From: Candidatus Eisenbacteria bacterium
GTDB taxonomy: Bacteria > Eisenbacteria > RBG-16-71-46 > SZUA-252
NCBI GenBank assembly: GCA_005893275.1
Contig: VBOW01000014.1
Span: 62,001-126,000 of the forward strand
Length of the DNA: 64,000 nt
Direction: 5' to 3'
Shown here: positions 1 through 64,000 of the stretch, in pieces
How the letters are laid out: each line of letters starts with the position of its first letter
How positions within the stretch are numbered: position 1 is the stretch's first letter
The notes under the pieces: generated by a model
Database searches by the model: none
What the model saw: the letters and a program-made list of their open reading frames with translations, nothing else
What the model was told of the DNA's origin: nothing
Program-made: the position numbers and the translations under genes

Positions 1-1279
1 CCAGCTCGAGATCGAAGTCGAGAGGGCTCTCGGCGCGCCGCATCAGGAAGAAGAACCGGGCCGCGTCCACCCCCACCTCGTCCACCAGGTCTTCCAGGGT
101 GATGAACTCGCCGGCGCGCTTGGACATCTTGACCGGCTCCCCGCCACGCAAGAGGCGCACCCACTGGATCAGGATCACTTCGAAGCGATCGCGCGGCCAC
201 CCCATCGCCTCGATCACGCCCTGCATCCTCTGGATGTGGCCGTGGTGGTCCGGGCCCAAGAGATCGATGAGCCGATCGAACCGGCGCGAGAACTTGTCGT
301 GGTGATACGCGGCATCGGCGAGGAAATAGGTCGGCTCCCCGTTCGCCCTCACGATCACGCGGTCCTCCTGATCGCCGAAGGCGGTCGAGCGAAACCAGAG
401 GGCGCCGTCCCTCTCCTCGCTCAGCCCCCGCTCCGCAAGCCGGGCGCGGGCCTTTTCGACCGCGCCGCCGCGATGGAGCTCGCTTTCCCGAAACCACCGA
501 TCGATGCGCGCGCCGAAGCGGGTGAGCTCCCGCTTCTGACGTTCCAGCATCCGGTCGATGCCCCAAGCGGCGAACCGCAAGCGTTGCTCGCGCTCCGGAT
601 GCGCCAGCCACTCGCGTCCCTGGGATTCCGGGATCGCGTCGGCGACCTCGGTCACATAGCTCCCCGCGTAGCCCTCTTCGGGGATCGCCGGAGCCTGGAC
701 GCCGATCCGCTCCGCGAAGCGCGTCCGGATCGAAGCGCCGAAGAGCTCCGCCTGGAGCCCCCAGTCGTTCGCGTAGAATTCGCCGCTCGCCTCGTAGCCC
801 GCGGTGTTCAGAATCCGGATCAAGGCGTCTCCGATACTCGCGGCTCGGGCATTGACGACGTTCAGCGGTCCGGTCGGATTGGCGCTCACATACTCGATCA
901 GGACCTTCTCTCCCCGGCCCACCGGAGAATTGCCGTAGGCGGCAGGGTCCGAGAGAATACGCCGGACGTTCGCGGCGAGCCAGGCGGGCGCCAGCCGAAA
1001 GTTGATGAACCCCGCCCCGGCGGCTTCCACGCCGCTCACCACGTCCGGCTCGATCTCCAAGGATCGGAGCAATGCGCCGGCCACCTCCCGCGGCGGCCGG
1101 CGTGCCGTCTTCGCGAGGGTGAGCGCCACCGGGGTGGCCCAGTCGCCGTGCTCCGGCTCACGCGGCACCTCGACCTCGACCCGCGCGCCGTCGGGCATCG
1201 AGAAGCCCGCGCGCGCGATCGCCCCCTCTAAGCGTTCGGCGAGGTAGGCCTCAATCGGCCACGGTTTCTCGGTGGGCAT
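1..1279 (-). CDS. argS: Arginyl-tRNA synthetase (3' end outside window)
   Basis: Charges tRNA-Arg in the cytoplasm (class I synthetase). About 426 residues are visible; the C-terminal anticodon-binding part runs off the left edge. The N-terminal ArgRS add-on domain is followed by YVSANPTGPL at about residues 130-139, which marks the ATP-binding site, and a KMSKR loop lies in the later part. The usual HIGH/HVGH signature reads NVVN at residues 140-143. I recall similar NxV variants in ArgRS of some other lineages, so the enzyme is probably active. The ATG at 1279 lies inside the end of rsfS, a 29-base overlap that implies translational coupling. Confidence 0.95.
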   Translation of the reverse strand, partial: MPTEKPWPIEAYLAERLEGAIARAGFSMPDGARVEVEVPREPEHGDWATPVALTLAKTARRPPREVAGALLRSLEIEPDVVSGVEAAGAGFINFRLAPAWLAANVRRILSDPAAYGNSPVGRGEKVLIEYVSANPTGPLNVVNARAASIGDALIRILNTAGYEASGEFYANDWGLQAELFGASIRTRFAERIGVQAPAIPEEGYAGSYVTEVADAIPESQGREWLAHPEREQRLRFAAWGIDRMLERQKRELTRFGARIDRWFRESELHRGGAVEKARARLAERGLSEERDGALWFRSTAFGDQEDRVIVRANGEPTYFLADAAYHHDKFSRRFDRLIDLLGPDHHGHIQRMQGVIEAMGWPRDRFEVILIQWVRLLRGGEPVKMSKRAGEFITLEDLVDEVGVDAARFFFLMRRAESPLDFDLEL

Positions 1280-1619
1280 CGCCCCATAGCTTGTCTAACA
1301 GGTAGTATTCGCGCGCCCGCGCGTGAAAGACGTGCACGACGAAATCGACGTAATCGAGAAGGATCCAGCGCCGTGCCTCGTAGCCCTCGACGTGCCACGG
1401 ACGGACCCCGCGGGCGCGCATCCCTTCATCGACTGCGTCCGCGATCGCGCGCGTCTGAACTTCGGACTGGCCGGTCGCCAGCACGAAGTAGTCGCACACG
1501 CCGTCGAGCTCCCGCAGATCCAGGATCAGGACGTCCTCGGCGCGCTTGGTCAGCGTCAACCGCGCCGCTTCCCGGGCGAGGTCCTTCGCTTGAATGTTCA
1601 GGACGGGAACTTGGTTCAA
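1251..1619 (-). CDS. rsfS: Ribosomal silencing factor RsfS
   Basis: 122-residue RsfS/YbeB/Iojap protein. The family binds ribosomal protein uL14 and blocks joining of the subunits when nutrients are low. Typical family segments are visible: DVLILDLREL, CDYFVLATG and the C-terminal WILLDYVDFVVHVF. Length is normal. The start overlaps the stop of the upstream prenyl synthase by four bases (ATGA) and the 3' end overlaps argS, so it sits in the middle of a coupled run. Confidence 0.95.
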   Translation of the reverse strand: MNQVPVLNIQAKDLAREAARLTLTKRAEDVLILDLRELDGVCDYFVLATGQSEVQTRAIADAVDEGMRARGVRPWHVEGYEARRWILLDYVDFVVHVFHARAREYYLLDKLWGDAHRETVAD

Positions 1620-2704
1620 CGCTCGCGCGTCACCGCGTACCGGACGGCGGATTGTAGGGCTTCGCGGATCTCGAGGTCGGGAACCAAGTCGAGCTCCCGC
1701 TCGGCGCGGTCCGCCAGCTCCGCGCTCCGCTTCTGGCTGTACGCGACGCCACCGTGAGCCGTGACGAACCGCACCACGTCCGACCAGTGGCCGTTCCGGA
1801 AATCGCGCGAACGAATCAGATCCTCCATGTCACGCCTCTCCCGCTCGGGCGCTTCTCGCAGCGCATTGATCAAGGGGAGCGTGATCTTTCCGCCGTCCAA
1901 GTCGTTCCCCATCGCCTTTCCGATCACGTTCTCGGCACCCAGGTAGTCAAAGACATCGTCCGTGATCTGGAACGCGAGGCCCACCGCTCGGCCGAAACGG
2001 TTGAACGCGGCGCGGCGCTTCTTGTCGGCGCCTCCCGCGCCCGCCCCCAGCTCGCAGCCGGCCGACATGAGGCAGGCGGTCTTTTCGTCGATGACCCTCA
2101 TGTATTCGGTCTCGGTCAAATCGAGCCGGTTTTTCTGTTCGATCTGCCGCAGCTCTCCCTGGCTCATCCGATGAGTCGCCTCGGCCAGGAGATCCATCGC
2201 GTCGTACATTTTCCGATTCACGAGGATCGAGAACGCCTTGGAATAGAGATAGTCCCCCATCAGGATGGCCGTGTCGTTGTTGAACGCCGTGTTGACGGTG
2301 GGAAGGCCGCGGCGGAGCAGGCTCTTGTCCACGCTGTCGTCGTGAATCAGGGTGGCCGTGTGGATCAGCTCGACGACCACGGCTCCGAAGACCGCTTCGT
2401 CGGTGACCCGACCGAAACCCTTGGCGGCAAGGAGAACAAGCGTGGGGCGGAAGCGTTTTCCGTAGGCGCGATGGAGGTGGGCGCCGACCGCGCCGACCAG
2501 CCCGACATCGCAGAGAAAGGCCTGGTCGAGCTCGGTCTGAAACCGCTCGAACGGCTCCGCGATTGGGCTCCGGATAGCCTCCAGCGTCGGTGCTTCCGCC
2601 GGAAGCACTTCTGGCGCTTGTCTGCGAGCGGTCAATGGACTCCCTAGCGCATGGTTTCTATGTGGACGGGCCGTCAGCCTAGGTCCGGGATTCCCGGGTG
2701 TCAA
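1616..2704 (-). CDS. Polyprenyl diphosphate synthase (trans-isoprenyl type)
   Basis: Extends allylic diphosphates with isopentenyl diphosphate to make the polyprenyl tail of quinones or a lipid carrier. Both Asp-rich motifs are present: IHDDSVD followed by LLRRG (first), and DDVFDYLG (second). The long-chain heptaprenyl/octaprenyl class is likely from overall similarity, but product length cannot be read from sequence. The ATG at 2704 overlaps the end of cca by 26 bases and adds an unusual, charged lead of about 35 residues, so a later non-ATG start is possible. It is followed by rsfS with an ATGA overlap. Confidence 0.88.
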   Translation of the reverse strand: MTPGNPGPRLTARPHRNHALGSPLTARRQAPEVLPAEAPTLEAIRSPIAEPFERFQTELDQAFLCDVGLVGAVGAHLHRAYGKRFRPTLVLLAAKGFGRVTDEAVFGAVVVELIHTATLIHDDSVDKSLLRRGLPTVNTAFNNDTAILMGDYLYSKAFSILVNRKMYDAMDLLAEATHRMSQGELRQIEQKNRLDLTETEYMRVIDEKTACLMSAGCELGAGAGGADKKRRAAFNRFGRAVGLAFQITDDVFDYLGAENVIGKAMGNDLDGGKITLPLINALREAPERERRDMEDLIRSRDFRNGHWSDVVRFVTAHGGVAYSQKRSAELADRAERELDLVPDLEIREALQSAVRYAVTRER

Positions 2705-4061
2705 TCGAAAACCCGGCTCGGATCCGCTCCAAAAGGCGTTCCCGCGTGTTGAGCTGGGGGTTTTCCAAGACCTCCTCGAGAAGTTGATTCAAGATCCCGC
2801 CTACCCTGGGAGACGGCGGTAGATGGAGGATCGTCATGACGTCGTTCCCGTCCACGGCCAAGTCCTGAACCGAAAGGGCCTCTTCAGCCTCGAGAATCGC
2901 GTCGACGCGTGCCCGAAGCTCCTCGAGATAATGAGGAAATCCGGTCTTGAGGCCGTTTCCGATGTTGTCCGCGATTCTGAGATCGAAGAGGTCCGCGATG
3001 TGCTCCACGCCGACGCCCCGGATGAATCGCCGGACCGCGGCGTCCGTCCATTCGCGACGGTAGTCGAACATGTGGTGCCGTACGAGGTGAACCACCGTCT
3101 CCGTCATCTCACGACCGAAACGGAGCCTGGCCATCGCCTCTTCCGCCATCGCCGCGCCCACGAACTGGTGGTTGTAGAAGGTCGCCTCGCCGCCGTCGCG
3201 CTCTTCGCGGGTTCGAGGCTTCCCCACGTCGTGGAACACCGCCGCGAGCCGCACGGCGGGTTTCGCGGCCGGGGCGGCGTCACAGGTATAGATCGTGTGG
3301 AAGTAGACGTCGTACGCGTGGTACCGGTTTTGCGGCACCGCCACGCACGCTTCGAGCTCCTGCAGCCACACGCCGAGAAGCCCCGCCTGCCGCAGCACCT
3401 CGAACCCGCGCGAAGGCTCGCGGGCGCGCAGCATTTTCATGAGCTCATCCTGCACGCGCTCGGCGGCGACCCTGCCCACCTCGGTGCGCGTTTCCCGGAG
3501 CGCGCGTGTCGTGCGCTCCTCGAGCTGAAATTCCAGCGTCGCGGCGAAGCGGGCGGCGCGGATCGGGCGCAAGCCGTCCTCGCGAAAACGCTCCAGCGGT
3601 TCACCGACGGCCCGCAGGATTCCCTGATCCAAGTCGGCAAGACCGCCCGTGGGATCGACGATCCGGCCGGCCAGCGGATCCCAGGCGATCGCGTTGACGG
3701 TGAAGTCGCGGCGCTTCAGGTCTTCTTCCAGCTCGCGGACGAACGTCACCTTCTCTGGGTGGCGGGCGTCCGTGTACTCCGACTCGATCCGAAAGGTCGT
3801 GACCTCGCAGTGCCCCGCCCTCGTCGGGATCGTGAGCGTTCCGAAGCGGGCGCCGGTCGCGATCGCGTCCGGGTAAAGCCCAAGCACCTGATCCGGGGTC
3901 GCGCTCGTGCCGACGTCCCAGTCTTGGAGCGGCACGCCGCGCAAGAGCTCCCGCACCGCGCCGCCGACGAGATAGGCACGATGCCCCGCATCGCCGAGCC
4001 GGCGCAGGATCTCGAGGATGGGCGCCGGCACCTGGGAGGGATCCAAACGGACAGGGGTCAT
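2679..4061 (-). CDS. cca: CCA tRNA nucleotidyltransferase / poly(A) polymerase family with HD domain
   Basis: 460-residue class II nucleotidyltransferase. The head domain carries LVGGAVRELL and the catalytic carboxylates D47 and D49 in QDWDV. RRDFTVNAIAWD and the neck segment RPIRAARFAATLEF follow. An HD phosphohydrolase domain with FHDVGKPR lies in the C-terminal half. The family adds or repairs the 3' CCA of tRNAs. At least one tRNA here (47570-47643) has no encoded CCA, so this activity is needed. The start was set at the ATG just before PVRLDPSQ; the frame stays open upstream but that part reads as non-coding. PcnB-type poly(A) polymerase is the alternative. Confidence 0.9.
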   Translation of the reverse strand: MTPVRLDPSQVPAPILEILRRLGDAGHRAYLVGGAVRELLRGVPLQDWDVGTSATPDQVLGLYPDAIATGARFGTLTIPTRAGHCEVTTFRIESEYTDARHPEKVTFVRELEEDLKRRDFTVNAIAWDPLAGRIVDPTGGLADLDQGILRAVGEPLERFREDGLRPIRAARFAATLEFQLEERTTRALRETRTEVGRVAAERVQDELMKMLRAREPSRGFEVLRQAGLLGVWLQELEACVAVPQNRYHAYDVYFHTIYTCDAAPAAKPAVRLAAVFHDVGKPRTREERDGGEATFYNHQFVGAAMAEEAMARLRFGREMTETVVHLVRHHMFDYRREWTDAAVRRFIRGVGVEHIADLFDLRIADNIGNGLKTGFPHYLEELRARVDAILEAEEALSVQDLAVDGNDVMTILHLPPSPRVGGILNQLLEEVLENPQLNTRERLLERIRAGFSIDTRESRT

Positions 4062-4113
4062 CGAAGGCGATGGTATCAGAGCGGTGCCAGACCCCGGACG
4101 ATCATTCCGGGCG

Positions 4114-4142
4114 TTGATCAGAAGCGGCCGCGCCCGTAGCAT
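4114..4142 (+). promoter_or_regulatory. Candidate sigma-70 promoter, possibly leaderless
   Basis: TTGATC (4114-4119), 17-base spacer, TAGCAT (4137-4142). A start point 7-8 bases downstream would fall on or next to the ATG at 4150, which suggests a leaderless mRNA. It lies between divergent cca and the YfiM-like gene. Confidence 0.4.
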
Positions 4143-4149
4143 GCGGGGC

Positions 4150-4542
4150 ATGGACGAGCGAACCACGAAGGGGATCCCGCGCGCGGGCGTCGGGTTGGCG
4201 CTCGTGATTCCGTTCCTCCTCCTCGCGGCCGCGACCGGGCTCCGGGGTGCCGCGGAGGCCGATCCCCTTTTCCTCTCCGCGGCCGACCAGGGCTCCTGGC
4301 TTGCGGCGGACAAGGGGCTCCACTTCGCCGGCTCCCTCGCGATCGCCGCCTCCCTGCGCGTCGAAGGGCGGGCACGCGGAACGGCGCTCGCCGCCACGTT
4401 CGGCGTCGGGCTCCTCAAGGAGGCCTACGACGCGACGGTCAAGCCGCGCCGGCTCCGGCGCGGCGCGAGCTGGAAGGATCTCGTCGCGGACCTGGCGGGG
4501 GCGGCCGCGGGGGTCGCCGTGCTGAGCGCGATCGATCGTTGA
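4150..4542 (+). CDS. YfiM/DUF2279-like membrane-associated protein
   Basis: 130 residues. An N-terminal hydrophobic segment (about residues 13-31, possible anchor or signal) is followed by DKGLHFAGSLAIA, a glycine-rich hydrophobic stretch, LLKEAYD and SWKDLVADLAGAAAG. The order DKxxHF, then GxxKExxD, then SxxDLxAxxxG is the YfiM/DUF2279 pattern. The family's biochemical role is unknown; it is an envelope protein. The ATG at 4141 is also possible, but it overlaps the presumed -10 box, so 4150 is preferred. It is the only plus-strand gene in the first 9.6 kb. Confidence 0.7.
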   Translation: MDERTTKGIPRAGVGLALVIPFLLLAAATGLRGAAEADPLFLSAADQGSWLAADKGLHFAGSLAIAASLRVEGRARGTALAATFGVGLLKEAYDATVKPRRLRRGASWKDLVADLAGAAAGVAVLSAIDR

Positions 4543-4565
4543 GGGAGAGAGCAAGGAATCGGGAG

Positions 4566-6445
4566 TCAGGGAATCGATGTTTGCGTTCGCGGGCCGAAGT
4601 ACCTCGTCATGGCCCGCGCAGTCGGGCCATATCGGGGCCAACGCCGAAGCACTTCACTCCATACCGCCCGGGCGGAATCCGGCTCCCCTGTGTTTTTGAA
4701 CGCCAGACCTAGGTTGTGGAGGTAATCCGGCCTACTTCCATCGATCTTCACCGCCTCTCTGAACTCGTGGGGAGGGCCTCCCGGTAGCGTCCGAGGGCCG
4801 AGTAGGAGATACCCAGGTTCGTCCTGGTCCCCGCTCGGTTCGGACTCCGCCGCAGGGCCTCGGTGAGAAGGGGGACCGCCTCGGCATAGCGACCCATGCC
4901 AACAAGTGTCGCCCCTCCCATGGCCCAATATCGCGGATTCGCCGGCTCCGTCCGGAGCAAGAGATCGACGTAGGCCATGGCGCTACCATAATCCCCACGA
5001 TGACGGTAATAGTGGGCGAGCAACTCGTAGGCGTACCACCGGGCGAAGTCTGTAATTCTGGCATGGGGACCGACCAGGGTTTCGTACCTTCTCGTCCCTG
5101 CCCTATCACTTGCGTTCACGAGCACAAAGGCTAGGAGCGATCCGAGGCTGATGCCCAGGACGCTCACCCGGATCAGCTTCCCACCCGAAGCGCAGAGCGA
5201 CCGACCGGCCCAAATCCCGAAAACCCCCAAGGGTAGGATCAGCAGGGAGGTCAGGTCCCAATCCTGAGCGGCTGCGACAGGAAGAACGAGGGCCAGGGCG
5301 CCCAAGAGACCGGCGCCGCTGGCGATGCCCAGGAAGGCGCCGGGTGAACTGGCTTCCGGGACCCGCCCTCGGCGCTGCACGATGCCCGCCAAGAGTAGGA
5401 GTAGCGGTACAGGTACAACGAGGAGCATAACGTTCGCGAGATCGATCGCGTGACCAAGCGACACGATTTCGTAGGGCCTCATTGTGCTAGTTGCTACCGG
5501 GCCGACCCGCGCGGCGCCCGTGGCGAGCTCGAAGGTATGAAGCCACTGCGCCGGTCCGCTTCCGAGTAAGACTAAGAGCGTGGCAGGGAGCGCTACGGCC
5601 AGCCCGATCAGGGCCGCTCGACGAACCTGAGACACCGGTCCACGGAGAATGAGAAATAGGAGCGACGGCGCGAGGTACAGCGTGACGAGGTGGGACGCCA
5701 CGGCCACGGCGAACGCAAGGACAAGGAGGAACAGCCCTCTTCCGCGTCGAGCGCACCGAAGCCCGGCGAGGAGGTACGCCAGGATCGCGACAGCGACAGG
5801 AGGGTAGCTCTCGATATAGCCGTAAAACAGCCCCGTGGCCCCCATGGTCATGAGGAGCAGGAACGCGGTGACGAATCCCCCGCCTCCGAGGGCGATTTCG
5901 CGCGCGATCCCCCAGAAAATGACAGCGGTCACAGCTCCGCACGCGATCGACACCATCGCCAGCGTGGAGGAAAGGACAGGGGCGCCGAGTTGTCGCAGAG
6001 CTCCGGATGCCGTCTGCCAGATGGCCTGGGCGAGCGGCTCCGTTGGCGCGGAAAGATCCCCCTCCCTGAGCCCGTAGAGCCAGATCATTCCGTCGCCTAG
6101 AAAATGGGTGCGTGTGCGCAGCAACCAGAGTATCGCGGCGTACCCGGCAAGGAGCGCGAACCTAGGTCCAGCGGTAATTCTCAGGATTTCATGGAGCGGG
6201 TGATCCCCCGGAGGAACTTGCCGAGCCGGCGGCTTGAAGGCGACCACTGCTGAAGCGGCGACCCCAACGCCGAGGAGTGTGAAGACCAGGAGCTTCCCGG
6301 GCAGAGCAAGAAAACCCGCGAGGTGAATCCCCCACGCGCCCGGACCAGGGGATCCGCTCGCCACAAAGATCGCACACACATAGAGGAGGGCCCCTGCGGC
6401 AAAGAAAAGATACCCAGCGCGATGGCTCACGGCGCGCGCATCCAT
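4566..6445 (-). CDS. Polytopic membrane protein with C-terminal TPR repeats, apparent frameshift
   Basis: Starts MDARAVSHRAGY and has about ten or more membrane segments, including FLGDGMIWLYGLREGD and FYGYIESYPPVAVA. That layout resembles GT-C-like (ArnT/PMT-fold) membrane proteins. It ends in three or so TPR units. The frame breaks near 4769-4772: after GRYREALP the frame runs into a stop at 4748, while the next frame carries on with a clear TPR (HEFREAVKIDGSRPDYLHNL) to a stop at 4566. One extra base in the four-C run would restore a 626-residue protein. It follows the histidine kinase after 38 bases, probably in one operon. Function unknown; role in sugar or lipid transfer is inference. 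Confidence 0.7.
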
Positions 6446-6483
6446 AGAGTGTGCCGGCTCCGGCGATGCAGCCTCCAGGCGCG

Positions 6484-7845
6484 CTACAGACCGTCTTTGC
6501 CGGGGAGCGTGATCGTGAACCGCGCGCCGGAGCCGGGAATGTTGCGCGCCGCGATCTTTCCGCCGTGGTTCTGGACGATGCGATAGCACGTGGACAGGCC
6601 GAATCCATGCCCCTCCGGCTTCGTCGTGAAGGAAGGCTCGAAGAGCCTTGCCATCGCTTCGGCCGGGATGCCGGGTCCGTTGTCCTCGACCGCCAGCTCC
6701 ACTTCCCCCGCGGCCGATTTCAACCGGGTCCGGATCACGATGCGGGGCAGACCCGTCTTCGCGCTCAGCATGGCGTCGGCGGCGTTGCTGAAAAGATTCA
6801 TGAAGACCTGCTGAATCTGGCCTGGGTCCAGATTCATCACCGGCAAACCCTCGAACAGCTCCAAGCTGAATTCGATCCGCTCGTATTTGTTCTGCGGCGT
6901 GATGAACTCCACCGTGCGGCGGATCACGTCGTTCAGCCGCGTGGGCTGCTTGCGCACCTCCTTGTGCGAAAAATCGAGGAGCCCCTTCGTCAGCACGGTC
7001 ATGGCGCTCGCCTGCTCGAATATGATCCGCGCGCTCTCCTGGGTCCGCTCCGGGCTCATCGATCCGATCCCCATGAGGAAGAATTGAGCCCGCGCGGAAA
7101 TCGCAGCGAGTGAGTTGTTCAGCTCGTGCGCGACTTCGGCCGCCATTTCCCCCTTCGCCGCGAGACGCTCGGAGCTGACCAGCTCGTCCTTGGCCTTCTC
7201 CAGCTCGATGTACTTCGCGCTCGCCTCCTTGATCAGGAGCAGGGGGACGAAGAAGAAGATGAGCCCGAAAAAGCCGATCGCCATGTAGGAGACGACGACG
7301 AGCGGCGAGAGAAAGAAGAGCGCCGCCGAGGAGATGAGCGAGTTGTAGTAGATGTACTCCTCGCGCCAGGTGTGGAAGAGCTTCCTGCGCGTGCTCAAGG
7401 CGACGGCCCCCGCGACCAGGATCGTGTTCACGACGAAATAGGCGATGGACGCCGCGACCCAGGGAACGATGAGCGAGACGCTGAGGGACTCCACCGGCAG
7501 GTTTCCCTGACCCGCGAGGGGAACCCCGCCCAGGCGGGTATAGACGACGCCCGCCGCGGAGAGCGCGAGCACGTTCTGCCCGGCGTTGAAAAGCGCCTTG
7601 TACCAGATGCGGCGGGAGAAAAAGACGTTCGCGAGCAGGAAGGCGATCGCGGCGATCCAGACCGCGGGCCGGAATCCGAGGAGCACGAGCAGGCTCAGAT
7701 CGACCGTGGAAGCCATGCTCTCCATGGCCTTCCCGGTGATCGTGGAAATCCAGAGACTTTCGGCGAGCAGGCTGACGAGGATCCACGCGGCGATGTGGAT
7801 CAGGCCCAGCGACCAGAATTCCGGGAACGCGGAGGCGAGGACCAC
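6484..7845 (-). CDS. Membrane sensor histidine kinase
   Basis: 453 residues from the GTG at 7845. The N-terminal five or more membrane helices include FFSRRIWYKALFNAGQN, a pattern shared with membrane domains of HD-GYP and kinase sensors. A short coiled linker leads to the H-box EVAHELNNSLA with phospho-acceptor H240. The ATPase shows an N-box (MNLFSNAADAML), DNGPGIP and GHGFGLS. The ligand is unknown and no response regulator is adjacent. The frame stays open upstream and encodes another hydrophobic stretch (LLSRGLILYVGAVIAAG), so the real start may be CTG at 7896, or GTG at 7937 if one base is missing. Confidence 0.9.
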   Translation of the reverse strand: MVLASAFPEFWSLGLIHIAAWILVSLLAESLWISTITGKAMESMASTVDLSLLVLLGFRPAVWIAAIAFLLANVFFSRRIWYKALFNAGQNVLALSAAGVVYTRLGGVPLAGQGNLPVESLSVSLIVPWVAASIAYFVVNTILVAGAVALSTRRKLFHTWREEYIYYNSLISSAALFFLSPLVVVSYMAIGFFGLIFFFVPLLLIKEASAKYIELEKAKDELVSSERLAAKGEMAAEVAHELNNSLAAISARAQFFLMGIGSMSPERTQESARIIFEQASAMTVLTKGLLDFSHKEVRKQPTRLNDVIRRTVEFITPQNKYERIEFSLELFEGLPVMNLDPGQIQQVFMNLFSNAADAMLSAKTGLPRIVIRTRLKSAAGEVELAVEDNGPGIPAEAMARLFEPSFTTKPEGHGFGLSTCYRIVQNHGGKIAARNIPGSGARFTITLPGKDGL

Positions 7846-7969
7846 CGCGCCGGCGGCGATTACGGCGCCGACGTAGAGGATGAGCCCGCGACTCAGGAGG
7901 CGTCCCTCGGGACCGAGTGGAGCGGCGCGTCGGTCACGCCCCGCACCCTAACCCCCGCTCAAACGAGCG

Positions 7970-8749
7970 TCAACGGGATTCCCCGCGGGGAAGCAGCTCG
8001 CGGGGGTCGAGCGGCTCCGTGCGCACTCCGCGGGGGAGGCTCAGGGAGAGATCGCGCGGGTTGGCCCTGGACAAGATCGTGAGGGCGCGGAACTCGACCT
8101 CGACCGAATCCTCATCTCCCGCGGCGCTGACCCAACGAGGAAAGCCGGTCGCGGGATCGGCCGCGATCCATACGGAAACGCTCGATGCCGAATCCTCCAT
8201 GGCGGAGCGGCGGACCCGGTATCCGTCCCTGAGCGCGCCCCCCGCGAGCCTGCGCTCGGACACGGCTCGAAAACCGCTGTCCAGCACCCGCTCGGGTTCC
8301 GTGATGAGCTGTCGCATGCGCGCCGGGGCGCGGTCCCACCCGGCACGATAGAGGACCTTCTCCGAAGGCCGGTACACGAGAAACGATCCCCTCTCGCGGT
8401 CCACGACGATGTCCTCGCCACCGCGCTCCTCCGATCGAAAGCGCAGGCCGCGGCCCGGAAGGAACCAGATGCGTCCGCTCGTGCGCTCGTCCGGGCCGCC
8501 GAAGGGGTCGGTCCTCCGGATGAGAACGCGCGATTGGATCTCCGGCGCTCGGAGCATGCGGGCGAGCATCCGGTCCACCGCCTCGTGCGGCGAGGACGCG
8601 GCGGGTTGGGCCGACGCACGGGGCGCGGCGGGCGCCTTGGCCGCCGCGCCGGCGGCCAGCGCCATGGCAACCGCGACCGCGGGCAGCCGGGCAAGGCCGC
8701 ACCGGAAGGCGCGGGTCGGGAAGGGTGGGCTCCAGGGCTTGCGGGTCAC
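7970..8749 (-). CDS. LolA-like periplasmic lipoprotein carrier / outer-membrane lipoprotein-sorting protein
   Basis: 259 residues. The N-terminal signal peptide (about 1-38) is rich in Ala. The body has the LolA/LolB-fold style of alternating strands, with SGRIWFLPGRGLRF, VYRPSEKVLYRAG and SVSVWIAADPATGFPRWV. Family members carry lipoproteins across the periplasm or act as sorting proteins. The GTG start at 8749 forms a GTGA overlap with the upstream lipoprotein gene, so the two are translationally coupled and may act together. Assignment rests on fold-like pattern, not on a single decisive motif. Confidence 0.65.
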   Translation of the reverse strand: MTRKPWSPPFPTRAFRCGLARLPAVAVAMALAAGAAAKAPAAPRASAQPAASSPHEAVDRMLARMLRAPEIQSRVLIRRTDPFGGPDERTSGRIWFLPGRGLRFRSEERGGEDIVVDRERGSFLVYRPSEKVLYRAGWDRAPARMRQLITEPERVLDSGFRAVSERRLAGGALRDGYRVRRSAMEDSASSVSVWIAADPATGFPRWVSAAGDEDSVEVEFRALTILSRANPRDLSLSLPRGVRTEPLDPRELLPRGESR

Positions 8750-9567
8750 GGTTCGACGGTCTCCTCCGAGAGGCCCAGTAGCCAGCGGACGAGCGAACGC
8801 CCGCCGGGTCGATCCAGCGCGAGGATCATCCACCCCGCCTCGGTCCGGGGCGCGTAGCGGATTCTCGAGGCGTCGGCCGGCGCGTGATCCTCGACCTCCA
8901 GACGAACCACGCTGCCAGAGAACGACCACTCGATCCACCTTGGAATGCGCCCCGCCTGAAAGCGCCGGGCGGGTCCGTAGCGGACCGAAATCAGATCGTC
9001 CCGGTCGCGCGCGCGCCGCAGCGTGAGCCTCGAGGGATCCGCGCCGGGCCCGATCTCGAGCGTGAACCGGCACTCCTCCCCGAGGCGGCCGCGCCCCCCG
9101 GAGCGATCGAGCCCGAGGCTCCCGCGAAGCGTCCAGCCCTTCCCCGACTCCTGGAGCTCCGCGTGCTCGAGCGCCTCCCGCACCCAATCGGGGCTCATGT
9201 CCCACGGGGTGGCGATGAAGCGTAGCAGGCGAGCCTCGATCCCTTCCTCTCCGCGGAGCGAGCCCGCGACGCCGGTTCCGTAGCGCCGGACGATGATGTA
9301 GAGCGAGTCCCCCTGGAGCGAAGCGTCGAGCGCGCGCGAAGGCCCCACGTATCCGACCACCGCCAGGCTCTCCGCGTTCTCGGCCCAGCGGACGCGCGCC
9401 CTGCCGCGTCCCCGTTCGGCCCGGCGGACCGAAATCGCGCCCACGCCGCGGGTCGGACCATGAGCCGCCGCATAGGCCGCGAGGAGCCGGTCGCGCGCCG
9501 AAGCCCCCGAGCTCGGCTTGGCGAGCCGCGCGCAGCCCGCGAGGAGCAACGCGGCGGCGAGCGCCAC
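8746..9567 (-). CDS. Outer-membrane lipoprotein of unknown function (DUF4292-like)
   Basis: About 273 residues from GTG 9567. A lipobox LLLAGC follows a short hydrophobic run, so the protein is lipid-anchored. The mature part is strand-rich, with DSLYIIVRRYGTGVAGSL and TPWDMSPDWV, and resembles lipoproteins of the LolB/DUF4292 type. It overlaps the LolA-like gene by four bases, which points to a shared role in lipoprotein traffic. The GTG leaves no positive N-terminus; an earlier near-cognate start would add basic residues (RARFARG). Divergent from pgeF. Confidence 0.6.
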   Translation of the reverse strand: MALAAALLLAGCARLAKPSSGASARDRLLAAYAAAHGPTRGVGAISVRRAERGRGRARVRWAENAESLAVVGYVGPSRALDASLQGDSLYIIVRRYGTGVAGSLRGEEGIEARLLRFIATPWDMSPDWVREALEHAELQESGKGWTLRGSLGLDRSGGRGRLGEECRFTLEIGPGADPSRLTLRRARDRDDLISVRYGPARRFQAGRIPRWIEWSFSGSVVRLEVEDHAPADASRIRYAPRTEAGWMILALDRPGGRSLVRWLLGLSEETVEP

Positions 9568-9627
9568 GAGAGACGCGGACCGCGATGCGGCTTGCGCTCC
9601 GCGGGCAAAGCGGGCACGCTGCGCGCC

Positions 9628-10386
9628 GTGTCGCAGGAAGCGCTCGAGGAACTGGTGGTGTGGCGCCCCGGCAAGGGGCATCTTCCGGAGACGGCGTGGT
9701 TCGGGATCCCGACGCGCCGCGGCGGCGTGAGCATCGGCCCATACGCTTCGCTCAATTTCGGGCTCGAAGTGGGAGACGAGCGCGAGGCGGTGCTCCGGAA
9801 CCGGGCGATCGCATTCGGGGCGCTCGGGATTCCCGGCCCGGGGCCCCTGCGGCTGCACCAGGTCCACGGGACCCGGATCGTCGAGCCGGACGACGCGCCG
9901 TGCGAAGCGGACGGATTCATCGTCCGCGCCGGGGACCCCTGGGTCGCGGTGTCGGCCGCGGACTGCGCCCCGGTGGCGCTGGTCGCGCGGAGCGGCGCCC
10001 GGGGCGCCCTTCTTCACTCGGGGTGGCGTGGTACCCGCGGCCGGATCGCGGCCCGCGCGGTCCGTCTCCTCGCGGCGCGAGGCGTTCCCGTCGGGGAGAT
10101 CCTCGCTTCGATCGGCCCGTGCATCCATGCCTGCTGCTATCCCATCGGGCCGGAGATCGCGCGCGATTTTCCGGGTCAGGTCCTGAAACCGCACGCGGCG
10201 GGCACCGCGCTCGACCTTCCGCTCGCGATCTCCCTCGCGCTTCGGGCGGAGGGGGTTCGCGAGGACGCGATCCTCGTGGCGCAAGAGTGCACCTCGTGCG
10301 AGGCCGGAAGCTTCTACTCCCATCGGCGGGACCGCGGCGTCACGGGCCGCCACTGGGCGCTCTTTCACCTCGCGACTGCCGAATAG
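9628..10386 (+). CDS. pgeF: Multicopper-oxidase-fold purine nucleoside phosphorylase (YfiH/PgeF/LACC1 family)
   Basis: 252 residues from GTG 9628. The zinc-site residues of the family are visible in LRLHQVHGTRIV, SAADCAPVAL and LLHSGWRGT. IGPCIHACCYPIG and the late QECTSC/FYSHRRD segments are also typical. Family members act on adenosine/inosine, and some edit peptidoglycan precursors. The last 47 bases overlap the convergent PAP2 gene, so the two transcripts are antisense to each other at their ends. Confidence 0.9.
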   Translation: MSQEALEELVVWRPGKGHLPETAWFGIPTRRGGVSIGPYASLNFGLEVGDEREAVLRNRAIAFGALGIPGPGPLRLHQVHGTRIVEPDDAPCEADGFIVRAGDPWVAVSAADCAPVALVARSGARGALLHSGWRGTRGRIAARAVRLLAARGVPVGEILASIGPCIHACCYPIGPEIARDFPGQVLKPHAAGTALDLPLAISLALRAEGVREDAILVAQECTSCEAGSFYSHRRDRGVTGRHWALFHLATAE

Positions 10387-10960
10387 ACGTTCCCTCGTCC
10401 ACCCCGGCCGGCGCGCGGGCGCGCCCCAGGATGCTGCGCTCCGAGCGGAAGAACGCCTTCCTTCCCAGAAACCCCAAGAACAGGCCGAGAATCGCTCCCC
10501 CCAGGACGTCGCTCGGGTAGTGGTCCCCGACGTAGATCCGCGACAGGGACACCACCGAGGCGAGGGCGTACGCAGGGATCGCCGCCTGCGGAATCGCCGC
10601 GGCCGCGACGGGCGCCGCCGCGAAGAAGTTGCTCGCGTGGCTCGAGGGGAACGACCAGGAGGTCCGCACCCCGAACAAAGGCTTGGCGTCGTGGAGCGAC
10701 ACCGACGGGCGCGCCCTGCGGAAGACCGGCTTCAGCACGTGGCTGCTCAGCTGGTCGGAGGCGGCGATCGTGAGCGAGAGCACGACCACGGCGATCGCGC
10801 CGCGGCGTCCCCGGAGCAGGAACACCAACGCGAAGAGCGCGAGGAGGGGAACCTTCCAGCGCCCGGGGTCGGTGAGCGCCATCATGACGGGATCCAGCCA
10901 TCGATGATGCATCCCGTGGTGGATCGCCCGGAAGAGCGCGGCGTCCCAGTCGGCCAGCAT
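10340..10960 (-). CDS. PAP2-superfamily membrane phosphatase
   Basis: 206 residues with about five to six membrane helices. The three phosphatase motifs are present: KPVFRRARP, PSSHASN and SRIYVGDHYPSDV. Such enzymes remove phosphate from undecaprenyl diphosphate or phosphatidylglycerol phosphate; the substrate here cannot be told. ATG start at 10960 (MLADWDAALFRAI). It ends inside the 3' part of convergent pgeF and follows the first peptidase-barrel gene after 11 bases. Confidence 0.9.
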   Translation of the reverse strand: MLADWDAALFRAIHHGMHHRWLDPVMMALTDPGRWKVPLLALFALVFLLRGRRGAIAVVVLSLTIAASDQLSSHVLKPVFRRARPSVSLHDAKPLFGVRTSWSFPSSHASNFFAAAPVAAAAIPQAAIPAYALASVVSLSRIYVGDHYPSDVLGGAILGLFLGFLGRKAFFRSERSILGRARAPAGVDEGTSIRQSRGERAPSGGP

Positions 10961-10971
10961 TCCTGCAGCGA

Positions 10972-13900
10972 CTAGAAGTCCGCGCCGAGGGTCACGAAGT
11001 GGTGCGACTCGCGGGCCGGACGCTGGAAATTCGTCGCGCGGCCGAAGTCGTATCGGAGGATGAAATAGCCCAGGTTCACGCGGGCGCCTGCGCCGAAGGC
11101 GAAGAGCAGATCGTCGGAATGGAACCCTCCCTCGTGCGTGAAGAAGCGCGGGGTCTGCCCCTTCTGCCACGCGCTGGCCGCGTCCAGGAAGATCACGCCG
11201 TTGATTCCGCCCAGCGTGATCCGCCCGGGCCAGCCGAAGCGGAGCTGCTCGATGAGCGGGAAGCGGAACTCGAGGTTCCCCAGGAGCGCGTTCGATCCCC
11301 TGAGGTCGCCGTAATCGACGCCGCGGAAGGTGAACGCTCCGCCGAATCGGAAGAGCCTCGGGTCGCGCCCGAAGCTCGATCCCGCGATGAGCCGCTGCGC
11401 GAACGCGTAGCTGTGGTGGAGGTTCGTGTAGCGCCGCCAGTCCATCATGGCCGTCGTATAGGAAACGTCCCCGAACGCGTGCTCCACGGTGTAGCTCGAG
11501 CGGCCGCCGTTGATCGGCCCCGTGGATCCGTAGAGGGCGTTGTCGGCGACCAAGGCCGCGTTCGGCGCGACGTAGAGATAGGTCTTGTCCTTCGCCTGCT
11601 GCGAGACGGTGCCCAGATCGTAGTTATAGAGAAGGACGCCTTTGTCGAGCGCCGCGGCCTCGACCCCGTATTCGACGCGCCGGAACCGGGTGAACGGCCA
11701 CGAGAGGAGGAAGGCCCCGCCGCGGTAGACCTGGCTTTCGACCTGATCGCTGCTTGGGGAGGAAAAAAGCAGGAGATCGGTCCGGTACTGGAACGCGGCG
11801 ACCGTATAGTTCGTTCGATGGGCGAGGTTCGAGTACGCCAGGTAGATGTCGGAATTCGCGAGATCGCCGAAGAGATTGAGCGCCGCGAGAATGTTGTGGT
11901 TTCCGAGCACGTCGCTGAAGGACATGACTGTCGATCCTGCGAAGCCGATGTTCGACGCGAAGAAGGCTCCCCCGGAAACGTAGTCGCGGGAGAACTTCGG
12001 CCGATAGGGAGCGTGCCGGAACGTGGTGCTGTCCACGAGCGGCTCCCGATAAGCCTGGCGCACATAGAGGGCGAGGGTCGTGTCCTGGACAGACGCGCGC
12101 GTCGTGTCCGCGGCAGCGCCCGCCGCTTCCGGGGCAGTCACCTCCGGGGAGGGCCGGTCCGGCGCGGGAAGCGGATCCTGCGCGCCCCGGATGGGATCGG
12201 ACACCCCCTCGGACGTTCCAGCCTGGGCCAGAAGAGGCGCCTCGGAAAAGTGCGCGGCCACGACAGGGGGCGATACGAGGAATTTCGGCACGTCGCGGAT
12301 CGAGTAGATGTCCCAGCCGCCGCGCGCGAACGCCGAGAAGAGGAGGCGCTTCCCGTCGCGCGAGAGCGAGACGCACGGGCTCTCCGGAACGATGCCGGAG
12401 ACCCCGGACAACAGGTTGGAGAGGCGGACGGCCTCACCGGTCGCCAGGTCCATGCGGAAGATGTTCGGAACCCCGAAACGATCGGAGACGAACACGATCG
12501 ACGAGCCGCCCGGCCCCCATTGCGGCGAGATGTTCGACCCGTGCTGGTTGGGGAGCACGGTCACCTTGCCGCTCCCGACCTCGAAAATCGCGATCCGGAG
12601 CTTCCCGAAGATGAGCCTCTTCACGTCGGTGTCGGGGCCCTGGTCGGTCGCGAACACGATCCGGGTCCCGTCCGGAGACCAGGACGGATCACGAATGGCG
12701 TACTTTCCCCCGAGCACCTCGCGCAGATTCTTGCCGTCGACGTCGCTGATATAGAGCTTGGAGTGGCCCTCCTTCAGGCCGACGAAGGCGAGCCGCCGCC
12801 CGTCCGGAGACCAGGTCGGTGAGTAGATCGCGTCGAGCCCGAACTTCAGCTTCTCCTTTACCTTTCCCGACGGAATCTCGATCAAATAGATCGCGTCCTG
12901 CCCGCCGATCTTGGCCGGCACCGCGATCTGGCTCTCATCGGGGGCCCAGGCGATCGAAGTGTTGAAGAAGCGAAGCGTCTCGAAGCTCCCGGTCCGCTCT
13001 CCCTCGACGAGCTTCTTGAACACCCTGCCGTCGAGCGCGGATGCGAGATAGAGGTCGTTGTACATGCTGCGGTCGGAGATGAAAACCATCTGCGTACCGG
13101 TGGGAGAGACCGAGGGCGCGACGTTGAAGTTGGACAGGTCCCGCTCGGCATCCGTCAGCTTCGTGGCGATCCGGTCGGCCTTGTCGTAATCGGCAATCTG
13201 GGGCAGGTATTCCTTGCGGACCGACTCGGTCCACTTCTTGGACAGCACGTCGACGGAGAGCCCGGTCGAGGACTCGAGCGCTTTGTCCAGGCTCCCCAGG
13301 CGCCGGGTCCTCTTGAGAATTTCACCGATCTTCTGGATGCCGTAGGTATCGGCGATGAACTCGAAGATCGACTGCCCAAAACGGTAGACCCGGATGTCCC
13401 CCACGTATTCCAGCGTGCGGATCTGGGTCAGGTAGCCCTCGAGCGAGGCATCGCGGAGCCACATCTTGGTGTTGGTGTCGATCTCCGCGATCGACAGGTA
13501 CTCTGCCATCCCTTCCATGAACCACAGGGGCGGCGAGGATGCGAAGGGATTCCCGACGAGGCCCTGGCGGTCCCCGAACAGAATATCAACCTGGAACGCG
13601 TGAACCAGCTCGTGGGTCAGAACGTGGTCCAGCTCCCCGTAGGAGCCGGTGAACGGAAGAAACACCCGGCGCTTGAGGAACTCGGTGACCCCACCCGTGC
13701 CGACCCCGATCAGCTCGGGGGTGATGTTGGTCTGCTCGAAGTCCGTGTGCGAGGCGTAGAGGACGAGCGGAACCTTGGCCTTGATTTGGTGATCGAGCAC
13801 GCGGCTGAGCCTCTTGTAGGCCCGCTCGGCCATGACCGCCGCGTCCTGGACCGCTTCCTCTTCACCCCGATAGTAATAGACGTCGAAGTGCTCGGTCTTG

Positions 13901-14067
13901 AGCACCGACCAGTGGAAGTCCTTGTAGTGGACCTTGTTTTGGCCGAAGTACTGCGCGGCGGAGGGAGCGGGCGCGGCAACCCCCCCCAGCCCGAGGAGCA
14001 GCGTGACCGCGAGCCGCGCGCGGCGTCGTGACACGCTCGAGTCCTCCGGCCGACTGCTCCTATTCAT
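10972..14067 (-). CDS. Secreted fusion: HExxH zinc peptidase domain + PD40 propeller + Omp85-like barrel (copy 1)
   Basis: 1031 residues. Signal peptide about 1-39, then a gluzincin-like peptidase MA domain with HELVH (H152, E153, H156) and WFMEG (E185). A PD40/TolB-type propeller covers about 320-640, with repeats such as SPTWSPDGRRLAFV and DPSWSPDGTRIVFA. A linker rich in Ala/Pro precedes a strand-rich barrel (about 710-1031). The barrel has TFRGVDYG near the end and a terminal Phe, as in outer-membrane barrels. No POTRA domain is seen. The ATG at 14067 overlaps alaX by four bases (ATGA). Copy 2 lies at 18248-21052. Function unknown; outer-membrane location is a strong inference, proteolysis is likely from intact zinc ligands. 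Confidence 0.85.
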   Translation of the reverse strand: MNRSSRPEDSSVSRRRARLAVTLLLGLGGVAAPAPSAAQYFGQNKVHYKDFHWSVLKTEHFDVYYYRGEEEAVQDAAVMAERAYKRLSRVLDHQIKAKVPLVLYASHTDFEQTNITPELIGVGTGGVTEFLKRRVFLPFTGSYGELDHVLTHELVHAFQVDILFGDRQGLVGNPFASSPPLWFMEGMAEYLSIAEIDTNTKMWLRDASLEGYLTQIRTLEYVGDIRVYRFGQSIFEFIADTYGIQKIGEILKRTRRLGSLDKALESSTGLSVDVLSKKWTESVRKEYLPQIADYDKADRIATKLTDAERDLSNFNVAPSVSPTGTQMVFISDRSMYNDLYLASALDGRVFKKLVEGERTGSFETLRFFNTSIAWAPDESQIAVPAKIGGQDAIYLIEIPSGKVKEKLKFGLDAIYSPTWSPDGRRLAFVGLKEGHSKLYISDVDGKNLREVLGGKYAIRDPSWSPDGTRIVFATDQGPDTDVKRLIFGKLRIAIFEVGSGKVTVLPNQHGSNISPQWGPGGSSIVFVSDRFGVPNIFRMDLATGEAVRLSNLLSGVSGIVPESPCVSLSRDGKRLLFSAFARGGWDIYSIRDVPKFLVSPPVVAAHFSEAPLLAQAGTSEGVSDPIRGAQDPLPAPDRPSPEVTAPEAAGAAADTTRASVQDTTLALYVRQAYREPLVDSTTFRHAPYRPKFSRDYVSGGAFFASNIGFAGSTVMSFSDVLGNHNILAALNLFGDLANSDIYLAYSNLAHRTNYTVAAFQYRTDLLLFSSPSSDQVESQVYRGGAFLLSWPFTRFRRVEYGVEAAALDKGVLLYNYDLGTVSQQAKDKTYLYVAPNAALVADNALYGSTGPINGGRSSYTVEHAFGDVSYTTAMMDWRRYTNLHHSYAFAQRLIAGSSFGRDPRLFRFGGAFTFRGVDYGDLRGSNALLGNLEFRFPLIEQLRFGWPGRITLGGINGVIFLDAASAWQKGQTPRFFTHEGGFHSDDLLFAFGAGARVNLGYFILRYDFGRATNFQRPARESHHFVTLGADF

Positions 14068-15269
14068 GTTGCCGTCCCTTCCTGAGTTCCGGCGAGCGCG
14101 GCCGCCCTCGCGGCATCCAGCGCCGCCCCCGAGACGTGCGCCGGGATCGCTCCCTGGGCCGACTCTGGCCGGCCGCCCCCCTTTCCGCCGTACTCGCGGC
14201 AAAGCCGCCCCAGAAGATCGCCCACCGACATTGTACCCGCTGGCGCCGAAAAGTGCGCCCTCGGCGTCTCGCCTCCCGCCAGGAGCAACGCGATGGCCCC
14301 CCGACCCGCGATGAGCGAGGCCAGGGTCCCGATCTCGCCGGAGTCCCGGTCGGGAAAATGCCGCGCCACAACCGGACCGCGAGGGCCCTTCGGTGCCGCC
14401 TCGATCAGCGCCGCGGCTTCGCGCGTGAGCTCGGACAGGAGCAGCGGCTTGAGCCTCCGGTCGAGGCGCTCGCGCTCCGCTTTGAGCCGCGCCACGGCGC
14501 TCGGGAGGTCGCCCTCCCCCGCCGTGAAGGCGAGCGACAGCTCGCGCAGGAGCCGCGCCCGCTCCCTCTGGCGCCGGAGCGCCCGCCCGCCGCAGACGAA
14601 CGCCACGCGGGTCCCCCCTTTGTATTTTTCCGCCGAGAGAACGACCACCATGCCGACCTGGCCGGCCCGGCCCACGTGGGTGCCGCCGCACGCGGACCAG
14701 TCGAACCCACGCACCTCCACGACACGCACGAGTCCTTCCACCGCGGGGAGCTTGCGGAGCGGAAACCGACCGACATCCTCGCGCGGGACCCGGTGGACCA
14801 GGATCTCACGATCTTCCCACACCACCTCGTTCGCCCGGTCCTCCACGTTGCGAAGGATGTCCGCGTCGGGCCCCGGATGGGCGACGTCGATCGAAACCTC
14901 TTCCGCTCCGAGATGGAATGAGCGCGTCTCGGCCCCGGCGACGGCGAGGAACGCTTGGGAAAGGATGTGCTGGCCGGTGTGCTGTTGCATGTGGTCGAAT
15001 CGCCGCGCCCAGTCGAGCGAGCCTTGTACGCGGGTGCCGGTCGCCACCGATCCCTCCACGCGGTGCCACACGCGCCCGTCTTCCTCGGATACGTCGACGA
15101 CCGGGATCGCGTCGATCAGGCCGCGGTCCGCGGGCTGCCCCCCTCCCGCGGCATAGAACGCGGTTTGATCCAGCTCGATCCAGGTCGCGCCGTCCCGCTC
15201 GACCGAATGGAGCACGGTGCCTTCGAAATCGCGAATGGTGGAGTCTTCGTCGTAGAGAAGCCGGGTCAA
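14064..15269 (-). CDS. alaX: Alanyl-tRNA editing protein AlaX (long form with DHHA1)
   Basis: 401 residues. Free-standing AlaRS editing domain that hydrolyses Ser- or Gly-tRNA-Ala. Zinc-site residues are H97 and H101 (HTGQH) and C194 and H198 (CGGTH). The C-terminal third has the DHHA1 signature GGKGGGRPESAQG. No AlaRS catalytic core is present, so it is a trans-editing factor rather than alaS. It is followed with an ATGA overlap by the first peptidase-barrel gene, an unusual partner. Confidence 0.92.
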   Translation of the reverse strand: MTRLLYDEDSTIRDFEGTVLHSVERDGATWIELDQTAFYAAGGGQPADRGLIDAIPVVDVSEEDGRVWHRVEGSVATGTRVQGSLDWARRFDHMQQHTGQHILSQAFLAVAGAETRSFHLGAEEVSIDVAHPGPDADILRNVEDRANEVVWEDREILVHRVPREDVGRFPLRKLPAVEGLVRVVEVRGFDWSACGGTHVGRAGQVGMVVVLSAEKYKGGTRVAFVCGGRALRRQRERARLLRELSLAFTAGEGDLPSAVARLKAERERLDRRLKPLLLSELTREAAALIEAAPKGPRGPVVARHFPDRDSGEIGTLASLIAGRGAIALLLAGGETPRAHFSAPAGTMSVGDLLGRLCREYGGKGGGRPESAQGAIPAHVSGAALDAARAAALAGTQEGTAT

Positions 15270-15381
15270 ATACGGAACCTCGGGATTGTGCCGAGCCGGG
15301 CGGGATCACGGGGATCATACCCTGGCCGGCTCCCCGGTCGCAACCGGGAGCGCGCGGAGTGCGGTCTTTGATGCGAGGGAG

Positions 15382-15876
15382 TTAGCGCGTCAGCGCGACG
15401 TTCCGCTGCTCGATCAGGTCGGCGATCGATTCGGTGAGGCCGCGAAGCTCGGCGAGGTTCATCTCGAACTGCTCATCGTGCTTGTAGGCCTTTTCGAGCT
15501 CGTGAACGAGCCGATGCAGCCGGTCGATATGCTCCACGATGTCACGGTCGATGCCGGCGACCGGGTCCACGACGCCGTCGGTATACGCGCGCTGCCCGGG
15601 CTCGATCACGATCGCGCCGGCGAGAAACTCCAGCTTGCGGGCGCTTCCATCCAATTCCTCGAGAAAGTCGGAGAAGTCCTCACGAAACTGCCGGCTCTCG
15701 ATCCGTTCCAGCCTGTGCGCCTCCGCGTTCAGGTGCTCCGCCACGCTTGCCCGGAACCGCCTGTCATCTTCGCGACGCTGGGAGGGCTCCAGATATCCGC
15801 GATACCCCGGAACGTGACGTGCGACGTTCTCGACCCCATCCAACGTTGCGACCTTCGCCTGGCGCGTGCGTGGCAT
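15382..15876 (-). CDS. Hypothetical coiled-coil protein
   Basis: 164 residues from the ATG at 15876 (MPRTRQAK). Near the N-terminus is VPGYRGYLEPSQRREDDRRFR, which resembles the GYxGYxxxxxRRxxD segment of an uncharacterised bacterial coiled-coil family. The rest is predicted long helices rich in Glu, Arg and Leu. No signal peptide or membrane segment, so probably cytoplasmic. Located between alaX and a lipoprotein gene with 112- and 229-base spacers, so likely its own transcript. Function unknown. Confidence 0.7.
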   Translation of the reverse strand: MPRTRQAKVATLDGVENVARHVPGYRGYLEPSQRREDDRRFRASVAEHLNAEAHRLERIESRQFREDFSDFLEELDGSARKLEFLAGAIVIEPGQRAYTDGVVDPVAGIDRDIVEHIDRLHRLVHELEKAYKHDEQFEMNLAELRGLTESIADLIEQRNVALTR

Positions 15877-16105
15877 CCGGTCTCTCCTCCTCACGATTGC
15901 AGACTGCAATCTCCGACAACCCAATCTCGATCGCGTACGCTGCCGGCGGCAACTTTCCCGCCACCCGCCCGAACCGTTCCGCGAGCGGCCGTATCTGCTT
16001 CCCACGGTCGCGGATCCCGCCACAGGGTCCGGGCGATCCGAGCCTTAGACCCGCGGCCCGGCATGGGGATTCCGCAACTCCCATGCCACGGGGCGGGAGC
16101 GCCCT

Positions 16106-17383
16106 CTAGGGAACGGCGACCCGCACGGCGTACGGAGTTTGGAGGGGGATAGACGACCGTAGGATGGCGCCCGACCGGTCGATGCAAAGAACGCGGTCCG
16201 AGCGGAGATCGGCGACCCAGCACGATCCGTCGACGGGATCGATCTCGAGACCGTAGGGCTCGACCCCGCTCACGGCAGCGAGCGTCGCGCCCGCGCGCGC
16301 GAGGCGGCTCACCCGGCCTGATCCGAAGCCGGGAGGGCCCCGCTCGCTCAACCAGAGATCCCCGCTCGATGCATCGACCGCGAGATCGGCGACGTTCGAG
16401 AGATTCGTGCGCACGAGGGTCGAGGAGCTGTCGGCCGGGTTGAGATAGAAGAGACTTCCCACGTCGCTCTGACGCGTCGCGACCCACGCGCCCCCCGTCG
16501 ATTCGTCGAGCGCGATCGCGCGGATCGAACCGGCGCCCAACCCCCACGCGTGCGTGAGGACGATATCCTGGGCGCGAAACCGGTAGACAACACCCTCCTC
16601 GTTCCCTACCCAGACGGAGGGATCGAGGGTGCCCGCCTCGACAACCCGCGGGTTCCCGACGGCGTCGATCGAGCGCAGGGGCGTGGCGTCGTTGATGTTG
16701 GGACCGAAGGAGACCACGCGTTGCTCCGAGAGAGACACGACCCAACCGATGCCCCGACTTTCCGAAACGGACAGGTCCCCGGGGGCCCCAATCGAAAGGA
16801 CCGCGCCGATGGTGGCGCCGTCCTCCGACTTCCGTAGCACGAGCCCGGCGGCCTCGGCCGCGAGCCAGATCACTTCCCGTGTCCGGTCGAGCTCCAGATC
16901 GACGTAACTCTCGTCGCCGGGGCGCTCGAAGAGCAGGTCCCGCCCATCGGGCGCAAGCCGCGAGAATGCCGGGCCGCCGGCCTCGAGCACGAACACGCGC
17001 CTCACGCCGGGCGTGGCCGTGTCCGGGGGGCTGACCACGCTGTCTCCGGTCGCCAGGTGGGCGATCAGGCGATACACATACGTCGAGTCGTTCACCACGG
17101 AGCTGTCTTCCCCCGCGCTCGCGGCGGGGTTGTAATCGGCGAAGCCCAGCGGCCGGGGCGCTTCCCCGGGCTTCCAGCGTTGCACGCGATAGCCGGAGAC
17201 TCCCTGGACCGCCAGCGCCGTCCATCGAAGCTCCACGACACCGTCGGCGGCGATGGCGTTGAACCCCGTGAGCGCGCCCTGCGTCGCCGTGTTCTTGGGA
17301 TCGAGCGGGTTGAGCCGCTCGCGGGTCGTGCAGCCGGAGACGAGAAGGGTGACCGTCAGGAAGAGTCTCATGCCCGGTCTCAC
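16106..17383 (-). CDS. Lipoprotein with FN3-like and NHL-like propeller repeats
   Basis: 425 residues. Lipobox VSGC at about residues 15-18, then NPLDPKNTATQG, a hallmark of secreted lipoproteins in FCB-type bacteria. A fibronectin-III-like segment (VELRWTALAVQGVSGYRVQR) follows. The rest is repeats of about 45 residues with patterns such as DLAVDASSGDLWLSERG and GLEIDPVDGSCWVADL, typical of NHL/six-blade propellers. The GTG at 17383 overlaps the PEGA gene stop (GTGA); ATG at 17371 is equally good. Likely an extracellular or periplasmic binding scaffold; partner unknown. Confidence 0.8.
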   Translation of the reverse strand: MRPGMRLFLTVTLLVSGCTTRERLNPLDPKNTATQGALTGFNAIAADGVVELRWTALAVQGVSGYRVQRWKPGEAPRPLGFADYNPAASAGEDSSVVNDSTYVYRLIAHLATGDSVVSPPDTATPGVRRVFVLEAGGPAFSRLAPDGRDLLFERPGDESYVDLELDRTREVIWLAAEAAGLVLRKSEDGATIGAVLSIGAPGDLSVSESRGIGWVVSLSEQRVVSFGPNINDATPLRSIDAVGNPRVVEAGTLDPSVWVGNEEGVVYRFRAQDIVLTHAWGLGAGSIRAIALDESTGGAWVATRQSDVGSLFYLNPADSSSTLVRTNLSNVADLAVDASSGDLWLSERGPPGFGSGRVSRLARAGATLAAVSGVEPYGLEIDPVDGSCWVADLRSDRVLCIDRSGAILRSSIPLQTPYAVRVAVP

Positions 17384-18228
17384 CGCGTCGAGCCGCTCAC
17401 GAGGAGGAAGAGGCCCCCGGTGAAAAACACCTGCCCCACCCCGAGCGCGACGAGCGAGAGGTGGTCGTAGCGCACCGCGCGGTCGAAGTAGCTATCCAGC
17501 AGGCGGCGATCCGAGGACTGCAAGTATCGCTCGTACCACTGGTCCCCTTCGCGGCGCAGGAGCGCGGCTGCGCCCGTCAGCCCTGCGCCCACACCCACGA
17601 GGCTCCACTGGAGCCAAGGGCGCCGGTAAACCGGCGGCCGTCGAGCCGGAGCGGCGAGGGTCTGGGCCACCCGTCGTAAGGAAACGCTCGCCGACCCGGA
17701 CGCCCGCCCGAGATCCAGGAGGGAATCTCCCGAGACCGTCGTATCCGCGTGATCCGGCGCGCGAAAACGGAATCGATTCCCCTCCAGCAGCGCCGGTCCG
17801 ATTCCGAGCGGCGTCTCGCCGAGGAGCGAGTCTCCCCCGGCCGCGAAACGGAATACCTGTGCGGGCTCGGGCGCGCTCCGCAGCATGACGCGGGGTCTCA
17901 AATCCAGGAACACGCGCGCTGTGACGCCGGGGCGAATCGTCGCCTGCGCCGCGTCGGAGGCATTGTCGAAGTGACGCGGATCGTCGGGAAGCGCGCGGAC
18001 GCGGACGGTCTTCGCCGGGAGCCAGATCGGTCCCAAGGGGGAGCGCCCGGCCTCAACATCGTCGATGAGGATGAGCAGACCGGGGGGCGCGGTCTCGACG
18101 AAAAGGGCCCCGGCCGAAGAATCCGGGGGCGCTAGCTCGCGCTGGAGGTAGGAGCCGGCGAGAGCTTGGGACGGGGATGCGACAAGGACCGCGGCGGCCA
18201 GAGCCGCCGCGTAGCAGGCCTTGCGTTC
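17380..18228 (-). CDS. Secreted PEGA-domain protein with C-terminal membrane segments, start unresolved
   Basis: The frame contains a signal-like stretch (RKACYAAALAAAVLVA), then a PEGA-type domain (ALFVETAPPGLLILIDD, then GRSPLGPIWLPA). It ends in two hydrophobic segments around WSLVGVGAGLTGAAALL and VALGVGQVFFTGGLFLL. The first ordinary in-frame start is TTG at 18036, inside the PEGA domain, so the 5' limit given here is approximate. A GGAGG ribosome site lies at 18233-18237. TTG at 18239 would give a good signal peptide if one base were missing after it; CTG 18201 is another option. Found between the two peptidase-barrel genes. Confidence 0.65.
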   Translation of the reverse strand, partial: ERKACYAAALAAAVLVASPSQALAGSYLQRELAPPDSSAGALFVETAPPGLLILIDDVEAGRSPLGPIWLPAKTVRVRALPDDPRHFDNASDAAQATIRPGVTARVFLDLRPRVMLRSAPEPAQVFRFAAGGDSLLGETPLGIGPALLEGNRFRFRAPDHADTTVSGDSLLDLGRASGSASVSLRRVAQTLAAPARRPPVYRRPWLQWSLVGVGAGLTGAAALLRREGDQWYERYLQSSDRRLLDSYFDRAVRYDHLSLVALGVGQVFFTGGLFLLVSGSTR

Positions 18229-18232
18229 CTCG

Positions 18233-18237
18233 CCTCC
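18233..18237 (-). promoter_or_regulatory. Shine-Dalgarno GGAGG without a normal start codon
   Basis: GGAGG is placed as expected for the PEGA gene signal peptide, but no ATG, GTG or TTG follows in that frame at 5-10 bases. Either a non-standard start is used or a base is missing. Confidence 0.4.
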
Positions 18238-18247
18238 AAATCGGGGC

Positions 18248-21052
18248 CTAGTAGTCGAAACCCACGTAAAATTCGCGCTCCCAACCCGGCTTGACCCTCT
18301 GAAAATCCGTCTGTCGGGCCAGATCGTAGCGCAAGACGAAGTAGCCGCCCAGGCTCATCCTCAGCCCGAGGCCGAAGCTCCCCTTGGGGCGCGGGAATTT
18401 TTCGAACTTCTCCCAGGCGTTCCCCGCGTCGGCGAACACCGCTCCCTCGATCCCCGGAAGCTCGAGCGATTGGAGCGGAACCCCGAGGACCAGCCTGTCG
18501 AACAGAGGGAACCGGTACTCCGCGTTGACCAGGTACATCCGCGTCCCGTAGAGGCTCCGCCGTCCATACCCGCGCAAGGAGTAGGAGCCGCCCATCGCGA
18601 ATCGCTGCGGATCCGCCCCCGAGCTCACGCGCGACTGGAGCCTCAAGGCTACGGTCGTCCACTGGCTCATGCGCAGGTAGCGCCTGAGATCCGCGCTCAC
18701 CATCACGTTTTCGGTCCGTCCGTTGTTCCAGTTGGTCGTGAGCGCGCCGGTCAGGTTATACCGGGCGCCGTCGCGCGGCCCCGTCGAGAACCAGAGCGCG
18801 TTGTCCCGGACCAAAGACAGGGAGTGCGTCGTGAGGAATCCGCGACGCGACGTTCCGAAGTCGCGCACCTTCTCGTCGTAATAGGCTTGCGCCGTACCCT
18901 CGATGCGGCTGAATCGTGAAAAGGGGTAGCTCGCGAGGATGGAAGCTCCCGCTTTCCGCTCGAAGTACTGCGCCCCGATCGCGTCTTCGTAGTCCCCCGC
19001 CGTGTGGAACACGCCGAGGCCGTAGTTCCAGCGGTGCTGAAGGTTGATGTACCAGGCCCCTCCGCTCATCCGGGAGAGGATCTCCGAGGTGGACTGGGCC
19101 GTGTTTCCCAACTGGAAGTAGAACAGATGGTTTCCCAGCAAATCGCTGACCGCGCCTTGGAGCCCCTCGCCGATGTTCTCGGTCGGCTCCACGGCGATCC
19201 CGCCCTGGACGAGGTCGAGCCCGTAGCGGGGCTCGTAAGGCATCGGGTGCTGCGTCGAACGCGCGAGCGTGTCTTCCCACCGCCATGGCGACGGCACGTC
19301 GACGGTCTCGAGCGAGAAGGAGTCCACCACCTGATCGGGGACGGGCATCTGGTACACGGCGAAGCCGCCGCGACGGTAGCCCGTGAAGAGAATTCCCTTG
19401 CCGTCCGGGAGCCACGAAGGGTCCATGGCCGCACCAAGCAGCCGTTTGAACCGCCCGCCGTCCCCGTTGGGGTTCACGGCGTAGAGGTCCGACGATCCGC
19501 TTCGGTCCGAAGCAAATGCGATCCGGCTGCCGTCCGGGGACCAGGCCGGCGTTTGATCCGTCCACGCGCCGCACGTGAGGTAGCGGATCGCAAGGGTCTC
19601 CGTATCGATGAGGAAAAGATTCTGGTGGCCGTCGGCGCCGAACCGCGTCCGGTCCGAGCTGAACGCGATCTGCTTTCCGTCGGGCGACCACGTCGGATCG
19701 AGGTCGGTGTAGAAGTCGTTGGTGAGCCGGCTCAGCACCTTCGTCGTGCGGTCGAACACGTAGAGGTCCATCTGCCCCGAAGGCTTGAGCCCGGCAACGG
19801 CGATCTTCGTTCCCTCCCGATTCCAAGCCGGCGACGAGAGGGCGATCAGGTCATCGAGATACTCGCGGACAAGAACCTTCTTGGCCGTCACGTCGTAGAC
19901 GAAGAGCGCGTCCCGCTCGTTCCACTTCGAGACGAACGCCAGCTCCCCCTTGCGGGAAACATCGATGCGGCTTTGGAAGGGATGGAACGATTCGAATTGC
20001 GCCGCGCGCTGCCCGCGCACCACCGAGCGAACGTCCTGCTCGCGCCCGCGCCACGATGCGCTGTAGATGTTCGTGTAGCCGCTGCGCGCGGAGATGAAGA
20101 AGTAACGGCATCCGCCGAAGAGCGTCGAATCAGGGACCGCGACCGGTTTCAGATTCACTCCCTGCGAGCCGGCGCGTTCCTCCCCCGCCAGCGCGAGCGT
20201 CATCCGGTCCTTCACCTCGGGAAAATACTGCCGCTTCAGACGGTAGATCCAATCGTCGGAGAGCCGGCGCGTCGGGACCCCCGTCACGCGTTGGAGCAGC
20301 TTCTCGAAACGGTCGTCCTTGTAGATTTCCGTGTAGAGACGCCTCAGCGCGTCATCCCCGTAGGTCTCGCCGATGTACTGGCAGAGGCTCTGCCCGAGCT
20401 TGTAGACCGCGAACGTCCCGTTGTACCGCCACAGGTCCTGGATGCCCGGAAGGCGATCCTCGAGGACCATGTCGCCCACCACCATGGTTCCCTGCGAGTC
20501 CCACGAGGTGGACCAGTACTCCGCGAGCCCCTCGGAGAACCAAAGCGGTGGCACGACATAGGAGGCCTTGCGGTGCTTCTTGTACACCTCCTCCAAGATG
20601 GAGAGCTGGAAGACGTGCACCAGCTCGTGATGGATCACATGGCGAAATTCGGCGAAGGATCCCGTGTAGGGGAGCACGACGCGACCCTTCGAAAACTCGG
20701 TGAACCCCTGCACGCCCTCGGGAAGGGAGTACGGGCTCACGTTCGTCTGCTCGAAATGCTGGTGCGAGGAGTAGACGATGAGCGGGATCGAGCGCGAGAC
20801 CTCGTGCTGGAACTTGCCTTTCAGATCTTGATAGCTCTCTTCCGCGAGCGTGAGCGCCACGCGGGCAAGCGGCTCTTCCTCCGGATAGTAGAAGATCTCC
20901 ACGTGATCGCCGCGAAGCGTCAGCCATTGAAATGAGTTGTAATGCACCTTGTTCTTCCCGAACGCGAAGGACTGGGCGTGCGAGAGAGCCGGCGCGAAAG
21001 CAGAGGTGGACGCGATCGCGAGGAGACCGACGAGGAGCCTAATCTTCTTCAT
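18248..21052 (-). CDS. Secreted fusion: HExxH zinc peptidase domain + PD40 propeller + Omp85-like barrel (copy 2)
   Basis: 934 residues with a textbook signal peptide (MKKIRLLVGLLAIAS, cleavage after about residue 27). Peptidase MA-like domain: HELVH (H142, E143, H146) and WFSEG (E174). PD40 repeats at about 330-600 include DPTWSPDGKQIAFSSDR and TPAWSPDGSRIAFASDR. The C-terminal barrel has YSLRGYG, close to the (V/L)RGY loop motif of Omp85 proteins, then NAEYRFPLFDRL, and ends in an aromatic residue. Same layout as the 10972-14067 protein but clearly diverged. A near-consensus promoter lies 63 bases upstream. Confidence 0.85.
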   Translation of the reverse strand: MKKIRLLVGLLAIASTSAFAPALSHAQSFAFGKNKVHYNSFQWLTLRGDHVEIFYYPEEEPLARVALTLAEESYQDLKGKFQHEVSRSIPLIVYSSHQHFEQTNVSPYSLPEGVQGFTEFSKGRVVLPYTGSFAEFRHVIHHELVHVFQLSILEEVYKKHRKASYVVPPLWFSEGLAEYWSTSWDSQGTMVVGDMVLEDRLPGIQDLWRYNGTFAVYKLGQSLCQYIGETYGDDALRRLYTEIYKDDRFEKLLQRVTGVPTRRLSDDWIYRLKRQYFPEVKDRMTLALAGEERAGSQGVNLKPVAVPDSTLFGGCRYFFISARSGYTNIYSASWRGREQDVRSVVRGQRAAQFESFHPFQSRIDVSRKGELAFVSKWNERDALFVYDVTAKKVLVREYLDDLIALSSPAWNREGTKIAVAGLKPSGQMDLYVFDRTTKVLSRLTNDFYTDLDPTWSPDGKQIAFSSDRTRFGADGHQNLFLIDTETLAIRYLTCGAWTDQTPAWSPDGSRIAFASDRSGSSDLYAVNPNGDGGRFKRLLGAAMDPSWLPDGKGILFTGYRRGGFAVYQMPVPDQVVDSFSLETVDVPSPWRWEDTLARSTQHPMPYEPRYGLDLVQGGIAVEPTENIGEGLQGAVSDLLGNHLFYFQLGNTAQSTSEILSRMSGGAWYINLQHRWNYGLGVFHTAGDYEDAIGAQYFERKAGASILASYPFSRFSRIEGTAQAYYDEKVRDFGTSRRGFLTTHSLSLVRDNALWFSTGPRDGARYNLTGALTTNWNNGRTENVMVSADLRRYLRMSQWTTVALRLQSRVSSGADPQRFAMGGSYSLRGYGRRSLYGTRMYLVNAEYRFPLFDRLVLGVPLQSLELPGIEGAVFADAGNAWEKFEKFPRPKGSFGLGLRMSLGGYFVLRYDLARQTDFQRVKPGWEREFYVGFDY

Positions 21053-21114
21053 TCGGGTGCGGCCTCGGAGTAAGACCCGCCCGGCGAGACGACTCGAGGG
21101 AGAATGCATCAAGT

Positions 21115-21143
21115 AGTATACCAGCGCCGCGCGTCCGGACCAA
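21115..21143 (-). promoter_or_regulatory. Sigma-70-type promoter for the copy 2 peptidase-barrel gene
   Basis: TTGGTC (21138-21143), 17-base spacer, TATACT (21115-21120) on the minus strand, 63 bases before the ATG at 21052. It gives this gene independent transcription from the amidohydrolase upstream. Confidence 0.6.
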
Positions 21144-21169
21144 GAAGGTTCGGCCGCCGGAGCGCGCAA

Positions 21170-22780
21170 TTATACGGATATACCGTAGACGGGCTCTCCC
21201 GCCACCCACACCCGCCTGACCTTCGCCCGGTGCAGGCTCTGCGGATCCATCCGCAGCAGATCCTGGTCGAATACGACCAAATCCGCCCCCCAACCGGGCT
21301 CGATCCGCCCGAGCGGCGTCCGCCAGCCCGCCATCCGATTGGGCTCCTCGAGATGCGCCTTGAGGGCGCGCCCGAGCCCGATCCTCTGCTCGGGGTGAAA
21401 CGCTTCGGATTCCGGCTCACCGCCCCTCCGGCGGAGCAGCGCCGCCTGTAGGGCGAGGAGCGGTCCGGCGCGATCGTAGGGAGCGTCGGACCCGAAGAGA
21501 AGCCGCGCGCCCGCGCGGGACAGCGTCCTCCACGCGTAGGAGCGGCTCGTGCGGGCGCCCCATTTGCGCGCGGCGACCTTGCGGTCGGTGACCTGATGGA
21601 TGGGCTGAACCGATGCGAGAACGCCAAGTCCCTTGAACCGGGGAATATCCTCTTCCCGTGCGAGTTGAACATGTTCGATCCGGGGCGGGAGCGGAAAGCC
21701 GCCGCCTTGAATCGAGGCTTCGATCGCGTCGAGCGCGTTCCGCACCGCCCGGTCTCCGATCGCGTGGATCGCGACGGTGAGGCCGGCCTTCCGGGCGCGT
21801 GTGCACCGATCCGCGAGCTCGGCGGGTGAGATGACTTCGGTCCCCGTGCCCGTATTATCGTCGTACTCTTCCTCGAGCAAAGCGGTTCCCGATCCGAGCG
21901 TCCCGTCGGCGAAAAACTTCACCGGACCGATCCGCAGGCGGTCGTTTCCCCACCCGCTGCGCAGCTCGAGTTGTTCGGCGCATTCGAGCTTCGCGGCGGG
22001 GACCGAGACGAGGAGCCGGAACGGGAGCTGGTCCCGTTCGCTGAGCCGCTGCGCCGCGCTCCAGATGTCCGTGCGGTCGAAGTCGTGCGCGCCCGTGATT
22101 CCGAGCGAATGCGCCTTGCGGATCGCGCGCCCGAGCTCCTCGGCCGGATCGCGTTGGCGCTTTACGAAGGGGCTGATCAGGGACACCGCCTGCTCGATCA
22201 GGATTCCGGTGAGATCCCCTGTCGGGTCTCGATCGACGGCCCCTCCGGAAGGAGTCGTGGTGCCTGGGCCGATGCCGGCGGCCCGGAGCGCCGCGCCGTT
22301 CGCCCACACGGAGTGCCCGTCGGCCGCGTACAGGATGAGCGGGCGCGAGGGGAGCGAGCGGTCCAGAATCGCCAGGCGCTTCAGCTCGCGTGGCCACTCG
22401 CGCGGGACCCAGCCTCTGATCGTGACCCACTCCCCCTCCGCTGCCCGCTCCTGCGCGATGCGGACCGCGCGGGCCAGACCCTCGGGCGACTGCTCGGCCA
22501 GCCATGCGTCGCTCAAGGCTCGGATCCAGGTCAGGAGGTGGATATGGGAATCGACGAATCCCGGCGTGAGGGTTCCACCGCGCAGGTTCACGGCACGCAC
22601 ATCGCGGCCCGCCCCGCGCCGCAGCGACTCGAGCGGCCCCACGGCTTCGATCCGGTCCCCGCGAACGAGCACCGCCTCGCGGTATCGATCGCGGACCCGC
22701 GCTCCGGCCCGGCGCGCGTCGAGGATGCGCCCGCCGTGGAAAAGCCACCCCGCTTCGGCCCTGCGCGCCGGCCTTTTCAC
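21170..22780 (-). CDS. Amidohydrolase family 3 (YtcJ-like) metal-dependent hydrolase
   Basis: 536 residues. TPGFVDSHIHLL carries the metal-binding HxH. GPVKFFADGTLGSGTALL, VAIHAIGDRAVRNALD, PRIEHVQL and LLFGSDAPYDRAGP follow in the order seen in YtcJ-type amidohydrolases. No signal peptide, so cytoplasmic. Substrates of this subfamily are mostly unknown (amides, esters or cyclic ureas). Its start overlaps the cutA stop by four bases (ATGA). Confidence 0.88.
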   Translation of the reverse strand: MKRPARRAEAGWLFHGGRILDARRAGARVRDRYREAVLVRGDRIEAVGPLESLRRGAGRDVRAVNLRGGTLTPGFVDSHIHLLTWIRALSDAWLAEQSPEGLARAVRIAQERAAEGEWVTIRGWVPREWPRELKRLAILDRSLPSRPLILYAADGHSVWANGAALRAAGIGPGTTTPSGGAVDRDPTGDLTGILIEQAVSLISPFVKRQRDPAEELGRAIRKAHSLGITGAHDFDRTDIWSAAQRLSERDQLPFRLLVSVPAAKLECAEQLELRSGWGNDRLRIGPVKFFADGTLGSGTALLEEEYDDNTGTGTEVISPAELADRCTRARKAGLTVAIHAIGDRAVRNALDAIEASIQGGGFPLPPRIEHVQLAREEDIPRFKGLGVLASVQPIHQVTDRKVAARKWGARTSRSYAWRTLSRAGARLLFGSDAPYDRAGPLLALQAALLRRRGGEPESEAFHPEQRIGLGRALKAHLEEPNRMAGWRTPLGRIEPGWGADLVVFDQDLLRMDPQSLHRAKVRRVWVAGEPVYGISV

Positions 22781-23157
22781 CGACGAGCCACCTGATCCGC
22801 CACCCAGGCCAGATAGCTCGGCTCCCCCGCCGCGATCTTGAGAACGAGAATTTCCGGGACCCGATCCGGGTGGGACTCGCGGATCAACCGGACCGCATCC
22901 CTCGCGCGGGAGGCTGTGGTCTTCCCATAGAGAAGCGCGCCCGCTTCGGCGACTTCGCGGCCCTCCCAGAAATAGAACGCGCGCGCCGGGGCGCTCACCG
23001 TGGCGCAGGCGAGCACGCGGCCTCGGACCAGGAGTCGGGCGGCGCGCTCCGCCGCGGCGCGGCGGGGGTAGGCCACGAGGATCAACACGGCGCGCGGGAC
23101 GCGCCGGGAGGGAGCCGTCCCGGGTCTAGCGGCTCGCGCGCGCCGCGCCTTGGGCAT
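22777..23157 (-). CDS. cutA: CutA1-family divalent cation tolerance protein
   Basis: 126 residues from ATG 23157. Family landmarks are AAERAARLLVRGRVLACATV, FYFWEGREV, LLYGKTT, HPDRVPEILVLKI and YLAWV. CutA1 is a small trimeric protein linked to metal tolerance; its exact role is uncertain. The first 24 residues are basic and not part of the fold, so GTG just before LILVAYP may be the real start. Overlaps the glycosyltransferase end by 32 bases. Confidence 0.88.
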   Translation of the reverse strand: MPKARRARAARPGTAPSRRVPRAVLILVAYPRRAAAERAARLLVRGRVLACATVSAPARAFYFWEGREVAEAGALLYGKTTASRARDAVRLIRESHPDRVPEILVLKIAAGEPSYLAWVADQVARR

Positions 23158-24163
23158 GCGATCGGCCTCCCAGACTCTCTTCGAGGGCGCGCTCGATCCG
23201 ATCCGCCGTGCGCTCCCATGAAAATTCCTGAATTTTCGATCGCCCGCGCGCGGCGAGCGCCAAGCGCCGGTCGGGGTCGCGCAGGAGCGCGCCGACGGCG
23301 CGGGCCAGGGCCCAGCTCCATCTCCAGCGAACCACGCTCGCGGTAACGCCGTCGACGGCGAAGTCCTCCGTTCCGCTCCGGGTGCAGACGAGCGCGGCCC
23401 CGCACGCCATCGCCTCGGCTGCCGTGTTGCACCACCCCGCGCGCCGCTCCGCGCTCACGAATAGATCCGCCCCGCCATAGAGATCCGCCAGCTCCCGTTG
23501 GCTGGGGTTCAGCACCCACCGATGCGCGATGCGGAGCGGTCGCGGAAGCGAGGGCCTCTCCGCCCCGTCCGGCGGGGCGTCGAAGAGCGTCAGCGTGACC
23601 GGCACGCCGGCGGCGGCCGAAGCCCGCTCGACGGCGCGCGCGGCGGCCCACGTTCCCTTTCGCCTTCGTGAGACGCGCCCGTATACGAGGACGTGCGCCG
23701 GTTCGCCGGTTCGGGCGGCGCGGCGACCCCCCTCGGGCGGGCGAAAGAAGCCCACGTTCACTCCGCCGGACGCGTCTTCCGCACGGACTCCCCTTCGCGC
23801 GAGATAGCGCCGCATGCCCGCCGAGTTCGCGAGCACAAGGTCTGCGGATCGGAGGGCGCGCTCCTCGAACGGCGCGCGCTCCAGCACCGAGTAAAAGACG
23901 CGAAGCGCGCCCGGGGCGCGGGAGGCGACGAACAGCTCCGGATCGGGCGACAGCAGGACGTCCCACGCGCCGAACGGGAGCTCGGACAAAGGAAGGATCG
24001 CCCCCGAAAACGGAACCCACGGTTGCCCGGATACGCCCTCCGGGATCAGGATCGCGACGTCGTGACCGCGTCGGATCCAGATCTCCCCCAGCTCGAGGAA
24101 ACGGCGGATGCCCCCGTAGACACCCAGGTGCGGGAGCGCCAACGCCATGTGGAGCGGGTTCAT
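23126..24163 (-). CDS. GT-B glycosyltransferase (GT4-like)
   Basis: 345 residues. N-terminal Rossmann half begins LALPHLGVYGGIRRFLELG, the acceptor-side GGxxR/xxxLA pattern. The C-terminal donor half has VLVYGRVSRRRKG and the nucleotide-sugar-binding region ERRAGWCNTAAEAMACGAALVCT with Glu in EA. No membrane segment. It probably adds a sugar to a lipid or surface glycan, but neither donor nor acceptor can be told. Divergent from the M42 operon. Confidence 0.85.
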   Translation of the reverse strand: MNPLHMALALPHLGVYGGIRRFLELGEIWIRRGHDVAILIPEGVSGQPWVPFSGAILPLSELPFGAWDVLLSPDPELFVASRAPGALRVFYSVLERAPFEERALRSADLVLANSAGMRRYLARRGVRAEDASGGVNVGFFRPPEGGRRAARTGEPAHVLVYGRVSRRRKGTWAAARAVERASAAAGVPVTLTLFDAPPDGAERPSLPRPLRIAHRWVLNPSQRELADLYGGADLFVSAERRAGWCNTAAEAMACGAALVCTRSGTEDFAVDGVTASVVRWRWSWALARAVGALLRDPDRRLALAARGRSKIQEFSWERTADRIERALEESLGGRSHAQGAARASR

Positions 24164-24182
24164 CGGAGCGCGGAGTTTACAT

Positions 24183-24212
24183 TTGCCCTCCGCCGACCGG
24201 GTGCACTAAATT
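24183..24212 (+). promoter_or_regulatory. Candidate promoter of the M42 peptidase operon, possibly leaderless
   Basis: TTGCCC (24183-24188), 18-base spacer, TAAATT (24207-24212). The presumed start point, 7-9 bases later, coincides with the ATG at 24221, and no good Shine-Dalgarno site precedes that ATG. Confidence 0.35.
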
Positions 24213-24220
24213 GGAATGCT

Positions 24221-25300
24221 ATGGCTCCGAACGGCAAACGCACGTGCGCCGAGTGGCTGAGCTTCGTCTCCTCGCTTCCGGGCGTTCCGGGCCAAGAGGC
24301 GGCGGCCGCGCGCGAGTTGATGAAAGCATTCCGCACGGTCGCGGATCGCGTGGAGCGTGACCGCATGGGGAGCGTGTATGCCTGGATCGAGGGCGTGGGC
24401 GTGCCGCCCCGCCCCAGGGCGCTCCTCGCGGCGCACATGGACAAGATCGGCTTCCTCGTCCGCGCGATCGAGCCGGGCGGGTTCCTCAGGGTGAGCGAGG
24501 TCGGCGGGTTCGACTCGCGCACCCTGCCGGGCAAGGAAGTGGTCGTTCATTCGAACCCGCCGATGATCGCGGTCTTCGGAACGCGCCCGCCGCATCTGCA
24601 GAAGCCCGGCGAGGCCGATCGGCCGATCCAGCTCGAGGATCTCTACCTGGACTGCGGGCGCCCCGAGCGCGACGTGCGGCGCAAGGTCCCGATCGGAACC
24701 ATGGTGACGCTGCGCCAGCCCCCGATCGAGCTTCTGAGGGATCGCATGGCCGCGCCCGGGATGGATGACCGGGCCGGCGTGGTCGTGATGCTCCGCACGC
24801 TCGAGCTTCTGCGCGCCAAGCGTCCCGCGTGGGACGTGGTCGCGGTGGCCACGGTGGAGGAGGAGTTCGGCGTCGTGTGCCTCGGCGCGCGCACCGCCGC
24901 GGAGCGTCTCGCGCCCGATCTGGGCATCGCGATCGACGTGAGCCATGGCGACATGCCCGGCGCGCGCGAGGGGGACACGGTTCCCCTGGGCAGCGGACCC
25001 GCCCTCGCGATCGGCGGGAACATCCACCCGATGATTCTCGACGGGCTCAAGCGCTCCGCGAAAGCGCTCGCGATGCCGCACCGGATCGAGCCGTGCCCCA
25101 CCGGGTCGGGAACCGACGCGATGGACATCCAGATCGCGAGCGAGGGCGTCCCGACCGCGGTCGTCGGGATCCCGTGCCGCTACATGCATACCGGCGTCGA
25201 GACCGTGGAGCCGCGCGACGTGGATCGCTGCGCGCATCTTCTCGCCCGGTACCTCTCCGATCTCTCCCCCGGATGGCGGGCGCTCGAGGTGCTGAAGTGA
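24221..25300 (+). CDS. M42-family (TET-like) aminopeptidase, copy 1
   Basis: 359 residues. Dinuclear-zinc peptidase with all expected residues: AHMD (H72, D74), MDDRAG (D182), VEEEFG (general base E214, ligand E215), AIDV (D239) and YMHTG (H323). Members form 12-subunit tetrahedral complexes that trim peptides in the cytoplasm, some acting as glutamyl, leucyl or lysyl aminopeptidases. The stop overlaps the GTG of copy 2 (GTGA). Opens an operon of three paralogues and an aminotransferase. Confidence 0.92.
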   Translation: MAPNGKRTCAEWLSFVSSLPGVPGQEAAAARELMKAFRTVADRVERDRMGSVYAWIEGVGVPPRPRALLAAHMDKIGFLVRAIEPGGFLRVSEVGGFDSRTLPGKEVVVHSNPPMIAVFGTRPPHLQKPGEADRPIQLEDLYLDCGRPERDVRRKVPIGTMVTLRQPPIELLRDRMAAPGMDDRAGVVVMLRTLELLRAKRPAWDVVAVATVEEEFGVVCLGARTAAERLAPDLGIAIDVSHGDMPGAREGDTVPLGSGPALAIGGNIHPMILDGLKRSAKALAMPHRIEPCPTGSGTDAMDIQIASEGVPTAVVGIPCRYMHTGVETVEPRDVDRCAHLLARYLSDLSPGWRALEVLK

Positions 25301-26391
25301 ACGGCAACGGAGCGCCCCGCTTCCAGGAAGGAATTCTCGAGGCGATCTCGAACGCCCCCGGCGTGAGCGGAGGCGAGGAGGCTGTCCGCGCGATCCTCAC
25401 CGAGGTCGCGCGCGAGCGCGTCGATTCCCTGGAGGTCGACCCGATGGGAAGCCTCGTCGCGCGAATCGAGCCGGCGAGTCGCCCCCGGGGCGCGGGAAAG
25501 CCCCGCGGCGCGCGGCGCGCGGGCCGGGGTCCGCACGTGATGCTTTGCGCGCACATGGACGAGGTCGGCCTCATGGTGACCGCGGTGGAGAAGGAGGGCC
25601 GGCTCCGGTTCCGGCGCGTCGGCGGGATCGACCCGCGGATTCTGCCCGGCCAAGCGTTCCGGATCGGACCGCGCGCCGTGCCCGGGGTGATCGGCGCGCT
25701 GCCGCCCCATCTCGTTCCGCGCGCGGACCGCGACAAGGTCACGCTCGCCGAGGACCTCTACCTCGACATCGGCGCCGGCTCGCGCGAGGAAGCGGAGGAA
25801 CAGGTCTCGGTGGGTGAATACGCCGCCTTCGATACGACGTACGAGGGGTGGGGCACCACGCGGAAGGGAAAGGCGTTCGACGACCGCGCCGGATGCGCCG
25901 TGCTCGCGAGCCTGATCCAGAGGCGCCCGCCGGTGCCTGTGACCGCGGTCTGGAGCGTCCAGGAGGAGGTCGGCCTTCGCGGGGCGGCCGCGGCCGCGCG
26001 GCGCGTCGGCCCCGACCTCGCGATCGTGCTCGAGGGGACCGCCTCAGGCGAGGCGCCGGGCTCGCCCCCCGAGGAGCAGTATCCCTTCATGGGCCGCGGG
26101 CCGGCCCTGACCATCCAGGATCGCTCGCTCATGGCGCACGCGCGGCTCCTCGATTCGATCCAGACAACCGCGAAGCGGCACCGCGTCCCGACGCAGTGGA
26201 AACGCCCCGGCGTGGGCGGCACCGACGCGGGCCGCATCGCCATCTCGGGCGCCGGGGTCCCGTCCGCGGTCGTCTCGGTTGTCTGCCGCTACATCCACGC
26301 GCCCGCGGCCTATCTCGACGTGCGCGACGCGCAACGGGCCGTCACCTTGATCTGGCACACCCTCGAGACCCTGAGAAAGGAATGGCCGTGA
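25297..26391 (+). CDS. M42-family (TET-like) aminopeptidase, copy 2
   Basis: 364 residues from GTG 25297. Metal and catalytic residues are intact: AHMD (H86, D88), FDDRAG (D195), VQEEVGLRGA (E223, E224), VLEGT (E246 in place of Asp) and YIHAP (H334). A basic, glycine-rich insertion (about residues 59-78) sits before the first metal motif and is absent from copies 1 and 3. The GTGA overlap with copy 1 implies equal synthesis, as for subunits of a mixed complex. Confidence 0.92.
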   Translation: MNGNGAPRFQEGILEAISNAPGVSGGEEAVRAILTEVARERVDSLEVDPMGSLVARIEPASRPRGAGKPRGARRAGRGPHVMLCAHMDEVGLMVTAVEKEGRLRFRRVGGIDPRILPGQAFRIGPRAVPGVIGALPPHLVPRADRDKVTLAEDLYLDIGAGSREEAEEQVSVGEYAAFDTTYEGWGTTRKGKAFDDRAGCAVLASLIQRRPPVPVTAVWSVQEEVGLRGAAAAARRVGPDLAIVLEGTASGEAPGSPPEEQYPFMGRGPALTIQDRSLMAHARLLDSIQTTAKRHRVPTQWKRPGVGGTDAGRIAISGAGVPSAVVSVVCRYIHAPAAYLDVRDAQRAVTLIWHTLETLRKEWP

Positions 26392-27407
26392 GCCGATCCT
26401 CCCATCTCGATTCGCTGCTCCCGGCATTGAGCGAGGCGTACGGCCCGCCGGGGCGCGAGACGGGAATCCGCGCCGCATTGAAGCGCGCTCTCAAGGGCGC
26501 GGGGTTGGTGCGCGAGGACGCGCTTGGAAATGTGCACCTTCATATCGCGGGCAAAGGGCCGCGGCTCCTCCTGACGGCCCACATGGACGCGCCCGGGCTG
26601 ATCGTCACGCGCGTGGACCCCTCTGGGCTCGCGCGGGTGTCCATCTTGGGCCAGACCTCCGCGGTGGATTGGGTCGGCGCCACGGTGACGCTGGACGGCA
26701 CCGCCCGCGGCGTGGTCGGCTGGGACCGCCCCAAGGACCCGAAGGAGACGCGCGAGATCGAGCCCGAGGCGCTTTACTTGGAAACGGGCCTGCGCCAGCG
26801 GCAAGCGCCGAAACGCATCGAGGTCGGCGCGGTGGGCGCGCTGCTCGACCGGGCGGAGCGGCTGGGCGAGCTCTGGCACGGCGGCAATCTGGATAACCGC
26901 GCGGGGTGCGCCGCGATTCTCGCGGCGGTCCGGGGCACGCGTGGGATTCGGAGCGACCTCCACGTTGTCTTCAGCGCCCAGTCGGATCTCGGCGCGCGCG
27001 GCGCGGCGACGAGCGCCTTCGGGATCGACCCCGACGTGGCGGTGGTCCTGGACGTGGCCTTCGTGGGAGAATCGAGGGGACCGGGTGACATCGCGCTCGG
27101 GAAGGGGCCGTGCCTCGGGCTCAAAGAGGAAGGGTATCTCCCCCACCCGGCGGCGCTCGCCCTGGTGAAGCGCGCTGCGAAGACTGCGCGGGTACCGCAC
27201 CAGTGGCTCATCCGCGAATCGGGCGGGAGCGACGCGCGCGCGGTGCGCGCCTCGAGGTCGGGAGTGCCGACCGCGCTCGTCGCGATCCCGGCGCGAAGGC
27301 CCGGCGGCCCGCGCGTCCTGATCCACGCGTCGGATCTCGAAGAGACCGTCAAGCTCCTGCGAGGGATCGTGACGACCCCCTACACCGGAGAGAAAGGTTC
27401 CCGATGA
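26388..27407 (+). CDS. M42-family paralogue lacking the catalytic Glu pair, copy 3
   Basis: 339 residues. GTG 26388 is preferred: GAAAGGA lies six bases upstream and it gives a GTGA overlap. ATG 26382 is the alternative. The fold is kept: AHMD (H65, D67), LDNRAG (D169), VLDVAF (D222) and IHASD (H313). The catalytic pair, EE in copies 1 and 2, reads SD at residues 199-200 (FSAQSDLGARGA), so the general base is missing. The frame is intact and lies within the operon, which argues for a structural or regulatory subunit rather than a decayed gene. Followed by the aminotransferase with ATGA overlap. Confidence 0.88.
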   Translation: MSRSSHLDSLLPALSEAYGPPGRETGIRAALKRALKGAGLVREDALGNVHLHIAGKGPRLLLTAHMDAPGLIVTRVDPSGLARVSILGQTSAVDWVGATVTLDGTARGVVGWDRPKDPKETREIEPEALYLETGLRQRQAPKRIEVGAVGALLDRAERLGELWHGGNLDNRAGCAAILAAVRGTRGIRSDLHVVFSAQSDLGARGAATSAFGIDPDVAVVLDVAFVGESRGPGDIALGKGPCLGLKEEGYLPHPAALALVKRAAKTARVPHQWLIRESGGSDARAVRASRSGVPTALVAIPARRPGGPRVLIHASDLEETVKLLRGIVTTPYTGEKGSR

Positions 27408-28603
27408 ACGTCTCGACCCGAGGCACCAAGGCCCAGGCATCCCCGATCCGACGCTTGGCCCCCTACGCCGATCAGGCGGTGAGGAGCGGCAGGAAGGTCT
27501 ATTACCTGAACATCGGCCAGCCCGACATCCCGACCCCCGAGATCGTGATGGAGCGGCTCAGGACCTACCCGGGGAAATACGTGCCGTACAGCCCCTCGGG
27601 CGGAATTCCCGAATTCGTGGAGGCGATGTCGCGCTACTACGCGCAGCACGGCCTCGAGGTCGCACCGAAGGAGATGATCACCACGGTCGGCGGAAGCGAG
27701 GCGCTCCAGTTCGCGTTCTGGGCGCTCTTCAACCCGGGCGACGAGGTAATCCTCTTCGAGCCCTTCTACACGAACTACGCCACGATGGCCCTCCTGGCAG
27801 GGGTCGACGTGAAGCCGATCCCCTGCGACGGGAGGACCGGGTACCACCTCCCGCCGATCGAGGCGATCGAGCGGGCGGCCGGCCCCCGCACGAAGGGGAT
27901 TCTTCTTTGCGCGCCCTCGAACCCGACCGGGACGGCCTACACCGCGGCCGAAGTGGACGCGATCTGCGATCTCGCGAAGCGCCGCGATCTCTGGATCATC
28001 ACCGACGAGGCCTATCGCGAGTTCATCTACGACGGCATGAAGCACGAGAGCCCGATGACGCGGCCCGCCGTGGCGGAGCGGGTGGTCCTCGTGGATTCGA
28101 TCTCGAAGCGGCTCAACATGTGCGGCGCCCGGGTGGGAACCTTGGTCTCGAAGAACCCGGCGGTGCGCGAGGCCGCGCTCAAGTTCGCCCAGGCGCGGCT
28201 GAGCCCGCCCACCTTGGGCCAATGGGCGGCCGCGGTGATCGACAAGGTGCCCGCCTCGTACACGCAGGGCGTCGTCGCCGAGTATCGGAAACGGCGCGAT
28301 CTCGTTCTCGACGGCCTGGCCGGGATCGCGGGCGCGTTCGCGCGAAAACCGGAGGGGGCGTTCTACCTCATGGCCGAGCTGCCGGTCACGGACGCGGAAG
28401 AGTTCGTGATCTGGATGCTCAAGGAATACAAGCAGGACAACGCGACGGTCATGGTCGCGCCGGGGGACGGTTTTTACGCCACGCCGGGTCGCGGGAAGAA
28501 CGAGATCCGCTTCGCCTACGTGCTCGAATGCGACGCGCTCCGCAAGTCGATGGACATCCTGAAGGGCGCGCTCGAGGCCTACCCGGTGAAGGTGGCGCGG
28601 TAG
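27404..28603 (+). CDS. PLP-dependent aminotransferase, class I/II
   Basis: 399 residues. Fold-type I enzyme with YLNIGQPDIPTP, TVGGSEALQFAFWAL, CAPSNPTGTAY, ITDEAYREFIYDG and the PLP lysine in SISKRLNMCGARVG. GRGKNEIRFAYVL holds the substrate-binding Arg. It belongs to the aspartate/aromatic aminotransferase superfamily; the amino acid used is not certain. ATGA overlap with the third M42 gene suggests it handles amino acids released by the peptidases. Convergent with nuoN. Confidence 0.93.
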   Translation: MNVSTRGTKAQASPIRRLAPYADQAVRSGRKVYYLNIGQPDIPTPEIVMERLRTYPGKYVPYSPSGGIPEFVEAMSRYYAQHGLEVAPKEMITTVGGSEALQFAFWALFNPGDEVILFEPFYTNYATMALLAGVDVKPIPCDGRTGYHLPPIEAIERAAGPRTKGILLCAPSNPTGTAYTAAEVDAICDLAKRRDLWIITDEAYREFIYDGMKHESPMTRPAVAERVVLVDSISKRLNMCGARVGTLVSKNPAVREAALKFAQARLSPPTLGQWAAAVIDKVPASYTQGVVAEYRKRRDLVLDGLAGIAGAFARKPEGAFYLMAELPVTDAEEFVIWMLKEYKQDNATVMVAPGDGFYATPGRGKNEIRFAYVLECDALRKSMDILKGALEAYPVKVAR

Positions 28604-28645
28604 GGCGCGGAATGGCGGAGGAGCCGCGCAGACCGGGATCCGGGC

Positions 28646-30106
28646 CTAACTGAACAGCGCCCGCACGCCCTGGCGGGCGGCTTCCATCCACCCCCCGGGG
28701 AAAATCCCCACACCGAGCGTCGCGACCGACGTCGCGAGGAGGGCGGCGCCGATGGCCGCTGGCACCCGGATCGGGGGCAGCACTTCCCCGGGCTCCCGCA
28801 TGTACATCAGCACGAGCAGGCGCAGGTAATAGAACACCGACACCGCGCTGTTCAGCACGCCGATCACGGCGAGCGGAATGTGGCCCGTCTGGACGGCCGC
28901 GCCGAAGAGATAGAGCTTCCCCACGAACCCCACCGTGGGCGGTATTCCAGACAAAGAAATCATGAAGAGCGAGAGCGTCGCGCCGATGAGGGGATAACGG
29001 AACCCGAGTCCCGCGTAGTCGCGAAGCTCGTCTCCGCCGACGCCTCTGTGCTCGAGGAGGATCACGACCGCGAAGGCGCCCAGATTCATGGCCGTGTACG
29101 CGAGCAGATAGAAGATCGCGCCGGTTCCCCCGGCGTTTCCCCCCGCCACCAGCCCGATCAGGACATAGCCCGAGTGAGCGATGCTCGAGTAGGCAAGCAT
29201 CCGCTTCACGTTCGTCTGCGCGATCGCCGCCACGTTCCCCACGGTCATCGTGAGCGCGGCGATCACCGAGAGGAGCATGTTCCAGTCGCCGTGGATCGGC
29301 CCGAACGCGACGAAGAACGTGCGGAGGAACGCCGCGAAGGCTGCCGCCTTGGGGCCGGCCGACATGAACGCCGTGATCGGAGTGGGCGCGCCCTCGTACA
29401 CGTCGGGCGTCCACATGTGAAACGGCACGAGGGCCACCTTGAACGCGAATCCAATGAGGATCATCGCCATCCCGGCGAGGAGCAGCCCCGCCGGGAACGC
29501 AGCCTCGGCCGTCGTGAGCGCCTCGGCGATCTTGCTCAGGTTCGTGGTCGCGGTCGCGCCGTAGGTGAGCGCGATACCATAGAGCAGAATCGCGGAGGCG
29601 AAGGCGCCCAGGAGGAAATACTTCATCGCGGCTTCGTTCGAGGCATCCGAGCCCCGGCGGTAGCCCGCCAGGACGTAGAGGGAGATCGAGAGCACCTCGA
29701 TCCCCAGGAAGAGCGTGATCAGATCGAGCGCGGATGCGAGGAGCATCATCCCCGCCGTGCAGAAGAGAAGGAGCGCGTAGTACTCGGGCTGCTCCACCGT
29801 TTCCGACCGGAGGAAGGGTTCCGAGAGGAGGATGGTCACGAAGGTGCTCGCGAGGAAAAGAAGGTTGAACAGGGTCGCGAGGTCGTCCAGCACCACCATG
29901 TCGGCGTAGCCCCTCTGCTCCAGGCCCCACTGCCCCACCGCGCGTACGAACGCCCACGCCACGCCCGCCAGGGCGATGGTCCCGGTCCAGTGTTTCTTCG
30001 AGTGCGGCAGCACGAGATCGAGAAGCAGGATCGCGAATCCGACGCCGCACACGATGAGGAGCGGCTCGATCATGCCCAGCGGGGTCGAGATCGGGAGCAG
30101 GTTCAC
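28646..30106 (-). CDS. nuoN: NADH-quinone oxidoreductase subunit N
   Basis: 486 residues, about 14 membrane helices, antiporter-like proton-pumping subunit of complex I. Landmarks include LDLITLFLGIEVLSISLY with the conserved membrane Glu, AFKVALVPFHMWTPDVYEGAP with the Lys in a broken helix, and LAYSSIAHSGY. GTG start at 30106 overlaps the nuoM stop (GTGA). Last gene of the operon. Confidence 0.96.
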   Translation of the reverse strand: MNLLPISTPLGMIEPLLIVCGVGFAILLLDLVLPHSKKHWTGTIALAGVAWAFVRAVGQWGLEQRGYADMVVLDDLATLFNLLFLASTFVTILLSEPFLRSETVEQPEYYALLLFCTAGMMLLASALDLITLFLGIEVLSISLYVLAGYRRGSDASNEAAMKYFLLGAFASAILLYGIALTYGATATTNLSKIAEALTTAEAAFPAGLLLAGMAMILIGFAFKVALVPFHMWTPDVYEGAPTPITAFMSAGPKAAAFAAFLRTFFVAFGPIHGDWNMLLSVIAALTMTVGNVAAIAQTNVKRMLAYSSIAHSGYVLIGLVAGGNAGGTGAIFYLLAYTAMNLGAFAVVILLEHRGVGGDELRDYAGLGFRYPLIGATLSLFMISLSGIPPTVGFVGKLYLFGAAVQTGHIPLAVIGVLNSAVSVFYYLRLLVLMYMREPGEVLPPIRVPAAIGAALLATSVATLGVGIFPGGWMEAARQGVRALFS

Positions 30107-31671
30107 TTGGCCCCCTCGGCGCTCGCCGGGACGGCCATCGAGGGCGACGCGGGCGGCGCCTTCAGCGACAAGGTATGCGTGCGGACGCGTCCCAGAAGCT
30201 CCGAGACCGAGACGTCGAGCCTGCGAAGGAACGGGTTGGGATACACGCCGATCCAGATGATGAGGAGAATCACCGGGGCGAGGGTCCAGAACTCGCGCTT
30301 CGTGAGGTCGGGCAGCCCGCGATTTTTCTCGTGGGTGATCGGCCCGAACATCACGCGTTGGTACATCCAGAGCAGGTAGACCGCCGCGAGGATGACCCCG
30401 ACGGCGGCGATCGCGCTCACGAGCGGCCACGCGCGGAAGGCGCCCAGGAGCACCAGGAATTCCCCGATGAATCCGTTCAGGCCCGGCAGGCCGATGCTGG
30501 ACAAACAAACGATCATGAACAGCGCCGCGAACCATGGCAACGTCTCGGACAGCCCGCCGAAATCGGCGATCTCGCGCGTGTGGCGGCGCTCGTAGAGGAT
30601 CCCCACCGCCAAGAAGAGGGCGCCCGTCGAGAGCCCGTGGTTGATCGACTGGAGGATTCCGCCGGAGAGGCCCTGCACGTTCCATACGAAGAGCCCCAGC
30701 ATGACGAACCCCAGGTGGCTCACGGAGGAATAGGCCACCAGCTTTTTCACGTCGCGCTGGACCATCGCGACCAAAGCTCCGTAGATGATCCCGATCAGCG
30801 CCAGCCCAATGATCCAGGGCGTGTAGGTCATCGCCGCCTCCGGGAAGAGCGGCACCGCGAATCGCAGGAATCCGTACACCCCCATTTTGAGCAGCACGCC
30901 CGCCAGGATCACGCTTCCCGCAGTGGGCGCCTCGACATGGGCGTCGGGGAGCCACGTATGGAACGGAAACATCGGAACCTTGATCGCGAAGGCGAGGGCG
31001 AAGGCGCCGAAGAGCCAGAGCTGCGTGCCAGGATCGAGAGCCGTGTCGTAGAGCTGGAGCAGATCGAACGTGTAGACGCCCGTCGTGGCATGGTGGGCGA
31101 CGTAGAGTTTGAGGATGCCGACCAGCATGACGAGGCTCCCCGCGACGGTGTACAGGATGAACTTCACCGCGGCGTAGACGCGCCGGGGACCGCCCCAGAC
31201 CCCGATGAGGAGGTACATCGGGATGAGCATCACTTCCCAGAAAATGTAGAAGAGAAAGAGATCGAGCGACACGAAGACGCCGATCATCCCGGTCTCGAGG
31301 AGCAGGAAGGTCACCATGTAGGCCTTCACGCGCGTCGTGATCGCCGAGAAGGAGGCGAGGATGGATACCGCCGTGAGCAGGGTCGTGAGCAGGATCAGGA
31401 GCATACTGATCCCGTCCAGGCCCATGTGGTAGGTGATCCCCAAATCAGGCACCCACGCCGACTGCTCCGTGAACTGCATGCCGCGTTGGGTGGAATCGAA
31501 CAAGGTGAAGAGCGGTATCGACGCGGCGAACGTGAAGAGCGACACGAGGAACGCCGTCACGCGCACCGTTCGGGGCTTGGAGGATGGCAGCAGCAAGATG
31601 AGGAGCGCCCCCACGGTCGGGAAAAACGTCAGGAACGTGAGAATCGGCACGCCCAGAATCGTGAGGGTCAT
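30103..31671 (-). CDS. nuoM: NADH-quinone oxidoreductase subunit M
   Basis: 522 residues, antiporter-like subunit. FYIFWEVMLIPMYLLIG holds the key Glu; FAIKVPMFPFHTWLPDAHVEAP and LVAYSSVSHLGFVMLG are typical. ATG 31671 overlaps the nuoL stop by four bases. The C-terminus has an extra Ala/Pro tail beyond the last helix. Confidence 0.97.
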   Translation of the reverse strand: MTLTILGVPILTFLTFFPTVGALLILLLPSSKPRTVRVTAFLVSLFTFAASIPLFTLFDSTQRGMQFTEQSAWVPDLGITYHMGLDGISMLLILLTTLLTAVSILASFSAITTRVKAYMVTFLLLETGMIGVFVSLDLFLFYIFWEVMLIPMYLLIGVWGGPRRVYAAVKFILYTVAGSLVMLVGILKLYVAHHATTGVYTFDLLQLYDTALDPGTQLWLFGAFALAFAIKVPMFPFHTWLPDAHVEAPTAGSVILAGVLLKMGVYGFLRFAVPLFPEAAMTYTPWIIGLALIGIIYGALVAMVQRDVKKLVAYSSVSHLGFVMLGLFVWNVQGLSGGILQSINHGLSTGALFLAVGILYERRHTREIADFGGLSETLPWFAALFMIVCLSSIGLPGLNGFIGEFLVLLGAFRAWPLVSAIAAVGVILAAVYLLWMYQRVMFGPITHEKNRGLPDLTKREFWTLAPVILLIIWIGVYPNPFLRRLDVSVSELLGRVRTHTLSLKAPPASPSMAVPASAEGAK

Positions 31672-33590
31672 CGGAGCGCCAGGTAGCCGATCACGACCAC
31701 CGCCCCGAGCGTGAGGATGAGCGCGTAGACCTGCACGTAGCCGACCTGGGCGAGCCTCAAGAGGCCCGCGCCGCGCTCGATCTGCCGGCCCACTCCGTTC
31801 ACCGCCCCGTCGATCACCGCGGCGTCGAACCGCTCCCAGAGCCGCACCGAGCCACGGTAGAGGGGCTGTACCACCCAGGAGTCAACCATCTCGTCCACCC
31901 AGTACTTGTTGAAGACGAGCCGGTAGGCTCCCCTCATCTGCTCCGCGAGCCGCCGCGGGAGGTCCGGGTCGGCAACGTAGAACTTGTACGCAACGAAGAT
32001 CCCCACCAAGGCGACCGCGAGCGAGATGGCCATGAGACCGGCCTCGGCTCCCGCCGCGTTGGCCGCGTGCGCCGCCGGTGTGAGATCCGCCGCGTCGGCG
32101 AAGACCGGCTCCAAGAACCTGTCGAGCCGCTGCCCGCCGGCCAGGAGCGGAACCTGCACGAACCCACCGATCGCGCTCAAGACCGCGAGAAGCATGAGCG
32201 GGATCGTCATGCTGTTCGGGGATTCGTGAAGGTGCTGCTTCGCCCCCTCGGGCACGCGCGAGGGACCGTGGAAGGTGAGGAAATAGAGCCTGAACATGTA
32301 GAACGCGGTCAGAAAGGCGCCGACCACGCCCGCGCACCAGAGCAAGGGTCCCCCGCGGAGCCAGGTCTGATACAGGATCTCGTCCTTGCTGAAGAAGCCC
32401 GCCAACGGGAACACGCCCGCTATCGCCAGCGTGCCGATCAGGAACGTGATGTGGGTCCGCCGAAGGTGGCGCCGGAGCCCGCCCATCCTCCAGAGATTCT
32501 GCTCCCCCGAAAGCGCGTGGATCACGCTTCCGGCGCCGAGGAACAGGAGCGCCTTGAAGAAGGCGTGGGTCATCAGATGGAAGATCCCCGAAGCGAACGC
32601 GCCCACCCCGCAGCCCAGGAACATGTAGCCGAGCTGGCTGATCGTCGAGTAGGCGAGCACCCGCTTGATGTCGTTTTGCACGAGGCCGATCGTGGCCGCA
32701 AAGAGCGCGGTCAGGGCCCCCACGATCGCGACCGTCTGGAGCGCCACCGGGGAAAGCAGGTAGAGGATGTGGCAGCGGGCCACCATGTAGACGCCCGCGG
32801 TCACCATGGTAGCGGCGTGGATGAGCGCGCTTACCGGAGTCGGCCCCTCCATCGCGTCGGGCAGCCAGACGTAGAGCGGAAGCTGCGCGCTCTTCCCGGT
32901 CGCGCCGAGGAACAGAAGCAGCGCGATCGTGGTCGCGAGCGCGCTCCCCATCGCGAGCCGCTGCGGCGCCTGCGCGAACACGGTCGCGAAATCGACGGTG
33001 CCGAAGGTGACGAAAATCAGGAAGATCCCGAGCAGGAATCCCCAGTCGCCGATGCGGTTCACGATGAAGGCCTTCTTCCCCGCTTCGGCGGCCGCGGGCC
33101 GCTGGTACCAGAACCCGATCAAGAGATAGGAGCAGAGCCCCACAGCCTCCCACCCCAGGAACATGAGGAGGAAGTTGTCCGCGAGGACCAGCGTGAGCAT
33201 CGAGAACGTGAAGAGATTCAGGTACGAGAAATACCGGCCGTACGCCTGCTCGTGGCCCATGTAACCGGTCGAGTAGACGTGGATCAGGAAGCCGACGCCG
33301 GTCACGACGAGCATCATCACGGCGCCGAGGGGATCCAGCGCGTACCGAACCTCGGCGTGGAAGTCTCCCGATTGGACCCAGGTGAAGAGCCCCTGCGTCA
33401 CGCGGCGCGCTTCGGGCGGAAGCGCGAGCAGCTCGCTGAAGCACGCGATCGCGATCGCGAACGAAAGCCCCACCGAGCCGACTCCGATCGCGCTCACCGC
33501 CTTCCGCGGCAGCTTCCCGGCGGACACCCCGTTCAGGATGGCGCCCAGGAGCGGGAAGAGCGGCACGAGCCAGAGGAGGGTCAGTCCCAC
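31668..33590 (-). CDS. nuoL: NADH-quinone oxidoreductase subunit L
   Basis: 640 residues, the distal antiporter-like subunit with the long lateral helix. Motifs: LLMFLGWEAVGLCSYLLIGFW, SAQLPLYVWLPDAMEGPTPVSALIHAATMV, and VLAYSTISQLGYM. Length matches the family. Followed by nuoM with ATGA overlap and preceded by nuoK with a three-base gap. Confidence 0.97.
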   Translation of the reverse strand: MGLTLLWLVPLFPLLGAILNGVSAGKLPRKAVSAIGVGSVGLSFAIAIACFSELLALPPEARRVTQGLFTWVQSGDFHAEVRYALDPLGAVMMLVVTGVGFLIHVYSTGYMGHEQAYGRYFSYLNLFTFSMLTLVLADNFLLMFLGWEAVGLCSYLLIGFWYQRPAAAEAGKKAFIVNRIGDWGFLLGIFLIFVTFGTVDFATVFAQAPQRLAMGSALATTIALLLFLGATGKSAQLPLYVWLPDAMEGPTPVSALIHAATMVTAGVYMVARCHILYLLSPVALQTVAIVGALTALFAATIGLVQNDIKRVLAYSTISQLGYMFLGCGVGAFASGIFHLMTHAFFKALLFLGAGSVIHALSGEQNLWRMGGLRRHLRRTHITFLIGTLAIAGVFPLAGFFSKDEILYQTWLRGGPLLWCAGVVGAFLTAFYMFRLYFLTFHGPSRVPEGAKQHLHESPNSMTIPLMLLAVLSAIGGFVQVPLLAGGQRLDRFLEPVFADAADLTPAAHAANAAGAEAGLMAISLAVALVGIFVAYKFYVADPDLPRRLAEQMRGAYRLVFNKYWVDEMVDSWVVQPLYRGSVRLWERFDAAVIDGAVNGVGRQIERGAGLLRLAQVGYVQVYALILTLGAVVVIGYLALR

Positions 33591-33593
33591 GCG

Positions 33594-33908
33594 CTATCCT
33601 TTCAGGAGGTGGACATCGTCCACGCTCGCGGTCTCACGATTTCGGAAAATGGCGACCAGGATCGCGAGGCCGACCACCACTTCCGCCGCGGCGACCGCCA
33701 TCACGAAGAAGACGAAGATCTGCCCGTCCATCTGGCCGTACTGCCTCGAGAAGGCGACGAAGCTCAGGTTCACCGCGTTCAACATCAGCTCGATCGACAT
33801 GAAGATGATGAGCGCGTTCCGGCGAACCAACACTCCGACGATCCCGATCGTGAACAGAAGGGCCGCGACGAGCTGGTAATACTCGGTAGGAACGCCGTTC
33901 GGATCCAT
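33594..33908 (-). CDS. nuoK: NADH-quinone oxidoreductase subunit K
   Basis: 104 residues, three membrane helices. [18 protein letters not shown] and the second-helix Glu in [13 protein letters not shown] mark NuoK, the small MrpC-like subunit in the proton path. ATG 33908 overlaps the nuoJ stop by one base at ATGA. Confidence 0.96.
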
Positions 33909-34420
33909 CAGGCGAACTTCCGCTTCGCGAGGACCACGGCCCCGACGACCGCAATCATGAGCAGGATCGAAGTCACCTCGAACGGGAACAGCCACGTGGT
34001 GTAGAGGATTCGTCCGATCTCCGCCGGCGATCCGAAGCCCGGAGACAAGGCGGCCACCGCCTCGGGAAGTCCCTCCGAGCCGCCTCGCGACAGGACGATC
34101 CAGAGCAGCTCCACGAACGCGATGAACGCGAAGAAAAACCCGAACCCTTTGGCCGCGCCCGGGGTGAGCAGGGGGCTCTCCCCTCTCACGTTCAGGAGCA
34201 TGACCACGAAGAGGAAGAGGACCATGATCGCGCCCGCGTACACGAGGATTTGGATCGCGGCGATGAACTGGGCGTGGAGCAGAACGAACATCCCGGAGAG
34301 GGAGAGAAGCACGCCGACCAGGTGGAGCGCGCAATGAACCGCATTTCTCCGAAAAACCATCCCGAGCGAGAACGCCACCGCCGACAGGGAGAAAAGCGTG
34401 AAGAGGATCGCCTCGACCAT
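33908..34420 (-). CDS. nuoJ: NADH-quinone oxidoreductase subunit J
   Basis: 170 residues, five membrane helices. [20 protein letters not shown] and [21 protein letters not shown], the helix with a pi-bulge region, are diagnostic. Start set at ATG 34420, eight bases after nuoH; nuoI, usually found at this junction, is absent. Confidence 0.95.
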
Positions 34421-34427
34421 GGCCGCC

Positions 34428-35414
34428 TTATCCCGTGAGCGCCACGACGACCGCCGTGACCGCGAGATTGAGGAGCGATAACGGCAGAAGGACCTTCCAC
34501 CCGAAGGCCATGAGCTGGTCATAGCGAAGGCGGGGGAACGTCGCTCGCAGCCACACGAAGAAGAAAAGGAACAGCGAGAGCTTGATCAGAAACCAGACCA
34601 CGGGTGGAAGGATCGGTCCGTGCCATCCACCGAAGAAAACGGAGATCGCGACCGCCGAGACCACCATCATGTTCGCGTACTCCGCGAGGAAGTAGAGCGC
34701 GAACTTCATCGACGAGAACTCGGTGTGAAAGCCGGCCACCAGCTCGGTTTCCGCCTCCGGCAGGTCGAACGGTGCGCGGTTCGTCTCGGCGATGCCGCAG
34801 AGGAGGAAGATCACGAACGCGAAGAACTGCGGCACGATGAACCACATGTGCTCCTGCTGCCGCACGATCCCCGCAAGGCTGAGCGTCCCGGTCATGAGGA
34901 TCACGCCCACGAGCGAGATGCCCTGAGCCAGCTCGTAGGAGATCATTTGCGCCGAGGAACGAAGCCCCCCCAGGAGGGGGTACTTGCTGTTCGAGGCCCA
35001 GCCGCCGAGCACGATTCCGTACACGCCCATCGAGGTCGTTCCCAGGACCCAGAGGATCGCGACGTTCACGTCGGCGATGTGGAGAGGCACCTCACGACCG
35101 AACACCGTGACCTTGTCGCCAAAGGGCACGACGCTCAGCGCCACAAAGGCGGTGATCACGGAGAGCGCCGGCGCGAGGAAGAAAACGACCCGGTCCGCCT
35201 GGCCGGGGATGATGTCCTCCTTGAAGAAGAGCTTGATGCCGTCGGCGATCGTCTGCAAAAGCCCGAACGGCCCCACGCGCTGGGGCCCGATTCGGTCCTG
35301 CATGTGGCCGATCACCTTCCGCTCCATCCACACGATGAAGGGAACCGCGATCAACACGAATCCCAGGACAATCAAGACCTTGACCGCCGATGCGATCAGG
35401 AACGCGGCGTCCAC
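34428..35414 (-). CDS. nuoH: NADH-quinone oxidoreductase subunit H
   Basis: 328 residues, eight membrane helices, forms part of the quinone chamber. ERKVIGHMQDRIGPQRVGPFGLLQTIADGIKL and AETNRAPFDLPEAETELVAGFHTE are the classical signatures. It directly follows nuoE with a four-base gap; nuoF and nuoG, normally between them, are missing. Confidence 0.97.
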   Translation of the reverse strand: MDAAFLIASAVKVLIVLGFVLIAVPFIVWMERKVIGHMQDRIGPQRVGPFGLLQTIADGIKLFFKEDIIPGQADRVVFFLAPALSVITAFVALSVVPFGDKVTVFGREVPLHIADVNVAILWVLGTTSMGVYGIVLGGWASNSKYPLLGGLRSSAQMISYELAQGISLVGVILMTGTLSLAGIVRQQEHMWFIVPQFFAFVIFLLCGIAETNRAPFDLPEAETELVAGFHTEFSSMKFALYFLAEYANMMVVSAVAISVFFGGWHGPILPPVVWFLIKLSLFLFFFVWLRATFPRLRYDQLMAFGWKVLLPLSLLNLAVTAVVVALTG

Positions 35415-35418
35415 GTGG

Positions 35419-35883
35419 CTACTTCAGCTCTTCCAGAAGCCGATCGACTTGTTGAGGCGTGACGTTTTCGTAGTACCGGTCGTTCACCATGAGTACCGGC
35501 GCGGTGCCGCACGAGCCGAGGCATTCGACGGAGACGTACGTGAAGCGTCCGTCCTGAGTGGTCTCGCCGTCCTCCAAGCCGAGCTTGTCCTGGATCTGCT
35601 TCTGGAGTCTCTGTCCGCCGAGAAGCGAGCAGGAAAGATTCCGGCACACCTGGATGAGATGGCGGCCGACCGGCTTCTGCTGGAACATGGTGTAGAAGGT
35701 GACGACCTGGCGGACCGCCTGAGCCGTGAGCCCCAGGATCGAGGCCACCTCGCGCTGCGTCTCTTCGCTCAGCCAGCCCTGGTCTTCCTGGGCAACGTGA
35801 AGCGCGGGGATGAGCGCGGATTGGTGGGTCTCATAGACCGCTTTGAGCGACTCGATCCTCTGGCGCGCCTCCGGCGACAGCAC
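35419..35883 (-). CDS. nuoE: NADH-quinone oxidoreductase subunit E (2Fe-2S)
   Basis: 154 residues, thioredoxin-like ferredoxin of the NADH module. Cluster ligands are in VCRNLSCSLLG (C-x4-C) and CLGSCGTAPV (C-x3-C). The N-terminal helical part (ALHVAQEDQGWL, VVTFYTMF) is typical. Its usual partners nuoF and nuoG are not in this operon. Confidence 0.95.
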   Translation of the reverse strand: MLSPEARQRIESLKAVYETHQSALIPALHVAQEDQGWLSEETQREVASILGLTAQAVRQVVTFYTMFQQKPVGRHLIQVCRNLSCSLLGGQRLQKQIQDKLGLEDGETTQDGRFTYVSVECLGSCGTAPVLMVNDRYYENVTPQQVDRLLEELK

Positions 35884-35887
35884 GGGG

Positions 35888-36418
35888 TCAACCCTCCACG
35901 ACCGGGAACTGCGCGGACTGCGTCGGGAAATCCTTGCGGAGGGGATGGCCGAGCCAGCCTTCCGGCGTCAGGATCCTCTCCAGATTCGGATGGCCCGAGA
36001 AGATCACCCCGAACATGTCGTAGACCTCGCGCTCCATGAAGTTCGCGCCGCGCCACACCGTCGTGGCCGTCGGGACGCTTCCGCCTTCTTCCACCCAGGT
36101 CTTGACCAGGATGCGGCGGCTCAAGGTCGGCGAATAGAGGATGTAGACGACCTCGAAACGCGGCTCGCCGGGTTCGCGGTGGGTGTGTCGATCCACCGCC
36201 GTGATGTCGGTAAGGTATTCGTAGAGAAGATGGGGGTCGGTGCGAAGGAGCCGGAGCACATCCGGGAAGGCGCTCGTATCCAGCCGGACCGAGAGCTGAC
36301 CCCGGAACAGCTGCTCCGAACGGTAGGCGCCCGCGAACCGCGCTTTGAGAATTGCGACGATCGAGGACTCGACCGGGCCCAGCGGGGACAGGTCTTCGGG
36401 ATGGGGCGTCAATCCCAC
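35888..36418 (-). CDS. nuoC: NADH-quinone oxidoreductase subunit C
   Basis: 176 residues from GTG 36418 (TTG 36412, a TTGA overlap, is the alternative). The 30-kDa family signature is ATTVWRGANFMEREVYDMFGV followed by HPNLERILTPEGWLGHPLRKDFP. It is a free NuoC, not a NuoCD fusion. Flanked tightly by nuoA and nuoE; nuoB and nuoD are absent. Confidence 0.94.
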   Translation of the reverse strand: MGLTPHPEDLSPLGPVESSIVAILKARFAGAYRSEQLFRGQLSVRLDTSAFPDVLRLLRTDPHLLYEYLTDITAVDRHTHREPGEPRFEVVYILYSPTLSRRILVKTWVEEGGSVPTATTVWRGANFMEREVYDMFGVIFSGHPNLERILTPEGWLGHPLRKDFPTQSAQFPVVEG

Positions 36419-36786
36419 TCGAGCGCGCCTTTCCCCCAGACGTAGACCAGGCCCAGGAGCAGAATCCCCACGAACACCCCCATCTCGATCAGGCCGAAGA
36501 TCCGGAGCTGCCTGAAGACGATCGCCCACGGGTAGAGGAAGACCGTTTCGATGTCGAACACGATGAAGAGCATGGCGACCAGATAGAAACGGGTGTGGAA
36601 GCGCTCCCGCGCCGTCCCGGTCGGCGTGATGCCGCACTCGTAGGGGCTCAGCTTGGCCGGATCGTTCACCCGGGTGCCCAGGAAATGGGACGCGACGAGC
36701 GTGAAGACGGCGAAGCCGATCCCCACGATCAGCATCATGAGGATGGGTATGAAGGCCGTGGTCGAGTTGGGATCGACTTGATTCAT
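36409..36786 (-). CDS. nuoA: NADH-quinone oxidoreductase subunit A
   Basis: 125 residues, three membrane helices. KLSPYECGITPTG contains the Cys of the quinone-site loop, and FYLVAMLFIVFDIETVFLYPWA is diagnostic. First gene of the operon; a GGGGA site lies six bases before the ATG and a promoter about 90 bases upstream. A 10-base overlap leads into nuoC. Confidence 0.96.
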   Translation of the reverse strand: MNQVDPNSTTAFIPILMMLIVGIGFAVFTLVASHFLGTRVNDPAKLSPYECGITPTGTARERFHTRFYLVAMLFIVFDIETVFLYPWAIVFRQLRIFGLIEMGVFVGILLLGLVYVWGKGALEWD

Positions 36787-36872
36787 CGTGATTCCCCGGA
36801 GCGCGAAATCGAGGCCCGGACCTACCGCCTCCCAACCTCCCCGACTTCGTGAAAAAAGGTGCTAAGTACGGC

Positions 36873-36902
36873 AGGATAAAAACTTGGGGGCTCCGCTGTC
36901 AA
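36873..36902 (-). promoter_or_regulatory. Sigma-70 promoter of the complex I operon
   Basis: TTGACA (36897-36902), 18-base spacer, TATCCT (36873-36878) on the minus strand. The -35 box overlaps the stop codon of the MBL-fold gene, so the operon starts right behind that gene. It leaves a leader of about 80 bases before nuoA. Confidence 0.6.
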
Positions 36903-37752
36903 GCCACTTTCTCGAACGTGGGGCGTTCCGCGGGGCCCGCGACGCGGACCACGAGGTGATCCGGATCGTGCTCCAGGAGGAAGAGCCAGCCTTCGCGTGT
37001 CGCGTCCCGTAGGATCGCGCGTTTCGTCTCGAGCGTCGTGAGGGGGTGCGTGTCGAATCCCATGATGTACGGCAGCGGCAGGTGCGCGATCGTCGGAACG
37101 AGATCGACCGTGTAGAGCGCGCGCGTGCCGGCGACGTCGAAGAACACGCCCTGGTGCCCGACCGTGTGCCCCGGCAATCCCCTGAGGGTTACGCCGGGCA
37201 GGATCTCGATGTCCTTGTCGTGGAGCACCAGCTGCCCCGCCTTCTCGATCGGATCGTAGTTCTCCGAGAGATACGACGCACGATTTCGCTCGTTCGGCGG
37301 ATGTGCGGACTCCCACTCCTGGCGCCGCACGAGGTAATGGGCGCGCGGGAAGGTCGGGCGCACCGCGCCGTCCTCGCCTCGCGTAGTTCCCCCGCCGCAG
37401 TGGTCGAAGTGGAGGTGGGTGGTCGCGACAGTGGTGACGTCCTCGGGCTTGATACCCAGCGCCGCGAGATCCTCGAGCAGCGACTCGGGGCGCTCCACGG
37501 CGAAGATGTCGCGAAACTTCGGATCGTTCTTCGTGCCGACGCCGGTATCCACCAGCACGTGCTTGCCGTCCCCTTCGATAAGGAGACAGTTCATCGCGAG
37601 GCGGATTCGATTTCTCTCGTCGGCGGGAGCGACCTTGTTCCAGAGCACCTTAGGGACGACGCCGAACATGGCGCCGCCGTCCAGGCGGAATCGGCCGCCC
37701 GAAACGAAGCGGACCTTGTACGGTCCGATCTCTACGCGTGGAATGGAAACGA

Positions 37753-37768
<16 letters not shown>
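36899..37768 (-). CDS. Metallo-beta-lactamase-fold hydrolase (lactonase-like)
   Basis: 289 residues. Zinc-binding TTHLHFDHCGG (HxHxDH), then GLPGHTVGHQGVF, YTVDLVPTIAH and FLLEHDP provide the remaining ligands. The layout resembles AHL-lactonase-like MBL proteins; the substrate is unknown. The most plausible start, ATG 37768 (RHSGIVSIPRVEIG follows), lies inside the 3' strand of the RNase P RNA P1 helix. No ribosome site was seen there; the next ATG is about 40 codons inside the fold. Confidence 0.85.
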
Positions 37769-38118
<350 letters not shown>

Positions 38119-38146
38119 ATCACCTCCTGCCTGTTACGCTGAAGAT

Positions 38147-38176
38147 AGGGTAACGCCCTTATCCTACCGCGTCCAA
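38147..38176 (-). promoter_or_regulatory. Candidate rnpB promoter
   Basis: TTGGAC (38171-38176), 18-base spacer, TACCCT (38147-38152), about 30 bases before the RNase P RNA 5' end. The -35 box lies inside the last codons of rnhA. Confidence 0.35.
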
Positions 38177-38560
38177 GGCCTCGTTCGCGAGCTCGTCCGC
38201 GCGGGCGTTCTGCTCGCGCCGGACGTGGCGGATGGTATGCTTCGGCACCGCATTCAGGAGCATGACGACCTGCCCGTGAAGAGACTGGAGCCTCGGCTCC
38301 TTCACCTTGTATTCCCCGCTCAGCTGCCGAACGACCAACTCGCTGTCGAGGAGGAATTCCGCTTCGCTGGCGCGCGCGTCTTTCAGGTATTCGAGGGCCG
38401 CGATCAGGGCCAGGTATTCCGCCTCGTTGTTGGTCTTCATGCCGAGCGCACGGCTCGCTTCGTAGACCGTGCGCCCCCGATCATCCTCGATGACGACCCC
38501 GATCGCCGCCGGACCGGGGTTTCCCCTGGCCGCTCCGTCCGTGTGCACGATGTATCGCAT
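38159..38560 (-). CDS. rnhA: Ribonuclease HI
   Basis: 133 residues, the size of compact bacterial/archaeal-type RNase HI. Acidic active-site residues are visible in HTDGAARGNPG (D8), TNNEAEYLAL, LLDSELVVRQL and NARADELAN. It removes RNA from RNA-DNA hybrids. It ends 41 bases before rnpB. Confidence 0.93.
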   Translation of the reverse strand: MRYIVHTDGAARGNPGPAAIGVVIEDDRGRTVYEASRALGMKTNNEAEYLALIAALEYLKDARASEAEFLLDSELVVRQLSGEYKVKEPRLQSLHGQVVMLLNAVPKHTIRHVRREQNARADELANEALDAVG

Positions 38561-38588
38561 GCACGCAGCCTATAGGTTCCACCCCGGT

Positions 38589-38617
38589 TTGACAACGCCG
38601 CTCGCCCGGGCGAGAAT
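38589..38617 (+). promoter_or_regulatory. Candidate promoter of the unknown gene-aroC operon
   Basis: TTGACA (38589-38594), 17-base spacer, GAGAAT (38612-38617). The gene at 38658 follows with a GGAAAGGG ribosome site. It lies in the divergent gap with rnhA. Confidence 0.45.
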
Positions 38618-38657
38618 GGCGGACCAGCCACTGTCATTCTCCGGAAAGGGCCAATCG

Positions 38658-39101
38658 ATGCCGCGTCCGAGTTCCGAAGACGTTGCCCTGATCCTCCATC
38701 TCTACGAGCTGAGGCGCGACCCCGAGCTGCGCCGCGCGCGCGCGTACATGCTTTCCGAGTTCGCGGCCAAGAGCTGGGAGGAAGTCCGCCGGCACTACCT
38801 GACCGGCGACGAGGTGGACCGTCATCTTCGCATGGCCACCTCGTACTGGGAGATGGTCGCCGCGTTCGTGAACCGGGGCCTCCTGAACGAGGAGCTCTTC
38901 TTCGACACGCACGGTGAAGACATCGTGATCTGGAAGAAGATGGAGCCGATCGTGAAGGACGCCCGCAAGCACATCCGCCCGACATGGCTCTGGAACCTCG
39001 AGCGCATGGCGCGGCGGCACCAAGCGTGGCGGGAGCGGACGTATCGGGTCGCGGACAGAATGATCCAGGCGGACTCCAAGCCGCGGGCGAAGAAGAAGTG
39101 A
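38658..39101 (+). CDS. Conserved hypothetical protein (DUF4760-like), aroC operon
   Basis: 147 residues, soluble and helical. Contains LILHLYELRRDPELRRARAYM, LRMATSYWEMVAAFVNRGLLNEELFFDT and RPTWLWNLERMARRH, a pattern like the DUF4760 family. No catalytic motif is obvious. A GGAAAGGG site supports the ATG at 38658. Its stop overlaps the aroC GTG (GTGA), so the two are made together. Confidence 0.75.
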   Translation: MPRPSSEDVALILHLYELRRDPELRRARAYMLSEFAAKSWEEVRRHYLTGDEVDRHLRMATSYWEMVAAFVNRGLLNEELFFDTHGEDIVIWKKMEPIVKDARKHIRPTWLWNLERMARRHQAWRERTYRVADRMIQADSKPRAKKK

Positions 39102-40171
39102 GCAGTACGTTCGGAAAACTTCTCACGATCACGACGTTTGGTGAGAGCCACGGCCCCGCGGTGGGCGTGATCCTGGACGGCTGCCCGCCCGGGATCTCTG
39201 TCAGCGCGGAGCTGGTGCAGCGGGACCTGGATCGTAGACGCCCCGGCCAAAGCGCGATCACGACGCAACGCCAAGAGCCGGACCGCGTGGAGATCCTGTC
39301 GGGCGTTTTCGAGGGGGTGACGACGGGCGCCACGATCGCGCTCGTGGTCCGGAGCGTGGACGCGCGGCCGCAGGATTATGCGAGCTTGAAGGATGTCTTC
39401 CGCCCTGGGCACGCCGACTACACCTATTGGCAGAAGTACGGCGTGCGCGACTACCGCGGGAGCGGGCGGTCCTCGGGCCGGGAGACGGTCGGCCGTGTCG
39501 CCGCCGGCGCCGTGGCGCGGGCCGTGCTGGAAGGGGCCGGGGCCCGGGTGCAGGCCTACACCGTGCAGGTCGGCGAGGTGGTGGCGGGCGCGCGCGAGCT
39601 GGAGTTCGCGGAGCAGAACCCGGTGCGCTGCCCCGACCGAACGAAAGCCCCGGAGATGGAGCGCGCCATCGCGACGGCGCGGGAGGCCGGCGATTCACTG
39701 GGCGGCGTCGTGGAAATCCTGGCCTCCGGGGTTCCCGCGGGCCTGGGCGACCCGGTGATGGACAAGCTGGACGCTTCCCTCGCGTGGGGGTTGATGTCGA
39801 TCGGCGCGATAAAGGGCTTCGAGATCGGCGAGGGCTTCGCCGCCGCCAGGAAGCGCGGCTCGGAAATGAACGACCGTATGACCCGCGATGGGTTCGCGAC
39901 GAATTACGCGGGCGGAATTCTGGGAGGCATCTCGACGGGCGAGCCGATCGTGGCGCGGATCGCGGTCAAGCCTCCCTCCTCCATCGCGATCAGGCAGAAG
40001 ACCGTGGACGTGCACGGCGAGGAGCGCGAGTTCGCGATCCAGGGCCGCCACGATCCTTGTCTGTGCCCCCGCGTCGTGCCCGTCGCCGAGGCGATGACCT
40101 GCCTCACCCTCGCGGACGCGCTGCTGCGCCAGCGCGCGATCGAATCGTGGCGGCCGAAGGCAGGCAGGTGA
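39098..40171 (+). CDS. aroC: Chorismate synthase
   Basis: 357 residues. Last step of the shikimate pathway: EPSP to chorismate with reduced FMN. Signatures: TFGESHGPAVGVILDGCPPG, RRPGQSAITTQRQEPD, YRGSGRSSGRETVGRVAAGA and GRHDPCLCPRVVPVAEAM. GTG 39098 fits both the family N-terminus (SSTFGKLLTITTFGESHG) and the coupling overlap. No other aro genes nearby. Confidence 0.97.
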   Translation: MSSTFGKLLTITTFGESHGPAVGVILDGCPPGISVSAELVQRDLDRRRPGQSAITTQRQEPDRVEILSGVFEGVTTGATIALVVRSVDARPQDYASLKDVFRPGHADYTYWQKYGVRDYRGSGRSSGRETVGRVAAGAVARAVLEGAGARVQAYTVQVGEVVAGARELEFAEQNPVRCPDRTKAPEMERAIATAREAGDSLGGVVEILASGVPAGLGDPVMDKLDASLAWGLMSIGAIKGFEIGEGFAAARKRGSEMNDRMTRDGFATNYAGGILGGISTGEPIVARIAVKPPSSIAIRQKTVDVHGEEREFAIQGRHDPCLCPRVVPVAEAMTCLTLADALLRQRAIESWRPKAGR

Positions 40172-40205
40172 AGGGCGGGCGCGGCCACCCGATCCGGAAG
40201 CCCGC

Positions 40206-41165
40206 GTGATCGATACCGTCCGTACCCGCGTCACCGACATCCTCCACATCCGCTACCCGATCCTCCAAGCAGGCATGATTTGGGCGGCCGGCTACAAGCT
40301 CGCCGTCGCGTGCGCCGAGGCCGACATCCTGGGCACGATCGGCTCCGCCGGGATGAAGCAGGATCTGCTGCGGTCGCAGATTCAGAAAGCCCGGGCGCTC
40401 ACGAAGAAGCAGATCGCGGTGAATATCCCGTTGCTGCGGAGCGATGCGGGCGAGTTACTGGAAATCGCGCTCGGCGAGGGGATCGACGTGATCATCTCGA
40501 GCGCCGGGAACCCCGCGCTGCTGGCGGCGCGCATCCAAGCCGCGGACGTCACATGGATTCACGTGGTCCCCAGCGTGAAGCACGGGAAGAAGGCTCAGGA
40601 TGCAGGCGCCCACATCGTCGTGGGCGAAGGCTTCGAAGCCGGCGGCCACAACGGCGTGGACGAGATCACGACGCTCGCGTTGATCCCCCAGCTCGTCGAC
40701 GCGCTGTCGGTTCCCGTGGCGGCGGCGGGCGGGATCGCGGATGGACGAGGCTTTTTGGCCGCGATGGCCCTCGGCGCCGAAGGCATTTCCGTGGGCACAC
40801 GCTTTGCGTGCACACTAGAGTCGTCTTCACACCCGATGTACAAGGAAGCAGTTGCCGCCGCCAACGACGCGGCAACCGTGCTATTTGCAAAACGCATCGC
40901 GCCAGTTCGCGCGATCAAGAATCCGTGGGTGGAGCGGGTCCGCGAGGCGGAGGCTGCCGGCGCCACGCGGGAGGAACTGGAGCAGGTATACGGCCGTTCG
41001 CACTCCCGGCGGGGAATCCTCGAAGGGGACGTGGGAGAGGGCGAGATGGAGGCGGGGCAGTCGAGTGGATTGATCCGCGACATCCCCCCCGCCGCGGAAG
41101 TCGTGCGGCGGTTCGTCGAGGAGTTCGAGCGGAACCTTGAACGTATCCGGAGATTCCAGACATGA
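40206..41165 (+). CDS. FMN-dependent nitronate monooxygenase / FabK-like protein
   Basis: 319 residues, TIM barrel of the 2-nitropropane dioxygenase family. YPILQAGMIWAAGYKLA, SSAGNPALLAARI, GEGFEAGGHNG and VAAAGGIADGRG with GTRFACTLES are FMN and phosphate-site segments. Could oxidise nitronates or act as an FabK-type enoyl reductase; the C-terminal part lacks features to decide. ATGA overlap with the next gene. Confidence 0.9.
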   Translation: MIDTVRTRVTDILHIRYPILQAGMIWAAGYKLAVACAEADILGTIGSAGMKQDLLRSQIQKARALTKKQIAVNIPLLRSDAGELLEIALGEGIDVIISSAGNPALLAARIQAADVTWIHVVPSVKHGKKAQDAGAHIVVGEGFEAGGHNGVDEITTLALIPQLVDALSVPVAAAGGIADGRGFLAAMALGAEGISVGTRFACTLESSSHPMYKEAVAAANDAATVLFAKRIAPVRAIKNPWVERVREAEAAGATREELEQVYGRSHSRRGILEGDVGEGEMEAGQSSGLIRDIPPAAEVVRRFVEEFERNLERIRRFQT

Positions 41166-41605
41166 AGACGAAAATCGTGAAGACGAAAGCCCCGGGCAAG
41201 ACCTCCACTCGGCAAGGCGGACCCGCGACCGATCATATCGACGCGGCACGCCGCGCCCAGGGAGCGATCAAGCAGGATCCCAACGCGCCGGAGAACTACA
41301 CAGCGCTCGCGGGCGCGCTGCGAATGCTCGCCCAGTTCGTCCGCGAGCGGAATCCGGAGTCCTCCGACAACCTGCTGCACCTCGCATGCGCCGCCGCGTG
41401 GGAAGCAAAGTCCAGGTCGGATCCCGCTCTGATCTCCGGCCGAACGAAGCAGGAGATCAAAGTCCTGACCGCCTGGGTGCGCACGAAGAATCACCTCTCC
41501 CCGGACGCCGCAGAGGCCATGATGGAGCGGATTCGATCCGAGTACCTGGAGCGCGCCTTGAATTCCTCGGACGCCGGCTACCTGCTCGGCTTCGTCCGGG
41601 GCTGA
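41162..41605 (+). CDS. Hypothetical protein, helical
   Basis: 147 residues. Lysine-rich start (MKTKIVKTKAPGKTSTRQ), then TPR-like helical segments (NAPENYTALAGALRMLAQFVRERN, NLLHLACAAAWEAKSR). No known domain recognised. ATGA overlap with the nitronate monooxygenase-like gene, and a 28-base tail-to-tail overlap with the inositol monophosphatase gene. Confidence 0.7.
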   Translation: MKTKIVKTKAPGKTSTRQGGPATDHIDAARRAQGAIKQDPNAPENYTALAGALRMLAQFVRERNPESSDNLLHLACAAAWEAKSRSDPALISGRTKQEIKVLTAWVRTKNHLSPDAAEAMMERIRSEYLERALNSSDAGYLLGFVRG

Positions 41606-42393
41606 GGCTCAAGCACCTCAAGCATCACGGCGTGGAGCCTGCCGTTGGTCGCTACAAGCTGGCGTCCCTCAAGAGCCGGCGAGGCGCCCGAGTAGTCGCT
41701 GACCCGCCCACCCCCTTCCTCTACGACGACCATCGCGGCCGCCATGTCCCACGCGTGAAGGCCGCCCTCCCAGAATCCATCCGTACGGCCCACGCCCACC
41801 TTCGCGATCGCAAGCGACGCGGACCCGGCGCGGCGCACCGCCTGTGCTCGGCGGATGAACCTCGAGAACGGGCCGAGGTTGTTTTTCTCGGGATCGTCCT
41901 CGGTTGAAACGTCGTACGCAAAGCCTGTCGCCAACAGCGCGCGCTCCAGCGTATCGACCTCGGTGACCCGGCGCTGACGCCCGTTCAGGGTCGCCCCACC
42001 GCCGTGGCGAGCGGCGTACATGTCGTCCAGTAGCGGGTTGTGGACCACTCCGACCACCAACCGGCCGACAATCTGCAACGCGATGGATACCGCGAAGACC
42101 GGATACTCGTGGGCGTAGTTCGTCGTGCCGTCGATCGGATCCACGATCCACACGCGCTCGGCGCCGCTGCGCCCACCGCCTCCCTCCTCTGCCCAGATGT
42201 CGTCCCCGGGAAAGGCCGAGCGCAGCCGGCTCACGATCAGATCCTCGGAACGGCGGTCCATCTCGGTGACGAGATCGATCCGGCCCTTGTATTCGATTTC
42301 CTGGAGCTTGCCGAAGTGTTCCTTCAGGAGCGCGCCCGCTTCGCGCGCGACCCGCTCCGCGACGGACAGCTCGCGCTCGAATCTCGACGTCAT
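41578..42393 (-). CDS. suhB: Inositol monophosphatase family protein (SuhB-like)
   Basis: 271 residues. Lithium-sensitive phosphatase family with metal residues in DIWAEEGGGG (E), VWIVDPIDGTTNYAH and WEGGLHAWDMAAA. Dephosphorylates myo-inositol 1-phosphate or related sugar phosphates; SuhB members also bind RNA polymerase/rRNA antitermination complexes. ATG 42393 overlaps the YciI-like stop (ATGA). Confidence 0.92.
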   Translation of the reverse strand: MTSRFERELSVAERVAREAGALLKEHFGKLQEIEYKGRIDLVTEMDRRSEDLIVSRLRSAFPGDDIWAEEGGGGRSGAERVWIVDPIDGTTNYAHEYPVFAVSIALQIVGRLVVGVVHNPLLDDMYAARHGGGATLNGRQRRVTEVDTLERALLATGFAYDVSTEDDPEKNNLGPFSRFIRRAQAVRRAGSASLAIAKVGVGRTDGFWEGGLHAWDMAAAMVVVEEGGGRVSDYSGASPALEGRQLVATNGRLHAVMLEVLEPQPRTKPSR

Positions 42394-42788
42394 TCCGAGA
42401 TGCCGCTCTCGGCCGGCGGACGCGGCGGAACAAACGTGATCCCTTTGGGGCCATACCAGGGATGGACCTCGACGCGGAACGCCCCGGCGCGGACGCCAGG
42501 ATCGGTGAGGCAGATGGCGCGGACTTCCTCCACGGATTCCGAGTCGAAAATGCAGAACCCGCGTAGATCGGTGTCGTCGAGAAAGGGGCCGACCGCGATC
42601 GCTTTGCGCTCCCGGAGCAGCCGGGAAATGTGTGCCAGGTGCGCGCGCTGCAGCTCTTCGGCTTTGGCGGGGTCGGCAGGATGGTAGGCGCCCCGGTAGA
42701 GAAACGAGACGACGTAGGTCCGCATGGACCAGGGTGGCGGCGGATCCCCAGACTCGGAGGGAATTCCGGGAACGCCCTCCCCGTTCAT
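42390..42788 (-). CDS. YciI-like protein
   Basis: 132 residues. YciI/DGPF-type ferredoxin-like fold: YVVSFLYRG, AHLAHISRLLRERKAIAVGPF with the conserved His/Asp region, GFCIFDSESVEEVRAI and FRVEVHPW. Function not known; related proteins have dehalogenase-like activity. ATG 42788 was chosen because GGAGG lies eight bases upstream; ATG 42725 would match the bare domain but has no ribosome site. Confidence 0.8.
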   Translation of the reverse strand: MNGEGVPGIPSESGDPPPPWSMRTYVVSFLYRGAYHPADPAKAEELQRAHLAHISRLLRERKAIAVGPFLDDTDLRGFCIFDSESVEEVRAICLTDPGVRAGAFRVEVHPWYGPKGITFVPPRPPAESGISE

Positions 42789-42816
42789 GCGGGCCGCCTC
42801 CACAATCCCCGCCCGC

Positions 42817-44754
42817 TCATGCCGACGCGCCTTCCCCCGCGCCGTCCGAGGTCCTGCCCCCTCCGGCGATGGGCGCCTCGTCGAGGGCGGGAGTCCCGCC
42901 GTCGAGCCGCGCCGCTTTTCGCGGAGCCTCCGGGGCTCCTTCGGGTTGCCTGCTGTACTGAAGCTCGTACAATCGCGCGTAGATTCCACCGCGCGCGAGA
43001 AGCTCCGCGTGCGTTCCCTGCTCGCGCAGCTCGCCTCTATGCATCACCAGAATGCGGTCCGCGTCCAAGATCGTGCTCAGCCGGTGCGCGATCACCAACG
43101 ATGTTCGCCCTTCCAACAAGCGGCGCAAGGCCGACTGAATCACCCGCTCGGTTTCCACGTCCACGCTGGAGGTCGCCTCGTCCAGGATCAGGAGGCTGGG
43201 GTCATAGTGGAGCGCCCGGGCGAAGGCCAAGAGCTGGCGCTCCCCCATCGAGAAATAGACGCCCCGCTCGCCGACCTCTTCCTCGAGCCCGCGCGGCAGC
43301 CGCCCCAGCATCCGGCCGCCGCCGATCTCCTGCAGGGCGCGCTCCGCCTCGCCGCGATCGCGTTCCCGCGCCCCGAACCGCAAGTTCTCCCGCACCGAGC
43401 CCGCGAACAGGAACACGTCCTGCAGGACGAGCCCGATCTGCCGCCGCAACGCGCGTCCCCCGATTTCGCGGATATCGCGTCCGTCCAGGCGTATCGATCC
43501 CCGCTGGAATTCGTAGAACCGCGTCAACAAATTCGCGATCGAGCTTTTCCCGGCTCCGGTCGCGCCGACCAGCGCCACCTTCTCCCCGGGGGCGATCCGG
43601 AAGGAGATGTCCCGCAGCACGAAGTCGTCGTCCCTGTACGCGAACCAGACGCGATCGAACTCCACTCCGCCGCGCAAGCGCTCGACCGGGACCGGGCGGG
43701 CGGGCTCGGGGACGGCCGGCTTCGTGTCCAGCAGATCGAAGATCCGCTCGGACGCGACCATCGCCGACTGGAAGACGTTGTACTTCTCGCTCAGGTCGCG
43801 GACCGGCTGGTAGAAACGCTCCGAGTACTGTAAGAAAGCCACGACCACTCCAAACGTTACCGCACCCTCGAGGATCCCCAGCCCGCCGAACCAGACGATC
43901 AGCGCGAGCGCGATCGCGCCGATGAACTCCACGGTCGGGAAGAAGACCGCGTAGTAGAAGAGGTTCTGCAGATGCGCCGTCAGGTGATCCTTGTTGGCCC
44001 GGTCGAATCCCCGGAACTCCTTCGCCTCCACGTTGAAGAGCTTCACCACCTCCACCCCTTGCAGGTGTTCTTGGAGATACGCGTTGATGCGCGCGAGCCG
44101 CGTGCGCACGCGCCGATAGCTCACGCGCACCTTGGCCCGGAACACCGCCGTGGCGATGACGAGCAGCGGGATCGTCGCGAAGGTGATGAGCGCGAGCCTC
44201 CAGTTCATGAGGAGCATCGCGCCGATGATCCCCGCGAGGAGGAAGACGTCCCCGATCACCGCGACCACGCCCTGGGCGAAAAGTTCGCTCAACACCGAGA
44301 CGTCCTGCGTCACCCGGGTGAGGATGCGCCCGACCGGACGGGTGTCGAAGTAGCTCGGGGTCAGGGTCTCCACGTGGCGGAAGATCTCGAGCCTCAAATC
44401 CTGCATGGCCCGCTGGCCGACCATCGACATGGTGTAGGTCTGCCAGTACCGCAGCGCAAAGGCCACGACCAGAACGCCGACGTAGAGGAGCGAGAGCACG
44501 ATGAGCCCGCGGATCGCAACCTCCGGCACGGGGCCTGCGCCGTGGAGCGGGCGTACGTAGGTATCGATGGCGACCTTGGTGATGTAGGGCCCCGCCACCT
44601 CCAGCAGGGAGATCGCCAAGAGGAGCGCGACCGAGATGAAGATCTCCTTGCGGTAGGGACGAAGATAGCGGACCAGGCGCTTCGCGAGCCCATGGTCATA
44701 GACAGCGCCTACGGTTTCTTCGTCGTGAACGGAAGATTCCCAGGGACCGCTCAT
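42817..44754 (-). CDS. ABC exporter half-transporter (MdlB/MsbA type), partner 2
   Basis: 645 residues: six membrane helices (about 35-325), then an ATPase domain with GATGAGKSS (Walker A), VLQDVFLF (Q-loop), FSMGERQLLAFARAL (non-standard signature replacing LSGGQ) and LLILDEATSSVDVET (Walker B with Glu), IAHRLST (H-loop). The C-terminal 45 residues are a loose Ala/Pro tail. Overlaps its partner by four bases, so a heterodimeric exporter for lipid, peptide or drug is likely. Confidence 0.93.
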   Translation of the reverse strand: MSGPWESSVHDEETVGAVYDHGLAKRLVRYLRPYRKEIFISVALLLAISLLEVAGPYITKVAIDTYVRPLHGAGPVPEVAIRGLIVLSLLYVGVLVVAFALRYWQTYTMSMVGQRAMQDLRLEIFRHVETLTPSYFDTRPVGRILTRVTQDVSVLSELFAQGVVAVIGDVFLLAGIIGAMLLMNWRLALITFATIPLLVIATAVFRAKVRVSYRRVRTRLARINAYLQEHLQGVEVVKLFNVEAKEFRGFDRANKDHLTAHLQNLFYYAVFFPTVEFIGAIALALIVWFGGLGILEGAVTFGVVVAFLQYSERFYQPVRDLSEKYNVFQSAMVASERIFDLLDTKPAVPEPARPVPVERLRGGVEFDRVWFAYRDDDFVLRDISFRIAPGEKVALVGATGAGKSSIANLLTRFYEFQRGSIRLDGRDIREIGGRALRRQIGLVLQDVFLFAGSVRENLRFGARERDRGEAERALQEIGGGRMLGRLPRGLEEEVGERGVYFSMGERQLLAFARALHYDPSLLILDEATSSVDVETERVIQSALRRLLEGRTSLVIAHRLSTILDADRILVMHRGELREQGTHAELLARGGIYARLYELQYSRQPEGAPEAPRKAARLDGGTPALDEAPIAGGGRTSDGAGEGASA

Positions 44755-46460
44755 AGGGTCTCCAGCTCCTCGACGACCTCTTCCCTATGGTAGAGATCGG
44801 CGTAGAGCCCGCCGCGATGGATCAGCTCCGCGTGGGTTCCGCTGTCCACGATGTTCCCCTCATCGAGCACCACGATGCGATCGACGCGGAGGAGCGCGGA
44901 ACGCCGGTGGGTCGCGAGGAGTAGGGTCGGCCGGGAGGGGTGCTCGAAGAGCGCATCCAGGATTTCCTCTTCCGTTCCGGGATCGACGCTCGCGAAGGCG
45001 TCGTCGAGGAGGAGCACCGGGCGCTCGAGCGCCAGGGCCCGGGCCAGCGCGACACGCTGCTTTTGCCCACCGGAGAGGGTGATCCCGCGCTCGCCGATGA
45101 TCGTATCGAGCCCGCGCGAGAACTGCTCGAGGTCCCGCGCGAGCCCGGCGCGAGCCACCGGACCGTCGGGGCTCGGGGCCGCGCCGGAGTCGTCGAATCC
45201 GAACGCGACGTTCGCCCGGATGGTGTCGGAGAAGAGGAAGCTTTCTTGTGGCACGATGCCGAACACTCGGCGCAACTCCGCGTGGGACCATTCCCGCGCG
45301 TCCCGCCCGCATACCAGGATTGTGCCCTCATCGGGGTCGTAGAGCCGCGCGAGCAGAGCGAGCAGGGTGCTCTTCCCCGCTCCCGTGCGCCCCACGATCG
45401 CCAGGCGCTCCCCCGGCCGGACGGCGAGATCGAGACCACGGAGGACGTACCGGTCGGATCCCGGGTATTTGAACCCGACATCGCGCAGCTCGATCGCGAT
45501 GTAGTTCGGAGCCCGAGACCGAGCAGTCGCGCGCTCGGCACCCCCCCAATCCAGGTCCAGCTCGATCGGCTCCTCGAGGATCGCCCGGATCCGCGCCATC
45601 GAAGCCTCCCCGCGCTGGAACAGGTTCGACACCCACCCGAGGGAGATCATCGGCCACAGCAGCATCATCAAATAGATCTGAAACGCCACGAGGTCCCCGA
45701 GCGAAATCCGTCCCGAGACGACGGCGCTCCCGCCGATCCAGAGCACGACCGCGTTGGCGATCCCGCCGAGGAGCCCCATCATGGGCCCCATCATCGACCA
45801 GAGCTGGATCATCTTGCGGTTCTGCTCCGTGTAATCCTCGTGGATCGCGCGGAACGCGTCGTACTCCCCTTCCTCTTCGACGTATGCCTTCACGACGCGA
45901 ATCCCGGCCAGCGTCTCCTGCGCCTTGGCGGTGAGTCTCCCGAATCGATCCTGAATCGCCTCATAGTAGCGATGGATCGTGGCGCCCAGCCGCGCGACGG
46001 TGAGCGAGAGAAGGGGAAGGGGAATCAGCGAGATCAGCGTGAGCCTCACGTCGATCCGGCACATGAGCGTGACCGCGAAGCAAAAGGTCACCACGGTGTT
46101 GGCGAAATACATGATGCCGGGGCCCAAGAAATTCCTCACCGCGTCCAAATCGTTCGTCGTGCGCGACAAGAGATCCCCCACGCGCGTCCGGCGGTAGAAG
46201 CCTGCGTGGAGCCGCTGCATGTGGTCGTAGAGGTCGTTCCGAAGCTCATACTCCATCTGGCGGGAGGAGCGGATCAGGGTCATCCGCATCAGGAACAGGA
46301 AGAGCCCCTGCAGCGCGACCGCGAGAAGGATCAGCCCCGCGTCGCGCATCAACGTGGCGCGGGCCGTGCCGTGCTGGAGGTGGTCCACCGCCTGGCGGAC
46401 GATCCACGGAGACCACACCTGGAACAGGTTGGTGGCGAGGACGGCGATGCCACCCAGCAA
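44751..46460 (-). CDS. ABC exporter half-transporter (MdlA type), partner 1, start unresolved
   Basis: 569 residues from TTG 46460. Helices, then ATPase with GRTGAGKSTLL, VPQESFLF, ITLSGGQKQRVALARAL and PVLLLDDAFASVDPGTE, with Asp at the position of the catalytic Glu. That asymmetry with partner 2 is typical of heterodimeric exporters. The frame upstream (IGALRHLFPYLKRHRVSLL) looks like the true N-terminus but has no ATG, GTG or TTG. An ATG at 46522 would fit if one base were missing before 46505. Confidence 0.9.
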   Translation of the reverse strand: MLGGIAVLATNLFQVWSPWIVRQAVDHLQHGTARATLMRDAGLILLAVALQGLFLFLMRMTLIRSSRQMEYELRNDLYDHMQRLHAGFYRRTRVGDLLSRTTNDLDAVRNFLGPGIMYFANTVVTFCFAVTLMCRIDVRLTLISLIPLPLLSLTVARLGATIHRYYEAIQDRFGRLTAKAQETLAGIRVVKAYVEEEGEYDAFRAIHEDYTEQNRKMIQLWSMMGPMMGLLGGIANAVVLWIGGSAVVSGRISLGDLVAFQIYLMMLLWPMISLGWVSNLFQRGEASMARIRAILEEPIELDLDWGGAERATARSRAPNYIAIELRDVGFKYPGSDRYVLRGLDLAVRPGERLAIVGRTGAGKSTLLALLARLYDPDEGTILVCGRDAREWSHAELRRVFGIVPQESFLFSDTIRANVAFGFDDSGAAPSPDGPVARAGLARDLEQFSRGLDTIIGERGITLSGGQKQRVALARALALERPVLLLDDAFASVDPGTEEEILDALFEHPSRPTLLLATHRRSALLRVDRIVVLDEGNIVDSGTHAELIHRGGLYADLYHREEVVEELETL

Positions 46461-46530
46461 GAGGGATACGCGGTGGCGCTTAAGGTAGGGGAAAAGGTGT
46501 CTTAAGGCTCCGATCGGATCATCACCCCCG

Positions 46531-47247
46531 CTACGTGACGCTTCCCTCGGTCCAGATCAGGATCCGCCCGCACGACTCGCACTGGAGCACGGCGTCGTTG
46601 CGGCGGACCTCCTGCATGGCCTGAGGGGTCAGCGCGGTGAAGCACGCGCCGCACGCGCCCTTGCGCACCTCGGCGACCGCGATGCCGTTCCGCGAGCCGG
46701 CAAGACGGTCGTAGCGGGCGAGGAGCGGCGTGGGGATGCTGGGCCGAACCTGGTCCCGGTCCGCCCGAAGCGAGTGGATGGTCTGGTCGAGCGTCGCAGC
46801 CTCTCGTTCCAGCTCCGCTTCCCCCGCCTTGAGCTTGTGCTCTTCCTCCGCGATCCGCTGCTCCTCGTGCTTGACCTGCGCCGCCAGAGTTTCCTCTCGC
46901 TCGAAATATTCCAGAACCAGGGTCTCACGGTCGGACCGCTTGGACTTCAGAAGCTCGATCTCGTGCAGCATGGCCTGGTATTCCTTGTTGGTTTTCACAT
47001 CGAGGAGCTGGCGCTCGAGCTTTGCGCCCTCGTTCTGCACGACCTCGATCTCCTTCTCCTGCCCCCTGCGCTCGAGGCGTACGCGCTCCAGCTCCTTCCT
47101 GGCGCGCTCGTGCGAGGCTTTCGCCCGCTCGAGCGCCGCCCGCAGCGCCTCGCGACGCCTCGGGATCTCGTCGCGTTTGCGCTGCGCCTCCATCAGGCGC
47201 GCGTCGTAGCGCTGCACTTCGAGAAGCGCCGTGAGCTCAGGGAGCAC
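46531..47247 (-). CDS. Coiled-coil protein with C4 zinc ribbon (CT398/DUF164 family)
   Basis: 238 residues from GTG 47247, preceded by GGGAGGG at seven bases. A long antiparallel coiled coil (about 10-175) contains the family motif LLDVKTNKEYQAMLHEIELLK. A C-terminal zinc ribbon has GACGACFTALTP and LQCESCGRIL. Family members bind nucleic acid or flagellar/sigma factors in some bacteria; role here unknown. Next gene downstream is the ABC exporter. Confidence 0.9.
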   Translation of the reverse strand: MLPELTALLEVQRYDARLMEAQRKRDEIPRRREALRAALERAKASHERARKELERVRLERRGQEKEIEVVQNEGAKLERQLLDVKTNKEYQAMLHEIELLKSKRSDRETLVLEYFEREETLAAQVKHEEQRIAEEEHKLKAGEAELEREAATLDQTIHSLRADRDQVRPSIPTPLLARYDRLAGSRNGIAVAEVRKGACGACFTALTPQAMQEVRRNDAVLQCESCGRILIWTEGSVT

Positions 47248-47293
47248 GCCGAGCCCTCCCGACGAAAGGATGCCCGCCCGCGGGCCCTCCCCC

Positions 47294-47333
47294 CAATAAA
47301 AAACGGGGAGCACGCCGGAGCGCACTCCCCGTT
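47294..47333 (-). terminator. Rho-independent terminator of the tRNA unit
   Basis: Perfect 9-base stem AACGGGGAG (47333 to 47325) with CTCCCCGTT (47310 to 47302), 14-base loop, followed on the minus strand by a T-rich run ending TTTTTTATT. It lies about 100 bases after tRNA-Val and before the zinc-ribbon gene. Confidence 0.85.
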
Positions 47334-47432
47334 GGACCATCCGGGGCTCGGCCGATGTGGTTTCGCCCGGGCCGGGGCTTCGCGTCCCGACCCGCCGCGT
47401 TCCGCATTGCGCCCGGCCCCCTCGCGCCGCGA

Positions 47433-47508
47433 TGGTGGGCGGTACAGGGATTGAACCTGTGACCTCTGGCTTGTGATACCAGCGCTCTCCCAGCTGAGCT
47501 AACCGCCC
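47433..47508 (-). tRNA. tRNA-Val (anticodon CAC), CCA encoded
   Basis: Clover-leaf on the minus strand: acceptor GGGCGGT/ACCGCCC, D stem GCTC/GAGC, anticodon stem CTGGT/GCCAG with loop ATCACAA (anticodon CAC), T loop TTCAATC. Discriminator A followed by genomic CCA. Reads GUG valine codons, common in this GC-rich sequence. Confidence 0.95.
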
Positions 47509-47569
47509 GTGCGATCGAAACCAAGTACGAGGGTCCCTTCTCCGCGTGATGCTGGGGAAACGGGGCAAA

Positions 47570-47643
47570 TGGGCCCACTTGGACTTGAACCAAGGACCAC
47601 CCGGTTATGAGCCGGGCGCTCTCACCAACTGAGCTATGGGCCC
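47570..47643 (-). tRNA. tRNA with anticodon CAT, probably tRNA-Ile2, CCA not encoded
   Basis: Acceptor GGGCCCA/TGGGCCC, anticodon stem CCCGG/CCGGG with loop CTCATAA (anticodon CAT). The TGGTC variable region and GTTCAAGTCCAAG T-arm resemble tRNA-Ile2, whose C34 is changed to lysidine by TilS, more than elongator Met. Met remains possible. The 3' end is A followed by TTT, so CCA must be added by Cca. Confidence 0.93.
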
Positions 47644-47682
47644 GAAGAAGATCGGCCTCGTCGCAACGGACCCGAGCCGAGC

Positions 47683-47712
47683 AGGCTAGCATCCGGATTC
47701 CGGCCCGGTCAA
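47683..47712 (-). promoter_or_regulatory. Promoter of the two-tRNA unit
   Basis: TTGACC (47707-47712), 18-base spacer, TAGCCT (47683-47688) on the minus strand, about 40 bases before the CAT tRNA. With the terminator at 47294 it defines a complete tRNA transcription unit just behind rpoD. Confidence 0.5.
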
Positions 47713-47744
47713 GCCGCCCAAGGCGCGCGCGCCGCCCGCGTCGG

Positions 47745-49490
47745 TCACATCATCTCCACGTAGCCTTTGAGCCTCCGGCTCCGCGTCGGATGGCGGAGCT
47801 TCCGGAGTGCCTTGGCTTCGATCTGGCGGATCCGCTCGCGCGTGACGTTGAAGGTGGCCCCGACCTCCTCCAAGGTCCGCGGGCACCCGTCGTCCGTGAG
47901 CCCGAACCGCAAACGGATCACCTTGGCTTCGCGCTTGCTCAAGGTCTCGAGCACCTCGTTCACTTCGTCCTTCAGCATCGAGAAGGCGGCGGCCTGCGCG
48001 GGGGAGACGACGCTCGTGTCCTCGATGAAATCGCCGAGGTTCGAATCGTCGTCCTCGCCGATCGGGCGATCCAGCGAGATCGGCTCCTGCGCCGCCTTGA
48101 GCACGCTCTTGATCTTGTCCACCGGGAGCTGAAGCTTGTCGGCCACCTCCTCCGGTGTGGGCTCCCGGCCCAGCTCCTGGACCAGCCGCCGCGACGTGCG
48201 CACGACCTTGTTGATCGCCTCGATCATGTGCACCGGCACGCGGATGGTGCGCGCCTGGTCTGCGATCGCGCGGGTGATGGCCTGACGGATCCACCATGTG
48301 GCGTAGGTCGAGAACTTGTATCCTTTCCGGTAGTCGAACTTGTCGACCGCGCGCATCAGGCCCGAATTCCCCTCCTGGATCAAGTCCAGGAACTCGAGCC
48401 CGCGGTTCGTGTAGCGCTTTGCGATCGAGATCACGAGCCGCACGTTCGCTTCGATCATCTCGCGCTTCGCCTTGTCGCGCGCGATCTCCCCCGAGCGGAT
48501 CTCGGTGTTGACCTCGCGGACTTGCTCGCGGGTCATCTTACCGTCGATCTCGACCTTGCGGACCTTGCGGCGCACGCTCTTCACGGCGCGCTCGAACTCG
48601 AGCAGGTCCGGCATGGTGAGCCGGGTCTCCTTCTCGACCTGCTTCAGATCCTTTCGGCTCTTCCGGGCGCGCTTCAAGAGCGCGTGGAGCCCCTCGGCGC
48701 TCCTGTCGTGGCGGCGCTCGAGCTGCGTCACCTCGGATTCCGCTTCGCGCACGTCCAGCGCGAGCTGCTTCATGCGCGTGGCGAGCCGCTCGATCAACCT
48801 CGCATTGAAGTTGAGCGCGTAGAGATCGCGCAAGAGCTCCTCTTCGGCCAAGCGCACCTTGTCGAAATGCGTCCGGCGCTTCTCCTCGGAGGCGCGGGCG
48901 GTCGACTTCTCCTTCAGCTTCACGAGCTTCCCGTTGAGCTGCCGGACCCGTTCCATCGCCTTGAGGGCGCGGGCCCGCTCGCGCTTGGGCGAGTACTCGG
49001 GGTTCCAGTTGCCGAAGTCGATCTGGAGGAAATCCTCGACCCGCATCTTCCCCTGCTTGAGCTGGGTGCCCTTCGCGAGAAGCTCCCGGATGATCGGGGT
49101 CGAGCGGAAGAGCGCGGTGCAAATCTGGCGCTCGCCCGCCTTGATCCGCTTCGCGATCTCGACCTCTCCCTCGCGGTCGAGGAGGGGGACGCGCCCCATC
49201 TCGCGCAGGTACATGCGCACCGGGTCGTCGTACCGCATCGGGTGTTGGACCAGCTGCTTCTCCTGCGGCCGCTTCTCCTCGCGGCGCTTCAGCTTGAGCT
49301 TCTGCTGCGCCTCCTCGTGGCTGTCGAACACGTCGACCTTGAGATCGTTGAGCGCGATGTAGACCTCGTCCATGTCCTCCACCGAGGCGCTCTCATCCAA
49401 GAACGCCTCGATCTGGTCGTGGAGCAGGTACTGCTGCTTGCCAGCCAGCCCCTTCAGCTCCAGGAGACGGTCCGTCTTCGCACGCTTCAT
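47745..49490 (-). CDS. rpoD: RNA polymerase primary sigma factor (sigma-70)
   Basis: 581 residues. Region 1.2 [15 protein letters not shown], a large charged non-conserved insert (about 150-330), region 2 NLRVV-like [28 protein letters not shown] and [17 protein letters not shown], region 3, and region 4 [30 protein letters not shown]. Recognises the TTGACA/TATAAT-like promoters seen here. ATG 49490 is supported by AAGGAG about ten bases upstream. Follows dnaG after 34 bases. Confidence 0.97.
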
Positions 49491-49524
49491 TCGTTCGACT
49501 CTCCTTCCGGTCTGCCCCGGTCCC

Positions 49525-51360
49525 TTAGTGGATCGCGGAATGGCCGCTCCGCATATGAAGTTTCGATGCAAGATCGCGCCGTTCGGCGATAAGCCTTCCC
49601 AGCGACCCCTCGTCCCGGCTCCGCTCGGCCTCGCGGATCGCCTGGTCGAGCACCTGGATGCTCGCCTTCAATCGGCGCTCCTCCAGACGCTGGATCAGGT
49701 CCCGGGCCTCCCGGCGCGACTCCTCGACGGTCCTGCCCGGCTCGTGCGGCAGCTCGGCCAGGAGGGAGCGCGTAAGCGGGCTCCCGGACAGTAGCTCCCT
49801 AAGCTCGTCCTGACGCGGGAGGCGTGTCTCCCCGAACCACGGATTCAAGAGGTCCCGCAGCGATTCACTCCGAAAACAGATCGCTCCACCCTGGTCGAAG
49901 ACCTCCGCGAAGGCGCCCTCCTCGGTCAGGACGCGCCCCGCCAGCTCCCGCTCGATCGGGTCTGTTGGAGCGGACGCCGCCCCATCGGCCGGGGAGGCGA
50001 CGCCGGCTGACGCTGGGGACCCCGCGTATCCGGGTAAGGGAGCCTCGCGACGGGGCTTCGGGCCCTTCCCCCGGCCCCCGGACCGCCTCTGGACCGCTTC
50101 CATGAGCACCGCCTCTTCGAGGCCGAAGACCTCCGCCCCGCGCCGGAGCAGGAGCCTGCGTCGGATTGGATCGTCGATGCGGTCCAGGAGCCCCACGAAT
50201 CTTCGTACCCTCAATTCCAGACTGGGATTCCCTTCATCCTCCCCCGCCAGCTTCGATCCCGCGAGGAAGCTCGGAACATCGAGCGCCGACTCCAGGCGCT
50301 CCTTGAGCGCGCCCGCCCCCTCCTTCCGGAGGAAGGAATCGGGGTCCTCGCCCCCCGGCAAGAGGAGCACGCGCACGTTCACCCCCGCCTGGAGCAGCGG
50401 ATCCAGGCCCCGGTCCGCCGCGCGCACCCCCGCGTCGTCGCCGTCGTAGAGGAGGAGCACGTCGACCTGAAGCCGCGCCAGGAGCCGCGCCTGGTCGGGC
50501 GTGAGCGCGGTCCCGCATGTCGAGACCGCGTTCGTGAAGCCGCTCGCGTGGAGCCGGATCACGTCGAGATATCCCTCCGAAACGATCGCCTCCCTGCGCT
50601 CGCGGATGCTCTGCCGCGCGACCGGAAGCCCGTAGAGAAGCCTTCCTTTGCGAAAGACCGGTGTCTCGGGCGAATTGAGATACTTCGGCGTGTCCTCCTC
50701 GACGATGGCCCTCGCGCCGAAGCCCGCGATCTTCCCGGCGCCGGTTGCGACCGGAAAAAGGATCCGGTTCCGGAACCGGTCGTAGTGCCCGCTGCCGTCC
50801 CCTCGGCGCACGATGAGCCCGGCCTGCTCCATCACGCCCGTGGGGAGGAGCTTCGAGAGCGCCGTCAGCAGCCCGTCCCAGCCCTCCGGCGCCCAGCCGA
50901 TCTCGAACCGCGTGAGCCAGGGGTCCTCGAACCCGCGGCCCGCAAGATACGCCCGCGCCCTCGCCGCGCCCCCCGCCTGGAGGCTCGCGCGGAAGAAGTC
51001 GCGCGCCAGGGCGTTCGCCTGATAGAGACGGTCGAAGATCTCCTCGCCCGGGACCCGCTCCTGCTTCGGCAGCTCGATCCCGGCGCGGTCCGCGAGCAGA
51101 CGGAGCGCCTCGGGAAACGTGACCTTGTCGGTTTCCATCACGAACGCGAATACGTCGCCTCCGCGGCTACAGCCGAAGCAGTGCCAGATCTGGCGGTCCG
51201 GCGTCACGGTGAAGGACGGGGTCTTCTCGGTGTGGAACGGACAGAGACCCTTGAACGAGCGCCCGGAGCGGCGCAGCTCGACCCGCTCGCCGATGAGCTG
51301 GACGATGTCGGTCGCGTCCCGAATCCGCTCGCGCACCTCCTCGCCGATCCGCATGGTCAT
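49525..51360 (-). CDS. dnaG: DNA primase
   Basis: 611 residues. N-terminal zinc ribbon with C40, H43, C61 and C64 ([13 protein letters not shown] and [11 protein letters not shown]). Toprim core with [11 protein letters not shown] and [18 protein letters not shown]-terminal helical part for helicase binding. Synthesises RNA primers at the replication fork. Lies in the rpsU-mutS2-dnaG-rpoD operon, six bases after mutS2. Confidence 0.97.
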
Positions 51361-51366
51361 GGGCCC

Positions 51367-53796
51367 TTACCCGAGGACCACGATCGTGACCCCGGTCCCT
51401 CCCTCACGAAGCTCGCCGAGGCGAAACTCCTTCACGGTCGGCTGATCCTTGAGCCAGCGCTTCATTCTCTCTCTCAGGATTCCTTTTCCCTTGCCGTGGA
51501 TGATCCGGGCGCTGTCGACGCCGCCCATGATCGCGTTCTCAAGAAACACCTCGACCGCGCGGATCGCATCGTCCGGCTCGAAGCCGCGCACGTCGATCTC
51601 CCGCGGGACATCCGGGATTTCGATCTCCTGCCGGAGCGGAGGCTTTGCCGCCCCCGCGCCGCCGAGGCGATTCGCGCCGCCGGCCGCGGCCGGCGCACCT
51701 CCCGGCCGTTCCTCGGCCTCACCCGCGTCCCGGCGAAGGGTTCCGATCGGGAGCACCGCCGTCGCGCCGCCCACCTTCACCCGGACGCGTCCATCCTGAT
51801 CCGGGCTGGAAAGCACAACCCCTTCCGCCTGGAGCGCGGGCACATAGACCCTGTCCCCCTCGCGAACCCGCTGGACCGGGACGCCGCGGTCGGACGCGGG
51901 CGCCCATTCCGTCTCGGCGTCGATCGATTCGGAAACCCGGCGCGCGAGCCCGCGCGCTTCCTCCAGCGTCTCCGAGCTCGCGCGCCGATCCGCGCGGAGC
52001 TTCCTTCGGTAGTCGTCGATCTGGCTCTCGAGCTTCCGGAGCAGGTCTCGCCTCGCTTGGAGCTCGGCCTGCTTGCGCTCACGCCGCTCCGATTCGAGCT
52101 TCGAGAGCGCTGTCTTGAGCTCCCCTTCACGCTCCGCGAGGCGGAGGCGCGTTTGCGAAAGCTCCTCCCGCTCGCGGGCAACTTCCGCTTTGAGGCGTCC
52201 CAGCTCCTCGATCAAGACGCCCAGATCGCGCTCGCCGCGCGGCAGAAGGTCCCGCGCGCGCTCGAGCACAGCGCGGTCCATGCCGAATCGCTCCGCCACC
52301 TGGATCGCGCGGCTCCTCCCCGGAACGCCGAGGATGAGCGTGAACCTCGGCTTGAGGGTCTCCTCGTCGAAGGCCATGGAGGCGTTCCTCACGCCGGCGG
52401 TCTCCTGCGCGAAGGACTTCAGGGCGCCATGGTGCGTCGTGGCCAGACACAAGGTCTTCCGCTCGAGGAGCCGCTCGAGGATCGCCTGCCCCAGCGCGGC
52501 GCCCTCGGTCGGATCGGTTCCCGATCCCAGCTCATCCAGGAGCACGAGGCTCTGGGGGGTCGCGAGCGAGATCGCCTCGGCCACCCGGCGGAGGTGCGAG
52601 AGGAAGGTGCTCACGTCCTCCAGAAGGGACTGCTCGTCCCCGATGTCGCAGACCACGTGGTCGAACCAGGGGACGGTCGTTCCCGTGGCGGCGGGAATCG
52701 GCAGCCCCGCCATCGCGAGCAGCGCCGAGAGCCCGACCGTCTTGAGCGCGACCGTCTTTCCTCCCATATTCGGCCCGGTCACGAGGAGGAGCGGGGACCC
52801 GCGGTCCAGCTCCAAATCGAGCGGCACCGGCGCCGACTCCATCTCGCCGCGCGCGTGACGCTCGACCAGGATTGGATGCCGCGCCCCCCGGAGCCTCAAG
52901 GACCGATCGTCGGTGAGCGCGGGCAAGACGCCCCCTTGAGCCTCCGCCCACGCCGAAACCGCCTGCGCCGCGTCCAGCCGCGCGAGGCATGCCAGGTCCC
53001 GCGCGAGCCCCTCACGGTCGCGCCGCGCGAGGGCGCTCAGCTCGCGCAGCACGCGGTTCACCTCGCCCAGCTCGTCCATGAAGAGGTCGGCGAGCTGGCT
53101 ATTCGCCTCCGCGGCCTCACGCGGCTCGAGGAACACGGAGGTGCCGCTTCCCGAATAGCCGAGCGCCACGCCCGGGACCTGGCGCCTCTGGGAAGCAGGC
53201 ACCGCGATCGCGTACCGGCCATCCCGCAGCGTGACGAAGCTCTCGGCGATTCCGAGGCCACGCAGGATCGACTCGAGCTTCAGCGCGAGATGCTGGCGCA
53301 GCGTGTGAATCGAGCGCCGGATCCTGGCCAGGTCAGGGCTCGCGTCGTCCCGCACGTCGCCGGAGGGCTCGAGCGTCCGGCCCAGCTCGCGATGGAGCGC
53401 CGGAAGCGGCGTGAGCTCACCCAGGAGCCTCGAAAGCCCCGGCGTGTCCCTGCGGTTTTTTCGGAGCCATGCGTGCGCGAAGCCCGTCTGGTCGAGAAGG
53501 AGGCGCAGTTGCCATAGCTCCTCCCCGCTGAGGAGGGCACCTTCGGTTTCCAGCTGCTCGAGGAGGGACCTCACGTCGGGCGGCGCGCCGGCGGGGGGCT
53601 CATCCCCTGTCCCTATAAGCGAGATCAAATCGCCGTAAAGCTCCTGGTCTCGGCGCGCGTCGTCCAGCCGCGCCTGGCACCGGATCGCGAGCACACGCTC
53701 CCGTCCGGGGGCCGAGCGGGTCCGCCCCGCTATCGTCTCGAGGACGGCGGGGAACTCCAGAACTTGTTGCGCGTGACTCGGAGGGCCGGATTCCAA
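51367..53796 (-). CDS. mutS2: Endonuclease MutS2 (with Smr domain)
   Basis: 809 residues from TTG 53796. Lacks the MutS mismatch domain. ATPase: VTGPNMGGKTVALKT (Walker A), LLDELGSGTDPTEGAAL (Walker B) and THHGALK. A long coiled coil follows, then a C-terminal Smr domain IDVRGFEPDDAIRAVEVFL with RIIHGKGKGILRERM. The family acts in recombination control or ribosome-collision rescue. No good start codon or ribosome site is visible, so the first about 10 residues are uncertain. It is unusual in sitting between rpsU and dnaG. Confidence 0.94.
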   Translation of the reverse strand: MESGPPSHAQQVLEFPAVLETIAGRTRSAPGRERVLAIRCQARLDDARRDQELYGDLISLIGTGDEPPAGAPPDVRSLLEQLETEGALLSGEELWQLRLLLDQTGFAHAWLRKNRRDTPGLSRLLGELTPLPALHRELGRTLEPSGDVRDDASPDLARIRRSIHTLRQHLALKLESILRGLGIAESFVTLRDGRYAIAVPASQRRQVPGVALGYSGSGTSVFLEPREAAEANSQLADLFMDELGEVNRVLRELSALARRDREGLARDLACLARLDAAQAVSAWAEAQGGVLPALTDDRSLRLRGARHPILVERHARGEMESAPVPLDLELDRGSPLLLVTGPNMGGKTVALKTVGLSALLAMAGLPIPAATGTTVPWFDHVVCDIGDEQSLLEDVSTFLSHLRRVAEAISLATPQSLVLLDELGSGTDPTEGAALGQAILERLLERKTLCLATTHHGALKSFAQETAGVRNASMAFDEETLKPRFTLILGVPGRSRAIQVAERFGMDRAVLERARDLLPRGERDLGVLIEELGRLKAEVAREREELSQTRLRLAEREGELKTALSKLESERRERKQAELQARRDLLRKLESQIDDYRRKLRADRRASSETLEEARGLARRVSESIDAETEWAPASDRGVPVQRVREGDRVYVPALQAEGVVLSSPDQDGRVRVKVGGATAVLPIGTLRRDAGEAEERPGGAPAAAGGANRLGGAGAAKPPLRQEIEIPDVPREIDVRGFEPDDAIRAVEVFLENAIMGGVDSARIIHGKGKGILRERMKRWLKDQPTVKEFRLGELREGGTGVTIVVLG

Positions 53797-53948
53797 GGGA
53801 ACCGGGCACCCCGAGGGCTCGCGCGTACGAGAGTTTGTGATGTCTGTTCGTCCGGAAGTGCGGTGTCGGTGACGAAGCTTCGGCCCAAGTGGGTAAGCGG
53901 GAAACCGGCCCCCGCCGATCTCCCGCGTTGCTGCCGATGTCCGGAGCG

Positions 53949-54140
53949 CTACTCCGCTTTCATCCGGGCCATCATCTTTCTCTTGGCGGCGTTCAGCTTG
54001 CGCTTCCTCCGCTCGCTCGGTTTCTCGAAGTGCTGGTGACGTCGCAAATCGGCGAGAACTCCTGCCTTCTCGCACTTCTTCTTGAACCGGCGAAGGGCAC
54101 TCTCGAAGGATTCACCTTCCTTTACCCTGATGCCGGGCAT
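53949..54140 (-). CDS. rpsU: 30S ribosomal protein S21
   Basis: 63 residues, basic, with [27 protein letters not shown] and a Lys/Arg-rich tail, the normal bS21 length. Binds near the 3' end of 16S rRNA and helps initiation. AGGAGG lies 11 bases before the ATG. First gene behind a near-consensus promoter, as in the classical rpsU-dnaG-rpoD operon. Confidence 0.96.
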
Positions 54141-54225
54141 CCTATGAATCGCCTCCTAACCCTGGTTTGGGTCCGCTTGGTCCTCCGTTACTGCCTAGGT
54201 GGGCAGCATACGCCTAACACTAATC

Positions 54226-54254
54226 AAGATACCCCGAGCGGGAGGGTCTGTCAA
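54226..54254 (-). promoter_or_regulatory. Near-consensus sigma-70 promoter of the rpsU operon
   Basis: TTGACA (54249-54254), exactly 17 bases, TATCTT (54226-54231) on the minus strand. It leaves a leader of about 80 bases before rpsU and is the best promoter in the window, fitting an rpsU-mutS2-dnaG-rpoD transcript. Confidence 0.75.
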
Positions 54255-54271
54255 CACAAAGCTAACTCCCA

Positions 54272-55003
54272 TCATCGCAGTGAGTTCCGCGCCAAGCTAA
54301 TGAGGGCCAACGCCGCGGTCTCGGTGGTTAACCTGCTAGGACCTAATGAGATAACTGAAAAATGCTCGGCCTGGAGCAATCGGCGCTCCTCGCTGGCAAA
54401 TCCCCCCGGAGGCCCAACCGCCAGCGTGACAGGATCTTCCGAGCTTCTCACGAGGGCCATGGCCGGTTCCCCCCCTTCGGGATCGGCGGCGAAGCGGAGC
54501 CCCGATGGCAGATGCCTCAGGGCCTCGCCGAGGGAGCCGGACGAGCGGATCTCGGGAAGCCGGGTCCGGAGGGATTGCTTGAGCCCGGCCCGGGCGATCC
54601 GGCCGAGCCGCGAGAGGCGCTGCGCTTTGAGGGCCCCCCGCCCGCTCCGCTCGCAGACGACGAAGTCGAAGGCGCTCACCCCGAGCGGAACGCCGTGCGC
54701 CACGACCTGCTCGACATCGCCCGAGGCCGGCAGGCCCACCAAGGCCACGATGGTGCGCGCGAGCTCGCCCACTCCCTCACGGCGTCCCACGATCCTGCCA
54801 ATGGCGGCGCGACGCTCGGTCGACTCGAGCACACACTCGAAGTAGGAGCCTTCCCCGTCGATCGCCTGAAACGGCGTCCCGGCTTTGGCGCGATGTACGT
54901 GGAGGAGGTGGTGCGATTCCTCGGGGCTCAGCTTCAAGCGATCCGACCCGACGGAGGCCGGGTCCACCCAGAACAGGGTGTCCGGGCGCCGGCGCTCGAC
55001 CAA
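54272..55003 (-). CDS. rsmE: 16S rRNA m3U1498 methyltransferase RsmE
   Basis: 243 residues, SPOUT knot enzyme using SAM. N-terminal PUA-like part has LSPEESHHLLHVHRAKAG. The knot has TLAVGPPGGFASEE and SLGPSRLTTETAALAL; the family usually reads GPEGG and LRTETA, so Pro replaces Glu and Thr replaces Arg, minor changes. Starts one base after the dnaJ stop, as often seen in hrcA-grpE-dnaJ operons. Confidence 0.93.
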   Translation of the reverse strand: MVERRRPDTLFWVDPASVGSDRLKLSPEESHHLLHVHRAKAGTPFQAIDGEGSYFECVLESTERRAAIGRIVGRREGVGELARTIVALVGLPASGDVEQVVAHGVPLGVSAFDFVVCERSGRGALKAQRLSRLGRIARAGLKQSLRTRLPEIRSSGSLGEALRHLPSGLRFAADPEGGEPAMALVRSSEDPVTLAVGPPGGFASEERRLLQAEHFSVISLGPSRLTTETAALALISLARNSLR

Positions 55004-55004
55004 T

Positions 55005-56147
55005 TCAGCCGCCGTTCCGCGGACGGTGCGGTGGCGGAACCTTGGCTTCGGGCAGCTCCTCCAATTCCATGAAGAGCTTCCTGCCGCGCTCCGAGGGCTT
55101 GGTCGGGGTGTGGACGGTCACCTGGACGAGGAGGTCGCCCGAGCCGGCGCGCTTGAGGCTCTTGAGACCCTTGCCGCGCAACCGAAGCACCTGACCCGAC
55201 TGGATCCCCTGCGGGATATCCACCTTGGCCCTGCCCCCGAGCGTGGGCACTTCGATTTTTCCGCCGAGCGCCGCGCGGGCAATGCTGATCGGGACCTCGA
55301 CGATGAGGTCCTCGCCGTCCCGCGCGAAAACCGGATGCTCGATTTCCTCGATGTGGGCGATGAGATCCCCCGCCGGCCCGCCGCGGACCCCCGCGTCGCC
55401 CAGCCTCCGAAGCGGGATGTAGTTTCCGGTCATCACACCGGGCGGCACGCGGATCGTGATCTCTTCTTGAACCCGGACGCGCCCTTCGCCGGAGCACGTG
55501 GGGCACGGATCCTCGATCACCGCTCCCTCGCCTTGGCATCGGTCGCACGTGGTCACGCTGATGAGCTGGCCGAAGAGCGACCTTTGCACGGCGCGGACCT
55601 GGCCCGAGCCGCCGCAGACGGGGCACGTGCGCTTCGAGGTGCCCGCCTTCGCCCCGGTGCCGCCGCACACCGCGCAGGTTCCCATGCGACGGATCTTGAT
55701 CCGCTTCTCCACGCCGGTGGCGATCTCCTCCAGCGTGAGTGGAAGGCGGATTTCAAGGTTCCGCCCGCGGCGCTCGCTCGGGCCGGCGCGCCGCCCGCCC
55801 ATCTGCGACTCGAATACCTCCCCGAACCCGCCCCCCATACCTCCGAAGTCGCGCATGAACGCGCGCAGGGCGTCCGCGAGGTCGAAGCCTTCGAACTCGG
55901 CCCCTCCCCCGCCGGCGGGGGCGCCCGCGGCGTGTCCGAACCGGTCGTAGCGCGCGCGCTTTTCGGGATCGTGGAGGACTTCGTACGCCTCGGCGACCTC
56001 CTTGAAGCTCTCTTCGGCCTTCTTATCGCCTGGATTTCGGTCCGGGTGGAATTTCATCGCGAGCTGCCGGTAGGCCTTCTTGAGCTCGTCGTCCGTCGCC
56101 GTACGGGGAACGCCCAAGATCTCGTAATAATCCCGGCGCGTCGTCAG
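55005..56147 (-). CDS. dnaJ: Chaperone protein DnaJ (type I), CTG start
   Basis: 380 residues beginning [13 protein letters not shown] after the start. J domain with HPDRN, Gly/Phe region, four CxxCxGxG zinc repeats ([32 protein letters not shown]) and the C-terminal substrate domain. Co-chaperone of DnaK. A stop (TGA) lies two codons upstream in frame, so the only start that keeps the conserved DYYEILG is CTG at 56147. It forms a CTGA overlap with grpE and has GGGGAGG seven bases upstream. dnaK itself is not in the window. Confidence 0.95.
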
Positions 56148-56791
56148 AACTCAACCTCCCCGGCGCCCGGCGCCGCGTTCCCTTCCATTCCTTGCGCGGA
56201 CCGGTTGGGCGCGGGCGATCCCGCAACGACGACCTGGGCGTGGCGCAGCACGCGTCCTTTGAAGAGGTATCCCGGAACCAGCACCTCGAGCACCGTGCCG
56301 AGCGGATGGCTTCCGCTCGGCCGTTGCGCCTTCGCGTCGTGAAGCTCGGGATCGAACCGCTCCCCCAACGCCCGGATCTCCTCCACCCCCTCCTTCTCGA
56401 GCGTTTGCCAGAGACGGTCGCGGATCAGGAGGACGCCGGAGCGAAAAGGATCCCCTTCGCGATCTTTGGATGCCTCGAGCGACCGGTCGATGTCATCGAG
56501 GACCGGGAGGATGCCGCGGAGCCACGATTCCCGCGCCGCGAGGACGGCCGTCTCCATGTCCTGCTTGCGGCGACGGTTCATGTTGGTGAGCTCGGCGAGC
56601 GCGCGCATCAGCTCGTCTTCCCGCGCGCGCGCGCGCTCGAGCTCGGCGAAGAGCCGCGCGGGATCCTCCACGAGCGCTGGCCTCGGCCCCTCGGCCGCCG
56701 CGGGCGTCCCTGTCTCGGGGGCCTTCGCGCGCCCCTCCGGCGCGATCTCGACGTCCGGGTGCTCGGGTGTCTGATCCTTTTTCCGATTCAT
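56144..56791 (-). CDS. grpE: Nucleotide exchange factor GrpE
   Basis: 215 residues. Disordered acidic/Pro-rich head, helical dimer (about 45-100), then the conserved wing: [20 protein letters not shown] and [25 protein letters not shown]. Releases ADP from DnaK. ATGA overlap with hrcA and CTGA overlap with dnaJ. Confidence 0.96.
56155..56161 (-). promoter_or_regulatory. Strong Shine-Dalgarno site deciding the dnaJ CTG start
   Basis: GGGGAGG ends seven bases before CTG 56147, inside the end of grpE. No ATG, GTG or TTG is available between it and the conserved J-domain sequence. Confidence 0.75.
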
Positions 56792-57816
56792 GCGAAATCC
56801 GCGAGCCGGTCCCCCACGTAGGATACGAGCGAAAGGAGTCTAGGATACGGCATGCGGACCGGCCCCAGCACGCCCAACGATCCGTGGAGCCGGCTCGACG
56901 CGATCCCGGTGCCGACGAGCGAGCAGGCCCGCATCGGCCCCTCCCCCAGCTCGCGGCCGATCGTCACCCGGGCGCCTCCGGTACCCGTGAAGGCGCCCAG
57001 GGCGCGCGTCAAAGGCTCCGGCTCGGCGAGCAGCGCCACGAGGCCGCGGAGGCGATCTGCGGACTGAAACTCCGGCTGCGAGGCGATGTTCTCGGCGCCC
57101 CCGATGCGGACCTCGGGGCGTCTCAGCGTCTCGAGCAACTTGCACGTTCGGCGGAGCGCGTCGACGATCAGCGGCGCCGCGGGCGCGGGTGCTTCCTCGC
57201 GCGCGGCGCGGGCCACCGCCGCGCATGCGGCGGGGTCCCGAATGGGCAAACGCTCGGCGATCCATCGCACCGCGAGCCGGAGGGTCGCCGCGTCGCCCCC
57301 CCCGGACGGCCGCCAGGTCGTGGAGGAAACGCGCTCGCCGCGCTCCCCGAGCGCGAGAAGGATCACCCCCTCCTCGAGCGCGACCAGATCGAGGCTCTGG
57401 ACGATCGGCAGCTCCACCCACGGCCGCACGGCCACCATCGCGAGCTGTCCCGAGCTCTTCGCCAGGACTCGGGTCGCGAGCCCTTGGAGGTCTTCGGCGG
57501 CCGGAGCGCGGCGATCGAGAGCCTTGTCCAGCGCGCGTTTCGTCGCCGGCGCGATCGGCTCGGGCTCGATCAGCGAATCGACGTAGTAGCGATAGCCGGT
57601 CTCGGTGGGTACGCGGCCGGCCGATGTGTGCGGATGATCCAGGAGGCCTTCTGCCTCGAGGCGTTTCATCGCGTTTCGGATGGTCGCTGGAGAGATGCTC
57701 AAGTGGTACGCCATGCGGACATACTGCGAGCCGACCGGCTCTGCCCTCATGACGTGGCTCTCTACCACGAATTTGAGGATCCGGCGATGCCGCTCGTCCA
57801 GGTCGGGCCTAACCAT
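56788..57816 (-). CDS. hrcA: Heat-shock repressor HrcA
   Basis: 342 residues. N-terminal winged helix has HLSISPATIRNAMKRLEAEGLLDHPHTSAGRVPTETGYRYYVD, nearly invariant in HrcA, followed by the GAF-like and dimer domains. It binds CIRCE elements and is aided by GroEL. The CIRCE copy 13 bases upstream shows self-regulation of the hrcA-grpE-dnaJ operon. Confidence 0.97.
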   Translation of the reverse strand: MVRPDLDERHRRILKFVVESHVMRAEPVGSQYVRMAYHLSISPATIRNAMKRLEAEGLLDHPHTSAGRVPTETGYRYYVDSLIEPEPIAPATKRALDKALDRRAPAAEDLQGLATRVLAKSSGQLAMVAVRPWVELPIVQSLDLVALEEGVILLALGERGERVSSTTWRPSGGGDAATLRLAVRWIAERLPIRDPAACAAVARAAREEAPAPAAPLIVDALRRTCKLLETLRRPEVRIGGAENIASQPEFQSADRLRGLVALLAEPEPLTRALGAFTGTGGARVTIGRELGEGPMRACSLVGTGIASSRLHGSLGVLGPVRMPYPRLLSLVSYVGDRLADFA

Positions 57817-57828
57817 AGGTCGGGTTGG

Positions 57829-57855
57829 TTGGCACTCGCAGACGTCAAGTGCTAA
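57829..57855 (-). promoter_or_regulatory. CIRCE operator
   Basis: Inverted repeat TTGGCACTC-N9-AAGTGCTAA on the plus strand (minus: TTAGCACTT-N9-GAGTGCCAA), against consensus TTAGCACTC-N9-GAGTGCTAA. Two half-site mismatches. It sits between the promoter and the hrcA start, the expected HrcA-binding place. Confidence 0.93.
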
Positions 57856-57865
57856 CCCGGGCCGA

Positions 57866-57895
57866 ACGCTATCAGCCCTGGGGCTTTGGTGTCAA
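57866..57895 (-). promoter_or_regulatory. Promoter of the hrcA-grpE-dnaJ-rsmE operon
   Basis: TTGACA (57890-57895), 18-base spacer, TAGCGT (57866-57871), directly before CIRCE. The -35 box overlaps the hemW stop codon. Confidence 0.6.
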
Positions 57896-59094
57896 GCGGA
57901 AGGGGTATGCGATGACACCGCAGCGCCTTGCGGCGGACCTCCGGGGCCGGGCGGATCGGTCCGCGCGAAGAGCTCGCTCGCGAGGTCGTGCGCGAGGAAG
58001 AGCCCCTGATCGCTCGGCCGGAGGCGCCCGGGGGGCGAGGCTTGGACCGCATGCCCCTCCTCGGCCCAAAGCCTCCACGCCGCGATCTTCGCGTCGGAAA
58101 ATCGCGCGAGATGCCGTGAGACCCTAAGCCCTCGAGCCCTTCGCAGCCCGAGGAAGATCGCCTCCTCCGATGCCTCGGTCTCGGAGAGCACGCGTTGCTC
58201 CACCCGGGGCAGCTCCCCGGATTCCACGCGATCGAAGTAGCGCGGGATCGACTCTTCGTTCCGCCAGCGGGAGCGGCCGTCGAAGGAATGCGCGCCGGGG
58301 CCAAGGCCGAGATAGGGCCGTCTCGTCCAATACCCCTCGTTGTGACGCGAGCGATATCCCGGCAGGGCGAAGTTCGAGACCTCGTAATGCCGGTAGCCCG
58401 CGCCCGTGAGGATCGCGACCAGGTCCTCATAGCGGCGGAACACCTCTTCCTCGCCGGGAACCGTGACCGCGCCGCGCTCCGCCTTGGCGTGAAGCGGGGT
58501 TCCCTCCTCGAGCTGGAGCGGATAGGCTGAGACGTGCGGCACGCCCAGCCCCACGAGCCGCCTGAGGCCCGCGCGGAATCCCTCCGCCGTCTCGCCGGGG
58601 ACGCCGTACATGAGATCGATCGAGACGTTCCGAAACCCCGCCCGCCGGGTGAGCGCCAGCGCGCGGAGGGCGGATTCCGCGGTGTGGATGCGGCCCAGGG
58701 AGCGGAGCGCCGCGGCCTCGAGCGACTGGACGCCGAGGCTCAGGCGGCCTACGCCCCCCTCGAACAGGATCGACAGCTTCTCCGGAGTGAGCCCCTCGGG
58801 GTTCGCCTCGACCGTGAACTCGCGCACGCGGCTCAGATCCCACGCCCCGCGGATCCAGGCGAGAAACCGGCCGAGCGCCGCGGGCGAAAGCGCGGTGGGC
58901 GTGCCCCCGCCCACGTAGATCGTCCGCGGCCGGCTCCACGCCCCGCCATCCGCCGGCTGCGCGCGCTCCCATTCGCGGACGAGCGCCGCGAGAAGCCGTT
59001 CCGGCTCCGCGTGGTGCAGCGGCGCCTTCACGAAATCGCAATAGGGGCAAATGCTGCGGCAGTAAGGCAGATGGATGTAGAGGCCGTATTCCAC
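57892..59094 (-). CDS. hemW: Radical SAM heme chaperone HemW
   Basis: 400 residues. 4Fe-4S ligands C12, C16 and C19 in IHLPYCRSICPYCDF, then TIYVGGGTPTALSP, RLSLGVQSLEAAALRSLGR, SIDLMYGVPGETAEGF and the HemW-type tail FLGLRRARGL. The family binds heme and hands it to respiratory enzymes; it is often misnamed coproporphyrinogen oxidase. GTG 59094 is preferred; CTG 59100, overlapping the lepB stop as CTGA, is possible. Confidence 0.93.
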   Translation of the reverse strand: MEYGLYIHLPYCRSICPYCDFVKAPLHHAEPERLLAALVREWERAQPADGGAWSRPRTIYVGGGTPTALSPAALGRFLAWIRGAWDLSRVREFTVEANPEGLTPEKLSILFEGGVGRLSLGVQSLEAAALRSLGRIHTAESALRALALTRRAGFRNVSIDLMYGVPGETAEGFRAGLRRLVGLGVPHVSAYPLQLEEGTPLHAKAERGAVTVPGEEEVFRRYEDLVAILTGAGYRHYEVSNFALPGYRSRHNEGYWTRRPYLGLGPGAHSFDGRSRWRNEESIPRYFDRVESGELPRVEQRVLSETEASEEAIFLGLRRARGLRVSRHLARFSDAKIAAWRLWAEEGHAVQASPPGRLRPSDQGLFLAHDLASELFARTDPPGPGGPPQGAAVSSHTPSA

Positions 59095-59096
59095 GG

Positions 59097-59771
59097 TCAG
59101 CGCACCGGGTGGAAGAGGCGGTTGAACCGAGGCATGCTCCTCTCGGCGTCCCACGACCAGTAGAGGATCATCGCCTTCCCCTTGATCAGATTCAGCGGGA
59201 GCGGGCCCCAGAAGCGGCTGTCGTGACTGTTGTCGCGGTTGTCCCCCATCATGAAGATGTGCCCCTTCGGCACGACGAAGGGGCCGAAGTTGTCCCGTCC
59301 GCTGATCTCTCGAGGCAGAATCCGCTCGTCGGAGTGGATGACGTAGGGCTCCCTCTGGGGGGTGCCGTCGACGTAGAGCACCTTGTCCTTGATCTCGATC
59401 GTCTGGCCCTCCACCGCCACGCATCGTTTGATGAAGTCCCGGCTGGGGTCGTCGGGGTAGCGGAACACGATGACGTCCCCTCGGTGCGGCTGCCGGATCG
59501 CCGGGAAGCGGTAATAGACGATTCGATGGCCCGCGAGGCCGATGTCGATCTCGGAGCCGTAGACGAGCTTGTTCACGAAGAGAAAGTCTCCGACCAGAAG
59601 CGTGTTCTCCATCGAGCCGGTCGGGATGCGGAACGCCTGGACGACGAGCCCGCGGATCACCACCGTGAGCAGAACGGCGAGGACGATCGCTTCGACGTAT
59701 TCCCGCAGCGTGGACTTGGTTCGAGCGGCACGCCTCGACTTCGCTTTGGTCGCCACCCTCGCGCTCTCCAT
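59097..59771 (-). CDS. lepB: Signal peptidase I
   Basis: 224 residues, one N-terminal membrane helix (about 29-46). Catalytic Ser53 in FRIPTGSMENTLL and Lys115 in RDFIKRCVAVEG; FMMGDNRDNSHDSRFWG is the conserved last box. Cleaves Sec signal peptides, including those of the barrel proteins here. ATG 59771 was chosen over GTG 59786 because GGGAGGTGA lies just upstream. Confidence 0.96.
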   Translation of the reverse strand: MESARVATKAKSRRAARTKSTLREYVEAIVLAVLLTVVIRGLVVQAFRIPTGSMENTLLVGDFLFVNKLVYGSEIDIGLAGHRIVYYRFPAIRQPHRGDVIVFRYPDDPSRDFIKRCVAVEGQTIEIKDKVLYVDGTPQREPYVIHSDERILPREISGRDNFGPFVVPKGHIFMMGDNRDNSHDSRFWGPLPLNLIKGKAMILYWSWDAERSMPRFNRLFHPVR

Positions 59772-59795
59772 TCGATCACCTCCCACGGGAAGCCC

Positions 59796-61598
59796 CTATC
59801 GTTCCACGCGCAGGACCGCGAGAAACGCCTCTTGCGGAATCCGGACGGTACCCACTTGCTTCATACGTTTCTTGCCCTCGCGCTGTTTCTCGAGAAGCTT
59901 TCGTTTCCGCGTGATGTCGCCACCGTAGCACTTCGCGAGGACGTTCTTCCGCATCGCGGGGATGGTCTCCCGCGCGATGACATGGTTTCCGATCGCGGCT
60001 TGAACCGCGATCGGAAACATCTGCCGGGGAATCAGCTCCTTGAGCTTCGCCGAAACGTCGCGACCCCATTCATACGCCTTCTCGCGGTGCACGATGACCG
60101 AGAGCGCGTCCACCGGCTCGCCGTTCAGGAGCAGATCCATCCGCACAAGATCCGCCGGCTTCATCCCCGAGAACTCGTAGTCCAGGGACGCATAGCCCCT
60201 GCTGATCGATTTGAGCCTGTCGTAGAAGTCGAGGACGATCTCGGCGAGCGGAAGCTCGTAGGTGATGTGGGCGCGGGCTTCGTCCGGAAACTCCATCCCG
60301 ACGAAGATGCCCCGACGGTCCTGCGCGAGCTTCATGATGTTCCCCACATAGTCCGCCGGCACCACGATCTGGGCCCTCACGTAGGGCTCCTCGATCTGCT
60401 CGATCTGGTTCGCCGGCGGAAGGAGAGCGGGGTTTTCGACGAGCAGGACCTCGCCGTCCGTCTTCGTCACGCGGTACTCGACGCTCGGGACGGTCGCGAT
60501 CAGGTTGACGCCGTACTCGCGGGTGAGTCGCTCCTGGATGATCTCCATGTGGAGCAATCCGAGAAACCCGCAGCGGAAGCCGAACCCGAGGGCGAGCGAC
60601 GTCTCGGGCTCGAACGTGAGCGAGGCGTCGTTCAGCTGAAGCTTCGCGAGCGATTCCTTGAGCGACTCGTAGCTCTCGGCGTCGATCGGGTACAGCCCCG
60701 AAAACACCATCGGCTTCACCGGCCGGTATCCCGGCAGCGCTTCCGCGCCCGGGTCCGACGCGTTCGTGATCGTGTCGCCAACCTTCGCGTCCGCGACCAC
60801 CTTCACGTTCGCGATCACGTATCCCACGTCCCCGGCCCAAAGCTCCTCCCGCGGCTCCAGCCCCAGGCGCAGCACCCCAACCTCGAGCACTTCGTGGGTC
60901 TTCCCCGTGGAATGGAACCGGATCGAATCTCCGGCGCGAATGACGCCGCGCACGAGCCGCACGTACACGATCACGCCGCGGAACTGATCGAATACGGAAT
61001 CGAAGATCAGGGCCTGGAGCGGATCCCCGCTCCGATCCTCCGGAGCCGGGATCCGCTCGATGACCGCTTCCAGAAGCGCCTCGATGTTGCGTCCCTCCTT
61101 CGCCGAGACGCGGATCACGTCCTCGGGCTCCACGTGAAGCAGGTGGGCCATCTCGAGCGCGGCGTCGTCCGGGTGGGCCGCGGGCAAGTCGATCTTGTTC
61201 ACGACGGGCACGATGCTGAGCTTCTGATCCAGAGCGAGGAAGAGATTCGAGAGGGTCTGCGCCTCGATGCCCTGGGAAGCGTCCACGACCAGGATCGCGC
61301 CCTCGCATGCCGCGAGGCTCCGCGAGACCTCATACGTGAAATCGACGTGTCCGGGGGTATCGATCAGGTTCAGCTGGTACGTCCTCCCATCCCGCGCTCG
61401 GTACTCCATGGCGATCGCGTGGGACTTGATCGTGATCCCCTTCTCCCGCTCCAAGTCCATGTTGTCGAGAACCTGATCCTTCATCTTGCCTCGAGGAATC
61501 GTGTTCGTGATCTCGAGCAGCCGGTCGGCCAGCGTCGATTTCCCGTGGTCGATGTGCGCGATGATGCAGAAGTTCCGGACGAGGGAGCGCGGAATCAC
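59796..61598 (-). CDS. lepA: Elongation factor 4 (LepA) GTPase
   Basis: 600 residues, the usual size. G1 [16 protein letters not shown], switch [15 protein letters not shown]3 [12 protein letters not shown]4 VVNKIDLP, then domains II, III and V-like, and the LepA-specific C-terminal domain ([29 protein letters not shown]). Back-translocase or initiation-related factor. GTG 61598 fits the family N-terminus; no ribosome site precedes it. Confidence 0.97.
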
Positions 61599-61608
61599 AG
61601 GAGGGGGA

Positions 61609-62217
61609 TCAGAACCGGGTCCGGACGGCGAGCGTGATGCGGGGTCTCTCCCCTGGGTCCCGGACCGCTTCGGAAGGGCCGAAATCCGCCTCGAAGGTGG
61701 CGAGGTGGGCGTCGACGAACGCGTCGACCGTGGACAGGAGATGCGCGGCGACGCCCCACCAGATCCAATTGATTTTCCGGTTCCGGTGCGCTTCCCGGTC
61801 CTGGTCGGCGGACAGGTAGGCGGGATCCAGGCTGTAGTCCACTCCGGCCTCAGCATCGGCCGCGGCAATGGCGTCCAGGTGATCCACCGCGTCGTTCTCC
61901 TTCTTGAATTCGTTCCACGCCTGGTATGCCAAGAGCCCCTCGCCGGCGACCACCCCCACCGCCTTCAAGTACTTATGATTGTACAGTTGCCCCCAGCCCG
62001 GCACGGCGGCCGACCGGAGCATGACGAGGAACGGACGCGATCGATGGCGGAGCGAATCCGCGCGGCCCGGCGCCGGCCCGGTGCTCTGTGGAGCGGCCGC
62101 GAGGGCCGTGGCCGCGCCGCCGGCGACCAGGAACGCCGCGAGCACGAGCGCCGCGCTACTCCTTGGTGAAGGCGTGAGCGATCGCAAGGAAGAGAAGAAG
62201 CAGCCCGCCGAATCCAT
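61609..62217 (-). CDS. DUF5683-like envelope protein
   Basis: 202 residues from ATG 62217, with a signal-like hydrophobic run ([20 protein letters not shown]). The domain hallmark is [21 protein letters not shown], then a membrane segment [27 protein letters not shown]5683 proteins occur widely in FCB bacteria with no known function. TTG 62187 would give a shorter, cleaner signal peptide. It overlaps the 91-residue membrane protein gene. Confidence 0.75.
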
Positions 62218-62431
62218 AGACCCCGATCACGACGCCGTGGGTGAAATCGTGTCCCAAGGAGGAGTGCCCCAGCAGATATTGGAGCCCTTCGGCCAGCGTG
62301 ACGATCAGAACGATCAGGATCACGAACGACCACTTCCGGGCCAACGCGACGATGACGACCGCAACCAGGAACCCGAGCACGCGTGGATCGCCCCAGTTGA
62401 ATGAGAGGAGCGAATGGAGGAAATCTTTCAT
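62156..62431 (-). CDS. Small membrane protein, unknown
   Basis: 91 residues. Three hydrophobic segments (about 17-31, 34-53 and 65-87) with one internal histidine/glycine loop (LGHSSLGHDFTHG). No family recognised. Begins 22 bases after the tRNA-Sec 3' end on the same strand, so it is probably cotranscribed with selD and selC. Confidence 0.7.
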   Translation of the reverse strand: MKDFLHSLLSFNWGDPRVLGFLVAVVIVALARKWSFVILIVLIVTLAEGLQYLLGHSSLGHDFTHGVVIGVYGFGGLLLLFLAIAHAFTKE

Positions 62432-62453
62432 CGTCTCTCACCTCGAATCGTGT

Positions 62454-62551
62454 TGGCGGGAACGTGTGGGAATCGAACCCACCTCGGACGTTATGAGCGC
62501 CCGACAAAAGGATTTGAAGTCCTCGGAGTCCACCAGAACCCATCCGTCCCC
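62454..62551 (-). tRNA. selC: tRNA-Sec (selenocysteine, anticodon TCA)
   Basis: 98 nt with encoded CCA. Anticodon arm GAGGA-CTTCAAA-TCCTT (anticodon TCA). D arm with 6 pairs GGGTTC/GGACTC and a 4-base TGGT loop, as only in tRNA-Sec. Long variable arm of 7 pairs TCGGGCG/CGTCCGA. Acceptor GGGGACG/CGTTCCC with one G-U, plus an eighth G-A position, T loop TTCGATT, discriminator G. Lies ten bases after the selD stop. Confidence 0.96.
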
Positions 62552-62561
62552 GAGCAGCGTG

Positions 62562-63617
62562 TCACGCCGCCACCTCGAGCCACCGCGTTCGACGGGGAAG
62601 AACTTCCCCTACCACCGTGGCGGACACCCTCCCCCGCGTGAGCCTCCGCATGAGCGCGGTCGCGCGTGAAGGACGGACCGCGATCAGGAGACCTCCCGAG
62701 GTCTGTGGATCGACGAGCACCTTTCGGAGCGGTTCGGGCACGCCGGCGTCGAAGGTCACGTCGGGCGTTGTATACGCCGCGTTGGTCATCAGTCCTCCGG
62801 GGGCCACACCCCGGGCAGCGAATTCCAGCACCCCCGGCAGCACCGGAACCGCCGCGCTCCAGATCCGGATCGTCTTCCGGCTGGCTCGCGCCACGTTCAG
62901 CGCGTGGCCCAAGAGACCGAAGCCGGTCACGTCGGTCGCCGCGCTCACCCCCACGGCCTGCATGGCTTCGCCGGCGGCGCGGTTCAGCGTCGCCATCTGG
63001 GTGGTCATGAGCCGGATCGTCGCTTCCGTGAGAAGCCGCTGCTTGAGCGCGGTCGCCAGGATGCCGACGCCCAGGGGCTTGGTCAGAACGAGCATATCTC
63101 CGCTCGCCGCCCCCGCATTCGAGATGATTCGCTTCGGGTGGACCTCCCCGGTGACCGCGAAGCCGAACTTCATCTCCTTGTCGCGCACGGAATGTCCTCC
63201 CATGAGCGCGACGCGTGCCTGCTTCAACAGTTCCGCGCCGCCGCGAAGGATCTCGCCGAGAACCTTCATGTCCCCCGATTCCGGATAACAGACGATCGAG
63301 AGGGCCGTCATCGGCGTCCCGCCCATCGCGTAGACGTCGCTCAGCGCGTTCGCCGCGGCGATCCGCCCGAAGTCGAATGGATCGTTGACCATGGGCGTGA
63401 AGAAATCCACCGTCTGCACGAGCGCGCGGGTCGCGGAGATTCGGAACACCCCGGCGTCGTCCCAGGTCTCCGGGCCGACCAGCACGCCCTTCGATCTCGG
63501 AGCGGCGGGGAGGGCGGAGAGCACGTCCCTCAAATCGAGCGGGCTCAACTTGGCGGCGCAGCCGGCGCAGGAGACCTGCTCGGTCAATCGGACGGCTTCG
63601 TTTCGTGCCTGATTCAC
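62562..63617 (-). CDS. selD: Selenide, water dikinase
   Basis: 351 residues. Makes selenophosphate from selenide and ATP. The catalytic loop SCAGCAAKL carries Cys (C17, C20) rather than selenocysteine. DDAGVF, TVDFFTPMVNDPFDFGRIAAANALSDVYAMGG, ATDVTGFGLLGHA and VDPQTSGGLL are family signatures. Next to tRNA-Sec; selA and selB are outside the window. ATGA overlap with ridA. Confidence 0.96.
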   Translation of the reverse strand: MNQARNEAVRLTEQVSCAGCAAKLSPLDLRDVLSALPAAPRSKGVLVGPETWDDAGVFRISATRALVQTVDFFTPMVNDPFDFGRIAAANALSDVYAMGGTPMTALSIVCYPESGDMKVLGEILRGGAELLKQARVALMGGHSVRDKEMKFGFAVTGEVHPKRIISNAGAASGDMLVLTKPLGVGILATALKQRLLTEATIRLMTTQMATLNRAAGEAMQAVGVSAATDVTGFGLLGHALNVARASRKTIRIWSAAVPVLPGVLEFAARGVAPGGLMTNAAYTTPDVTFDAGVPEPLRKVLVDPQTSGGLLIAVRPSRATALMRRLTRGRVSATVVGEVLPRRTRWLEVAA

Positions 63618-64000
63618 GGGAGGAACGCCCAGGCCTCGATTTCGACCCTCGCGTCGCGGGGCAGCGAGCGGACCGCGACCGTGCTGCGCGCGGGCTTGGG
63701 CTCCGGGAAAAAGCGGCCGTACACCTCGTTCATGGCGGCGAAGTCGCCCATGTCGGCCAGGAACACCGTGGTCTTGACGACATCGCCCAGCCCCGCATGG
63801 GCGGCGTTCAGGACCGCGTCGAGATTCTGGAGAGCGCGCTCGGTTTCCGCCCCCACCCCCCCGGGTACGAGCTTCCCCGTCGCCGGATCGAGGCCCACCT
63901 GGCCGGAGGAAACGATCCAGCGACCCGAGAGCGACCCCGTCCGCCCCTGCGCGTAGGGGCCGATCGCCGCCGGCGCGTGCGGCGTCTGGATGGCCGTCAG
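63614..64000 (-). CDS. ridA: RidA-family enamine/imine deaminase (5' end at or beyond window edge)
   Basis: About 128 residues visible. HAPAAIGPYAQG, SSGQVGLDPATGKLVPGGV, QNLDAVLNAAHAGLGDVVKTTVFLADM and ARSTVAVRSLPRDARVEIEAWA cover almost the whole fold, including the Arg that binds the substrate carboxylate. Detoxifies reactive imines such as 2-aminoacrylate. The start codon is at or just past position 64000. Confidence 0.93.
   Translation of the reverse strand: MTAIQTPHAPAAIGPYAQGRTGSLSGRWIVSSGQVGLDPATGKLVPGGVGAETERALQNLDAVLNAAHAGLGDVVKTTVFLADMGDFAAMNEVYGRFFPEPKPARSTVAVRSLPRDARVEIEAWAFLP

Follow-up and report, generated by a model that had tools for sequence, protein, structure and literature searches.

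Zinc peptidase-TolB-like propeller-Omp85 barrel proteins of Candidatus Eisenbacteria: a protease-bearing variant of the WD40-Omp85 subfamily

The window analyzed here, a 64,000-nucleotide stretch of a Candidatus Eisenbacteria contig (VBOW01000014.1, positions 62,001 to 126,000), carries two genes that each encode a gluzincin-type zinc peptidase, a TolB-like propeller and an Omp85 barrel in a single chain. Gene A (10972-14067) and gene B (18248-21052; product P0002) lie on the minus strand, as do all other features of the window given with coordinates below, and they were delimited from their ORFs, Pfam and NCBIfam matches, AlphaFold2 models and Foldseek comparisons. Both ORFs are intact. The product of gene A is P0001 with 13 additional N-terminal residues and begins MNRSSRPEDSSVS-RRRARL..., its start codon overlapping the stop codon of the preceding gene, while the product of gene B starts MKKIRLL.... 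As read from the sequence, B has a clear signal sequence, MKKIRLLVGLLAIASTSAFAPALSHAQ, to which the N-terminal stretch RRRARLAVTLLLGLGGVAAPAPSAAQ of A is equivalent. The genome (2.88 Mb, 99.65% complete) encodes exactly two such proteins.

Next to B lies the gene for a PEGA-like protein whose C-terminal part has two hydrophobic helices (17380-18225), which overlaps by 4 bp the gene for a lipoprotein with the lipobox LLVSGC and an NHL/SGL-like propeller (16106-17383). Pfam matches and neighborhood comparisons mark both as conserved partners of B, the lipoprotein in six other families. The PEGA match of the window gene is sub-threshold (E 0.05), and its orthologues at loci L136 and L138 score over the cut-off. 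The sequence pattern of the helix pair is retained in these two orthologues, which hints at membrane anchoring and a possible bridge to the barrel in the outer membrane. The rest of the interval is occupied by a coiled-coil protein that has no family match and is conserved only within the window's own family, f1, at 62-93% identity (15382-15873), and, directly before A, by a stand-alone alanyl-tRNA editing protein of the AlaX/AlaRS C-terminal type (14064-15269), conserved beside A only within f1. The sequence-only reading had listed the first three of these genes correctly and omitted the editing gene. A PAP2-superfamily phosphatase directly after A (10340-10951) and an amidohydrolase before B (21170-22780) are likewise conserved only within f1. 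Further along, two small exported proteins (7970-8740 and 8746-9492) look LolA-like and LolB-like by eye, a reading that was dropped when neither gave a Pfam or NCBIfam match.

The N-terminal domain of each protein is a clan MA gluzincin, placed by motif conservation and a profile match at 13174-13953 in A and 20192-20923 in B. The HELVH motif is encoded at 13600-13614 in A and 20615-20629 in B, and the third zinc ligand is Glu172 in A (13513-13515) and Glu175 in B (20531-20533); these elements are invariant in all homologues. Single sequences of the N-termini give weak matches to Peptidase_MA_2, Peptidase_M9 or BSP in Pfam and NCBIfam. With a profile of the N-terminal domain, Peptidase_MA_2 (PF13485) was matched in 24 of 27 family members, at best with 1e-18, and the best matches among solved structures were M9 collagenases (7wss, E 1.7e-5). 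The likeness to these enzymes, including the shared HExxH...E ligand set, is confined to the catalytic core. A first set of 77 full-length proteins kept the motif HExxH...W-x-x-E-G without exception, and so did 117 of 117, at identities down to ~30%, once other phyla had been added, in a collection selected for long ORFs. Thus, the HELVH and W-F-x-E-G pattern noted in the sequence-only reading is not a chance occurrence. Since the motif, with its zinc ligands and catalytic Glu, is intact in all 117 homologues, the N-terminal domain is likely, judging from its sequence, to be an active protease, and conservation of the zinc site across proteins so divergent argues for catalysis. Neither an M48, TPR nor patatin match was found in A or B with Pfam and NCBIfam.

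The peptidase is followed by a TolB-like (PD40) beta-propeller, at 12298-13167 in A and 19313-20182 in B. PD40/TolB repeats are strong in both proteins in Pfam and NCBIfam (PD40 at 7e-25 and 9e-23, each over the Pfam cut-off), sequence searches of the PDB with both propellers retrieved TolB, and Foldseek ranked TolB first among PDB structures for the propeller of each model. TolB is therefore the closest protein to these propellers in both sequence and fold, but A and B lack its N-terminal domain, and their propeller sits between peptidase and barrel. The C-terminal part is predicted to be a 16-strand Omp85 beta-barrel, at 10984-11991 in A, with TFRG loop and FLDAA strand motifs, and at 18257-19225 in B, with SLRGY and FADAG motifs. 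For B the Omp85 match in Pfam (PF01103, 9e-9) is over the cut-off; for A the evidence of Omp85 is an NCBIfam match (NF047779, at 6e-7 and under its curated cut-off) and the predicted structure.

AlphaFold2 models built from alignments of 37 (B) and 40 (A) homologues reached a pLDDT of 85.5 and pTM of 0.83 for B, and 84.5 and 0.82 for A. Both contain three folded domains: a helical N-terminal domain (residues ~40-285), the propeller (~290-580), and 16 long C-terminal strands (residues 611-933 in B, 680-1015 in A). The linker from propeller to barrel is a low-confidence stretch of 59 residues in A and is short and partly disordered in B. Foldseek matched the C-terminal part to the barrels of TamA (TMt up to 0.69) and BamA (0.62-0.63), and it is from the strand count and this fold match that a closed barrel is predicted. 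An Arg in an RG loop and an Asp in an FxDAG strand are hallmarks of Omp85 barrels. Both are near-invariant in the A and B families, with Arg902/Gly903 of the TFRG motif and Asp949 of A, and Arg828 of the SLRGY motif and Asp876 of B, conserved at 90-100%. By these models and residues, the C-terminus of A and B is a genuine Omp85-type barrel, alike in fold to BamA and TamA (TMt 0.6-0.7). BamA and TamA carry POTRA domains, whereas Pfam and NCBIfam found no POTRA match in A or B, and in the models that segment is the peptidase and propeller. AlphaFold2, Foldseek and Pfam thus agree with the earlier proposal of a signal peptide, peptidase, propeller and Omp85 barrel joined in one protein, with POTRA replaced by the two middle domains.

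A search with the family profile across 290 sampled genomes was positive in 109 at E <= 1e-100, many of them outside the class to which the window genome belongs, and B-type proteins are present in Gemmatimonadota. In a tree of 117 proteins, A and B fall on opposite sides of one branch with a support of 100, and at least 25 genomes of the class carry both an A and a B. A divides further into A1, which includes the window's A (families f1, f3, f4, f7, f9 and f10), and A2 (f2, f6, f8 and relatives). Two genes of the set are interrupted: gene A of the f1 genome G006 (L129:3855-6882) has a frame break close to the propeller-barrel junction, and gene B of genome G031 (L020) has a single in-frame TAA. 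These are probably draft-assembly errors or recent decay.

Part of this architecture has been described. Heinz and Lithgow (2014) divided Omp85/TpsB proteins into ten subfamilies, including WD40-Omp85, in which a TolB-like propeller precedes the barrel and POTRA is absent, as in A and B, and they proposed from the barrel and propeller a role in outer-membrane assembly as a BamA-BamB-like fusion (PMC4104836). No HExxH peptidase is mentioned there for WD40-Omp85, and their 'Metallo' subfamily carries PF00149, an unrelated fold (PMC4104836). Because the 2014 description has the propeller and barrel and mentions no peptidase, we place A and B, by domain architecture and that description, as a protease-bearing variant of WD40-Omp85, and the two as old paralogue groups of this branch. 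The suggestion that such proteins were not yet described is accordingly right only in part: the propeller-Omp85 arrangement was published in 2014, and we found no description of the peptidase domain. Searches of the literature on Omp85 with PD40, on metallopeptidases with TolB, and on Eisenbacteria returned nothing relevant, and no experiment on any A or B homologue was found; a 2026 review of the BAM complex does not discuss the WD40-Omp85 subfamily (PMC13067283). The protease part, together with the genomic ties to outer-membrane assembly genes outlined below, appears to be new.

An intriguing question is whether A and B work together, as the sequence-only reading supposed when it grouped the pair, the lipoprotein and the PEGA protein into one envelope system. 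A and B are neighbors only in f1, where a block of ~20 kb is syntenic and comprises a glycosyltransferase, CutA, the amidohydrolase, B, the PEGA protein, the lipoprotein, the coiled-coil protein, AlaX, A, PAP2 and YfiH. Because the whole block is syntenic, unrelated housekeeping genes included, the closeness of A and B in f1 has little functional meaning. Outside f1, 17 genomes of the class were compared, and none has the two genes linked: they are either on different contigs or, in the single-contig genome G019, 1.24 Mb apart. We therefore rejected A and B as one conserved system, and also rejected as system parts the AlaX, coiled-coil, PAP2, amidohydrolase and CutA genes, which are only syntenic neighbors within f1. 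What does hold across families is the association of B with its PEGA and propeller-lipoprotein partners.

Outside f1, 18 B loci of the class had enough sequence to be evaluated. The NHL lipoprotein lies beside B in 16 of these 18, as does a PEGA-type protein (16/18, some matches being weak at 34-52 bits). The partners are downstream on the same strand in f4, f7 and f9, and convergent in f6, f8 and f11. In f4, f7 and f9 a BamB-like PQQ propeller precedes the PEGA protein or is fused to it; at L136:11208-13355, in f4, the two are fused, and at L138:5593-7609, in f7, they are separate. In the window's family, only the PEGA part is present. Beyond the class, a BamB-like neighbor of B also occurs in three genomes, and it is found in one Gemmatimonadales genome as well; a BamB-like protein is encoded next to B in many genomes. 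In four Gemmatimonadota, the genes after B are instead those for a small, unassigned lipoprotein and for LptE (e.g., L046:10900-12052 and L047:11498-12055).

The partners of A are different. An A2-type gene lies directly after rseP, a BamA/TamA-type Omp85 with POTRA, and TamB in 20 of 25 genomes of f2, f6, f8 and f11, A2 being absent or cut by contig ends in the remainder, and genome G181, of another phylum, has the same order with an A-type gene. At L112:483-11066, L092, L099 and other loci, from several families, the operon runs rseP, BamA/TamA-type Omp85, TamB, protease-propeller-Omp85 and uvrD. None of the B partners occurred at the 22 non-f1 in-class A loci that were fetched, and TamB occurred at none of the B loci compared. 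For the window's A the link to TAM is through its sister clade A2 only; in the window genome TamB is on a contig other than that of A. A1 genes adjoin a heptosyltransferase and a TPR membrane protein in f4, f7, f9 and f10, and a search for a conserved A1 partner beyond these families found none. Other adjoining genes, dapB at some B loci and uvrD or recN at some A loci, suggest that ordinary neighbors are present too.

What might such proteins do? Taken together, the consistent presence of assembly-factor genes nearby, the Omp85 fold and the intact protease suggest a part in outer-membrane biogenesis that involves proteolysis. A reading to which we give about an even chance is that A and B are outer-membrane-anchored proteases for assembly or quality control, built into an Omp85 barrel and BepA-like in role. 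We infer that the zinc endopeptidase and the TolB-like propeller behind it would face the periplasm. The propeller may dock partners or clients: the products of the linked PEGA, propeller-lipoprotein and BamB-like genes are the probable ones for B, and the TamA-TamB line for A-type proteins. With the client engaged by the barrel at the membrane, outer-membrane proteins or lipoproteins that are stalled or immature would be trimmed or destroyed by the attached protease, much as BepA of E. coli, a zinc metallopeptidase of the periplasm that acts on BAM clients, either promotes LptD on this complex or degrades it (PMC8423444). The likeness is one of role only, since BepA is a separate soluble M48 protein with TPR repeats and A and B have protease and barrel in one chain. 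TAM takes part in the assembly of outer-membrane proteins and may also serve phospholipid flow (PMC11014939). The putative clipping of a partner at the barrel mouth, raised in the sequence-only reading, is plausible.

An alternative is suggested by PlpD, a patatin-Omp85 protein that, like A and B, has an N-terminal enzyme domain on an Omp85 barrel and exports its own lipase, a mode also suggested for other enzyme-Omp85 fusions (PMC4104836). By analogy, the barrel of A or B could carry its own peptidase, and the propeller with it, to the surface as an exposed or released protease, with the low-confidence linker of A as a possible release site. PlpD itself is a lipase and has no propeller. Against export, two bulky folded domains would here need to cross the barrel, and the linker of B is only short. 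Moreover, the genomic partners are periplasmic assembly factors rather than secretion targets, and the peptidase is on the same chain in all 117 homologues, although that collection was chosen for long ORFs. We regard such export as improbable. We likewise consider it unlikely that B is a dedicated translocon that exports or assembles the lipoprotein or the PEGA protein and clips it in passage, and that A does likewise for another client. The very tight linkage of B, lipoprotein and PEGA protein across families does resemble a two-partner arrangement, but in f6, f8 and f11 the partners are convergent and not co-transcribed, and the client would have to differ in Gemmatimonadota, since B there has LptE and a lipoprotein instead.

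It is also conceivable that the peptidase fold only binds, and that A and B are plain insertases of the BamA/TamA type with unusual periplasmic domains. An assembly role was, after all, proposed from the barrel and propeller alone (Heinz and Lithgow, PMC4104836), but zinc ligands and a catalytic Glu invariant over 117 divergent proteins would be unlikely without catalysis, and we think a pseudo-enzyme very improbable. As for a fusion created by misassembly of separate genes, the frame break in G006 and the in-frame TAA in G031 are what could be cited for it. The parts are not joined by assembly error, because dozens of independent genomes encode them as a single ORF, with 117 full-length homologues from many families and phyla; we consider this explanation refuted, with practically no chance of being right.

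The known BAM and TAM machines depend on free-standing proteases, BepA and DegP among them, to clear failed clients. A large, old family that couples an intact metalloprotease to an Omp85 barrel by way of a TolB-like propeller would solve this problem differently. It is possible, and we suggest it only tentatively, that A and B represent a class of assembly factor with a built-in protease, in which TAM-linked A and BamB/LptE-linked B serve as dedicated, membrane-embedded checkpoints that combine insertion and destruction of outer-membrane clients in a single chain. Such a class would be widespread in Eisenbacteria, Gemmatimonadota and further phyla, most of them uncultured. For envelope biology this would raise the question of whether one Omp85 protein can choose between inserting a client and cutting it. 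The WD40-Omp85 subfamily, named in 2014 without a function, gains a domain and a set of candidate partners: TamA-TamB, the BamB-like protein, the PEGA protein, the NHL lipoprotein and LptE.

Canonical POTRA proteins are encoded elsewhere in the window genome. The Omp85 of the rseP-TamB operon passes the cut-off of the BamA model, and a separate, longer POTRA protein is encoded elsewhere in the genome.
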